A DNA stretch of 40,943 bases from a virus. This document shows, piece after piece, positions 1-40,943 of this stretch; the stretch's first letter is position 1; every line of letters begins with the position of its first letter. The stretch covers positions 1 through 40,943 of IMG/VR virus record IMGVR_UViG_3300032180_000021. The stretch is one strand, 5' to 3'. The notes beneath the pieces were generated by a model, which worked only from the letters and a program-made list of their open reading frames with translations, was not told where the DNA came from and ran no database searches. The translations under genes and the position numbers were made by a program.

Positions 1-116
1 ATCCGGAGAGGGGGCTCACCTCGAAATCGCACGCCCCGTCCGGGTACCCCCAGGTGGTCCCCAAGTTTGTTTCCAGGGATTCTGCGCTGCATCAAGACAG
101 CTTTCGGATCAATAGT
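1..116. repeat. Terminal direct repeat, left copy
   Basis: The first 116 bases recur at 40828-40943 with a single difference (G at 100, A at 40927). An exact repeat would be the usual overlap of a circular assembly; a mismatch leaves open a real short direct terminal repeat, a population polymorphism or an end-of-contig error. The unique map would be about 40,827 bp. Confidence 0.95.
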
Positions 117-202
117 CCGGCGTACTCTCCCCTGTACGAGGACCGGTCTGACCCATGACAGACCCGTCTACGCCTATTTTGCAATCCTGATACGTTTGCC
201 AT
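92..202 (-). CDS. Possible 36-aa leader peptide in the late leader
   Basis: A 36-codon reading frame begins at ATG 202 with a strong Shine-Dalgarno AAGGAG (208-213) five bases upstream. The peptide is arginine-rich in its first half (four Arg in a row near residue 10) and ends inside the terminal repeat. It lies between the end of the ATPase gene and the first late gene, both leftward, so it could be a small early/late junction protein or leader peptide. The one base differing between the terminal repeats (position 100) changes a Leu codon to another Leu codon, compatible with coding but not proof. No recognised family. Confidence 0.3.
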   Translation of the reverse strand: MANVSGLQNRRRRVCHGSDRSSYRGEYAGLLIRKLS

Positions 203-392
203 TCAATCTCCTTGTGGACTCCAGTCTCCGTTTTATGCGCGTTCCGAGGGCATCCGGAGGCCCGGGTCCGGACGTGGTACGGGTTCTGGCGGACGGACGA
301 GCGGACAACGGACACCCTTATAGGGTGTTGTCCATTGTCCATTCGCCGCACCGCAACGCCCGCGGACACGTTGTCCGTCGAGCGGACGGGAG
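203..392. other. Non-coding gap with TTGTCC/GGACAA repeats and a hairpin
   Basis: No convincing gene here. The stretch is dense in short TTGTCC motifs (328-333, 335-340, 371-376, another at 454-459 inside the ATPase gene) and inverse GGACAA/GGACAC motifs (303-308, 310-315, 364-369). A perfect 7-bp stem (312-318 with 322-328) lies inside them. Short iterated motifs beside a RepA-like ATPase gene could be a replication origin; the hairpin could equally act as a terminator for the left early arm, but there is no T-run. A separate 6-bp hairpin (145-150 with 159-164) lies to its left. Confidence 0.4.
303..340 (-). terminator. Hairpin downstream of left early arm (terminator or origin element)
   Basis: Read on the minus strand, GGACA plus ACACCCT pairs with AGGGTGT plus TGTCC across a short TAT loop, leaving a four-base bulge, about 12 paired bases in total. 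It lies 53 bases past the stop of the ATPase gene. No T-tract follows, so an intrinsic terminator is uncertain; an antitermination or origin role is possible. Confidence 0.3.
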
Positions 393-1517
393 TCAATGTC
401 CATTCCGTCCACTCGTTTGGGCAGAGAGCGGTCTGAACATACCGCGCATCGGATTGTCCACAAGACCGGCACGCTTGAGGCGATCGATCATCCGGGACAT
501 CTGGCGCTCGGCGGCGTCTGGTTTGGTGGAGGGGTCGATGATTGCGGCGGCGCGACAGTGATCGAACCAGGCTTCGCGCTTTGCGCAGGAACCGTTGGCG
601 AGCATGGTCAAGGCGGCGAAGGCTTGCGTTTCCTGGCCCGAGAGCTTGGCGCTGCCGGTGTCCATGGGTGTGGCTTCAGCTGGGTGGACGATGCAGGTGG
701 TTACGAGATCGCCTTCTTGATCGGCGCCCAGAACGACCTGGTCGAGTTTGAAGGCGAATCCGCCTCCAATTTCACCATCTCTGAGCTTCGTGATGCGCGC
801 CTGGCGTGCTTGCCCCTCGTGCACGATATGGATCTCGGCGTCGACGGCCGCCTTGAGTGAGGAGTGGCCGCGCGCGCCCGCCAGTTCGTTCTTGCCGGCG
901 TGATGGACGCCCAGCACCGCGCAGCCCACGTTGTTGCGGATCGCGCGCATGGCGGCGATGAAGGCTCCCATCCCCTCAGAGGTATTCTCGTTTTCACCGG
1001 ACATGACGGAGCTGACCGTATCGATGATCACCAGCACGATCGGCATTCGATAGCGTTGGGCAAGCTCGACGCAAGCCTTAATGACGTCACGCGCGTCGTC
1101 GCCTACCTCGGGAGCGCCGCCGCGTTCGCCTCGCTGCACAAAATTGAGCGAGTTACGGATGACGGCGAGGGGCGCCTGTTCGACGCCGTACTCCTTCTTC
1201 AGGGCGACTATCCGGTTCATGAAGGACCCCGGCGCCTCGGCGGCCAGATAGACAACGAGGCCCTGCTGAGTGCGCCGGCCCAGGCACTCGCGGCCCGTGG
1301 ATACGCAGAATGCGAGATGGCCTGCCAGGAAAGTTTTCCCGCAGCCGGACTCGCCATAGAAGACGGCGAGTTCCTGAGCGCCGATCAGTCCTTTGACGAC
1401 GTAGCGGCGGTTGAGATTGAGCCCTACGTCGCCCAGCATGACCACATCCAGCCCAGCGTAAGGTTTGGGGGAATCAGCGCCCTGCCGCCCGTCAGCGGCG
1501 GTCTGGTCGGGGTGCAT
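393..1517 (-). CDS. RepA-like AAA ATPase / replicative helicase
   Basis: A 374-aa P-loop ATPase resembling plasmid/phage RepA-type hexameric helicases (AAA_25 group). Walker A GESGCGKT is at residues 55-62, a hydrophobic Walker B strand ends in D166 (VLVIIDT), and a GVHHAGK motif at about 203-209 matches the conserved His/sensor loop of this group. The C-terminal 80 residues look like a winged helix (R-Q-M-S-R-M-I-D-R-L-K-R-A-G-L-V pattern). Likely role: unwinding or helicase loading during phage DNA replication. It is the last gene of the left early arm, and its start overlaps the upstream stop (TGATG). No separate primase or polymerase is visible, so host replication enzymes are probably used. 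Confidence 0.85.
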   Translation of the reverse strand: MHPDQTAADGRQGADSPKPYAGLDVVMLGDVGLNLNRRYVVKGLIGAQELAVFYGESGCGKTFLAGHLAFCVSTGRECLGRRTQQGLVVYLAAEAPGSFMNRIVALKKEYGVEQAPLAVIRNSLNFVQRGERGGAPEVGDDARDVIKACVELAQRYRMPIVLVIIDTVSSVMSGENENTSEGMGAFIAAMRAIRNNVGCAVLGVHHAGKNELAGARGHSSLKAAVDAEIHIVHEGQARQARITKLRDGEIGGGFAFKLDQVVLGADQEGDLVTTCIVHPAEATPMDTGSAKLSGQETQAFAALTMLANGSCAKREAWFDHCRAAAIIDPSTKPDAAERQMSRMIDRLKRAGLVDNPMRGMFRPLSAQTSGRNGH

Positions 1518-1729
1518 CAGGTATCGGAGCGAGAAAGCCCCGACGGCCGGCCATCCGCCTGCGCCGTCGGGGTGAAATCAGCCGGGAAGGAGGAGGGGCC
1601 CGGCTGGGGGGAAAGGAGCAGCAGCTCGGCGTGTACCAGGGCGAGCTCGGCGAGCGCGAGGGTTTCGCGGAGCACGGCGCGGTGGATGGCCTGATCGTGC
1701 TCGAGCGCGCGGCGGAGCTCGTCGTCCAT
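1517..1729 (-). CDS. Small hypothetical protein (70 aa)
   Basis: A 70-aa protein with a helical, Leu/Ala-rich first half (about residues 4-40) and a Pro/Ser-rich tail. Its start overlaps the stop of the upstream gene as TGATG, and its own stop overlaps the ATPase start the same way, which supports a translationally coupled operon member. I recognise no family; a helicase accessory role is only a guess from position. Confidence 0.6.
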   Translation of the reverse strand: MDDELRRALEHDQAIHRAVLRETLALAELALVHAELLLLSPQPGPSSFPADFTPTAQADGRPSGLSRSDT

Positions 1730-1917
1730 CAGTGCATCGGCCCGGGCGGGGACTGCGAGCGCCGTGTGGCGACCTGCTCCATGGCGCCGTCGATAATCTG
1801 CTCGAGCCGTATGGCGTGCGCTTGCTCCTCGGCGGTCGGACTCTCGTTGAAGCGCTCGAGCTGGACGCTGACCATCGCGACGTTGTCGTCGGTGATGGTG
1901 ATGACGAAGCGGATCAC
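1729..1917 (-). CDS. Small hypothetical protein (62 aa)
   Basis: A 62-aa protein starting with GTG at 1917. It opens with a beta-like stretch (IRFVITITDDNVAMVSVQ), followed by an acidic helix rich in Glu/Gln. It sits 10 bases after the upstream gene and overlaps the next start. No strong Shine-Dalgarno is visible, so translation may depend on coupling. No recognised family. Confidence 0.55.
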   Translation of the reverse strand: MIRFVITITDDNVAMVSVQLERFNESPTAEEQAHAIRLEQIIDGAMEQVATRRSQSPPGPMH

Positions 1918-1927
1918 GCGGGCGGCT

Positions 1928-2248
1928 CTAGCCGCCGACGAATTCGAAGATCAGCGAGAGCTGCTCGGCCTGCTTCTTGTGGGCGGCGAACTTGGCGGAG
2001 GCGCTGGCGGAGACGAACTTGCGCAGCACCGCGGGCTTGAGGCCTGCCTTCTTGGCGACGGCCTTGATCGCATCGGCGTAATCCTCGCGCGCGTAGGTGG
2101 CGCTGTGGTGCAGCGAGATCAGGTCCTGCAGGCGCTCGGTCACCTCCTGCAGCTTGTAGATGCCATCGGGCGGCCCGTTCACGTTGTCGGGGTTCACGAT
2201 GACGTCGGCCGGATCGATGATGGGCGCTGCGCTAGCTGTTGTGTCCAT
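1928..2248 (-). CDS. Helical hypothetical protein, faintly GapR-like (106 aa)
   Basis: A 106-aa protein with a Shine-Dalgarno AGGAG ahead of ATG 2248. After a flexible N-terminus of about 30 residues it is mostly helical, with the order long helix, Lys-rich AIKAVAKKAGLKPAVLRKFV, then a second Lys/Ala helix. The arrangement faintly recalls small alpha-helical DNA-binding proteins such as GapR/DUF2312, but the match is weak. It lies between a nuclease and an ATPase gene in the replication arm, which fits a DNA-associated role by context only. Confidence 0.65.
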   Translation of the reverse strand: MDTTASAAPIIDPADVIVNPDNVNGPPDGIYKLQEVTERLQDLISLHHSATYAREDYADAIKAVAKKAGLKPAVLRKFVSASASAKFAAHKKQAEQLSLIFEFVGG

Positions 2249-2269
2249 GGTTGGCTCCTGTGGTGGGGA

Positions 2270-2800
2270 TTAAGTCCAGTCGATCAGTTTCACGGCGTCC
2301 TCGATGCATGTGACGACGCCGGCGATGGCGTTGGCCTGGCGGGCGAGGAACAGGAAGTCGCGCTGCTCGGGTGTCAGGCGGCCGCGGGTGCTCGGCCGCT
2401 TGCACTCGAGGTAGATCGCCCGGCAGGGATCACGGAGCAGGCCGTGCACGTCGGGAAAGCCCTTCACGGTGTTGAACGCCTGGAAACGCTGCCGACCGTA
2501 GCTGTCGGTCTCGACCGATGTCCCGCGGTTGAACCGGCCGACGAACACGCAGTCGGGCCGGCTCTGGATGTAGGCGATCACGGCTTTCACGACGTCGCGC
2601 TCGAGCGGCTCGGTGGAGGCGGAGCGCTGCTTGCGCGGTGGCGCGCGCTCCGGCGGGCCCGCGGTGAGCGACTCGGGCGGCATGCCCAGGCGGAGCAGCT
2701 CCTTGTCCTCAGGCACGGCAGCTTCGTAGAAGCGCATCGCAGCCGCGTTCTCGCGCAGCTGCTGGCGGAGCGGTTTACGGCCGCGGAAGCCCCCCGTCAC
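2270..2800 (-). CDS. VRR-NUC domain nuclease
   Basis: A 176-aa PD-(D/E)XK nuclease of the VRR-NUC family, which in phages is usually a stand-alone structure-specific DNA nuclease. The catalytic set is visible: E68 in a helix, GFPD with D117, then YLECK with E132 and K134, and QRDFL with Q146. The frame is open much further upstream, but that extension is the out-of-frame shadow of the preceding gene; GTG at 2800 overlaps the upstream stop (GTGA), the coupling pattern used throughout this genome. Position next to the RepA-like ATPase suggests work on replication or recombination intermediates. Confidence 0.88.
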   Translation of the reverse strand: MTGGFRGRKPLRQQLRENAAAMRFYEAAVPEDKELLRLGMPPESLTAGPPERAPPRKQRSASTEPLERDVVKAVIAYIQSRPDCVFVGRFNRGTSVETDSYGRQRFQAFNTVKGFPDVHGLLRDPCRAIYLECKRPSTRGRLTPEQRDFLFLARQANAIAGVVTCIEDAVKLIDWT

Positions 2801-3081
2801 AGATACACCTTGCGCTCGGGCAGCCCGACGTCGCGGATCGCCTGGAATCTTCTGTAGAGCGTCGAGGCGTCGTCGTTGCGACCCTCGATGCAGGCGGTGA
2901 CGAACTCCTGCCAGGCGCTGGCGAGCGGCGTGAGCACATCGCCGGCGGCGTCCTTCCACTTCTCCCAGGCCGAGCGCGGGCTGACACCGACCGCGTCGAC
3001 GCCATCGCCCTCGCAGATCCACCAGGGCTGTGCATCGGGACCGAGCAGATCGAGCCGATGGATGCGCACGCGCGGCTTCAT
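2797..3081 (-). CDS. Hypothetical protein (94 aa)
   Basis: A 94-aa protein with a start at ATG 3081 preceded by AGGA. It has a beta-rich opening (KPRVRIHRLDLLGPDAQPWWICEG, shown in part by residues 2-20) with two Trp and one Cys, then a long helix around residues 38-70. This compact shape is common in small phage early proteins but I cannot assign a family. It is coupled to the VRR-NUC gene by a GTGA overlap. Confidence 0.7.
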   Translation of the reverse strand: MKPRVRIHRLDLLGPDAQPWWICEGDGVDAVGVSPRSAWEKWKDAAGDVLTPLASAWQEFVTACIEGRNDDASTLYRRFQAIRDVGLPERKVYL

Positions 3082-3119
3082 GGGCGTATCCTGGCGCGGT
3101 CGTCAGACAGGGAGGCGTC

Positions 3120-3449
3120 ATGCGGATCACACTTCTGTTGCTGTGCGCAGTATTGGCAGGCCGGGCGACTGCGGCCGGCTACGGCGTCGGCGCGGGGCTG
3201 TACGAAGGACTCCGCCAGATGGAAGCGGACAACCGCGTCGATAACTGCATTCGGGCATGCGGGCAGAATGGCTACTGTCAGGCGAGCTGCATGGGCGCCG
3301 CGCCGCCGCCGCAACCTGTCGTGCAGCCGCAGGTCCAGCCGATTCCTGTCCCGCAGAAGCAGACCGACTGGTCGTGCGTGAACATGTTGATCAACAACAA
3401 AGCGATGCCGTACGACACGGCGAAGGCGATGGAGCTTTGCCAGCGGTAG
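3120..3449 (+). CDS. Secreted cysteine-rich small protein, moron candidate
   Basis: A 109-aa protein on the opposite strand to its neighbours. GGAGG at 3111-3115 precedes ATG 3120. The N-terminus is a classic signal peptide (MRITLLLLCAVLAGRATA, cleavage after about residue 18). The mature part has six Cys: four in NCIRAC...YCQASC, and two more near the end (WSC, ELC), separated by a Pro/Gln/Val-rich linker. Six Cys in an exported protein suggest disulphides in the periplasm. Placement in a gap of an oppositely directed operon and its own RBS fit an independently expressed moron (lysogenic conversion gene). Function unknown. Confidence 0.7.
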   Translation: MRITLLLLCAVLAGRATAAGYGVGAGLYEGLRQMEADNRVDNCIRACGQNGYCQASCMGAAPPPQPVVQPQVQPIPVPQKQTDWSCVNMLINNKAMPYDTAKAMELCQR

Positions 3450-3451
3450 AG

Positions 3452-3841
3452 TCACTTCGAGCCAGCCGCGCGCAGAAGCGCCGTGATCTCAGGCATCAGG
3501 CGGGAGAGTTCCGAGATTGCGCGGTTCTGTTTGGAATCGCGCGATTCGATGTAACGCTCGACGAGCCAGTGAATCGGTGTCAGATCGCCAGTGACCTCGA
3601 TGAACCTCTGCAGATCATCGAGGTGAAAGCGGCGCTTGTCGTCGGGCCGGTTCGCCAGCTTGCGGGATAAGTCGCTCACCGACAGATCCATGTCGGCGGC
3701 AATCGCCTTCATGGGCTTCTGATGGCGCTCGGCGCAGGCGCGAACGCAGCCGATCAAACTCTCATAGCGCTCGGTGAGGCCGGGCTCGAAATCGAGGGAG
3801 AGCTGTCTACTGGAAATAGATTTCTTGGGCCTTTCCATCAC
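3452..3841 (-). CDS. CII-like (CP76-type) HTH regulator
   Basis: A 129-aa DNA-binding protein resembling the phage CII/CP76 regulators. A helix-turn-helix is seen at about residues 40-62 (MKAIAADMDLSVSDLSRKLA), followed by the segment reading HLDDLQRFIEVTGDLTPIHWLVERY that is typical of this family, then a helical tail. It is the second gene of the left early transcript, downstream of the Cro-like gene, the place where lysis/lysogeny regulators sit. Likely role: transcription activator in the lysogeny decision. Repressor action cannot be excluded. Confidence 0.75.
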   Translation of the reverse strand: MMERPKKSISSRQLSLDFEPGLTERYESLIGCVRACAERHQKPMKAIAADMDLSVSDLSRKLANRPDDKRRFHLDDLQRFIEVTGDLTPIHWLVERYIESRDSKQNRAISELSRLMPEITALLRAAGSK

Positions 3842-3888
3842 AATCCAGTAGCCCCTTGTTATCCTGCTTTCAGGGAAGGGCGATCAAC

Positions 3889-4095
3889 TTATGCGGGGGT
3901 GGCCAGCGCGGCGCGCGATGTGCGCCGGTCGAGAATCTTGGAAATGCGCTCGAGGGTGCTGGCCCGAACACCAGATTCCCCTTTTCGGATGCGGTCCAGC
4001 TGACGGTCAGAAACGCCGACCGTCGCCCCCAAGTCCTTCAGCTGCCGCCGGTTCATTGGCTTGAGCAGAGCGACGAGTTCGCTTTCGGTCATCAT
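3889..4095 (-). CDS. Cro-like HTH regulator
   Basis: A 68-aa HTH protein (RQLKDLGATVGVSDRQLDRI, about residues 17-36) that is first in the leftward transcript and divergent from the repressor gene, so it is the Cro-position protein. Two adjacent ATGs (4095, 4092) can start it. The promoter -10 at 4107-4112 predicts a transcript start near 4100, only about five bases before the ATG and with no Shine-Dalgarno, so the mRNA is probably near-leaderless. It likely binds the 18-bp palindromes at 4111-4170 and 4662-4701. Confidence 0.75.
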   Translation of the reverse strand: MMTESELVALLKPMNRRQLKDLGATVGVSDRQLDRIRKGESGVRASTLERISKILDRRTSRAALATPA

Positions 4096-4106
4096 GATGG
4101 GCGGCT

Positions 4107-4135
4107 AGCCTAAGACACGAATGTCTTATTGTCAA
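4107..4135 (-). promoter_or_regulatory. Leftward early promoter
   Basis: Minus strand: -35 TTGACA at 4130-4135, 17-base spacer, -10 TAGGCT at 4107-4112. The spacer holds operator O1. The arrangement is nearly identical to the rightward promoter at 4677-4705 (TTGACG, 17 bases, TAGGCT), so both arms should be repressed by the same protein. Confidence 0.8.
4111..4128. promoter_or_regulatory. Operator O1
   Basis: Perfect 18-bp palindrome TAAGACA-CGAA-TGTCTTA inside the spacer of the leftward promoter. It shares the core AAGACACGAATGTCTT with O4 at 4684-4701. A half-site AAGACAC at 4134-4140 lies 22 bases to the right. Confidence 0.85.
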
Positions 4136-4152
4136 GACACCTTCGCGACCCC

Positions 4153-4170
4153 TGAGACGGTAATGTCTCA
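4153..4170. promoter_or_regulatory. Operator O2
   Basis: Near-perfect palindrome TGAGACG-GTAA-TGTCTCA (one mismatched pair), 42 bases from O1, about four helical turns. It covers a possible -10 (TAATGT, 4161-4166) for the repressor gene, so it may give autoregulation. Confidence 0.8.
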
Positions 4171-4174
4171 CGGT

Positions 4175-4558
4175 ATGGGAGTCGACAGAAAGCGGCGCAG
4201 CGAGCCCGCCAAGATCCTGGCGGCGAACCTCAGGGCGTTCCTGAAGGCCAAGGGATGGTCGCAGAACGACTTCGAGACCGAATCCCACGGTAAGATGAAG
4301 CAGCGCGAGCTCGGCCGCCTGGTGGGTCCAGACGACACGAAGCTACCGGATGGCAACTGCAACCTCTTGACCTTGGAAACGCTGGCGGAAATCACTGGCG
4401 CTCAGCCCTGGCAGCTCCTCGTGAAAGGTCTCAACTGGGACACGGTAAAGACCTTACGGCCCGTGGATGAGAAGGACATAATCGAGGCGTTGCAAGTCCA
4501 GCAGCAGGTAACTGAAAGTCTTAAGAAACTGTCTCACGCCATCCCTCCGAAGAAGTAG
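4175..4558 (+). CDS. CI-like repressor without peptidase domain
   Basis: A 127-aa XRE-type HTH protein (from ATG 4175; the frame also offers ATG 4121 and 4163, but these fall inside operators O1 and O2). The segment KILAANLRAFLKAKGWSQND at about residues 11-30 begins the HTH; a second conserved stretch ends at WQLLVKG. A basic N-terminus is followed by a helical tail that could dimerise. There is no S24/LexA-like autopeptidase domain, so classic RecA-triggered self-cleavage is not expected. No Shine-Dalgarno precedes ATG 4175, and the possible -10 TAATGT at 4161-4166 would start the mRNA at the ATG, as for leaderless lambda cI. Confidence 0.8.
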   Translation: MGVDRKRRSEPAKILAANLRAFLKAKGWSQNDFETESHGKMKQRELGRLVGPDDTKLPDGNCNLLTLETLAEITGAQPWQLLVKGLNWDTVKTLRPVDEKDIIEALQVQQQVTESLKKLSHAIPPKK

Positions 4559-4661
4559 TCAGTTCAGCTTGTCGTTGTCAAGCCGCCGGGCCCCAATTCC
4601 GGCATCTCGTTCCCCCATAAACTGACACTCGGTCTCCGAATTGACATGTTAGACACAAAAG
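4559..4661. other. Short non-coding stretch between repressor and early operators
   Basis: About 100 bases without a gene. A weak 5-bp GCCGG/CCGGC stem lacks a T-run, so no terminator is called. A TAGACAC half-site at 4650-4656 is out of phase with O3. Confidence 0.4.
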
Positions 4662-4679
4662 CAAGACACGAACGTCTTG
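4662..4679. promoter_or_regulatory. Operator O3
   Basis: Palindrome CAAGACA-CGAA-CGTCTTG with one mismatched pair. It overlaps the -35 box of the rightward early promoter and lies 22 bases (two helical turns) from O4, as expected for cooperative dimers. Confidence 0.85.
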
Positions 4680-4705
4680 ACGTTGAGACACGAATGTCTT
4701 AGGCT
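4677..4705 (+). promoter_or_regulatory. Rightward early promoter
   Basis: -35 TTGACG (4677-4682), 17-base spacer, -10 TAGGCT (4700-4705). O3 overlaps the -35 and O4 fills the spacer, so repressor binding would block it. A leader of about 24 bases then reaches ATG 4736 with its GGAG. This should drive the rightward early arm up to integrase. Confidence 0.8.
4684..4701. promoter_or_regulatory. Operator O4
   Basis: Palindrome TGAGACA-CGAA-TGTCTTA with one mismatched pair; its core is identical to O1. It lies in the spacer of the rightward early promoter at the same position that O1 occupies in the leftward one. Confidence 0.85.
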
Positions 4706-4735
4706 TCGCTCTGTTTGGTTTTCGGAGCGACGCTC

Positions 4736-4942
4736 ATGGAATACCCGTACTGCCCTGGTCCTGGCGACGCGGAAACGTGGCCGCAGTTCACCGGTCATCC
4801 GAACGATCCGCGCGGATGCTGGCGCTGCGGCGTGCGCTGCTGGTGTGAGGAAGAAGCCGAGCGCCGTGAGCAGGAAGCGGAGGACGAGGCTGAGCTCATT
4901 TCGGAGGAAGACACATTTCCTGAGAGTGAGGACTCGCTGTGA
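4736..4942 (+). CDS. First early protein: Cys-rich head, acidic tail (68 aa)
   Basis: A 68-aa protein starting at ATG 4736 with GGAG eight bases upstream. Residues 6 and 28-37 hold five Cys, including CWRCGVRCWC, a probable small metal-binding knuckle. The last 30 residues are almost all Glu/Asp with few basic residues. It is the first gene after the rightward early promoter, where phages often place host- or defence-directed proteins; the acidic tail could mimic DNA, but this is a guess. No family recognised. Confidence 0.65.
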   Translation: MEYPYCPGPGDAETWPQFTGHPNDPRGCWRCGVRCWCEEEAERREQEAEDEAELISEEDTFPESEDSL

Positions 4943-5139
4943 CCCACGAAGAACTGGCCGGCGCGCTTCTCGGGTTTCCACCGCACGATGACCCTGCGCT
5001 CAGAGCATGTGTCGACGTCGCGACGTTCACCGAAGTCGAGGAGCTCGGTCTGCTGCTACGCGACGTGCTCTTTGCCGAGGGAGACGCGAAGGTTAAGGCC
5101 GAGGAGCAGCTGCGCGCTAAAGCGAGGGAACGACTGTGA
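4939..5139 (+). CDS. Small acidic helical protein (66 aa)
   Basis: A 66-aa protein starting with GTG 4939, overlapping the previous stop (GTGA). It is mostly helical and acidic, with Leu-rich segments (EELGLLLRDVLFAEG) and a Lys/Arg/Glu-rich C-terminal helix. No family recognised. Confidence 0.6.
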   Translation: MTHEELAGALLGFPPHDDPALRACVDVATFTEVEELGLLLRDVLFAEGDAKVKAEEQLRAKARERL

Positions 5140-5219
5140 ACCAGCTCGTCCTGCTCACGATCGTTGTGGTTGCGGGCTTTGTGTGGATGTGTCTCGGCTT
5201 CCCGGGTTGGCTATGGTAA
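5136..5219 (+). CDS. Tiny single-pass membrane protein (27 aa)
   Basis: A 27-aa frame starting with GTG 5136, overlapping the upstream stop (GTGA), and ending with TAA. Residues 4-24 are one hydrophobic membrane segment (LVLLTIVVVAGFVWMCLGF). Its stop overlaps the ATG of the next gene, giving good operon fit on both sides. Possible small inner-membrane peptide; function unknown. Confidence 0.5.
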   Translation: MNQLVLLTIVVVAGFVWMCLGFPGWLW

Positions 5220-5374
5220 GCGCCTGGGGCTGCCTGATGCGCATGCGCCGGCAGGGTTATCCGGCCTGGTACCTGCGTCAGTGGCTCGACGCTGTTCGCT
5301 GGCTGCGCAAGCAAAACAAGTGGCTCCTGGATCGTCCGACGGTGCGGGTAACAGAACAGAGGGGATCTAAGTGA
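5213..5374 (+). CDS. Basic small protein (53 aa)
   Basis: A 53-aa protein starting at ATG 5213 inside the end of the previous gene. It is rich in Arg, Trp and Lys (MRMRRQGYPAWYLRQWLDAV, then a basic stretch) and looks like one amphipathic helix with a basic tail. Its stop overlaps the GTG of the exonuclease gene. No family recognised; nucleic-acid or membrane contact is possible. Confidence 0.55.
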   Translation: MVSAWGCLMRMRRQGYPAWYLRQWLDAVRWLRKQNKWLLDRPTVRVTEQRGSK

Positions 5375-6216
5375 CTCCTGGGATTTTTCCGAACATGGGT
5401 GAGGAGCAGTACCACGCCGATCCGGCGCCGATGCCATCGCTCTCTCGGGGAACGATCTGCGACCTGATCTACCGCTCGCCCGCGCATGCGTGGATCGACC
5501 ACCCGCGGCTTAATCCCACTTGGCAGCCGGACGTCGACAAGAAGTTCGACGTGGGCCAGGCATCCCACGATGCACTGCTCTGTGGCATGGAGCGCGTGCA
5601 GCCGCTCGACTTCCCGGACTGGCGGACGAAGGCCGCGCGGGATGCGCGCGAAGGCGTGCGCTCGATCGGGAAGCTCCCGGTGCTGGTCCGCCAGTACGAG
5701 AAGATCGAACGCATGGTCGTCGCCGCCCGGAAGTTCTGGAAGGACTGCCCGGATCTGGATGGCTTCGCGTTCGAGCACGGCACGACCGAGGTCAGCGCGT
5801 TCTGGCTCGAGGACTCGACCTGGTGCCGCGTGCGGTGGGATTGGATATCGAACGACAAGCGGCTGATCGTCGACTACAAGACAACGGAGAACGCCGGCGC
5901 GGACTGGCCGCGGCGCTCGATCGTCGCGCACGGCCTGGACATCCAGGATCACTGGTACCGGCGCGGAGCTCGCGCGGTGATCGGTGGCGATCCGTCGTTC
6001 GTGTTCCTGGTCCAGGAGGTCGATCCGCCCTACGCGGTGCAGGCCTTTGCGCTGGAGCCTGCGTTCCAGGAGATCGGCAAGGCGAAGTGCGACGTCGGCC
6101 TGCGTATCTGGCGTGAGTGCCTGGAGCGCAACGAGTGGCCGGCGTACCAGAACCGCATCGCCTACGTCGAACCGAACGCCTGGCAGATGGCGGAAGCGGA
6201 GGCGATGGAATCATGA
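5371..6216 (+). CDS. RecE/Cas4-like exonuclease (PDDEXK)
   Basis: A 281-aa nuclease resembling the RecE-type DUF3799 family, which resects double-stranded DNA ends to leave single strands for annealing. Visible motifs in RecB/Cas4 order: GQASH with H66, E140, RWDW with D157, VDYKT with D168 and K170, then Q192 and Y196. Starts with GTG 5371, overlapping the upstream stop (GTGA). It lies two genes before a RecA-fold ATPase, forming the usual exonuclease/annealing pair for phage recombination. Confidence 0.85.
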   Translation: MTPGIFPNMGEEQYHADPAPMPSLSRGTICDLIYRSPAHAWIDHPRLNPTWQPDVDKKFDVGQASHDALLCGMERVQPLDFPDWRTKAARDAREGVRSIGKLPVLVRQYEKIERMVVAARKFWKDCPDLDGFAFEHGTTEVSAFWLEDSTWCRVRWDWISNDKRLIVDYKTTENAGADWPRRSIVAHGLDIQDHWYRRGARAVIGGDPSFVFLVQEVDPPYAVQAFALEPAFQEIGKAKCDVGLRIWRECLERNEWPAYQNRIAYVEPNAWQMAEAEAMES

Positions 6217-6503
6217 TCCGAATGGTTTTCGAAACGACGAATGCGGCACTCATTGCCGATGGCGAGCCGCCGGGCAAGATCATGTTCCTCGGCCTCTCGC
6301 GTCGGAATATCGAATTGCTCCAGCAGGGGAAACCGATCTCCTTCGACGGCACTCCCTTGGGATTCCTGGGCACGGTGATCATCTCATTCGGCGAGACCGA
6401 ACAAGGGATCCTCGATGCCGTCCGCAAGGCATGGAACCTCCAGATCCCGGATGTCCCGCCTGGCGTGTACGTCCATCCGCATATCCACGGCGCGCCGGAA
6501 TGA
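6213..6503 (+). CDS. Hypothetical protein between recombination genes (96 aa)
   Basis: A 96-aa protein starting at ATG 6213 (ATGA overlap with the exonuclease stop). Predicted strands and turns (IMFLGLSRRNIELLQQGKPI) with a C-terminus ending in VYVHPHIHG. The middle resembles the small fold of phage proteins carrying a Gly-Leu-Ser-x-x-N-x-x-x-L motif, but I cannot name it. Its stop overlaps the next ATG, tying it to the recombination pair. Confidence 0.7.
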   Translation: MIRMVFETTNAALIADGEPPGKIMFLGLSRRNIELLQQGKPISFDGTPLGFLGTVIISFGETEQGILDAVRKAWNLQIPDVPPGVYVHPHIHGAPE

Positions 6504-7603
6504 ACGCTCCGTCCGTCACCTTCAGGCCCGCGATCCGCGAGAACGTCAACCTGATCCTCGGGTTGATCGGTCCGAGCGGAGGAGGGAAGACGTTCAGCGC
6601 GATGCGACTCGCCGCGGGCATCTGCGGCACCGGCCGGCGCTTCGCCGTGATCGACACGGAGGCGGGCAGGGCGAAGCACTACGCCGAGCGCTTCCAGTTT
6701 GATCACGCCGATCTGATGCCGCCTTTTCGGCCAGACACATATCTCGCGGCGATTCAGGCGGCAGACAAAGCCGGCTACCCCGCCATCGTGGTGGACTCCT
6801 GCTCGCATGAATGGTCAGGGGAGGGCGGCATCCTCGATTGGCAGGAGGAGGAGCTCGAGCGCTCGGTAAAGCGCGCGATGGAGCGCCGGCAGAACGCCTC
6901 GGAGTACGACCTGCGCGAGGCCTTCAAGATGTCCTCCTGGATCAAACCGAAGCGCTCGCACAAGGAGATGGTTAGCCGCCTGCTGCAGATTCGCGCGCAG
7001 CTGATCCTCTGCTTTCGCGCGGAGGAAAAGGTGAAGATGGTCGAGGTAAGCGAGAACGGGAAAAAGAAGACGGTGATCACGCCGATCGGGTTTCAGCCGA
7101 TCTGCGAAAAGAATCTGCCCTACGAGCTCACCTGTTCGTTCCTGCTGCTGCCCGATGCACCGGGCAAGCCGAAGCCGATCAAGCTCGAGGGAGAGCACCG
7201 CGCGCTGTTCCCGCTCGATCAGGAGATCAATGAGGATAGGGGCCGCCGTCTCGCCGAGTGGGCGAAGGGCGGCAAACAGAATGCGGCACCGGCGGGTGGG
7301 TCGGGAACTGCGGCATCACACTCTTTGCCAGAGCAGTCACCGCCGCCGGCAGCCGCGCCCAGCGGGGGCGTGAACGTGGCAGACCTCGAGGACGATATTC
7401 CGTGGGAAGACGATCCGCCGATCGTCGCCGGTTTCAAGGCCAAATTGGATCTCGCGAATTCGCGGGATTCGTTGATAGAACTCGGCGGAGAAATCAAGCA
7501 GGCCGCTGGCCAACTGACCGACGGACAGGTCAACGAGCTTCGCGCGAAGCTGAACGATAAACTGAGGAAGTACCCGAAGACCCAAACAGGAGAAGCGAAA
7601 TGA
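6500..7603 (+). CDS. RecA-fold ATPase, Sak-like recombination protein
   Basis: A 367-aa P-loop ATPase of the AAA_24/Sak-like group. Walker A GPSGGGKT is at residues 24-31 and Walker B AIVVDS with D99 follows. The ATPase core ends near residue 245. A Pro/Ala-rich linker follows, then an acidic EDDIPWEDD segment (about 292-300) that recalls the acidic Ile-Pro tip of single-strand-binding proteins, then a helical C-terminal domain of about 60 residues. The frame is open further upstream, but ATG 6500 overlaps the previous stop and begins the conserved part. With the RecE-like exonuclease it probably forms a recombination/annealing module. Confidence 0.8.
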   Translation: MNAPSVTFRPAIRENVNLILGLIGPSGGGKTFSAMRLAAGICGTGRRFAVIDTEAGRAKHYAERFQFDHADLMPPFRPDTYLAAIQAADKAGYPAIVVDSCSHEWSGEGGILDWQEEELERSVKRAMERRQNASEYDLREAFKMSSWIKPKRSHKEMVSRLLQIRAQLILCFRAEEKVKMVEVSENGKKKTVITPIGFQPICEKNLPYELTCSFLLLPDAPGKPKPIKLEGEHRALFPLDQEINEDRGRRLAEWAKGGKQNAAPAGGSGTAASHSLPEQSPPPAAAPSGGVNVADLEDDIPWEDDPPIVAGFKAKLDLANSRDSLIELGGEIKQAAGQLTDGQVNELRAKLNDKLRKYPKTQTGEAK

Positions 7604-7923
7604 AGCAGATGATGAGGCAGGGAGATGTTCTGCTGGTGCGCGTTACGCGTTTGCCGAAAGCGCGCACGCTGAACCTCGATGCAACGCGGCCCGATGTGGT
7701 GCTGAAATTCGGCGAAAGCACGGGGCACTGCCACTCCTTCCGCGGCGAAGAGGCGGCGAAGGTGCGTCTGTGGGACGCCGGCGCCGAGCGCTACCTCCAA
7801 GTGCTGGAGCGCGCCACGCTTCAACATGAGGAGCACGCGAGCATTGTTGTCGAGCCGGGCATCTATCACCTGCCCGAACAGGTGGTGTATGAGCGCGGCG
7901 AGCTGCAGCGCGTTGCCGACTGA
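7600..7923 (+). CDS. Hypothetical beta-rich phage protein (107 aa)
   Basis: A 107-aa protein, ATG 7600 overlapping the ATPase stop (ATGA). It begins RQGDVLLVRV and includes STGHCHSF and EHASIVVEPGIYHL, a pattern I have seen in unnamed early phage proteins with several conserved His. The beta-rich layout and His/Cys cluster could bind a metal. Function unknown. Confidence 0.75.
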   Translation: MKQMMRQGDVLLVRVTRLPKARTLNLDATRPDVVLKFGESTGHCHSFRGEEAAKVRLWDAGAERYLQVLERATLQHEEHASIVVEPGIYHLPEQVVYERGELQRVAD

Positions 7924-7926
7924 GCC

Positions 7927-9108
7927 ATGGCGAAGATCGAGAAGCTCACGCCCGCGCAGCAAGCGCTGCAGCGCGAGACCTACGAGCGCTGGCTTGCGAT
8001 CGGCCGCAACACGGCGCCGCTGGATCGTGAGCGCGCCGAGAACGCCATCGCGATGATGTATGGCGTGATCGGGAAAAAGAAACCGGTCGCGCTGTTCTTC
8101 TCATCCCCGGCGATGTGTCTCCTCGCCTACGGCGTTCTGCACAAGGCCCCTGCTTTGCAAAAGAACCTCATGGACCAGCTCATGGACCAGCTCGGGGGCC
8201 AGCTCTGGGGCCAGCTCGGGGGCCAGCTCGGGGGCCAGCTCTGGGGCCAGCTCGGGGACCAGCTCATGGACCAGCTCGGGGGCCAGCTCGGGGACCAGCT
8301 CTGGGGCCAGCTCTGGGGCCAGCTCGGGGGCCAGCTCTGGGGCCAGCTCGGGGGCCAGCTCGGGGGCCAGCTCGGGGGCCAGCTCTGGGGCCAGCTCGGG
8401 GGCCAGCTCTTTGCCGGGCAGCATTGGTGTGCCTGGGAAGTCTTCTACGATTTCTGCAACCAGATCGGCGTGCAGTACACCGTCGAGCAGCGACAGAAAC
8501 TCGATCTGTGGCTTGAACAATCGCAGGCGTGCCACTGGTGGTTCCCCTACGAGGGCGCCGTCCTCATCTCCGATCGCCACACGGTCCTGAAGCTCGACGA
8601 CCGCGGGCGGCTGCACTCACTCGATGGCCCGGCCTGCGCCTATTCGGACGGCTGGGGCGTGCATGCGGTGCATGGCGTGCGCGTACCGGCCGACATCATC
8701 GAGAGCCGCTCGAGCCTGACGGCCGAGCGAATCGACAGCGAGCAGAACGCCGAAGTGCGCCGCGTAATGCTCGATCTCATCCCGGGTGGCATGGCGCGCT
8801 ACATGCGAGAGACGAATGCAAAGGTGATCGACTCCTGCCCGGAGGATCATCCGCTTGCAGGGCTCCGCGGATGCCGGCTGCTCGTGCGTGAGCAGAGCAA
8901 TGATGAGCCGATCTACATGCTCGACATGCGCGATTCGACGCCGCTCGCCGATGGGACGTTCAAGCGCTACATGCTGGGGATCGATGGGAAGGCGTATGGC
9001 GGCCGCGCGGCGCGCGAGTGCTTGGCGGCGATGGCGTCAACGTGGCGGATCGGTGGAAAGCCCACGTTCGCGCGGCCGGAGGATTACGCGCCGGAGATAG
9101 AAAGTTGA
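7927..9108 (+). CDS. DUF6745-like protein with 4-residue tandem repeats
   Basis: A 393-aa protein. Residues 1-80 are a helical N-terminal region; residues 81-160 are 20 copies of a four-residue unit L-x-x-Q; residues 161-393 resemble DUF6745, with the hallmark LHSLDGPACAYSDGWGVHAV and later INSE-like QNAEVRRVMLDL. DUF6745 proteins are known from actinobacteria and phages and often carry such repeats; their function is not established. The protein lies among small early genes downstream of the recombination module. See the repeat entry for its DNA structure. Confidence 0.75.
   Translation: MAKIEKLTPAQQALQRETYERWLAIGRNTAPLDRERAENAIAMMYGVIGKKKPVALFFSSPAMCLLAYGVLHKAPALQKNLMDQLMDQLGGQLWGQLGGQLGGQLWGQLGDQLMDQLGGQLGDQLWGQLWGQLGGQLWGQLGGQLGGQLGGQLWGQLGGQLFAGQHWCAWEVFYDFCNQIGVQYTVEQRQKLDLWLEQSQACHWWFPYEGAVLISDRHTVLKLDDRGRLHSLDGPACAYSDGWGVHAVHGVRVPADIIESRSSLTAERIDSEQNAEVRRVMLDLIPGGMARYMRETNAKVIDSCPEDHPLAGLRGCRLLVREQSNDEPIYMLDMRDSTPLADGTFKRYMLGIDGKAYGGRAARECLAAMASTWRIGGKPTFARPEDYAPEIES
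8167..8406 (+). repeat. Coding minisatellite, 20 units of 12 bp
   Basis: Twenty in-frame 12-bp units built on CTCnnnnnCCAG. Four types occur: LMDQ, LGGQ, LWGQ and LGDQ, each with invariant DNA. In order they read M M G W G G W D M G D W W G W G G G W G (M, G, W, D naming the types). Identical DNA within each type points to recent copying by slippage or recombination. Two other frames are also open through it. Confidence 0.95.
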
Positions 9109-9491
9109 GAGAACCGAGTCTCAGAGCCGCCTGCGAGGCGACTCTGCTGTTTCACTCTGGCAGTCCATGGACCGAGGAGAAGCAGCGCGAATGGGAGCGC
9201 CTGACCGGCGATGTTTCGCACCAGGTCACGACGAAACGCCTGTGCGACTTCATCCGTAGTACGTTGGCTGCAGACGATCCGTTGCTCGCCATGCTCCAGG
9301 AGCTCACTGCTGACTACGAGAGGGAACACTGCAATGGCCATTGCGTGGCTCCGGCAGAGGGCCGCGATTTCTGCACGCACGCGGGTTGGCATGAGACGGA
9401 CCCGGAGAGCTATGACATCTGGAAGCGCGCATCGGAACTGATCCAGGCAAGCCACGAATTTCCATCACCCGAAAGGAGTAGCAATGCGTGA
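9105..9491 (+). CDS. Hypothetical early protein (128 aa)
   Basis: A 128-aa protein. The frame opens upstream, but TTG 9105 overlaps the previous stop (TTGA) and has GGAG at 9093-9096, so I start it there. The first 75 residues are helical with LLFHSGSPWTEEKQREWERL; a small cluster CNGHC...C...H near residues 83-100 could bind metal. A generic phage early protein with no family that I can name. Confidence 0.65.
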   Translation: MREPSLRAACEATLLFHSGSPWTEEKQREWERLTGDVSHQVTTKRLCDFIRSTLAADDPLLAMLQELTADYEREHCNGHCVAPAEGRDFCTHAGWHETDPESYDIWKRASELIQASHEFPSPERSSNA

Positions 9492-9720
9492 CGTTATCGG
9501 AAGGCAGTCCGTGGGCATGCAGGAAACGCAGGCGAACTACGCTGACAAGCTGACCACGCGGGAAGAGATGCGCAACATGACGGTCGGCATGAACATCGAC
9601 CGGCAGATCGCCGATGCCGAGGAACGGCTTGCCCAGCTGCGCAGCGTGAAGCGCAACCTCGAAGATTCCGGGCTGATGAAGCTCAAGATCGAGGATCTCC
9701 GGCAGGCGATGCAGTTCTGA
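9484..9720 (+). CDS. Coiled-coil small protein (78 aa)
   Basis: A 78-aa protein with a clear AAGGAG before ATG 9484. Residues 35-70 form a charged heptad-like helix (IADAEERLAQLRSVKRNLED), a probable coiled coil. Common in small phage early proteins. No specific function can be assigned. Confidence 0.7.
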   Translation: MRDVIGRQSVGMQETQANYADKLTTREEMRNMTVGMNIDRQIADAEERLAQLRSVKRNLEDSGLMKLKIEDLRQAMQF

Positions 9721-9723
9721 ACC

Positions 9724-9957
9724 ATGCCGTCGGACCACGGCCCTCCTGAGGAACACATGCGCCGGCGCCTCCAGGCGCTTGCAAATGGAATCGAGGAGAT
9801 GTGGCCCGGCGTAGGCTTCGTGGTCCTGATGTTCGACTGGGGCGACAAAGGTCGTATGAACTACATTTCGAACGCGAACCGGGACGATATGCGCGCGGCG
9901 CTGCGCGAGCTGCTGGCTCGCATGGAAGGCCGGTATCACGAAGGACGGCCAGGGTGA
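9724..9957 (+). CDS. Conserved-looking hypothetical protein (77 aa)
   Basis: A 77-aa protein with a hydrophobic strand GVGFVVLMFDWG, then GRMNYISNANRDDM, then a charged helix. This strand/loop/helix order with the MNYISNA motif recurs in unnamed proteins of many podoviruses and siphoviruses. Function unknown. Its stop overlaps the next GTG. Confidence 0.75.
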   Translation: MPSDHGPPEEHMRRRLQALANGIEEMWPGVGFVVLMFDWGDKGRMNYISNANRDDMRAALRELLARMEGRYHEGRPG

Positions 9958-10124
9958 GCAGCGCGCATCTGGCGTGGCTAATAGCCGTCGTCGCGTCGAT
10001 TGCCAGCGGCGTATACCTTGTCGTTACCGGCCATTACGGATGGGCATGGATACCGTTTCTGCTGGCCGGAGCCTGGGAGGTTCGCAGCAAATCATGCTCA
10101 TGCGAGAAGGACAAAGCTCCGTGA
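9954..10124 (+). CDS. Two-helix membrane protein (56 aa)
   Basis: A 56-aa protein, GTG 9954 overlapping the upstream stop (GTGA). Two hydrophobic segments (about residues 5-24 and 30-41) are followed by a basic, Cys-bearing tail (SKSCSCEKDK). It resembles small early membrane proteins rather than a lysis protein, given its place in the early arm. A superinfection-exclusion role is only a guess. Confidence 0.6.
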   Translation: MSSAHLAWLIAVVASIASGVYLVVTGHYGWAWIPFLLAGAWEVRSKSCSCEKDKAP

Positions 10125-10555
10125 GCCTGCTCACCGTCACACAGGTCGCCAAGGAGCTCGGCATGTCCGAGGGACAGGTTGTAACGGTGATCCGTTTCGG
10201 CTTGATGCGGCATCTGTACATTGGTCGCCACCTGAGGGTGACGCAGCAAGCATTAAAAGACTATCGCGCCATCCAACGAGAAGCTAAGCGAAGAGCGAGC
10301 GCAAACCATCAATCGGCGCGAAAGAGGCTTATCCGAATGCAGCGGACGCCCATGTGGTCAGATCCTTCTGAGATCACGAAGATCTATGAAGCTGCGGCGA
10401 CGCTATCACGCACGACCGGGTTGCGATATCACGTCGATCACATCGTTCCCCTCAAAGGCAAGACAGTCTCAGGGCTGCACGTTCCAGCGAATCTGCAGAT
10501 CCTTCCGGCAGCCGACAATATCAGGAAGCACAATCGCTTTGAGGATGCAGCATGA
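10121..10555 (+). CDS. HTH-HNH endonuclease
   Basis: A 144-aa protein starting with GTG 10121 (GTGA overlap; AAGGA upstream); ATG 10094 in the same frame is a less likely start. Residues 5-45 look like an excisionase/MerR-type HTH (VTQVAKELGMSEGQVVTVIR). Residues 95-140 are an HNH nuclease: YHVDHIVPL, then LHVPANLQIL and a terminal N-x-x-K-x-N. HNH proteins of this kind are often free-standing homing nucleases or packaging nicking enzymes; placement next to xis/int rather than terminase argues for a mobile or regulatory role. Confidence 0.8.
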   Translation: MSLLTVTQVAKELGMSEGQVVTVIRFGLMRHLYIGRHLRVTQQALKDYRAIQREAKRRASANHQSARKRLIRMQRTPMWSDPSEITKIYEAAATLSRTTGLRYHVDHIVPLKGKTVSGLHVPANLQILPAADNIRKHNRFEDAA

Positions 10556-10893
10556 ACGTTCTCACGATCCCGGAGGTGGCAGAGCGCCTCAAGGTCTGCA
10601 CCGATACGGTACGAGCCGAAATCGCGCGTGGCCATATAATCGCGGCCCGCGTGGGAGCGCAGTATCGAATACGAGAAGAAAGCCTTCAGAAGTACCTTGA
10701 AGACAAGGAGAAAGAGTCATGCCGTATCGCCTTAGAAACGGTCGCTGGCAGATTCGCGTCTCAACAGGTCAGGGCAAGCGCATTGAAGTTACGCTTCCGC
10801 CCGGCGCGAAAGAGCGAGACGCCCACCTCAAAGAAGCTCAGATCCTCCGCGCGCAGGTCGATCTTTCGGCTGGTATCAAACCGAGAATCCTGA
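10552..10893 (+). CDS. Excisionase-like HTH protein
   Basis: A 113-aa frame starting at ATG 10552 (ATGA overlap). Residues 1-55 are a clear MerR/excisionase-type winged HTH (LTIPEVAERLKVCTDTVRAE, then AARVGAQYRIREESLQKYL). The last 58 residues run in a different frame over the start of integrase and are basic but otherwise unlike a protein domain. As in lambda, xis and int overlap, here by about 175 bases. Likely the directionality factor for excision. A truncated or frameshifted form ending near 10720 would still keep the HTH. Confidence 0.75.
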   Translation: MNVLTIPEVAERLKVCTDTVRAEIARGHIIAARVGAQYRIREESLQKYLEDKEKESCRIALETVAGRFASQQVRASALKLRFRPARKSETPTSKKLRSSARRSIFRLVSNRES

Positions 10894-11687
10894 TCGACGA
10901 TGCGCTTACCGACTGGGAGGAGTCGGAGGCCGTTCTGCTGAAGTCGTATCAGAAGGATCTTCGCTATCGAATCGACATCCTACGATCAGCCTTCACCGGC
11001 GGAAAGTATTTGGACGAGATCGAGAAAGTAGCGGAGCGCGTGAAGAAGGTGGGGAACGCTGGAGGTTTAAAGCCGGCCACCATAAACAGGCTGCTGGCGA
11101 TCCTCAGGAGGATAGGTCGGATCAACAGGGCCCAGGCGACGATCAGTCTGTTGCCCGGCGAGAGATCCCGGCAGGTCTATCTGACGGCGGAGGAAGTGAA
11201 TCTGCTGTGTGAGAAAGCGGACCCTAGGCTGGCGGATTTCATTCACTTCGCGTGCCTCTCCGGAATGCGCCGGGGAGAAATTCTGCGGCTTGAGCCTCAT
11301 CACCTGAAAGACGGCGCGGCCCTCATCGAGGTTTCGAAGTCCGGGCGTCCGCGCAGGGTACCGCTCCCGCCGGAGGCGCTGGAGATCGCCGAACGATGCC
11401 TGCCGTTCAATTTGACGGCGACGAATATCAATCGGATGTTTCGGCACGCCAGGACTGTGGCCGGTCTGCCGCACGTGAGGCTGCATGACCTTCGGCACAC
11501 GTACGCCTCTTGGCTCGTGCAGTCTGGAGCGTCTCTGACTGCCGTGCGGGATCTACTCGGACATTCCAACCTTGCGGTAACATCGAAATACAGCCACCTG
11601 GCGCCGGGTCATTTACGGAAGGCTGTCGAAGGTTTGCCGGTCCTGGATGGGTCAGGCATGGGTCCGAAAAAGCAAGAAGCGGCGTAA
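10719..11687 (+). CDS. int: Tyrosine integrase
   Basis: A 322-aa tyrosine recombinase with AGGAG before ATG 10719. The N-terminal about 55 residues look like an arm-binding domain; the core-binding part spans about 60-150. The catalytic set is present: R184 in SGMRRGE, a Lys-bearing beta hairpin near 207-213, H256-x-x-R259 in LHDLRHTY, H282 in LGHSN and Y291 in KYSHL. It would recombine the attP immediately downstream (11697-11738) with a tRNA-Ser gene in the host. It is the last gene of the rightward early arm. Confidence 0.93.
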   Translation: MPYRLRNGRWQIRVSTGQGKRIEVTLPPGAKERDAHLKEAQILRAQVDLSAGIKPRILIDDALTDWEESEAVLLKSYQKDLRYRIDILRSAFTGGKYLDEIEKVAERVKKVGNAGGLKPATINRLLAILRRIGRINRAQATISLLPGERSRQVYLTAEEVNLLCEKADPRLADFIHFACLSGMRRGEILRLEPHHLKDGAALIEVSKSGRPRRVPLPPEALEIAERCLPFNLTATNINRMFRHARTVAGLPHVRLHDLRHTYASWLVQSGASLTAVRDLLGHSNLAVTSKYSHLAPGHLRKAVEGLPVLDGSGMGPKKQEAA

Positions 11688-11696
11688 GTGCTTGAT

Positions 11697-11738
11697 GGAG
11701 AGGTGGCAGAGTGGTCGAATGCGCCGGACTCGAAATCC
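11697..11738 (+). other. attP: attP core: 5' half of a tRNA-Ser(CGA) gene
   Basis: Ten bases after int, 42 bases match the 5' half of a bacterial tRNA-Ser: acceptor strand GGAGAGG, T8-G9, a D-arm with GCA/TGC stem, anticodon stem strand CCGGA and loop CTCGAAA with anticodon CGA, then TCC. Pairing then fails (T39 opposite C25) and no T-arm follows, so this is not a tRNA gene. Integrases often target tRNA genes; this fragment is the likely attachment identity segment. Confidence 0.8.
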
Positions 11739-11797
11739 TTTTCGGACTGAATCCGGAGTGCCGCCTTCACTCTAGGAACCGACCAGATCCACGCGGC

Positions 11798-11813
11798 AAA
11801 AACGGGATCCGTT
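11798..11813 (-). terminator. Probable terminator of the late arm
   Basis: On the minus strand a 5-bp stem AACGG/CCGTT with a three-base loop is followed at once by TTTTT; it overlaps the stop codon of the last late gene. The stem is short, so strength is uncertain. Its position at the end of a 29 kb leftward operon and just before attP fits. Confidence 0.5.
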
Positions 11814-12468
11814 AGTGCGTGCTATGGGTCTGTGATGGGTCTGGAAGTAGAGCCGGTTCCGCTGCCTTCGCCGGCTCTTCCAGCGAGCCGTCCATCAGCT
11901 TCACGACGGTCTGCCGGATCTCCTTGATCCGCGGCGCTGAGGCCTGATAGACCGCGTTGAGCTCCTCGAGGATGGCCTTGGGCTCGGCGCGCTCCGCTCC
12001 GTTCACGTCTGCGACGCCGTAGAGAATCATGCAAGCCTTGACCTTCGAGTACAGCCGGGTGGCGCTGGCGCTTTTCGGCAGCATCGCCACCTGCGCAAGC
12101 TCCTTGAGCGCGAGCAGCCGGAAGGATAGGGCAAGCCGCGCGATCTCCCGTTCAAACTGCTGGTCCGACAGAGCCTCGTATTCGGAGGCAACCTTGAGCG
12201 CGCCGATCACCTGCATGTGCTCCTGCAGGATCTGGTTCTGGCGGATGTATCGATCGATATGCCAGTGCGGAACGTCGAGGATGTTGGCTGATTCGAGGAT
12301 GTCGCCGCGCGTCTGAGTCAGAACTTCTCGAACGCGCTCGAGGGTGAGGGTCCTCGAGGTCACTTGCGCCCGGTGCTTATTGCCGGGCCTGCCTGTGCGC
12401 GTGCCAATGCCCGTCATGTCTTTGCGGGCGCGCATCGTCTTGCGGCCGAGTGGTTTTCTCTCACTCAA
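11812..12468 (-). CDS. HTH protein, possible small terminase subunit
   Basis: A 218-aa protein. TTG 12468 overlaps the upstream stop and has AAAGGA upstream; ATG 12435 is an alternative. After a basic N-terminus (RKPLGRKTMRARK), residues about 45-80 look like a Fis-type or terminase-type HTH (ILESANILDVPHWHIDRYIR). The rest is helical. Such helical proteins with an N-terminal HTH are often small terminase subunits, yet this one lies at the far end of the late arm and not next to the large subunit. DNA-binding is likely; terminase is a tentative call. Confidence 0.55.
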   Translation of the reverse strand: MSERKPLGRKTMRARKDMTGIGTRTGRPGNKHRAQVTSRTLTLERVREVLTQTRGDILESANILDVPHWHIDRYIRQNQILQEHMQVIGALKVASEYEALSDQQFEREIARLALSFRLLALKELAQVAMLPKSASATRLYSKVKACMILYGVADVNGAERAEPKAILEELNAVYQASAPRIKEIRQTVVKLMDGSLEEPAKAAEPALLPDPSQTHSTH

Positions 12469-13805
12469 AACGTGAGTCCTTTCGCGTAGCCGAGCTTCTG
12501 GAGCTCGGGGATCTGCTTCACCAGGCGGCCGGCGCCGATGTCCGTGCGCCACATTGGCGAGTTCGGGATCTTCACCTTCTTCACCGCAGCGTAAGCCGAG
12601 CGCCGAGCTCCGCTGATCGTATCACCCACCCCGGTCGCGATCAGCACGTAGTCGCCGGCGGTCAGGTAACACGGCATGCTCACGACCTGGTTCCCCACGA
12701 GTGTCGGCGCCTCGCCGAACATCACTTCTGAGAGATGGATGTGCTCGCGGTCCGTCGCGCCGTAGACCGGGATGCCGGTCGTCTCCTTCGCGGTGTAGCG
12801 CGAGTACGGGAAGTCGGGGATGGTGACGACGACGGAGACGCACGGCTTGTCGGGGATCACATCCAGCGTGTCGCGGCCGTCGATCAGGTCCTTCATCCAC
12901 TGCGCCGGGCAGCCCTGGTGCAGCGCCGTCTGGTTGTGGGTGAGCGGCCAGCCGTGGCGGACCGTGAGCTCCATCGGCCAGATCTTGTCGCGGCCGATCA
13001 TCACGTTGTTGTCGATGTACCCGACATAGCCCAGGCGTTTCAGGATCTTCGTGAGCGGCTTCAGCGCGAGATCGGCGAGCTTCGACTGCTTGACGTAGCG
13101 CACCAGCGTTCCCTGTTCGCCGGTGTTGACGCCCAGGTCGCCGTTCATCAGCTTTTTGAATTCCCAGTTCTCACACCACCACTGCGACCAGCCGCCCGGG
13201 CCGAACCAGCCGCCGACCGCCATCTCGATACCGTCGATCTTGTCCTGCAGGATGAACCCGTTCTCGCGAGCTCCCTGGCGGTAGGCTTCGTTCTTCTTCC
13301 AGCGTTCGAGCATGTAGACCAGGTCCGCGGCGTCCGTCGCGACGTAGGACATCGCCTTGTTGTCGTCGTTGTTCGGCTTGGACACGAAGCAGCGATCGGC
13401 GTGCTTCTTCACGTAGGCGATCGCCGCATCGTGGTCCCGGAATTCCTTGGAGGGGATCACGTTCATCCCGGCTTCCTTGATCGCCGCCTGGCCGGCCGTC
13501 CGGTCGAGCTCGAGCGCCGCGGCCGCCGGCGACGGCCCGAACACCGGGTAGCCGCGCTCGCGCAGCGGCTCGAGCAGCTCGAGGTAGTGCGTGTTATCGG
13601 GCGTGAAGATCAGGTCCGCCCAGTCGAGCCACTTCCGCCGGAGCTCGTCATAGTCGCGGATCTTCGGGACGATGCCCTCGCCGGCCTGGCGGACGCTCCC
13701 GTCCTTGCGGTTCCGGTCGTACCACTTCACCTGATGGCCGAAGCTCTGGCAGCGCATCAGCCAGTCGAGCGCGTTGCTCGAGACGTCGATGCAGAGGATT
13801 CTCAC
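12465..13805 (-). CDS. PurD-like ATP-grasp ligase
   Basis: A 446-aa protein with the overall plan of phosphoribosylamine-glycine ligase (PurD). FGPS (89-92) with following helix, K143, E194, NTGEQG (227-232), a strand MELTVRHGWP (278-287) where PurD has an ExN-type metal site, and the C-terminal domain GVGDTISGARRSAY with RTDIG are all visible. Odd points: the N-terminal GGREHAL phosphoribosylamine loop is absent and the metal-site Asn is Thr, so the substrate is probably not the PurD one. Starts with GTG (GTGA overlap with an ejection-protein gene). It sits in a virion/lysis operon, so a ligase acting on virion components, peptides or small molecules is possible. Confidence 0.8.
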   Translation of the reverse strand: MRILCIDVSSNALDWLMRCQSFGHQVKWYDRNRKDGSVRQAGEGIVPKIRDYDELRRKWLDWADLIFTPDNTHYLELLEPLRERGYPVFGPSPAAAALELDRTAGQAAIKEAGMNVIPSKEFRDHDAAIAYVKKHADRCFVSKPNNDDNKAMSYVATDAADLVYMLERWKKNEAYRQGARENGFILQDKIDGIEMAVGGWFGPGGWSQWWCENWEFKKLMNGDLGVNTGEQGTLVRYVKQSKLADLALKPLTKILKRLGYVGYIDNNVMIGRDKIWPMELTVRHGWPLTHNQTALHQGCPAQWMKDLIDGRDTLDVIPDKPCVSVVVTIPDFPYSRYTAKETTGIPVYGATDREHIHLSEVMFGEAPTLVGNQVVSMPCYLTAGDYVLIATGVGDTISGARRSAYAAVKKVKIPNSPMWRTDIGAGRLVKQIPELQKLGYAKGLTF

Positions 13806-15676
13806 GGCGGCGGCGGAAGCTGCCCGGGCGTGTTCGGATAATCGAGCGCCTCGCCGATCTGCTTACGGGCCTGCCGCGTCTGGAGCTTCTTTTTCCCCCA
13901 GGCGATGCCGGAAGCGACCGGGGCCGGGATACCAATGCCAGCGCTAGCAGCGGCGTCAAGCGCCTGCAGGATCACGCCAGCGGTGTTCGACGTGTTCACG
14001 GTGCCTGATGGCGCGGTGGCCGTGTCGACAGCGTACTGAGCGATGTCGCGGATCTGCTGAGCGCCCTGCTTACCGAAGATGAAATCGAGCTTTCCATCGC
14101 GATCGAGCTCAGTCACCGCCTTGTTCAGCTTCGCCGGGGAAACGACCGGGTTACCGCGGGTATCGCGGGAGACTCCATCAGTCGCGATCTGCTTGATGTG
14201 ATTCACCGTCGCGCCCTGCAGGTCCTGCCAGGCCTGTTTCCCCTCGTCGCCGCCGGTCTGCAGGGTCTTCCGCACCCATCGGACGTCATCCAGGCTCCCG
14301 TTCAACATCGCTTCTTTGAACACGTCCTCGAAGGCGACGCTACGGTCCTTCGTTCCCGGTTTCGTGGACATGAGGCGCTCGATCGCGCTGCGGTCCTCAA
14401 ATTCCTCGGCGTAGCGCTGGCGCAGCCGCCGCGCGCGCGCGTAGATCGGACCGCCTGCATTCGCCGTCCCGGCGTCGATTACCTTCTTTGCCTCGGTACC
14501 GAAAGCGATGTTGGTCGGCGTCGTCTGTGAGGCACGCCCGATCATCTTCCGCAATTCCTCGAGGTCCTTCAGGGTCATCTGACCAGCGACCAGCTTGCCG
14601 TCCGGGCCCTTCGTGGCGCCCTTGAGCTGGATCAGCTTCTGCTCGATCGTCTGCAGGATCGGCGCATTGATGGATTCCGGCCGCGTTGACTCGAGGTAGT
14701 CGACGATCGGCTGAGTGCTGACAGGCGCGGCGGTCTCGCCGGCGGCGTCCGCCTTCTGGTATTCGGCCCGGATCGCGCCTTTCGCCGCCTGTGCCTTTTT
14801 CACCAGGGCTGCGTCGACTGACTTTCCAACGCTGCGGATGTCGGGTGCCTGGGTGCCTGTTTCGTCAATCCACTGATCGAACTTTCGGATGACCTGCTCG
14901 TTTTGCTCGGCAAAGCGTTCGCGCAGAGGCTCGCCGAGCTCCGCGTCTTTCGCTTTCTCGCGCTCGAACCGTTGCTGTTCGAACGTCCGCTCGGCCTGTC
15001 CCTTCGTGAGCGGCGGGAGCTGGAGGGTATCGGCTCGCGAGGACCGGAGCGTCGCCTCCGGTGCGCGCGCGGCGCCGACGCCAGACATGTCAGGCGCCGC
15101 CGTGCCTCTCCCGGGCAGGCGCGGCAGGCTGACCGGCGGCGGCTTGAACCCAGGCGGCGGCGCAAGATGACTGCCAAGGGTCAAGTCTGGCTGGAGCGCC
15201 TGCATCTGCTCTCCGACCTGGCCGGCTATCCGCTGTCCTTCTGGCGTGCGCGGTTGATAGGTGAGCTTGCCGGCGGTGCTCTCCGCTTGCGCGCCTGTCG
15301 CCTGAACGCCGCGCTGAGTCCCGAATCCTGGCGTAAATGGGATGCGGGCGAGCCCGGAGACTGCGCCCATTGCTGCCCCAGGCAGTCCAGTGATCGCCGA
15401 GCCGGCCGCCTCGAGTCCGCCTAGGACACTCTTGCGATCTTCAGCCAAGCCTGCCGTGCTGCCGGGAAGCGGCTTCTTCGCGGCGGCCTTGGCCGGCTTG
15501 TTCGGATCCGGGACGTCGCCGACGTTAGCCGGGTGAACCGGTTCGTATCCGACCTTCGCGGCGAACTTGTCGAACGGCAAGTCGGAGTAATACTTCTTGT
15601 GCAACCCTTGGGCGAGCTGCTCGTCCGATAGGTCGCTGTACTGCGGGTATTTCGCGCGGACGTCAGCGAATTCCAA
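13802..15676 (-). CDS. Ejection (internal virion) protein
   Basis: A 624-aa protein starting at TTG 15676, with AGGA upstream. The N-terminus (FADVRAKYPQYSDLSDEQLA) is typical of phage injection proteins. A Gly/Ala-rich hydrophobic segment at about 85-115 could insert into membrane, followed by a Pro-rich linker and a long helical middle with many Gln/Lys. A C-terminal Gly/Ala segment (about 560-590) is also hydrophobic. P22 gp16/gp20-type proteins have comparable make-up. Likely ejected to help DNA cross the cell envelope. Third in a run of three such genes. Confidence 0.75.
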   Translation of the reverse strand: MEFADVRAKYPQYSDLSDEQLAQGLHKKYYSDLPFDKFAAKVGYEPVHPANVGDVPDPNKPAKAAAKKPLPGSTAGLAEDRKSVLGGLEAAGSAITGLPGAAMGAVSGLARIPFTPGFGTQRGVQATGAQAESTAGKLTYQPRTPEGQRIAGQVGEQMQALQPDLTLGSHLAPPPGFKPPPVSLPRLPGRGTAAPDMSGVGAARAPEATLRSSRADTLQLPPLTKGQAERTFEQQRFEREKAKDAELGEPLRERFAEQNEQVIRKFDQWIDETGTQAPDIRSVGKSVDAALVKKAQAAKGAIRAEYQKADAAGETAAPVSTQPIVDYLESTRPESINAPILQTIEQKLIQLKGATKGPDGKLVAGQMTLKDLEELRKMIGRASQTTPTNIAFGTEAKKVIDAGTANAGGPIYARARRLRQRYAEEFEDRSAIERLMSTKPGTKDRSVAFEDVFKEAMLNGSLDDVRWVRKTLQTGGDEGKQAWQDLQGATVNHIKQIATDGVSRDTRGNPVVSPAKLNKAVTELDRDGKLDFIFGKQGAQQIRDIAQYAVDTATAPSGTVNTSNTAGVILQALDAAASAGIGIPAPVASGIAWGKKKLQTRQARKQIGEALDYPNTPGQLPPPP

Positions 15677-17195
15677 GGGGATCTTCCTGCTTCCCGCTGT
15701 CTCCTGATCCGGTTGGCTTCATCGCCTTGGCGGTGGCGCGCCGCGCCGCAGCGGCTTCCTGCTGTAGCGCAGCCACCAGTGCGGGAATCGCCTCCGGTCC
15801 GGTCGCAGTGTCGAACAGTTTCTGAATGTGGGCGCGCTTGTCCTTGTCCGTGCCGCCGCGCGCCGCGAGGTTGTCATAGGCGTTGTTCAGGGACTGCATG
15901 TACGCCTTGAATTGGAGCAGCTCGGGGTCAGATACGCTCTCGTCGGCCATCAGTTTCAGGCGGTTCCAAGGCATCCAGGAACTACGCGGTACCTTCTTCG
16001 ACTGTTCCAACACGAGCGGAGCAAATTCGTCTATTTCGTTCTCGGCGACTGACACGCGGCCCGCCTGTGTACCGGCGGCCTGCGCCCTGCGCATCTCTGC
16101 AGCGAGGCTGATCTTGTTGTTCTGAATCAGCTCGGCGATCTCATCGGGCGACTTGTCGGGGTATTTCTTCAGAAGTCCCTGGAGCGTCGCCTTCTGCTGT
16201 TCCTTTGAGCGGAATCCAGCCGGCAAGGTGACATTGCGGTCGGCCAGCGCCGCCAGAAGGGACGATTCCTTGTCATTGAATTGCGAATTGACGTTCACCA
16301 CGGACGGGACTTGCTTTGCGAACTTCGGGCCCTCGCCGACTTCCTTCCACTGCCCGGTCGCGCGGTCGTATTCCTGCGTGACCTGGATCGGTTCGCCCTT
16401 CGCGTTGGTGCGCTCGATCGTGCGCGTCTGCGGCGTTTGCTGCGAATATTTCAGTCGTTCAAATAGATCGGTCTGCAGCTGATGCTTGCGCTGCAGCTGG
16501 CGATCCTGTTCCTCCGCGATCATCTTGTAGAACGGCTCGAGTGCGGAGAGCGCCTCCATCTGCAATTGAGCCGGGACGTTGGCGGCTTGCATCGCCTTCG
16601 CGATTCCCGCGAATGACTGTGCGGCCTGATCCGGGCTCATCTGCGGTACCTGGGACTGATCAGGCTGATCCTGCTGCGCGCCGCCGCTCGGCGGTGGAGG
16701 TAGAGCTCCAGGAGGTGCCTGCAGGCCGCTGCCGGCCCCCTGTGGCATTGGACGGTACGGCGGGAGCATGCCAGGACCACCTGGGCCCGCGGATCTCCCT
16801 GCGCCAGCGCCAGGCGGCTGCGGAGGCATACCACCGCCGGGAGGTCCCCCGCCCCCGAGTGGTGATGGCGGCATGCCGGCGAAACCGCCCTGCGGCGGTC
16901 CGGGCGGCTGCGATGGCTGTCCGGGCGAAGGTGGTTGCGGTCCGCCGCCAGGCATTCCGGGCGGAGGTGGCAGCTGGGCACCGCCACCGGCGCCGCCGAG
17001 CAGCTGCGGCAGGAACTGCGCGGCGTAGCCCTGCGCCTCCATCTTCTGCTTGCGCTCCGCGGCCTGTTGCGCAGCTTGCTGCTGGGCCATCTGCAGATAG
17101 GCCTGACGGATCGCCTGCTCTTGCTTGAGCTGCTCGTCCTGCCGCTGTTGCTGCAGGAAATCGAGCGCGCCCTGCGCCATGCCGTACATGGGCAT
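15663..17195 (-). CDS. Ejection-type protein, Gln helix plus Pro/Gly tract
   Basis: A 510-aa protein. Residues 10-60 form a Gln-rich charged helix (QQQRQDEQLKQEQAIRQAYL). Residues about 70-190 are a Pro/Gly-rich disordered tract with PPPPG and GGPP motifs. The rest is helical with NVNSQFNDKESSLLAALADR. Low-complexity Pro/Gly and Gln content with no enzyme motifs fits an internal virion/ejection protein. Its stop region overlaps the next gene start. Confidence 0.65.
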   Translation of the reverse strand: MPMYGMAQGALDFLQQQRQDEQLKQEQAIRQAYLQMAQQQAAQQAAERKQKMEAQGYAAQFLPQLLGGAGGGAQLPPPPGMPGGGPQPPSPGQPSQPPGPPQGGFAGMPPSPLGGGGPPGGGMPPQPPGAGAGRSAGPGGPGMLPPYRPMPQGAGSGLQAPPGALPPPPSGGAQQDQPDQSQVPQMSPDQAAQSFAGIAKAMQAANVPAQLQMEALSALEPFYKMIAEEQDRQLQRKHQLQTDLFERLKYSQQTPQTRTIERTNAKGEPIQVTQEYDRATGQWKEVGEGPKFAKQVPSVVNVNSQFNDKESSLLAALADRNVTLPAGFRSKEQQKATLQGLLKKYPDKSPDEIAELIQNNKISLAAEMRRAQAAGTQAGRVSVAENEIDEFAPLVLEQSKKVPRSSWMPWNRLKLMADESVSDPELLQFKAYMQSLNNAYDNLAARGGTDKDKRAHIQKLFDTATGPEAIPALVAALQQEAAAARRATAKAMKPTGSGDSGKQEDPLGIR

Positions 17196-18295
17196 TACTG
17201 AAACGCTCCTGACTGATCAGGCGAGTAGCTGCCGCCGCTCGAGTAATCGGAATAGCTGCCGCTCTGGCCGCCGCCGGTGTTCGACCCGAACAGATTCGAC
17301 ATCCAGTTCCCGAATCCCTGCCCGGCCGATGAGTTGCCGAACATTTTTCCGAGCTGCATGCCCAGGTTCACGTTCGAAGCGTTCTGGCCGGCGTTGAACT
17401 GCGAAGCGCCGAGCGCCGCATTGAAGGCGCCGGTCTGCGCGCCTTGGCCGTAGTTCATGTACGGGATGGCCTGGCCCTGCGGGATGCCGAGCGTGGCGAG
17501 CAGCTGGTTGATGTTGCCGAGATAGTTCACGCCGGCCTGCGAGGGCACCTGGGCGCCTTGCTGGGCGTAGGTGATCGGCGTCTGAGCGGACTGGAGCGTG
17601 AGGCCTGGGATCGCGCCGGCGAAGCCCGCGGCGCCCTGCAGGTTTTGGCCGAGCATCTGATTGATCTGGTCGGCCGAGAGGTTCGCCTGGCCCGCGCCCT
17701 GGATGCCCTGGAGCTGGCGCGCGAGCTGCTGGTTCTGCCAGTTCATGTTGAACTGCTGGTCCGCCTGGTTCGTCATTGCGGCGCCGATCGGCGAGCCGCC
17801 CAGGCCGTACATCGAATTCGTCGCGTTCGCCTGCTGCTGGTTCTGGTTGTACAGCTGGTTGTACAGCTGGTTCTGCGGGTCCATCGCGGTGTTGAGGATC
17901 TGGTTCCCCGCACCCTGCATGTTCCCCATCTGCTGGAGCTGCTGCGGGATCATGCCCCCGAGCGTCTGTCCGTAGAGCGCGCTCAGGTTCGCGAGATCGC
18001 CGTATTGCTGCCCCGCCACCTGGCCGGCCTGCACCAGGGGTGCGCCGCTGATCTGCGACTGGTCGGCGAAGGTCTGCTGGAACCCCGGCATGATGTCGCT
18101 GGACAGCGTTCCCGTGTCGCCCATCATCTGACCGAAAAGCTGCTGCCAGCCGGTGTCTGCCGAGCCCAGGCCCGAGGGCATGTAGAACTGGTTCGCGACG
18201 CCGCCCAGCGACGGGCCGGACGAGCCGCCGCCGCTGTTCAGCAGATAGTTCGCTCCAGCTCCGACGACTGCGCCGACTACGGCCCCCCAGGGCAT
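17195..18295 (-). CDS. Ejection-type protein, Gln/Asn/Gly-rich
   Basis: A 366-aa protein beginning MPWGAVVGAVVGAGANYLL, a short membrane-active-looking hydrophobic segment. The body is very rich in Gln, Asn, Gly and Ala with few charges, and ends in a Ser/Gly/Tyr-rich tail. It resembles P22 gp7/gp20-class DNA-transfer proteins in composition. It leads the three-gene ejection block and overlaps the following gene. Assignment rests on composition and position. Confidence 0.65.
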   Translation of the reverse strand: MPWGAVVGAVVGAGANYLLNSGGGSSGPSLGGVANQFYMPSGLGSADTGWQQLFGQMMGDTGTLSSDIMPGFQQTFADQSQISGAPLVQAGQVAGQQYGDLANLSALYGQTLGGMIPQQLQQMGNMQGAGNQILNTAMDPQNQLYNQLYNQNQQQANATNSMYGLGGSPIGAAMTNQADQQFNMNWQNQQLARQLQGIQGAGQANLSADQINQMLGQNLQGAAGFAGAIPGLTLQSAQTPITYAQQGAQVPSQAGVNYLGNINQLLATLGIPQGQAIPYMNYGQGAQTGAFNAALGASQFNAGQNASNVNLGMQLGKMFGNSSAGQGFGNWMSNLFGSNTGGGQSGSYSDYSSGGSYSPDQSGAFQ

Positions 18296-18297
18296 GA

Positions 18298-18627
18298 TCA
18301 GTTCTCCAGCACGAGGATGTGCTCCTCTTCGATCTCGATGTCGCCGTTGCGGCTGGCGTTGTGCACGCAGAGGATCACGGTGTCGTCCTCGAGCGTGAGG
18401 AACAGGTGCTTCTTGTGCGCGGCGATGATGATCCCGCTAAAGGCGCGGAAGACGCCCATGTACACACCATCGCACCAGGCCTCCACCGCGCCGTGGCCGA
18501 TGAACGTCATGTGCGGATAGAGGTGCGAGTGCTGCGGGATGTGCACGCCTTTGGCGAAGCGGCCGGCCTGCACCGCGACGCCGTCGACGGCCGAGATCAT
18601 CCGGAAGACGTCGAGCTCGCCGCTCAT
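18298..18627 (-). CDS. Cupin-fold protein
   Basis: A 109-aa single-domain cupin. Start at ATG 18627 overlaps the oxygenase stop (ATGA); an upstream TTG is open but less likely. Strand/turn pattern with H33-x-H35 (PQHSHLYPHM) and a second-half His near H74 and H89 gives plausible metal ligands. Cupins bind metals or small ligands and may act as oxygenases, isomerases or sensors. Coupling to the next oxygenase suggests a common pathway. Substrate unknown. Confidence 0.75.
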   Translation of the reverse strand: MSGELDVFRMISAVDGVAVQAGRFAKGVHIPQHSHLYPHMTFIGHGAVEAWCDGVYMGVFRAFSGIIIAAHKKHLFLTLEDDTVILCVHNASRNGDIEIEEEHILVLEN

Positions 18628-19184
18628 GTCTCTGTCCGGCAGCAGACAATCAGCGTCATCCGCCAATCGTCGCCCTGGTTGTCGACGGAGTGAACCTTGC
18701 GGTTATCGAAGGTCCACGTGTCGCCCGTGCGCATCGCAACGCGCTCGTCGCCGATCTGATAGAAGCACTTGTCGTTGCCCTGGAGCACCACGTAGCACTT
18801 CGCGTTGAAGTGGCGCACGTGCCAGGAATCATCGCGGTGCGGCTCGATCTTTCCACCAGGCGGTATTCTGGTGATCAGCACTCCGCCGAGCATGACGCCG
18901 CGCACCGCCGCAAGCACGCTGTAGACGATCGGCTGGACAGAGGGGATCTTGTGCCAGGCCGGATAGAAGACCGGGAAGTGCGGGCCGTTGAACTTCTCCC
19001 AGTCGACCGGACCGTCCTTCGGCATGCGGTTGTAGCGCAGCCAGATATCGGTCATCCCGCCGTGCGGACCTTCCTCGATCTTTCGGCGGTGCGGATTCTC
19101 ATCCCACAGTTCGGGCTGACGGTGGATCTCGGCGAGCACTCCCGCCGTGTTCGCACCGCTTCCGATCTGAAGGAAATGTCTCAT
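18624..19184 (-). CDS. Aspartyl/asparaginyl beta-hydroxylase-like oxygenase
   Basis: A 186-aa 2-oxoglutarate/Fe(II) oxygenase of the Asp/Asn beta-hydroxylase type. Iron ligands are visible as H116-x-D118 (IEPHRDD) and H165 (KVHSVDNQ), with R175 as the 2-oxoglutarate partner. Typical members hydroxylate Asp/Asn side chains of proteins or free amino acids. Phages carry such genes now and then. The gene sits between lysis and ejection genes in the late arm and is coupled to a cupin, so a virion or host protein may be the target; that is inference. Confidence 0.85.
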   Translation of the reverse strand: MRHFLQIGSGANTAGVLAEIHRQPELWDENPHRRKIEEGPHGGMTDIWLRYNRMPKDGPVDWEKFNGPHFPVFYPAWHKIPSVQPIVYSVLAAVRGVMLGGVLITRIPPGGKIEPHRDDSWHVRHFNAKCYVVLQGNDKCFYQIGDERVAMRTGDTWTFDNRKVHSVDNQGDDWRMTLIVCCRTET

Positions 19185-19468
19185 GCCGCCGGCGCCGCCT
19201 GCATCGTGTCGATGTGGGTCTGAAGCTTGGCCATGGTGCCCTGCAGATGGGCCTGCGCCGCCGTCGCGTCCGTGACCGACATGCCGGAGCGGTTGGCGAC
19301 CGCCGTCTGGACGAACGGCAGAAGGTTCTGGATGAGCTCCACGATCGTGGCCGGAGCGCCCATGCTGGCGGCGATCGCGGCGGAGAGCGCGTCGAGCTCG
19401 GGAGCGGCCGCGGCCAGGTCCTGGGCGAGCGTCGGCGCGGGGGGCGCCGCTGGTGTCGGATCGGTCAT
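19181..19468 (-). CDS. Hypothetical helical protein (95 aa)
   Basis: A 95-aa protein starting at ATG 19468 (the open frame upstream is a shadow). Pro/Ala-rich start, then two helices (AAAAPELDALSAAIAASMG and IVELIQNLLPFVQTAV) and a third with LQTHIDTMQAA. It overlaps genes on both sides. It could be a virion-associated or accessory lysis protein. No family recognised. Confidence 0.65.
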   Translation of the reverse strand: MTDPTPAAPPAPTLAQDLAAAAPELDALSAAIAASMGAPATIVELIQNLLPFVQTAVANRSGMSVTDATAAQAHLQGTMAKLQTHIDTMQAAPAA

Positions 19469-19716
19469 GGCTTCGCTCCGGTTGCAGGCAGGTTCGCGCA
19501 GTCCGCCGGAACGCCGCCCGCTTTCACGGTGTTCAGGTCGGTCTGCGCTTGCGCCTTCGTGATGGTCCCGCCGACATCCACGGTGTGCGAGTTGATGTAC
19601 TGCAGGCAGAGGTCCTGGGCGGTGTAGACAGCGGCCGCCGGCGAGCCGCAGGAGCTGCACAGCGTCATGGTGAGGCCGGCGAGCAGGTAGACCGCCGCGA
19701 TGCGAGCTAGACTCAT
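19465..19716 (-). CDS. Secreted lipoprotein-like protein (83 aa)
   Basis: An 83-aa protein starting at ATG 19716, overlapping the holin stop. The N-terminus is a signal-like segment (SLARIAAVYLLAGLTMTLCS) with Cys residues at about 21 and 24, suggesting lipid attachment or a cleaved signal. The rest has two further Cys. In position (just after holin) it could be an outer spanin subunit, though the lipobox is not classic and it lacks the usual Pro-rich spacer. Confidence 0.6.
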   Translation of the reverse strand: MSLARIAAVYLLAGLTMTLCSSCGSPAAAVYTAQDLCLQYINSHTVDVGGTITKAQAQTDLNTVKAGGVPADCANLPATGAKP

Positions 19717-19925
19717 GACGAGGGGTTCCCCGCCGAGTAGCCGACCACCGCCCCGATAACCGTGGTGAAGGCCGAGGCCACCTCCGGGGGGATCGTCAGG
19801 TGGAACTGCCCCGCGATCCAGACGACCAGGATCGTGATGGCTGCGCCGGCCGTGGCCATAAAGACCTTCGGATGAACGCCTTGCGTCGTGTTCGGGGCTG
19901 CTGGTGTAACAGTCGGATCGGTCAT
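19713..19925 (-). CDS. Holin
   Basis: A 70-aa protein with a soluble N-terminus (about 18 residues), then TM segments at about 22-41 and 50-65, separated by FHLTIPPE, a turn typical of two-helix holins. It overlaps the endolysin on one side and the lipoprotein on the other. Likely forms the inner-membrane lesion that starts lysis. Pinholin behaviour is not excluded. Confidence 0.8.
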   Translation of the reverse strand: MTDPTVTPAAPNTTQGVHPKVFMATAGAAITILVVWIAGQFHLTIPPEVASAFTTVIGAVVGYSAGNPSS

Positions 19926-20389
19926 GCTGTGCTCCCTTCGTCAAAGTGATCCAGCCCGTGGGCCAGAATGATTGCCTTCAGCTTCTCGGCATAGACCGGG
20001 TCCGTCGCGTATCCCGCGGCCGCGACGCGCTGGGCGAACTCCACCCCGCCGCTCGCGGTGAACGCATCGGAATAGCGCGGGTTCGAGCGCAGGAAGGCGG
20101 CGTGATCGGCGATCGATTCAGCCCATCCGCTGTACTTCCGCCAGCGCGCGAGGATCATGGTCCAGGTGTTGTTGAGAAACTCGCGCGTGCGCATGTCGAT
20201 CGTCTCTCCCGTCCATGTGCGATCGGCTTTGACTCCGAAGAGGTTGTATCCGCCGAGTGCCAGGATGCTATTGCCCCAGCCTGATTCGAGCGCGGCCTCG
20301 GCGATCGTGAACGATGCCGGGATGCCGGTCTGCTTCATCGAATCGATGGCGGCCGGCGCAATCTGGGAAATGAAGTCTTGCGGGGTCAT
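19922..20389 (-). CDS. Endolysin, glucosaminidase-type (GH73-like)
   Basis: A 155-aa enzyme of the FlgJ/N-acetylglucosaminidase type. The catalytic Glu is E35 in AEAALESGWG; NLFGVK and WRKYSGWAESIADHAAFLR follow in the usual order. No signal peptide is present, so it should reach the wall through the holin. Its overlap with the holin gene makes the lysis pair. Confidence 0.88.
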   Translation of the reverse strand: MTPQDFISQIAPAAIDSMKQTGIPASFTIAEAALESGWGNSILALGGYNLFGVKADRTWTGETIDMRTREFLNNTWTMILARWRKYSGWAESIADHAAFLRSNPRYSDAFTASGGVEFAQRVAAAGYATDPVYAEKLKAIILAHGLDHFDEGSTA

Positions 20390-20637
20390 GTTTGCGCACC
20401 TTCCAGCAGATTCGACAGCCGTCCGATCGTTTTCTTGACCTGCCGCCTCAGTCCATTCTCAAGCGGCACTTCTTTGTCCACTCGCTTCAGCACCTCGCAG
20501 GCTTCCTCACAGGCGTATCTCTGGCGCTGCTGGTCAGCGTGATTACGGCAAAGCGGACGCCCATCGACCGCATCGTTGGCCTCTTCCCTACAGCGATTAA
20601 CGCCGCGCATGAAAGTGCACCTGTTTACATGGCTCAT
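20386..20637 (-). CDS. Small Cys/His-bearing protein (83 aa)
   Basis: An 83-aa protein. Residues 7-32 hold C, C, C and H in CTFMRGVNRC...RPLCRNH, a plausible zinc site, followed by a helical segment with two more Cys and a basic tail. Overlaps neighbours on both sides. Function unknown; a DNA- or peptide-binding knuckle is possible. Confidence 0.65.
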   Translation of the reverse strand: MSHVNRCTFMRGVNRCREEANDAVDGRPLCRNHADQQRQRYACEEACEVLKRVDKEVPLENGLRRQVKKTIGRLSNLLEGAQT

Positions 20638-20966
20638 TTATGTGCTAGATGTGCGGTGATCCAGTCCCGTGCGAATTCGTATAGCGTCACGAATGAGGCG
20701 ACGAGCAGACTGAGGACTCCGACCGCGCCCTTGACTCTCTGGTACGCGGTCTCCAGCTCCGTCAGTCTCTTCGTTAGATCGTCCGGAATGATCCGATCGA
20801 TCTTGTCGAGCTTTTCGTTGATCTTGTCCCACTGCTTCTGCGCTTCCGCCTCGTTGTGTTCGATCGTCTTGTTGATGGTCTCTACTCGCTCCTCGAGCCT
20901 CGCCAGACCGACATAGCCGGACACTCCGCCCCTCGGGAACGTCTGGTTTCCGTGTTCCTCAACCAT
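20634..20966 (-). CDS. Coiled-coil protein with C-terminal membrane helix
   Basis: A 110-aa protein with a charged coiled coil at about residues 22-70 (RLEERVETINKTIEHNEAEA onward) and a membrane segment at about 80-100 (VGVLSLLVASFVTLYEF). It is close to the lysis genes. The shape resembles hemolysin XhlA-type or other lysis-helper membrane proteins rather than a classic i-spanin, whose membrane segment is N-terminal. Confidence 0.7.
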   Translation of the reverse strand: MVEEHGNQTFPRGGVSGYVGLARLEERVETINKTIEHNEAEAQKQWDKINEKLDKIDRIIPDDLTKRLTELETAYQRVKGAVGVLSLLVASFVTLYEFARDWITAHLAHK

Positions 20967-21258
20967 GCGCCTCGATCTGCGCTCGCGCGCGGCTTTGCTG
21001 TGCCATGGAAATGATCTGGCTGAAGATCTGATTGCCTTGAACGCTCGCCTCGTGCAGCTTCTCGGCGTGCGCCGTTGTGTGGCGGTTCGTCTGCAGGATC
21101 TCCGTCAGGACGATCGGCAGGAACGCGATCCCGCACTTCTCGGATTTCTCCTGGGTGGCGTTCACCTGGTCGGTGCGCCATTCCGTGATCCACATGGCGC
21201 ACTTGCCCTCGAGGCACGGCTTGGCCAGGAACGGACAGGTCGGGCGGGCGGCGGCCAT
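20959..21258 (-). CDS. Small Cys-cluster protein (99 aa)
   Basis: A 99-aa protein with CPFLAKPCLEGKCAMW near the start and a fourth Cys in KCGI, a four-Cys arrangement that could hold zinc or an iron-sulphur cluster. The rest is a long helix rich in Gln/Ala. I have seen similar CPFL-type openings in unnamed phage proteins next to lysis genes. Function unknown. Confidence 0.7.
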   Translation of the reverse strand: MAAARPTCPFLAKPCLEGKCAMWITEWRTDQVNATQEKSEKCGIAFLPIVLTEILQTNRHTTAHAEKLHEASVQGNQIFSQIISMAQQSRARAQIEAHG

Positions 21259-22442
21259 CAGAATTTAATCCCGACGTTCATCATCATCGTCGGCGGCATG
21301 TTCGCGGAGGCTCCGGAGAACGTGCTTCCAGAGGTACCCGATACCGCAAGCGCGGCGATGCTGTGCGTATGGTTTACGGACGGATTGCCAGTGCTACCCG
21401 TTAGATTCGCGTTGATCGTCGCCTGCGAATTGCCGTTGACGACATCCTGCAGCTGAGCTCCGCTCCCGTCCCCTGTACCGTTCAAACCTCCGCCGGTCCC
21501 AGGATTGGAGGCAACCACCATATTTGCGGAGCTGATCGAGTGCGTGTGCGCCGGGCTGTCGTTTCCGGTGTTCGTCGCGCTCGTCGTGAAGCTGCCGGCG
21601 CCGTGAGTGTGGGACTGCACGTTCTGATCGCCGCCAACGCCGCCGAGCGTCGTGCCGGCGATGCCAGACACCCCGGCAGTCACGCGGTTCGCCGCGGATC
21701 CGCCCATGTTGTCCACGCCGAAGATCGTGCGGCCGCGCAGGTCCGGCAGGTTGAAATTGCCGCCCGATCCGCCGTACGTCGAGCCGTAGATCGCGAAGAG
21801 GTCGGCGTAGGTGGTCTGGCTGATCGCCTGGCCGAACGCCAGCAGCAAGCTCGAGGGAGTCGCCGCGCCGCCGAATTTCACCACCGCGCCGACCGGGATG
21901 CCATCCCCGCCGTAGGCGCCGGCGACGATGTGCATGTTCGTGCCGTCGTAGAACAGGCAGACCGGCTTCCCCTTGCGCGTCTCGTAGCCGGTCAGGGCAT
22001 TGCCGTTCAGCAGGACATTCTGGAACGTGGTCGAGTTCCAGTTCACCTGCATCGCGCCGGTGTTGGAATTCGCCGGGACGTACCAGTAGTAGGAGCCGGC
22101 CGCGTAGGCGGTCAGACCGAGCGGCGCGACGCCGGTCACCGTGTTTGTTCCGGCGATCGAGGTCACGTAGGTGCATGCGCCATCCTGGATCTGCCCGGCG
22201 GTCGGAAAGTTCGCTCGACCGGTCGCAGCGACCCCCGACTGAATCGCGGTGAATACGTTCGCCGACCCGAGCTGAGGCGTGGTTGCAAGCGCCGCCCCAT
22301 TCGAATTGACCTGGCTGACGATGAAGTTCAGGTCCGCCATCACCGGGACAGCGTCGATCGGCTGCCCGTTTGAGATGACGTTCGGCAGCGTCCCGATGAT
22401 CACCGGCGCGAAGAAGAACGAGAGGAGGCGTCGCAGGATCAT
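21258..22442 (-). CDS. Tail collar/fibre protein (394 aa)
   Basis: A 394-aa protein starting at ATG 22442 (ATGA overlap with the gp10-like gene). The first 16 residues (MILRRLLSFFFAPVII) form a basic/hydrophobic tag, then an anchor-like stretch PNVISNGQPIDA...VMADLN common in tail-fibre N-termini. Residues about 190-245 are a phage tail collar (MdpB-like) module, with GAVVKFGG, FGQAISQTTYADLFAIYG and NLPDLRGRTIFG. A Ser/Gly/Asn-rich end includes HTHS repeats. Likely part of the tail tip or fibre complex. Confidence 0.8.
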   Translation of the reverse strand: MILRRLLSFFFAPVIIGTLPNVISNGQPIDAVPVMADLNFIVSQVNSNGAALATTPQLGSANVFTAIQSGVAATGRANFPTAGQIQDGACTYVTSIAGTNTVTGVAPLGLTAYAAGSYYWYVPANSNTGAMQVNWNSTTFQNVLLNGNALTGYETRKGKPVCLFYDGTNMHIVAGAYGGDGIPVGAVVKFGGAATPSSLLLAFGQAISQTTYADLFAIYGSTYGGSGGNFNLPDLRGRTIFGVDNMGGSAANRVTAGVSGIAGTTLGGVGGDQNVQSHTHGAGSFTTSATNTGNDSPAHTHSISSANMVVASNPGTGGGLNGTGDGSGAQLQDVVNGNSQATINANLTGSTGNPSVNHTHSIAALAVSGTSGSTFSGASANMPPTMMMNVGIKF

Positions 22443-24079
22443 CGGGGCAGGGTGTTCGTGTAGCCGAGGTCCTGGTACCGGGCGTAAAACGTCCCGATCG
22501 ACAGGGCTCCGGAAGCCGGGGTCGTGACCTGCAGGGCGAGCTTCTGGAAGACGAGCGGGGTCGTCCAGGGGATCGTGTAGACCTTCGGCAGCGCGACCGA
22601 CGAGGTCCACAACCCGCCGCCTCCCCACAGCGCGCCACCTCCCCACAGGAGCGCGGTCGCCAGGGTGTTCACCACGACCTGGTTGAGCGGATTCTGCAAT
22701 TCATCCAGCGCGGTGACCACGTATGCCTGGCTCGCCCCGGACGCCGCGAGCTCGATGGTCGACTCGACGACTTGCTTCTGCGTCATCGTGCCGTCCTTCG
22801 GCAGCGTGGCCGGCTGGAGCACCGGTGAGATCGTCGTTCCGTTGTCGTTGTAAACGCTGGTCGAATTGGCCTGGGTATCGCTCCGAAAGAGGATGCCCGG
22901 GAAGGTGTTGCTCGCCAGCACGAAGAACTGGTTGATCGAATCGGCGCAGTGGTACGGGAAGCTGTGCGGTCCGTGCCAGCGCCGGCGATGGTCGTCCCAC
23001 CAGTAATCGTTGCGCGCGGTGATGCCGAGGATCGTTGTGTCGAGGGACACCCGCCAGATCGTGCCCTCGTAGTTCCCGCAGGCACGGGAATACATCGTGC
23101 AGTTCTGAAACGGCGCCTGGATGTCCGGCTCGGTGTCGCCGGGCGAGTGCGTCAGCGGGATCACCGCGCCCAGGGGGTTGATGTAGTAGGGGCCGGAGGT
23201 GCCGGCGAAGTAGACGCCCGACTGCGACTGGACGGCCGTGCGCGGCGAGAGCGTGCCGATGTTCAGGCTGAGATAGTTCAGCGCGAGTGTTCCGTTGCCG
23301 ATGCCCGTCCCGTCGCCGGTGACCTGCCAGGTCTCCGAGCGCTTGAAGATGATCAGCGCCGCGATCACGCCGCTGGAGGCGGTCTGCTCCGGCAGGCCGA
23401 CCATGCCCTGGATCTGGTCCTGGTTCCCGATGGTGAGCTGCTGGCTCGCGTTCGTGCGGGTGGTCGGATTCAACGAATCGGAGAACGGAACCTGCGCGTT
23501 CGCACATCCGAAATAGGCGCGGTTGTTGAAGTTGGCCACGCACACCGGCAGGCTCGGCAGGGCATTCGTCGCCAGATCGCCGATGTTGTAGGTCGGGGAG
23601 GCCGGGTTGCTGACGTCGATCACGCCGAACATGTTCCCGGCGGTCCCCGGGTATCCCGGGTGCGTGATGATGATCTTCGAGGCGATCATCGCCATCGTCG
23701 GCGGGACCCAGTCGCCCGATGTGCTCTGCGTGGTCGGACAGGTGGCGCCGGTGATCGTGCCGCCGATCGTCACGAATGCCATCGTCGCGGTGTCGTAGCA
23801 GAACGGCTCGTCCTTCCCGGCGTTGCGCGAGGTGGCGATCATGCCGTAGACCCGCGTGCCGATCGCCACGAAGATGCTGATCACGCCGGGCGAGCTGAAG
23901 CCGCCGAACGTGGTCAGCGCGGTGACCCCTGGGCGGCAGGCCAGGAGCTCGGGGTTCGACTGATCGAAGATCAGGTCTTTCAGGATCCGGCAGGCGCCGC
24001 GGAACGTGTCGGTGGAATCCCAGGCGTCATGAAGACCCTTCGGCGTGAACCGAATCGTCTTTGCCTTGGCGATCCCCAT
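22439..24079 (-). CDS. P22 gp10-like packaged DNA stabilisation protein
   Basis: A 546-aa protein whose pattern resembles P22 gp10, a tail-hub protein that seals the portal and holds the packaged DNA. The opening region FRGACRILKDLIFDQSNPEL and many beta/turn segments (TRVYGMIATSR, NNRAYFGC) are in keeping with a beta-propeller-like hub. It follows the gp4-like adaptor with one small gene between. Short-tailed phage architecture supports the call. Confidence 0.75.
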   Translation of the reverse strand: MGIAKAKTIRFTPKGLHDAWDSTDTFRGACRILKDLIFDQSNPELLACRPGVTALTTFGGFSSPGVISIFVAIGTRVYGMIATSRNAGKDEPFCYDTATMAFVTIGGTITGATCPTTQSTSGDWVPPTMAMIASKIIITHPGYPGTAGNMFGVIDVSNPASPTYNIGDLATNALPSLPVCVANFNNRAYFGCANAQVPFSDSLNPTTRTNASQQLTIGNQDQIQGMVGLPEQTASSGVIAALIIFKRSETWQVTGDGTGIGNGTLALNYLSLNIGTLSPRTAVQSQSGVYFAGTSGPYYINPLGAVIPLTHSPGDTEPDIQAPFQNCTMYSRACGNYEGTIWRVSLDTTILGITARNDYWWDDHRRRWHGPHSFPYHCADSINQFFVLASNTFPGILFRSDTQANSTSVYNDNGTTISPVLQPATLPKDGTMTQKQVVESTIELAASGASQAYVVTALDELQNPLNQVVVNTLATALLWGGGALWGGGGLWTSSVALPKVYTIPWTTPLVFQKLALQVTTPASGALSIGTFYARYQDLGYTNTLPR

Positions 24080-24097
24080 GCTCTCAGAAGCCCTGTA

Positions 24098-24325
24098 TCA
24101 GTCGCCGCCGGTCGGGCTTTCGAAGGCGCCGGTGCCGGCGACCGGATCGGACGGCCCGCCAGAGAACGGCTGTTCTGTTTTGGCGCTGACCACCACGATG
24201 GCCAGACCGCGGTCGAAGGTGAAGCTCTGGCTCTGCCCTGCCAGGAGGATGGTCTCCTGCCCATCGGCAATGACCTTCAGTTTCTCGCCGTTCGCGTACA
24301 CGGAAATGCTCTGCTTCGTTGCCAT
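24098..24325 (-). CDS. Small hypothetical protein between adaptor and hub (75 aa)
   Basis: A 75-aa beta-rich protein (ISVYANGEKLKVIADGQETI, then AIVVVSAKT) with a Gly/Pro-rich tail, rather like a small structural or decoration domain. It is encoded between the gp4-like and gp10-like genes. No recognised family. Confidence 0.65.
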   Translation of the reverse strand: MATKQSISVYANGEKLKVIADGQETILLAGQSQSFTFDRGLAIVVVSAKTEQPFSGGPSDPVAGTGAFESPTGGD

Positions 24326-24335
24326 GCTGATCTCC

Positions 24336-25031
24336 CTATCCGGTGACCTTCGTCGGCCTCAACGTGCGATTGGTATGGAAGCGGCGCGGATCCAAGCGAA
24401 CCGCGCGCACCGTTTGCTGCTCATCGCCCTCCATGCAGAGGTGGACACGGAGCTCCTCATCGAGCCGCATGGTCCACTTGTCGTGTCGATCGTCGTCGGT
24501 GATCTCGAACAGGCGCACGGCGACCGCGCGGGTCAGCCAGTCGTAGTCGGGGAACCATGGGATCGCGCTCGAGGTCTCCGGCGTCACGATGTCCGGCTGC
24601 TGGACCATGTAGCGGTGGGTGAGCGTGATCTGCCCGGACGATTGCGGGTAGATGTAGACCTGTGCGAGGCCGGGCGGGTTCTGAGTCTGCGGGCTCAGGT
24701 CGGTCGCATACTCGTAGGGATAATTCGAGATGGACGGATCCTTGAACTCGGCGTCGTACTGCTCGATCGTCACCGGATAGAGGAAGTACGGCAGATTGTT
24801 GACCTGGTAAAACAGGTCGTAGGTCCGCAGGTAATTCGCTTCGAGGTTGAACGGTCCGTTGCTGTTGGCCTGGACCGTGAGGAACTGTGTGAACCGGTTG
24901 ATCTTCAGATCTCGGTGGAGAACGAGATCCAGCAGCACCTTGTTAAGGCAGCGCCCTCCGTAGGCGATCATGCCGGGGACTTTCGCGATGGTGCATGCGT
25001 CCGCGACGATTTGCTGGCATGTCAGAGACAC
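24336..25031 (-). CDS. P22 gp4-like head-tail adaptor
   Basis: A 231-aa protein starting at GTG 25031. The order of motifs (CLNKVLLDLVLHRDLKIN, then FNLEANYLRTYDLFYQVN, then a PDIVTPETSS/WFPDYDWL section) resembles the P22 gp4 family of head-tail adaptors. P22 gp4 binds the portal and completes the neck. Only a small gene separates it from the gp10-like hub, as in P22-like tail machines. Confidence 0.75.
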   Translation of the reverse strand: MSLTCQQIVADACTIAKVPGMIAYGGRCLNKVLLDLVLHRDLKINRFTQFLTVQANSNGPFNLEANYLRTYDLFYQVNNLPYFLYPVTIEQYDAEFKDPSISNYPYEYATDLSPQTQNPPGLAQVYIYPQSSGQITLTHRYMVQQPDIVTPETSSAIPWFPDYDWLTRAVAVRLFEITDDDRHDKWTMRLDEELRVHLCMEGDEQQTVRAVRLDPRRFHTNRTLRPTKVTG

Positions 25032-25034
25032 CCG

Positions 25035-25460
25035 TCATCCCTCAACACTCACGAGCTTGCTGATCTTCCCGCGGATGTCTTCGATCACCTTGTCCATCTG
25101 CGGGATGTTCTCGTAGAGCTTGGCGATGGTCCTCGGCATGTTTTCGAGCGTCTGCTGGTCAGACGATGTGAGCTTCGCCTTCTTCCTGGCGCGCTCCTGC
25201 AGGTCGCGGAGCACGCTGGCGGCATCGTCGATCTGCTTCTGAGCGGCTTCCTTCGTCTTCTCCCAGTGCATGATCTCGCAGCGCAGCCGGTGAGCCTCCA
25301 TCACGTGGTGGTACAGCTCCACGCGGCGGTTCATCGTCTCCATCGTGTCCTCGGCAAGCAGGTACGCGGAGACCGCCATCGTGCGGCCGTCGACGAGCTG
25401 GACGTTCAGCTGGAAATTGCCAACGACCGTGGCGGCGGGCGGTCCCTGCACTTCGTTCAT
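25035..25460 (-). CDS. Coiled-coil hypothetical protein (141 aa)
   Basis: A 141-aa protein: a beta-like start (FQLNVQLVDGRTMAVSAYLL), then two long charged helices (about 40-90 and 100-135), likely a coiled coil. It overlaps the upstream gene by an ATGA. Lying between capsid-related and adaptor genes, it may be a head-completion or chaperone protein. No family recognised. Confidence 0.65.
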   Translation of the reverse strand: MNEVQGPPAATVVGNFQLNVQLVDGRTMAVSAYLLAEDTMETMNRRVELYHHVMEAHRLRCEIMHWEKTKEAAQKQIDDAASVLRDLQERARKKAKLTSSDQQTLENMPRTIAKLYENIPQMDKVIEDIRGKISKLVSVEG

Positions 25461-25987
25461 GCCGCCCTCCGATCGCCGCGCAGCGTGACCTCACGCATGC
25501 GCCGGTAGGCGTTCTCGTTCGAGCCCTTGATGTTCGACTCGTGGGTCCAGGACCGATTGACCTGGTCCATCAGCACCCGCAGCGTGCCGGTCGTCACCCG
25601 ATAGGTCTGGCCGTGGAAGAACGGCATCCCGTTGATCCGCACATCCATCCCGCCCGATGGCGGCAGATCGATCGTGTACTCCCAGAGCTCCGTCTCGCGA
25701 TCGCGCTCCTCGCCCTGGACGATGTCGTGTTCCGTCGTCTTGCCGATCAGGCGGGCGCGCGACGAGGTGAAGGCGATCGCCGCCCCCTGGTCCTGCTGGG
25801 CGACCTCGAGCTGCTCGGTGAGGCGCTTGACCTCCTCGAGCAACTCCTCGCGGGTCTTCTCGCGTGGCGGGACAAGCTCGGCCGTCGCGGCGGTGGCGGC
25901 CTGGGCATCCTCGGCCGCCTTCTTCGCCCGTGCGGCCTCTGCAGCCCGTGACTGCTCGAACGTCGGCTTGTCGAACTTGTCAGCCAT
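25457..25987 (-). CDS. Hypothetical virion-associated protein (176 aa)
   Basis: A 176-aa protein starting at ATG 25987 with GGAG six bases upstream; a TTG three bases further upstream is open but poorly spaced. A helical Ala/Lys/Glu-rich first half (residues 15-75) is followed by a beta-rich domain (WEYTIDLPPSGGMDVRING and PFFHGQTYRVTTGTLRVLM). It directly follows the capsid gene. It could be a head decoration or scaffold-related protein; the assignment is positional. Confidence 0.65.
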   Translation of the reverse strand: MADKFDKPTFEQSRAAEAARAKKAAEDAQAATAATAELVPPREKTREELLEEVKRLTEQLEVAQQDQGAAIAFTSSRARLIGKTTEHDIVQGEERDRETELWEYTIDLPPSGGMDVRINGMPFFHGQTYRVTTGTLRVLMDQVNRSWTHESNIKGSNENAYRRMREVTLRGDRRAA

Positions 25988-25999
25988 CAATCACTCCGA

Positions 26000-27400
26000 T
26001 CAGGCTTGGGTTCCGGCGTTGTAGCCCGGCGTGAACGCGGAGCTCGACTCCACCCGGGCGAAGAAGCCCTGGTTCAAGATGATCGAGCCGTAGAAAATCT
26101 TCCAGGACACGACTCGCGTCTGGTTCAGCGGGTCGCTCTTGTCCGCGCCCGTCAGGTAGTGGAACTCGGGGTTCTCGAGCAGCACCTGGCCGTAGGCGTG
26201 ATTCCCGATGTAAATCGTCGGGAATACGTAGACGCCGGTGGCCGGCGCGGCGGGCGGCGTTTGCGCCTGGCCGATGCCCGTGAGCACGACCGTCGTGTTT
26301 GGCGGCAGCTGAACCGCCTGGCCAGCCAGCGGGCCGGTCGCCGGTCCGGAGGCGGAGAGCCCCAGGTGCGCAGGCGAGGTCGCCGTGTCGAGGTAGACGT
26401 TGAACACGTACCCCGGCAGGTTCGGCGTGGTCACGGACACCGAGCCGATCGGGCCGGTGACGGAGATGGAGTTGGAGACCTGGTAGATCTGCTGCTCGAC
26501 CGAGGTCTGCGCGGGCAGACCCGTCAGCTGGATGTAGTAGGTGCCGGTAGCCAGCGCGCCGCCCGAGGAGCTCGCCGTGCCCTGGATGGCGGCCACGCCG
26601 ACCCAGTAGGGCATCATGTTCGATTCGACGTAGCGCGCGCCGCCCCACGCGCCGAGCTCGTTGTTGTAGAGCCGGTTGACGTCGGACATCGCCCAGGCCG
26701 TGTTGATCTGCGCGTTCTCGCGCATGTCCTGGGCGACCAGCGGGTGCGTCAGCGCCACGTAGTGCTGGACGGTCTGCGGCGAGCGTGACGGGTTCCGGTA
26801 GGCGCCCGCCTCGATCATCATGTCCTCGCGCTCATCGCCGTTGAACCGCGGGACGCCGTAGGTGAGGAGCGAGCCGATCATGCGGTTCGCCTCGTGAGGC
26901 GAGAGCACGTCGGAGCCGACCAGCGATGCGCGGTTCGCCCGCGAGTTCACGTAGTTGACCTGGTTGCCGGCGATCAGCGTGTTGAACGTGTTCCGCTCGA
27001 GCGTCTCCGGCAGCTGCAGGCTGACCAGCTGGATCGCCTGCTGGAAGAGCGGATGCTTGATCGTCAGGTTCGCGACGTCAGTGATGATGACCCGATCACC
27101 CCACTGCTGCGCCTGGGCGGTGACCTGCTTCAGGGTCATCGGCTCGCCCGGCGGCGCGACGCCTTCCTGGAGCGGCGCGAACGGCAGCGGCAGGCGCTCG
27201 TAGCGCGATGCCGTGTAGGTGGTTCCTCGGTTGACGTCCAGCCGCAGAGGTTTGCCGAATTGGTAGGCGACGAGCTGGCGGCGTGCGAGCGGCTCGACTT
27301 CCTCCTGGATGAAGGCCTCGACATCGGCCTGGAAGCCGCCCGCTTGGTTAATCACCGGCAGGGCGAAAAACGCGGCAAGGATCTGGAACAGACGTTTCAT
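26000..27400 (-). CDS. Major capsid protein, N4-gp56-like, with inserted domain
   Basis: A 466-aa protein resembling the N4-gp56 family of HK97-fold capsid proteins, with motifs such as VTAQAQQWGDRVIITDVANL (about 95-115), ETLERNTFNTLIAGN and PHEANRM. Residues about 275-390 look like an inserted Ig-like beta domain (TGTYYIQLTG, then YVFNVYLDT), before the final VYVFPTIYIG and PEFHYLTGAD. The N-terminus MKRLFQILAAFFALP is a basic/hydrophobic tag of the sort seen in neighbouring virion genes. It comes right after the scaffold gene. Confidence 0.85.
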   Translation of the reverse strand: MKRLFQILAAFFALPVINQAGGFQADVEAFIQEEVEPLARRQLVAYQFGKPLRLDVNRGTTYTASRYERLPLPFAPLQEGVAPPGEPMTLKQVTAQAQQWGDRVIITDVANLTIKHPLFQQAIQLVSLQLPETLERNTFNTLIAGNQVNYVNSRANRASLVGSDVLSPHEANRMIGSLLTYGVPRFNGDEREDMMIEAGAYRNPSRSPQTVQHYVALTHPLVAQDMRENAQINTAWAMSDVNRLYNNELGAWGGARYVESNMMPYWVGVAAIQGTASSSGGALATGTYYIQLTGLPAQTSVEQQIYQVSNSISVTGPIGSVSVTTPNLPGYVFNVYLDTATSPAHLGLSASGPATGPLAGQAVQLPPNTTVVLTGIGQAQTPPAAPATGVYVFPTIYIGNHAYGQVLLENPEFHYLTGADKSDPLNQTRVVSWKIFYGSIILNQGFFARVESSSAFTPGYNAGTQA

Positions 27401-27423
27401 GTGGAACCTCGGGGCGGGCGTGC

Positions 27424-28239
27424 TCAGATGGATTGGTTCTCCAGCCTGGCGCGCCGGCGCTCGCTTTCCGTATTTGCCGGTCGACGTGACACGTCGCCTC
27501 GCGCGCGGACCGTGGGATTACCCCGCTGGTCGGCTGGAAGTCGGTTCACGTTGGGTGCGTTGTCTTCTGTGGTGGTTCGCCGGCCGGGTTTGGCCGTGGA
27601 CGGCTTGAACTTTCCCTCGCGGATATCGCGGCCGAGGAGCGTGTCGAAGAGCACTTGCCGCGGCGGCGGGGTGCCACCGTTGCGGCGAATGGTCTCGACG
27701 AACTGCTCGACCCGATCGCGGTACTTCTCCATCGTGGGATAGCTCCGCGCGGATGCATCGTAGGCGGAGATATCGCGGGCGTCCGCTGCATCGATCCGTG
27801 CCTGCGCTGCGTCGCGCTGCGTCGCTCTGAGCGTCCGGTTCGCATTGACCCAGTACCGCTGCTCGTCCGTCGACTGTGGGTTGCGGAGGATGTTCTCCTC
27901 CTCCTGCCACTGCCGCTGTTCGGCGGTTTGAGTCTGACTGCGCTGGTGCGCCTCGAGCTGCGATCGCGCTTGATCGCGTTCGCGCTCTGCGTCCTGCGCA
28001 CGCCGGCGAGCTTCGATGACCGCCTGCTCACGCCGTCCGGGCCCACGGGTGGGCTGCTCGTTCGACTGATCAGCACTCAGATCATCGCTGCTGTCGTCCA
28101 GCGGATCACCATCACCGGGATCGGGCGGATCCTCCGGCGGCAGATCATCATCGCCGCCTTGGTCCGTCGTCCCCGGGTCGGCATCGCCTTCTGCGCGCAG
28201 TACCAGGAACCACAACAACCATCGCATCCAACTACTCAT
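27424..28239 (-). CDS. Scaffolding protein
   Basis: A 271-aa, highly charged, largely helical protein. After a hydrophobic N-terminus (MSSWMRWLLWFLVLRAE) comes an acidic Asp/Pro tract, then a long Arg/Gln/Glu coiled coil (about 70-160), then a basic, Pro-containing C-terminus. This make-up (acidic disordered plus coiled coil plus basic tail) and the place directly before the capsid gene mark a scaffold. Capsid binding is usually through the C-terminus; the N-terminal hydrophobic tag is unusual. Confidence 0.8.
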   Translation of the reverse strand: MSSWMRWLLWFLVLRAEGDADPGTTDQGGDDDLPPEDPPDPGDGDPLDDSSDDLSADQSNEQPTRGPGRREQAVIEARRRAQDAERERDQARSQLEAHQRSQTQTAEQRQWQEEENILRNPQSTDEQRYWVNANRTLRATQRDAAQARIDAADARDISAYDASARSYPTMEKYRDRVEQFVETIRRNGGTPPPRQVLFDTLLGRDIREGKFKPSTAKPGRRTTTEDNAPNVNRLPADQRGNPTVRARGDVSRRPANTESERRRARLENQSI

Positions 28240-28277
28240 GTCCTGCTCTCCAAGAAGGTTACGCCTTCAACGCGAGG

Positions 28278-28296
28278 TGACTCGTTACGTGAGTCA
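28278..28296. promoter_or_regulatory. Inverted repeat upstream of scaffold gene
   Basis: TGACTC and GAGTCA arms (6 bp) flank GTTACGT. A second hairpin, GAAGG/CCTTC (28254-28268), lies nearer the scaffold start. Both occupy the 70-base gap before the scaffold/capsid genes. A role in processing or attenuation is possible; no T-run and no promoter boxes are convincing. Confidence 0.35.
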
Positions 28297-28309
28297 ATCG
28301 AAAATCTCA

Positions 28310-28858
28310 TCAGAGGGTGCCCGCGCCGATGTCGACCATCGTCACGGTGCCGGCGCTCGTGTTCACGTTCACGAGGAAGTCGCGCCAGGTATTGGTGCCG
28401 GCGGTGGCGGCGTTCCCCACGACCGTCACGCCTGTCCCACCGGTCACCGTCGTAGTCTGTCCGAGACCGTCGTTGATATAGCGCCAGCGGAAGCTGAAGC
28501 TGGAGTTCGGCCCGGGGTTCAGCCCGCCGCCTGGGATCTGCGCGCCGAGCTGCGCGATGATCTGAGCGGCCGTCGGTGTCGTCAGCGTCACGGCGCCGCC
28601 CGGGGCTCCGGAGTGATCGAAGTAGCCGCAGAGGAACTGCGCGGCGGTCGGGCTCGGCGTCTGCGAGGAGGAGACGAACGCGTTCAGCGTGTTGCCGAGC
28701 GACCAGACCAGATTGTTCAGCAGGGCGAAATAGCCGTAGAAGCCGCTCGCATCGTTTTGCGTGAGTCCGCCGGGCGGGTTGATCGGGACGCCCGGGTAGC
28801 TGGTCGTGTTCGCCGCAGCGAGCGAAAAGAATCGGAGGAGCCGGGCGAGGAGTCTCAT
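28310..28858 (-). CDS. Virion-associated beta-rich protein (182 aa)
   Basis: A 182-aa protein from ATG 28858 (the longer open frame is a shadow). It begins MRLLARLLRFFSLAA, the same basic/hydrophobic tag as its neighbours, then an anchor-like region with NNLVWSLGNTLNAF, then a Gly/Thr/Val-rich beta domain (TTTVTGGTGVTVVGN). Looks like a surface or fibre-like virion protein. Three bases separate it from the upstream gene. Confidence 0.7.
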   Translation of the reverse strand: MRLLARLLRFFSLAAANTTSYPGVPINPPGGLTQNDASGFYGYFALLNNLVWSLGNTLNAFVSSSQTPSPTAAQFLCGYFDHSGAPGGAVTLTTPTAAQIIAQLGAQIPGGGLNPGPNSSFSFRWRYINDGLGQTTTVTGGTGVTVVGNAATAGTNTWRDFLVNVNTSAGTVTMVDIGAGTL

Positions 28859-28860
28859 GG

Positions 28861-29658
28861 TCAGGCAGTCAGCGCCGCGCCGGTGATGGCAAACATCCCC
28901 TGCAGCGTGACGGCTGCGTTGTAGACCGCGACGGCAGCGCCCGACGGAATCGGCGTCGAGATGGCAGCGGCGATCGTGATGTTCAGGCTCGACACGTTCG
29001 TGACCGTGCCGACTACCTGATACGCGGTTCCCGCGCCGACGACGAGCTGCGAGCCGACGATGATGCCGGTCGCGGAGGTGACGGGGATCACGGCCGGGTT
29101 TGTGCCCGCCGCGACGGCCGCGGTCGTGGTCGTGTTGTTCGTCGCGACGGCGCCGGCGGCGAGGTAGTTCGCCAGGTTCGTGATCTTCCACTGGAAGAGG
29201 CGCATCGCGAGCGTCGCGGTTGTGGTCGTGCCGCCCAGCGTGACGTTCGTGCCGGCGACCATGGTGAGCGTGCCGGTGTTCGCATTGCCGAGGATGGTGA
29301 GCGCGGTCTGCCCGATGTAGCCGTTCGGAATTGCGGCGACGAGGTTGAGCGCGGTATCGGTCGTATCGGACAGGCCGGCGCCGCCCGAGCGGAGGATGAT
29401 CAGGCCGGGACCGTTGAAGCCGGAGAGCGCGGCGGCGTTCCAGGTCTGGTTAGCGGCGTTCGCGAGCGCGGCGTAGTTCCACTGCCCATACTGCGGGGCG
29501 CCAGCGAGCTGCAGGGACGCCAAGAATTGGGCGAACGCGGCGTTGTTCGGCACCGCCCCGTCCATTTCCATCCCGGAGGGGCCGCCTGGCTGCGCCACTG
29601 CTGTCGGAAACGTCGGGATGACCCCGGGTCGGAGAAACGACAGCAGACGCCTGTGCAT
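28861..29658 (-). CDS. Virion-associated beta-rich protein (265 aa)
   Basis: A 265-aa protein starting at ATG 29658 with AGGAG seven bases upstream. N-terminus MHRRLLSFLRPGVIP is the same type of tag. The rest is Ala/Gly/Thr/Val-rich beta (TLTMVAGTNVTLGG; ATGIIVGSQLVVGAG), with few charges, as in fibre-like or decoration proteins. It is the first gene after the promoter at 29700-29728 and is followed by the 182-aa paralogue-like gene. Confidence 0.7.
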   Translation of the reverse strand: MHRRLLSFLRPGVIPTFPTAVAQPGGPSGMEMDGAVPNNAAFAQFLASLQLAGAPQYGQWNYAALANAANQTWNAAALSGFNGPGLIILRSGGAGLSDTTDTALNLVAAIPNGYIGQTALTILGNANTGTLTMVAGTNVTLGGTTTTATLAMRLFQWKITNLANYLAAGAVATNNTTTTAAVAAGTNPAVIPVTSATGIIVGSQLVVGAGTAYQVVGTVTNVSSLNITIAAAISTPIPSGAAVAVYNAAVTLQGMFAITGAALTA

Positions 29659-29673
29659 TGACAATCTCCTGAT

Positions 29674-29687
29674 AGTGAGCGCTTACT
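29674..29687. promoter_or_regulatory. Palindrome AGTGAGCGCTTACT, copy 1 (late operator candidate)
   Basis: A 14-bp imperfect palindrome (one mismatched pair), just downstream of the minus-strand promoter at 29700-29728 and before the RBS of the 265-aa gene. The identical sequence on the opposite strand lies in the spacer of the promoter at 38340-38368. Shared protein binding is probable. Confidence 0.7.
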
Positions 29688-29699
29688 GACTTTGCGGGC

Positions 29700-29728
29700 T
29701 TATGCCACTAAAAGACCATGCATGTCAA
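29700..29728 (-). promoter_or_regulatory. Internal late promoter
   Basis: Minus strand: -35 TTGACA (29723-29728), 17-base spacer, -10 GCATAA (29700-29705). Operator-like copy 1 lies at about +13 to +26. It lies in the 90-base gap between the 121-aa and 265-aa genes and would raise expression of the scaffold/capsid part of the late arm. Confidence 0.65.
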
Positions 29729-29749
29729 GGGGATGCCCGCCGAAGCGTG

Positions 29750-30115
29750 CTAAAAGCCCTCGCCGCAGTTCCAGTAGATCGAATTCGGACCACCGGAAAG
29801 CGCGAGGCCGAGCAGGTAGACCTTCGTGCCGGCGCGGAAGGCGGCGACGTACTGCGCGGGGATCGTGATCGTGCCGAAGAAGCCCGGCGGGAGCATAAAG
29901 CCGGGCTGCGGCGTGCCGGAGACCGGAAGCGTCGGACCGTTCGTGTTCTGCAACGAGAACTGGATGAAGGTCCCCGTCGTGCCCGAGTTCCAGACGAAGA
30001 TCTGGCCGTTCTCGTTGATCGTCGTGATCTGCTGCGAATTCGTGCCGGATGCGTATGGCGTCGCGACGGCGAGCGTGAAGCAGCTCTCGGTCGGGGTGAA
30101 AGGCGCTGCGATCAT
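29750..30115 (-). CDS. Hypothetical virion protein (121 aa)
   Basis: A 121-aa beta-rich protein (TIPAQYVAAFRAGTKVYLLG; QQITTINENGQIFVWNSG). Gly/Thr/Pro-rich with few charges. Lies between the lectin-like gene and the late promoter. Possible decoration or fibre-associated protein, no family recognised. Confidence 0.65.
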   Translation of the reverse strand: MIAAPFTPTESCFTLAVATPYASGTNSQQITTINENGQIFVWNSGTTGTFIQFSLQNTNGPTLPVSGTPQPGFMLPPGFFGTITIPAQYVAAFRAGTKVYLLGLALSGGPNSIYWNCGEGF

Positions 30116-30116
30116 T

Positions 30117-30830
30117 TCAATACTCCCTTGCGCGTGTGAAGATGCCGGCCTGCTGACGCCGGCGCATCTGAGCGAAGCTCCCGCCTGCTGACGACGGCTG
30201 CGCTCTGAGCCACGTATCGATGGCCGCAGCCGATGCGCTCATGTCAGACGGATATATGAGCGTGGAGCCGATCTCAAGTTGCGGCGTTGAATTCGCCGTC
30301 CCGCCGGTGTTCGCGAGAAGCCAGAGCGTTCCGCCGAGCGCATTTGTACCAGGCGTTGCCGCGATAGTGCCCGCCAGCGACCCGTCGATATAGAGCTTGG
30401 AGCTTGCCCCGTTGGTCACCATCAGATAGCTGTGCAGCGTCGTGCCGGGGTCGGTGATCGTGATGTTCTGGAAGGAACCTGCGTCGAGCTGGAAGGTGGT
30501 GTTTCCGAAAAAAGCGCCAGATGTGCCGTTGGAGGACGACACCAGGGCCGGCGTTAAACCTGATAGCGATAGATCAGACTTCACGAGCATCGCCACCGAG
30601 AACGGCTGTGATTGATTGGCGAGTGTGGTTGAGCTCGTGAACATCGTATTGACCGGAACGGTGATCAGCCCCGTCGCGCTCGAGTAGCTGTTGTTCGATC
30701 CGGTGCCGCCTTGCTGGAGTATTTTCCCGGCGACCTGATCGGCCCAGTTATTCACCTGGACGCCGTTCGTGAAGGTCGCGCCGAGGCCGATCTGCCAGTT
30801 GAATGCGGGGCTGCCAGGCGGGGCGCTCAC
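30117..30830 (-). CDS. LamG/concanavalin-like lectin protein
   Basis: A 237-aa protein starting with GTG 30830 (GTGA overlap). Strand pattern with SSKLYIDGSLAGT and LHSYLMVTNG is typical of the LamG/concanavalin A-like jelly roll that binds sugars. A C-terminal basic tail (MRRRQQAGIFTRARE) may contact other virion parts. With the tail-fibre gene two genes upstream, it probably aids adsorption to host or environmental glycans. Confidence 0.75.
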   Translation of the reverse strand: MSAPPGSPAFNWQIGLGATFTNGVQVNNWADQVAGKILQQGGTGSNNSYSSATGLITVPVNTMFTSSTTLANQSQPFSVAMLVKSDLSLSGLTPALVSSSNGTSGAFFGNTTFQLDAGSFQNITITDPGTTLHSYLMVTNGASSKLYIDGSLAGTIAATPGTNALGGTLWLLANTGGTANSTPQLEIGSTLIYPSDMSASAAAIDTWLRAQPSSAGGSFAQMRRRQQAGIFTRAREY

Positions 30831-31234
30831 GGGATCACCAGGACGTCAGAGTGCGGCTTTGCCTCAGGCGTTTTCGCCGGCCGCCAGTCACGAAGCCGCT
30901 CCATCTCCGGGCAACGCGCGTCTTCGTCGCACATCACGAAATACTCTGCCGACACGAACAGCTGGCAGCGCGCGGGCACCCGGCGCACCAGGATCGAGTC
31001 GCCGAGCTGCTCGAGCTCGGGATCGCCCTCGACCTTGCGCACGCGCCGCCAGTCGTCCGTCCCGAACAGAAACGGCTTCTCGCTCCACAGCGACATCTCG
31101 CCCTTACCGTGAAGGTTCCGCACTTCCATCATCCGGCCGAAGAAAACGCCGTTCACCTCGTGATCAGCGATGCGGTTGTGCCGATCGAGCGCGACATCCA
31201 TCGCGGCTCCGCTGCGAATGGTCTGCAGCTGCAT
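30827..31234 (-). CDS. Hypothetical protein after tail fibre (135 aa)
   Basis: A 135-aa protein from ATG 31234 (ATGA overlap with the fibre gene; GGGGAG five bases upstream). It is mixed alpha/beta, with WRRVRKVEGDPELEQLGDSI and later CQLFVSAEYF...CDED. It could be a fibre chaperone or a virion accessory protein, by position only. No family recognised. Confidence 0.65.
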   Translation of the reverse strand: MQLQTIRSGAAMDVALDRHNRIADHEVNGVFFGRMMEVRNLHGKGEMSLWSEKPFLFGTDDWRRVRKVEGDPELEQLGDSILVRRVPARCQLFVSAEYFVMCDEDARCPEMERLRDWRPAKTPEAKPHSDVLVIP

Positions 31235-34200
31235 CAGCACTCCCCGTCGGAAAACGAGCGCTGCAGCTGGGTGCTCGAGAAGGTCGAGCCGTTTCGGTAC
31301 GAGAGCCCAAGGGCATAGATGTCGATGGCCGGGCAGTTATTGCCGAAGGAGAACGCCATCGAGATGTCGCGGTTGATGGCCGCGCGCAGCACGCTGTACC
31401 GATACCAGGTGCCCACCGCCATGTCCTGCCACAGGCCCGGCGCGAACGACCAGGGCGCGGGCGAGCTCGCCCCGTCCATAAAGTTGTAGAACTGGCGGAG
31501 TGTCGCCGGCGGGCTCGCTGCCTTGTTGTACATCAGCCAGATGCCCCCGTCGTGCGCGACGTTCCCGAGGCCGCCGCTCGGGCTGGCGCCACCGGCGAAC
31601 CAGTCGACCTTGTAGAACATCGGCGACGCGATGACGGTCGGTGAGGCGCTGATCGAGAAGGTCGCGCCTTCTATCGAGTGCCCGAAGCCCTTCGTACCGG
31701 ATCCGGTTTGGCCGAAGTCGCCGCCGCCGCCGTTCCCGGTGTCGTGCAGGTTCACCTCGATCGTGCCGGCGGCGTTGTTCGTGGCGAACGACCCGGAGGT
31801 GATCGTAATCGCGTTCACCTGGCCCGTGGCGTCGTAGCCGATGCCCGGATTCGAGTCGAGCTGGTAGATGTGATGGCCGACGGCGAGAGCGGTACCGGAG
31901 CCGCCGGTGAACGGGATGGTCACCAGGATGACGCCATTGCCGGTCGAGGCCGAGCCGCCGGTGATGGTGTACTTCGAGCACGCCCAGGTCTCGCCGTCGG
32001 GTCCGACCACCTGGGCGATCGACTTCGAGGAGAGCGGCGCGCCGTTCAGCGCGTAGAGGTTCGGCTGTGTCGGATCGGCGCCGGAATAGAGGTTAGTCGC
32101 CCTGGTCGGGAAGATCGCCTGCTGCGTGACGTTCGCGGTCCCCGAGCTGCCGGTACCGCCGAGCAGCGCCGCTGGCGAGCTCGGCATCCTGCTGTAGCAG
32201 CCCGGACTCAGCACCGCGAGGCCGGTGATCGCGCCGCCACCGCCGATGCTACCGACGCGCGCCAGGCACGCCGACTCCACGTCACCGCCGGACACCGTCA
32301 CCAGATCGCCGACAACGTACCCCGAGCCGCCGGCGCTGACGGCCAGCGCCGCGACTTGCAGGCGCGAGCGGCGGGTGATCGGTCCGATGCCGCTGTAAAT
32401 CTTGTGGTTGTACGGTCCGCCCTGATCGAAGGTCGTCGGGTTGTCGGGCCAGCGATAGGTGTTGTTGGAGTAGCCGCTCGCGCAGCGCTCCTCGCCCGTG
32501 TAGTAGATCCCTGTGGTGATGTCCTCGCCGCGGTGAATCGGGAAGCCCTGGATCAGTCCACCGCCGCCGGAATCCTTCACCTTGAAGTAGCCCGTGTGGG
32601 CGCTGCGCCAGACACCGGCGCGCGGCTTGGAATCGAACACGGTGAAGCGATCGATCTGGTAGCCCATCGAGAGCGCCATCGCCACGGAGCAGCTCACCGG
32701 GAAGGTGATCGGATCGCTGACGCCGCCGTAGTCCTTCGCCGTGAACGAAGGTGCCGGGATGTCGAGAAACGAGTTGTCGCCGTTCAGGAACTCCGAGCCA
32801 CCGTCCAGGAGGGTAAGCAAGTAACCGCCCGGGTTCGTGCCCCAATTCCATCGCGCGCTGTAAAAGTGGCAGCCGCCGGTGACGTTGGAGTAGAACTTCT
32901 GCACGAGCGAATCGCCCATGCCCTGCTCGGTCACCGTGCTGGTGTCGAGGTGCGCCATGCCGGCCAGGTTCGAGTTGAACGTCCACAGGCCGTAAACGCC
33001 CCAGTCGATATTCCCTCCTTGCGAGGGATGCGTCACCGTCATCAGGCCGACGTCGCATCCCCCGAGGCGCAGACCTCGCCCTGTCCAGTACTGCGTCATC
33101 CACGATAGGAGGCCGATGGGCAAGGCATTTGCGCCGAAGTTCTCAATCACCAGGCGGCCCTGCTGGTAGGCCGGCGCGCCCCAGGCGCCAAGAGACCCGG
33201 CCGGGTTGAACACGCCCGTGTGCAGGCCGGCAACGCGCTTGGCGACCTGGGTGAGGGTGGCGAGCGTGATGCCGCTTCCGCGACAACGGAGGTTACGCAC
33301 CGTGAGCTCGTCGGTGTCCTGCAGCACGCTGGCCGCTGAGCCCGACGGGTTACTGTTGAACGCGACGATGAAATCGTCGTCTCCGAAGGTGGCACCCGTG
33401 TCGTTCTGGACGATCGATTGGCCGAAGTCCACCTCGCCCAGGGCCGGGATCAGGATTCCGCGCGAGAGATAGCTCTGCCGAGGGGTTGCCATCAGGAAGG
33501 GATTGTTCGGCCCCACCGTCAGCATCGCCGGCGCGATATTGGTGCCGGCCGCCAGGCCGTTGAAGTCGAAGCGCGGGAAGTTCGGCTGCTGGACTTCCGG
33601 TTGCAGCGCGACGATGCCGGTGATGCCGCCCCAGTAGTTTGCCGGCACAGCTGGCGCGGCGAGCCAGCTGTCGATCAGCGTGATGTCGCCGGCGACCAGG
33701 TGCCTCTTGAAGGTCGGCAGCGCCGCCAGGCGGATGGTGCCGCCCGAGTTGTCGCCCACGGTCCCATCGCCGTGGATGCGCATGATGCCGTCACCGGAGA
33801 GGTGCGCTGTACCGCTGTTCTGTGCGGCGCCGGTCGAGGTGCCGTTAAAGAGCAGCTCCACCGTGCTTGGATTGCCATCCACGATGCGCAGGATGAAGGC
33901 GCCGAAGGTCCCCGCGGTATAGCCAGTGGCGACGAAGTTCAGGAAGACGATGTTGTCCGTGAACTGGAAGTTGTTGCCGCCCTGCCAGACGAAGCGCCAC
34001 CCGCCGTTGATCCCCGATACGATGGTCGGATTCGCGGCGCCGGTGGAGTTGTAAGTGACGCCGTTGAACTCAAAGCAGATGTCGAATGTGGTGCTCAGCG
34101 TCCCGGCGGGCAGGGTCGCCGAGGCGATCGCGCCGTTCGGGCTCGCGCCGCTCGCCGGCCCGCCGAACTCGACGGAGTCGCCGCGCAACGTCGGCGCCTG

Positions 34201-34797
34201 GCCCGCTGCTGCGTCCAGTGTGAAAGTGATGCCGGCCGGGCTGAAGTCCTGCCAGACGAACGAGGGCGACGTGGTAACGCCGCGCTGATAGGTCAGCGCG
34301 AAGGCCGGAGCCGACGGGAAGGTAGTGCCGGCGCCGGCGGGGCCGACGTTCCCCTGCGCCCCGTCCTGCGCCATCAGCACCCAGTGCGAGGCGTTGAAGC
34401 TCGCGTCCGAGTTGGCGACGGTGCAGAGATAGACGCCGGAGTTGGCGGCACCCTGCGCAGTGGTTACTCGAGCAGAGTCTCCGACCAGATAGCTCGTCGA
34501 CGCCACCCAGTTGCCGCGGTTCTTGTACTGCAGCTTCTGCCCGGTGTCGGCCCAGGCGCCGCCGCCTTTCGCCCACACCTCATAGGTGTTGTTTGAATCG
34601 GCGTAGGTGTCGCCGTTATTTCCAAGCAGCGACGACGGCGGGCCTGCGCCGACGAAGAAGTTCTGCCCGGGCGTGCCCGGCACTCCGGCGGCCGAGGCCA
34701 GCTGCGTGAAGTTGTAATCGAGCTTGATCGGATTGATGTCATGCGCGGTCGGCGTGCCGGGATCCGATGCGAACTTGTAGAGGGGAGGGAGCGTCAC
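31234..34797 (-). CDS. Tail fibre / tailspike-like protein
   Basis: An 1187-aa protein starting with GTG 34797. The N-terminus carries a head-binding region, then collagen-like Gly-Pro tracts (VPGTPG, VGPAGAG), then a chitin-binding-like module GNWVASTSYLVGDSA (about 93-107). A long Gly/Asn/Thr-rich middle looks like beta-helix or beta-roll, ending in a probable trimerisation or receptor-binding section near YSVLRAAI. Likely receptor-binding protein. It lies unusually far upstream, between portal and capsid genes. Confidence 0.8.
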   Translation of the reverse strand: MTLPPLYKFASDPGTPTAHDINPIKLDYNFTQLASAAGVPGTPGQNFFVGAGPPSSLLGNNGDTYADSNNTYEVWAKGGGAWADTGQKLQYKNRGNWVASTSYLVGDSARVTTAQGAANSGVYLCTVANSDASFNASHWVLMAQDGAQGNVGPAGAGTTFPSAPAFALTYQRGVTTSPSFVWQDFSPAGITFTLDAAAGQAPTLRGDSVEFGGPASGASPNGAIASATLPAGTLSTTFDICFEFNGVTYNSTGAANPTIVSGINGGWRFVWQGGNNFQFTDNIVFLNFVATGYTAGTFGAFILRIVDGNPSTVELLFNGTSTGAAQNSGTAHLSGDGIMRIHGDGTVGDNSGGTIRLAALPTFKRHLVAGDITLIDSWLAAPAVPANYWGGITGIVALQPEVQQPNFPRFDFNGLAAGTNIAPAMLTVGPNNPFLMATPRQSYLSRGILIPALGEVDFGQSIVQNDTGATFGDDDFIVAFNSNPSGSAASVLQDTDELTVRNLRCRGSGITLATLTQVAKRVAGLHTGVFNPAGSLGAWGAPAYQQGRLVIENFGANALPIGLLSWMTQYWTGRGLRLGGCDVGLMTVTHPSQGGNIDWGVYGLWTFNSNLAGMAHLDTSTVTEQGMGDSLVQKFYSNVTGGCHFYSARWNWGTNPGGYLLTLLDGGSEFLNGDNSFLDIPAPSFTAKDYGGVSDPITFPVSCSVAMALSMGYQIDRFTVFDSKPRAGVWRSAHTGYFKVKDSGGGGLIQGFPIHRGEDITTGIYYTGEERCASGYSNNTYRWPDNPTTFDQGGPYNHKIYSGIGPITRRSRLQVAALAVSAGGSGYVVGDLVTVSGGDVESACLARVGSIGGGGAITGLAVLSPGCYSRMPSSPAALLGGTGSSGTANVTQQAIFPTRATNLYSGADPTQPNLYALNGAPLSSKSIAQVVGPDGETWACSKYTITGGSASTGNGVILVTIPFTGGSGTALAVGHHIYQLDSNPGIGYDATGQVNAITITSGSFATNNAAGTIEVNLHDTGNGGGGDFGQTGSGTKGFGHSIEGATFSISASPTVIASPMFYKVDWFAGGASPSGGLGNVAHDGGIWLMYNKAASPPATLRQFYNFMDGASSPAPWSFAPGLWQDMAVGTWYRYSVLRAAINRDISMAFSFGNNCPAIDIYALGLSYRNGSTFSSTQLQRSFSDGEC

Positions 34798-34800
34798 AAC

Positions 34801-35211
34801 TCAGACGTACTTTCTCAGCTGCTGGATTCGCTCGGCCACGTCGGGCGTACAGCGCTGCTTGAGCAGGAACGTCTGCAGTCCCCAGGCGTGCCCGCGCCTC
34901 GCCGCGTAGAGATCGGCCTCGAGCTCCTGCTCCTGAAAGCGCCGTGAGGTGCGCTTCGGCTGGAAAAGACCGCCCTGCAGCAGCATCAGCAGGCGCGAGC
35001 GAACGTGCTTCAGCCGGTGATGCCCTTCCTCATGCGCGAGGATGGCCTGGCGCTCGCGCAGGCGCAGGTTCGCGAAGTCTTCCGAGGTGACGATCCGCTT
35101 CCAGCGGCCGATGCCGACCGCGAACGCGCAGGGCAACGGCAGGCCGGCGCGGGCGAAGAGCCAGCGCCAGAAGGGGCCCGCCGGTTGCACCGGAATACTC
35201 GGGATGCTCAC
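34801..35211 (-). CDS. HExxH metallopeptidase (M48-like)
   Basis: A 136-aa zinc peptidase candidate starting with GTG 35211. ILAHEEGHHRLKHVR carries the HExxH motif (H60, E61, H64), and QELEADLYAARRG supplies E96-x-x-x-D100, as in gluzincins of the M48/M56 type where this Glu is the third ligand. A hydrophobic stretch (FWRWLFARAGLPLPCAFAV) precedes the catalytic part, but no clear membrane helix set. It lies between portal-side and fibre genes in the late operon, where tailed phages often place a prohead protease, though those are usually serine enzymes. Confidence 0.75.
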   Translation of the reverse strand: MSIPSIPVQPAGPFWRWLFARAGLPLPCAFAVGIGRWKRIVTSEDFANLRLRERQAILAHEEGHHRLKHVRSRLLMLLQGGLFQPKRTSRRFQEQELEADLYAARRGHAWGLQTFLLKQRCTPDVAERIQQLRKYV

Positions 35212-35453
35212 CGCGGCAGGAATTCCTGCTTCAGCTGCGTGAGCTTCGTGTTGATCTCCTGCTCGACCGCGAGCGGGTACTTGCCGCGCAGGTGCTCCTG
35301 GAACCAGGCTTCGATCCGCGAGACGACGTGCTCGGCGGAGTGCATCACCTGGTCGGCTGCGGTCTCCGATCCCGTCTCCACGGGTGTCGGTTCGGCGGCG
35401 GGCTCGGGTGCGGGTTCTGGTTGCTCTTCGTTGAGAAGGGGTTCATCGCTCAT
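35208..35453 (-). CDS. Small acidic hypothetical protein (81 aa)
   Basis: An 81-aa protein with an acidic, Pro/Glu-rich first half and a helical second half (EHVVSRIEAWFQEHLRGKYP). Resembles small scaffold-like or portal-associated proteins. Overlaps the peptidase gene. No recognised family. Confidence 0.65.
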   Translation of the reverse strand: MSDEPLLNEEQPEPAPEPAAEPTPVETGSETAADQVMHSAEHVVSRIEAWFQEHLRGKYPLAVEQEINTKLTQLKQEFLPR

Positions 35454-35472
35454 TTCGCCTTCCTTTCCTTTG

Positions 35473-35670
35473 TCAGACCTTCACGTCCTTGAGCCGGCGG
35501 ATGCGCGCCAACGACTCGCGCTGCCGGTCGGCCTCTTTCTGCGCGGCGCTCAGGCGCTCGGAGTCGCGGCGGATCTCCTCGGCGCGGCTGAGCGTGTGCA
35601 GATCGTCGCGGGCCCGCCAGTCGTCGGGAGAGTCCGGCATCGCGATACCAGTGCGCTTTTTCTTCGCCAT
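35473..35670 (-). CDS. Small basic hypothetical protein (65 aa)
   Basis: A 65-aa Lys/Arg-rich helical protein (RAEEIRRDSERLSAAQKEAD). It follows the portal gene with a three-base gap. Probably a small structural helper; no family recognised. Confidence 0.65.
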   Translation of the reverse strand: MAKKKRTGIAMPDSPDDWRARDDLHTLSRAEEIRRDSERLSAAQKEADRQRESLARIRRLKDVKV

Positions 35671-35673
35671 CGT

Positions 35674-37896
35674 TCAGCCCCTTCCCGCCATCGCGCCGTC
35701 CATCATCTGATCGGGGTGGACGGCGCCGGCCGGCTGCTGCGCTCCGTTCATCCGCGGGCCGGCGGGCGTGGCGCCCGGCCGCGGAGCTCCGGGGACACCG
35801 GGCTGCGGCTGGCCACCGGGAACCCCCGGCGCGCCCTGCTGCTGCTGACCCATCATCTGCTGCTGCTTCGCCTGGAGCTTCGCCATGTGCATCGTGATGT
35901 GCCGGCGGAACTGCCCAAACGGATCCCTGGTCTGCAGCGCCGCCTGCTGGTGCACCTGGATGTGCTTCGCATCGTCGTCCGCGGCGTGCACATCCACCGG
36001 CACGTTGTTGTAGAGCATCGTGTTTTCCTCTTCGGGCTCGATCGTGAAGAGGTTCCGCTCATCGATCAGGATGCGCGGGGCGAGCTCGGGGCCGAACACG
36101 TTCTCAACGAGCGACTCGAGGATCGGCGTCACGTCCACCCGCCGGCCGTTCAACTGCTGCGGCGGGATCCCGCGGATCACGTTCATCGCGCCGATCTGCT
36201 GCTGGATCCGCTGCATCCCCATCATGTAGGCCGTCCCCGCCCAGGAGAACGTGAAGCGCTCGCCCCAGGCGTGCGGCGGGATCTCCTCCAGCCGCGCCTT
36301 CACCCCGATCTCGCCCATGTTGATGACCGTGAGATCCTTGTCGCGGTACTGCGCGTCCATCTCGTAGATCATCTCGAGCAGCGGGTCGAGGATCATCTCC
36401 TCGTAGCGCTTGGCGTGATCGATCTGATTGATGTTCTGCTCCTGCTGGAGCGCGCCCATCAGCTGGTTGTTCTTGCGGCCTGCGGGCATCTTGCCCATCA
36501 TCATTTCGTTCACGTCCATCGATTCCCAGACTTGCCGCTTCATCGCGTCGACCACCGCCATCGCGTCCTTGTAGATCGGCGGGAACTGCATGGGCTTCGT
36601 GTCGTTCGGATTGGTGAGCCAGATCGCCGCCAGCCCCATCACCATCGATTGCCACTGCGGATTTTTGAGCGGGTCGGTCATAAAAATCGGGAGCAGCCCG
36701 TACTGCGCGCTGTCCTGACCCATGTTCCAGAAGTCGACGATGTTCCACTGCAGGTACTTCACCGGCTCCACGGGCGAAGTCCCGAAAAACGATCCGGCGA
36801 TCTCATCGATCGACGCCGACAGCGTCGGCCGCCGGCCGTGCCAATTGGGATTGCGGATGATGCCGCAGGGCTGACTCGGCGCGCCGTAGTAGATGTACGC
36901 CGGCTCCTTCTTGCCGCTGCCGAGATCGAGGTTCGTCGCCACCTCGTAGATCAGCCCGTACTTGTAGGTGCCCTCGGTCCGAATGCCGGCATCGTTCGTC
37001 CGCTTTTTCTGCGGCACCTTCTTCTCGCGGCTGCCGTCGGGCTGCTGGACCTGGTCGAAGAGCTCGTCCGCATCCGCGCCGACGAACACGCCCTCATCGA
37101 TCATGCGGCGGATCTCGTCCTTCGACATGCGCATGCGGATCGCGCTCGCGATCGAGCGCTCGATGTCGTTCACCGTCGGCGGGTACACCGCCAGGTCCTC
37201 CACCGCGAAGGGCACGATGTCGGGCATCTGCTCGACGATCTCTTCGTCTTCCAGTCGCTCATCGAGGTCCAGCGGGTTCTCGGTCTGAACGCCGAGCTCG
37301 TGATCGGTGAGCAGCTTCGGCGAGCGCACGATCTTGCGGATGTTCCGCCGCGTGCGCATCCAGTCCACGTACAGGCACCACTGCCCGGTCACATCTCCCG
37401 CGGTGAGATCCGCCTTGACGATGCGATTTTTCAGCTTCGTCTTGCGGATGTAGTGCTCCATCAGCGCGATCTGCGCGTAGGGCCGCTCACCCGTGGTGCT
37501 GTAGCAGTCGATGTGCTTGTGGTTGACCGGGAAGAGCTGCGCCAGCGCCCGCTTCACCCGCGCCTTGATCGCATCGCGCACGACCGGGACGTAGCATTGC
37601 GAGTTCCCCGAATACTGCAGGTTCGCGTCGAGCTGGGCGTTGAAGATGTTCCAGTATTCCTCGCACCAGTCGACCTGCTGCTGCTTGTTGTCGTAGCAGC
37701 GCTGGATCTTCTCGTAGAGTTCGACCGCGGCCTGGTAGGCCTTGCTCTCGGGCTTGTCGGCCCAGTTCTCGAGCTTGGGTTTGCCGCCCTCCGCACCGGC
37801 TTCGGCTTCAGCAGTCAGACCGCGGGAGCTCGTCCGCGTGGCCTTGGAGCGCCCTCGCTGCTTGTCTTCTTTTTCCGGACCAGGTTTGCGCGGCAT
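35674..37896 (-). CDS. Portal protein
   Basis: A 740-aa protein of about P22-portal length, with the usual make-up: basic N-terminus, helical region LENWADKPESKAYQAAVELY, a beta-rich stem/clip section with WCLYVDW, and a Gln/Pro-rich C-terminus (KQQQMMGQQQQG). The early segment RDAIKARVKRALAQLFP is typical. It should form the dodecameric ring for DNA entry and exit. Only two small genes separate it from terminase. Confidence 0.85.
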   Translation of the reverse strand: MPRKPGPEKEDKQRGRSKATRTSSRGLTAEAEAGAEGGKPKLENWADKPESKAYQAAVELYEKIQRCYDNKQQQVDWCEEYWNIFNAQLDANLQYSGNSQCYVPVVRDAIKARVKRALAQLFPVNHKHIDCYSTTGERPYAQIALMEHYIRKTKLKNRIVKADLTAGDVTGQWCLYVDWMRTRRNIRKIVRSPKLLTDHELGVQTENPLDLDERLEDEEIVEQMPDIVPFAVEDLAVYPPTVNDIERSIASAIRMRMSKDEIRRMIDEGVFVGADADELFDQVQQPDGSREKKVPQKKRTNDAGIRTEGTYKYGLIYEVATNLDLGSGKKEPAYIYYGAPSQPCGIIRNPNWHGRRPTLSASIDEIAGSFFGTSPVEPVKYLQWNIVDFWNMGQDSAQYGLLPIFMTDPLKNPQWQSMVMGLAAIWLTNPNDTKPMQFPPIYKDAMAVVDAMKRQVWESMDVNEMMMGKMPAGRKNNQLMGALQQEQNINQIDHAKRYEEMILDPLLEMIYEMDAQYRDKDLTVINMGEIGVKARLEEIPPHAWGERFTFSWAGTAYMMGMQRIQQQIGAMNVIRGIPPQQLNGRRVDVTPILESLVENVFGPELAPRILIDERNLFTIEPEEENTMLYNNVPVDVHAADDDAKHIQVHQQAALQTRDPFGQFRRHITMHMAKLQAKQQQMMGQQQQGAPGVPGGQPQPGVPGAPRPGATPAGPRMNGAQQPAGAVHPDQMMDGAMAGRG

Positions 37897-37910
37897 TCAC
37901 TGCCGCCGGA

Positions 37911-38120
37911 TCAGAGCTTGCGGCCCGCCAGGCGCGCCCGCCGTGCGGCCAACTCACGCGTGGACTTGCTCGAGCTAGAACGCGCCGGCCGGTCATCGGC
38001 CTCGGCGTTCTTGCGCCCCGAGCGCGGGTTCGGTCCGCCCATGCCATCAAAAAAAACGGCCGGGTCGTATGAGGCCCGGACCGTCCCCGGCATGGCAACC
38101 GTACCTGCTTGCTTCTTCAT
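37911..38120 (-). CDS. Small basic protein (69 aa)
   Basis: A 69-aa protein: residues 1-35 contain the sequence AMPGTVRASYDPAVFFDGMG, then Arg/Lys/Ser-rich sequence to the end. Only three bases after the previous gene and with weak RBS, so probably coupled. Probably a disordered basic structural or DNA-contact protein. No recognised family. Confidence 0.6.
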   Translation of the reverse strand: MKKQAGTVAMPGTVRASYDPAVFFDGMGGPNPRSGRKNAEADDRPARSSSSKSTRELAARRARLAGRKL

Positions 38121-38124
38121 CGGC

Positions 38125-38298
38125 TCAGCGCTTGCCGAGCGACTTGCGGCCCATCACAGTCTCCCGCATGGGCCCCGAATTCAGCTTCTCACCCACGCGC
38201 GAGGGCTTGCCGTAAGCGCCTCCCTGCTGCTGCGACTTGTAGAAGCCGCTCGGATCCTGGGACGGTGACTTCTTCCCGTGCTCGCGTGCAATCGCCAT
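38125..38298 (-). CDS. Small basic protein (57 aa)
   Basis: A 57-aa frame from ATG 38298 to TGA 38125, with AAGGGAA upstream. Content: Lys/Gln/Gly-rich (FYKSQQQGGAYGKPSR), ending KSLGKR. It fills the first part of the gap between the promoter at 38340-38368 and the 69-aa gene. Likely a disordered basic virion protein; no recognised family. Confidence 0.6.
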   Translation of the reverse strand: MAIAREHGKKSPSQDPSGFYKSQQQGGAYGKPSRVGEKLNSGPMRETVMGRKSLGKR

Positions 38299-38339
38299 GG
38301 CAATGTTCCCTTGGTAGCTACAGGGTGAAATTGCGGGCG

Positions 38340-38368
38340 ATCAGAGCATAGTAAGCGCTCACTGTCAA
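38340..38368 (-). promoter_or_regulatory. Late promoter before portal genes
   Basis: Minus strand: -35 TTGACA (38363-38368), 17-base spacer, -10 TCTGAT (38340-38345) with an extended TGC just before it. The spacer carries palindrome copy 2. The promoter overlaps the end of the terminase gene and would serve the portal cluster. Confidence 0.6.
38350..38363. promoter_or_regulatory. Palindrome AGTAAGCGCTCACT, copy 2 (late operator candidate)
   Basis: The same 14-bp palindrome as at 29674-29687 (inverted orientation relative to copy 1). Here it lies between -35 and -10, where a bound protein would block or tune the promoter. Confidence 0.7.
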
Positions 38369-40386
38369 GGGATGGCGCGTCGCGGCGAGGGGCGCGCCGT
38401 GATGAATGTGGTCCCGCCGGGTGATACCGCGGTGTTGGCGCCGGCCGGAAATTCACCGGGCGCGAGCTGCTCGGTGGCGAACAGCGCCGCCACGCAGGAC
38501 TCCAGCCCCTCGATCAGCGTGCGGTAGGGCCCGCGCTCGGGTTCGGAGCTGCGGTTGCGCGCGTCGTGGTGCGAGGGATAGCAGTAGCCGCCGGCGAGCG
38601 CGTTAGCGGTACTCCTCGCAGAGGCATCCACGCGGAACAACCGAGACCGCCGGCTCTCGGTTCGGATCGTAGGTGATAACGAGCCCCGCGCGGCCGCGAC
38701 ATAGGCGCCGCGCTGCGGGGTCAGTTTCAGTTTCCGCATGGCATGCACGAGCGGCATGCGCTCCGCCTGGTCCAGCTGGTCCGCCGGCACCCAGGTCGCA
38801 AGCCGGTGGTTTGGATATGCCGCCTTCACCAGCGCCAGGATGTCGGTGAGGAACTCCTGCGCCGGGATCGAGCTCACCCAGTCCTGCAGCACGTTCATCC
38901 GCTCGCCCATGACATTCAGCAGCACCGCCGTGCACTCGCTCGAGCTCGCGTTCAGCGCAAGGGCCAGCGGGGTAGCGGCATGCGGCTCGTAGCCGCTCAT
39001 CAGGTTCCATTCGCCGAACTCCTCGTAGACGGGCGTCCCCGCGTACACGCGCAGCACGTAGGCGAGCGCGTTCAGCACGTCGATCCGCCCTTTCGGAAAA
39101 TTCACGATCGCCGCCCACAGCGAGGGGTGCGCGCTCTTCCCACCCACCAGCACGATGTCGCCCGCTCGGAAAAACGGCTGCAGCCCCATGATGAAATTCA
39201 GCTTGTCGCGATCCTGCGGTGCGTTCAACGCCTTCAGGTCGATCGCCATCCCCCGGCGCATCATCTCCGCGCGCATCGGCTGCAGCAGCCACTCATCGAG
39301 CGAATTCTTCTCGATCGCCACCGCGGACAAACCCAGCCGCCGGTGATCGTCGAAACAGCGTCGGATGATCTCGTCGGGCTTCAGGTACTCGTTCCCCGAC
39401 TCGTGCACGTACACCTTCGTCCCCAGGCGCGACACCACCACGCGGCCCGTCGGACACGATGCCCCCGGCGCCGTCGTTCTCGCCGGATCCATGATCAGGA
39501 TCTTCGGCATCCAGCTCGCCGGCGCCACGTCCATCGCGACGATCTGCGTCTCCTCGAACGTGGAGCCCGCCTCGCCCGAGCCGATCAGCATGTACTCCTG
39601 CAGGAACTCCCGCAGCATGCCGTCGCGCTCGTACATCGCCTTGCGTTTGCGCACCCACTCGATCGGATAGCGCTCCGGCCACGAGGGCCGCGCCGCCGGA
39701 TCATCGATGTCCCTATCCGCGATCGGAAATCGACGCGACACCCACTCCGGCGACTCGCGCAAGCGGTTCACCATGCAGTCCTTCGCCAGCGGCGTCCCCA
39801 CCACCCGAATCTTCCCCCTGTCCTTGTCCATCGCCGGCAAGAGTTCCATGTACAGCTTCTTCATCGTCCGATCGACCGACGCGCTGTCACGCACCATCGA
39901 GCGGTTCTCGATGTCGTCCAGAAACGCCCGGTCCGGCCGCGCATCGTGAAACTTGAACGAGCGGAACTCCTGCTCCCACCCCAGCGCCTCCACGTACACG
40001 CCGTTCGCGAACAGCGCCGTGTTCTCGTTCCAGATGTCCCCCTTCAGCCGCCCGAACAGCTGAGCGAGCTTCGCGTTCTTCACCGCCTCGTGCTTCACCG
40101 CCTCCAGCCGCTGGCAGGCCTTCGTGTACGTCTCCCCGATGATCAGGCAGTAGCGAAAGTTCCCGAACGCCGCCTCCGTCAGCAGAAACTCCTCCGCCAG
40201 CGTCGACTTCGCGCACTCCCGAAAGCCCTCGATCAGCACGAACGGCTCCGCGCACCGCCACAGGTCCACGATCTCCACGTGGAACGCCGGCGACTCCTGC
40301 GGGTGGCGGTGCGCGAACAGCACCCGCGAGGCGACCGCCCGGTCCCGCGAGATCTCGGCGAGCAACGCGCGGTCGGAGAGCGCCAT
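38365..40386 (-). CDS. Large terminase subunit with extra C-terminal domain
   Basis: A 673-aa packaging motor. The frame opens far upstream, but ATG 40386 overlaps the previous stop (TGATG) and begins the conserved part. ATPase: atypical Walker A EGFRECAKST (53-62) and Walker B AFLDDIE (E160). Nuclease (RNase H fold): IMD with D300, E359 and D436 in RIDVLNALAY. After this comes a second region (about 472-601) with a similar strand order and the ending ANALAGGY, but no catalytic Asp: LALNAS stands where IMDPAR would be. A Pro/Arg-rich tail follows. The unusual length fits a degenerate repeat of the nuclease fold. Confidence 0.85.
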   Translation of the reverse strand: MALSDRALLAEISRDRAVASRVLFAHRHPQESPAFHVEIVDLWRCAEPFVLIEGFRECAKSTLAEEFLLTEAAFGNFRYCLIIGETYTKACQRLEAVKHEAVKNAKLAQLFGRLKGDIWNENTALFANGVYVEALGWEQEFRSFKFHDARPDRAFLDDIENRSMVRDSASVDRTMKKLYMELLPAMDKDRGKIRVVGTPLAKDCMVNRLRESPEWVSRRFPIADRDIDDPAARPSWPERYPIEWVRKRKAMYERDGMLREFLQEYMLIGSGEAGSTFEETQIVAMDVAPASWMPKILIMDPARTTAPGASCPTGRVVVSRLGTKVYVHESGNEYLKPDEIIRRCFDDHRRLGLSAVAIEKNSLDEWLLQPMRAEMMRRGMAIDLKALNAPQDRDKLNFIMGLQPFFRAGDIVLVGGKSAHPSLWAAIVNFPKGRIDVLNALAYVLRVYAGTPVYEEFGEWNLMSGYEPHAATPLALALNASSSECTAVLLNVMGERMNVLQDWVSSIPAQEFLTDILALVKAAYPNHRLATWVPADQLDQAERMPLVHAMRKLKLTPQRGAYVAAARGSLSPTIRTESRRSRLFRVDASARSTANALAGGYCYPSHHDARNRSSEPERGPYRTLIEGLESCVAALFATEQLAPGEFPAGANTAVSPGGTTFITARPSPRRAIP

Positions 40387-40787
40387 CAGTTCCTCGCGCT
40401 CGACCCGGGCCCCGGCAGCGTCCCCAACGGCGCCGCCACCCCACTCCCCATCACCGTCCTCGCCCACCTCGCCAGATACCCGCACTCCAGCATCTGACTC
40501 CCCAGCAAAATCGCCTGCTCCGCCGACATCTGAATCCGCTTCCCCTCCGTCCCGCTCACCACGTTCAACACCACCCCGCGGATCTCCCACCCGCACGTCA
40601 ACACCGCGTCCGGCACGCCCGCCGGCTGAACCGCCGCCGCTCCCTTCTCCCTGCATGCCGCGCAGCAATACCGCCCGTCGATCAACTCCACCTGAAACAA
40701 CGGATCCGCCATCGACGGCCCAGTCCCGCAAACCTCACACGGCCTCAACCCAAACCTCGCCCTCTCGCCTTTCACCTCATCTGCCAT
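40386..40787 (-). CDS. Zinc-finger-like protein preceding terminase (133 aa)
   Basis: A 133-aa protein with C17-x-x-C20 and a C-C-A-A-C cluster at about 41-45, a probable four-Cys zinc site. The second half is helical (MSAEQAILLGSQMLECGYLA). It starts at ATG 40787 with GGAAGG upstream and overlaps the terminase start. Position matches a small terminase or packaging accessory factor, but the sequence does not resemble the usual small subunits. Confidence 0.65.
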   Translation of the reverse strand: MADEVKGERARFGLRPCEVCGTGPSMADPLFQVELIDGRYCCAACREKGAAAVQPAGVPDAVLTCGWEIRGVVLNVVSGTEGKRIQMSAEQAILLGSQMLECGYLARWARTVMGSGVAAPLGTLPGPGSSARN

Positions 40788-40827
40788 TTTCCCGTCACCT
40801 TCCAGTTTTCAGCGTTTTGGAGCGCGG
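40788..40827. other. 5' leader of the late arm
   Basis: Forty bases between the first late gene and the terminal repeat. It carries the RBS but no convincing promoter. Any late promoter must lie further right on the circle, inside the repeat or at 117-392, or transcription comes from the left early arm. Confidence 0.4.
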
Positions 40828-40943
40828 ATCCGGAGAGGGGGCTCACCTCGAAATCGCACGCCCCGTCCGGGTACCCCCAGGTGGTCCCCAAGTTTGTTTC
40901 CAGGGATTCTGCGCTGCATCAAGACAACTTTCGGATCAATAGT
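40828..40943. repeat. Terminal direct repeat, right copy
   Basis: Copy of bases 1-116; the single difference is A at 40927 instead of G at 100. Confidence 0.95.

Follow-up and report, generated by a model that had tools for sequence, protein, structure and literature searches.

In phage lambda, the repressor gene lies between two operator clusters, with six operators in all. Measured on record J02459 itself, the left and right sides have the same geometry: the −35 begins three bases short of where OL2 or OR2 ends, a 17-bp spacer follows, and four bases of the −10 lie within OL1 or OR1. A close published parallel to the locus described here, as judged from its description, is the PaaR2/YdaS region of CP-933P, a prophage of E. 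coli O157:H7. It has a short leaderless regulator (His-tagged product of 15,081 Da), a PL with −35 and −10 identical to those of PR, and 18-bp palindromes, some of them lacking one half-site; it differs in being part of a toxin-antitoxin locus and in its operator sequence (PMC8630535). The Gifsy prophages of Salmonella are also lambda-like, but their repressor is not self-cleaved and they are induced by LexA-controlled antirepressors (PMC3121763), none of which was identified in our window. Finally, the inducible phage VarioGold (OP296522) presents CI, Cro and CII in the same order as here; the terms "operator" and "palindrom" are absent from the text of its paper (PMC9658991).

The window analyzed in this work is the whole of the IMG/VR virus record IMGVR_UViG_3300032180_000021 (40,943 bases; G+C of 63–65%). 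We propose that it very probably includes a lambda-like immunity region from a temperate phage, with four operators bound by a repressor for which the 127-aa protein encoded between the two early arms is the most likely candidate. There is good support for a switch of the lambda type with an operator word of its own, and this type of switch is already known. The original prediction of a lambda-like switch agrees with the gene content, the operator positions, and the geometry found in lambda and in the relatives reached through CII, while the binder is assigned by inference.

An exact-pattern scan of the window for the palindrome RAGAC-N6-GTCTY returned exactly four sites, the same 18-bp operators that had been claimed, and all of them flank the repressor-position gene, so that both of its ends bear copies of one operator. 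The chance expectation was a mean of 0.235 sites, with a maximum of 3, in 200 first-order Markov sequences of window length. The operator core with up to three mismatches occurred three times in the window versus 0.14 expected. The distances between centres, 22 bp for O3–O4 and 42 bp for O1–O2, were re-measured and are as first given.

The operators overlap the predicted outward promoters of both early arms. O1 and O4 had been placed at the same point of the two 17-bp spacers, and indeed each covers the first two bases of its −10; the claimed overlap of O3 with the rightward −35 amounts to three bases (TTG). The distal element of either arm, O3 on the right and the half-site on the left, has the −35 TTG at its end. 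Expressed as offset, spacer and −10 overlap, both arms of the window have −3, 17 and 2, versus −3, 17 and 4 in lambda, and the centre spacing of the L arm is 22 bp versus 24 bp. The pairs OL1/OL2 and OR1/OR2 thus share the geometry of the window within 2 bp. A strict sigma-70 promoter scan reported no promoter in the scanned sequence, because TAGGCT matches just three of the six bases of the −10 consensus (T, A and the final T) and is a weak −10.

Table 1. Coordinates of the features of the putative immunity region and of the operators found in VarioGold
Feature	Position	Strand	Sequence or basis
Helicase/primase-like protein	393-1517	-	leftward arm
Holliday-junction resolvase-like protein	2270-3130	-	leftward arm
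CII-like regulator, 129 aa	3452-3841	-	Pfam PF06892; phrog_101; 33% identical to VarioGold CII
Cro-like HTH protein, 68 aa	3889-4095	-	Pfam HTH_3 and HTH_26 above cut-off; PHROG transcriptional regulators
Leftward early promoter (PR-like), predicted from sequence	4107-4135	-	TTGACA 4135-4130, N17, TAGGCT 4112-4107
Operator O1 (OR1-like)	4111-4128		TAAGACACGAATGTCTTA; inside spacer of leftward promoter
Half-site (OR2-like), one arm only	4134-4140	+	AAGACAC; minus-strand end is TTG of leftward -35
Operator O2 (OR3-like)	4153-4170		TGAGACGGTAATGTCTCA; covers TAATGT 4161-4166, near repressor-position ATG
Putative short repressor, 127 aa, without S24 domain	4175-4558	+	CI position
Operator O3 (OL2-like)	4662-4679		CAAGACACGAACGTCTTG; last 3 bases are TTG of rightward -35
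Rightward early promoter (PL-like), predicted from sequence	4677-4705	+	TTGACG 4677-4682, N17, TAGGCT 4700-4705
Operator O4 (OL1-like)	4684-4701		TGAGACACGAATGTCTTA; inside spacer of rightward promoter
Exonuclease VIII-like protein	5371-6216	+	rightward arm
Integrase	10719-11687	+	rightward arm
VarioGold operators	L033 6741-6787 and 7540-7595		flank cI; OP296522

The gene order is that of the lambda immunity region. Leftward, the Cro-like protein is followed by the CII-like one and then by the resolvase-like and helicase/primase-like proteins, which gives the divergent cro and, after it, the CII-type activator; the genes for recombination and the integrase occupy the opposite arm, as in lambda. 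Since one arm carries Cro-like and CII-like genes and the other exonuclease VIII and integrase genes, the phage is temperate by gene content. The locus differs from that of lambda in its operator word, in having four full sites and a half instead of six, in the distance between the O1 and O4 centres (573 bp versus about 2.4 kb for OL1–OR1), in the absence of rex genes, and in a repressor-position protein about half as long and without a cleavable domain. The known CII-box pattern of lambda, TTGC-N6-TTGC, is absent from the immunity region of the window. By eye, the same pattern was observed on the reverse strand just upstream of cII in two other sequences, L041 (about 4966–4995) and L042 (about 4965–4990), where it suggests a PRE-like promoter.

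The cro side was expected to hold a lambda-like trio, of which two full operators and one half-site are seen, the third site being only a half. A full site at that position would have its centre 22 bp from O1 and 20 bp from O2, and the right half there has no match to the operator. Because the −35 fixes the last three bases of the half-site, no more than about four of its bases count as extra evidence. The suggestion that O2 lies over a −10 of the repressor gene stands in part: the −10-like TAATGT is present inside O2, eight bases before the ATG, and no recognizable −35 was found upstream of it. This position would suit a leaderless repressor message, as is that of lambda cI. The half-site centre is about 33 bp before the repressor ATG, versus about 42 bp for OR2 of lambda (J02459 coordinates); with this distance and a putative repressor promoter without a −35, positive control in the style of lambda is only a possibility.

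The Cro start of the window is 11 bases past the promoter −10 (4095–4107), and on the R arms of L033, L035, L038, L039, L055, L058, L064 and L065 the cro start codon is 6–9 bases past the −10. With start codons this close, the cro messages seem to have little or no leader; for phage PY54, both cI and cro have been reported as leaderless (PMC4488713).

The CII protein was used as search query because the 127-aa protein gave no relatives. It matched Microcystis phage Mae-JY22, VarioGold, viral contigs and prophages in genomes, and the sequence upstream of cII was then searched for operator families in the form of recurrent palindromes. Such families flank cI on both sides: VarioGold carries the word TAGC-N4-GCTA, with two operators at one end of the gene and three at the other; L038 and L039 carry TACCC-N2-GGGTA, and L055 and L058 carry TAGGC-N2-GCCTA. 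In L035, ACCGGAAT-type sites were recognized by inspection on both sides. These six, found by CII alone, present the same promoter geometry as the window with unrelated operator words. In each of the L arms measured, the distal site reaches two to three bases into the −35, with a spacer of 17–18 bp; on the R arm, VarioGold has a nearly full distal site, and that of the window, L038, L039 and L055 is degenerate or a half. The strongest argument for a functional arrangement is this conservation of geometry under differing operator words. An enlarged alignment of CII sequences proved too diverse for scanning. It also follows that the core word finds no relatives, since these carry other words: the proposed search for it in other phages gave scattered single matches only, in about the number given by chance. 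The 28 viral contigs with the exact core were rejected as relatives, as no second exact-core site occurred in any of them and about 28 are expected by chance, by our estimate from 17 partly degenerate letters and the collection size.

The 127-aa protein presented no significant family match in Pfam or PHROG, and no Peptidase S24 domain was found in it with Pfam, a difference from the CI of VarioGold, which has this domain. No relatives were retrieved by peptide pattern among viral and genome contigs or by tblastn among phages. A plasmid match (E=0.8), to a hypothetical protein whose neighbors are DNA methyltransferases, was taken as chance, and so was the one match in 369 genomes, in a frame overlapping an oxidoreductase-like ORF. 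The middle of the protein resembles an HTH-like ORF in L043 (46% over 44 aa) that has PHROG regulator matches, and a fragment matches HTH_3 weakly (E=0.12); an HTH fold seems likely. In an HMM of repressor HTH domains the protein ranked first of 2001, but the L043 member had been chosen by similarity. Built from the repressor domains of the relatives without L043, the HMM placed it not above shuffles; since the signal vanished, the rank is not relied on. A single-sequence AlphaFold model (pLDDT 45) was discarded as a basis. Short proteins also occupy the CI position in several CII-linked relatives (132 aa in L035, 147 aa in L036 and 172 aa in L032).

These results bear on which protein binds the sites. 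The 68-aa Cro-like protein is the only one of the two with a significant HTH match and the 127-aa protein is an orphan, so it might be argued that the former binds the four sites mainly or alone and that the latter is not the repressor but the product of some other gene in its place. We consider this improbable: the gene divergent from cro is a recognizable repressor in CII-linked relatives (an S24 CI in VarioGold, HTH_3 in L035, and Phage_CI_repr in L036), and O2 overlies the start of the 127-aa gene. It is far less credible still that the repeats are not operators at all, but overlapping hairpins, terminators or a chance cluster. A terminator scan does flag O3 as a stem followed by a T-rich tail, and gives no more such flags than chance would; against this, both ends of the gene carry near-identical palindromes, four in all, placed in promoter spacers and in a geometry kept by relatives whose operator words differ.

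In the lambda-like arrangement that we prefer, the repressor, most likely the product of the 127-aa gene, would bind the four 18-bp operators. At O1, helped by the half-site through presumed cooperative filling, it would block the leftward promoter and with it Cro, CII and the replication genes. Bound to O3 and O4, it would block the recombination genes and the integrase, served by the putative rightward promoter. At O2, either the repressor or Cro may limit the transcription of the repressor itself. More speculatively, and in our view rather doubtful, this could be a compact lambda-type switch with its own unrelated family of short, non-cleavable repressors, where a weak half-site stands for OR2 and the repressor promoter has no −35, in which case induction and positive control must differ from those of lambda. 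A short repressor that lacks a protease domain makes one ask what induces prophages of this sort. Even where environmental phages have exchanged their operator words and repressors, the operator-promoter geometry of lambda is conserved to a few bases, so immunity regions are predictable from sequence.

Two named Microcystis phages, L032 (PP438414.1) and L034 (PP395640.1), have early genes in common with the phage of the window. The closest CII kin of L032 include a betaproteobacterial prophage, and the named hosts of both phages may be wrong. The cI-position genes of L032 (7385–7401) and L036 (3313–3329) each contain, at comparable positions, a palindrome ACTCA(C)...(G)TGAGT that resembles the operators upstream of cro.
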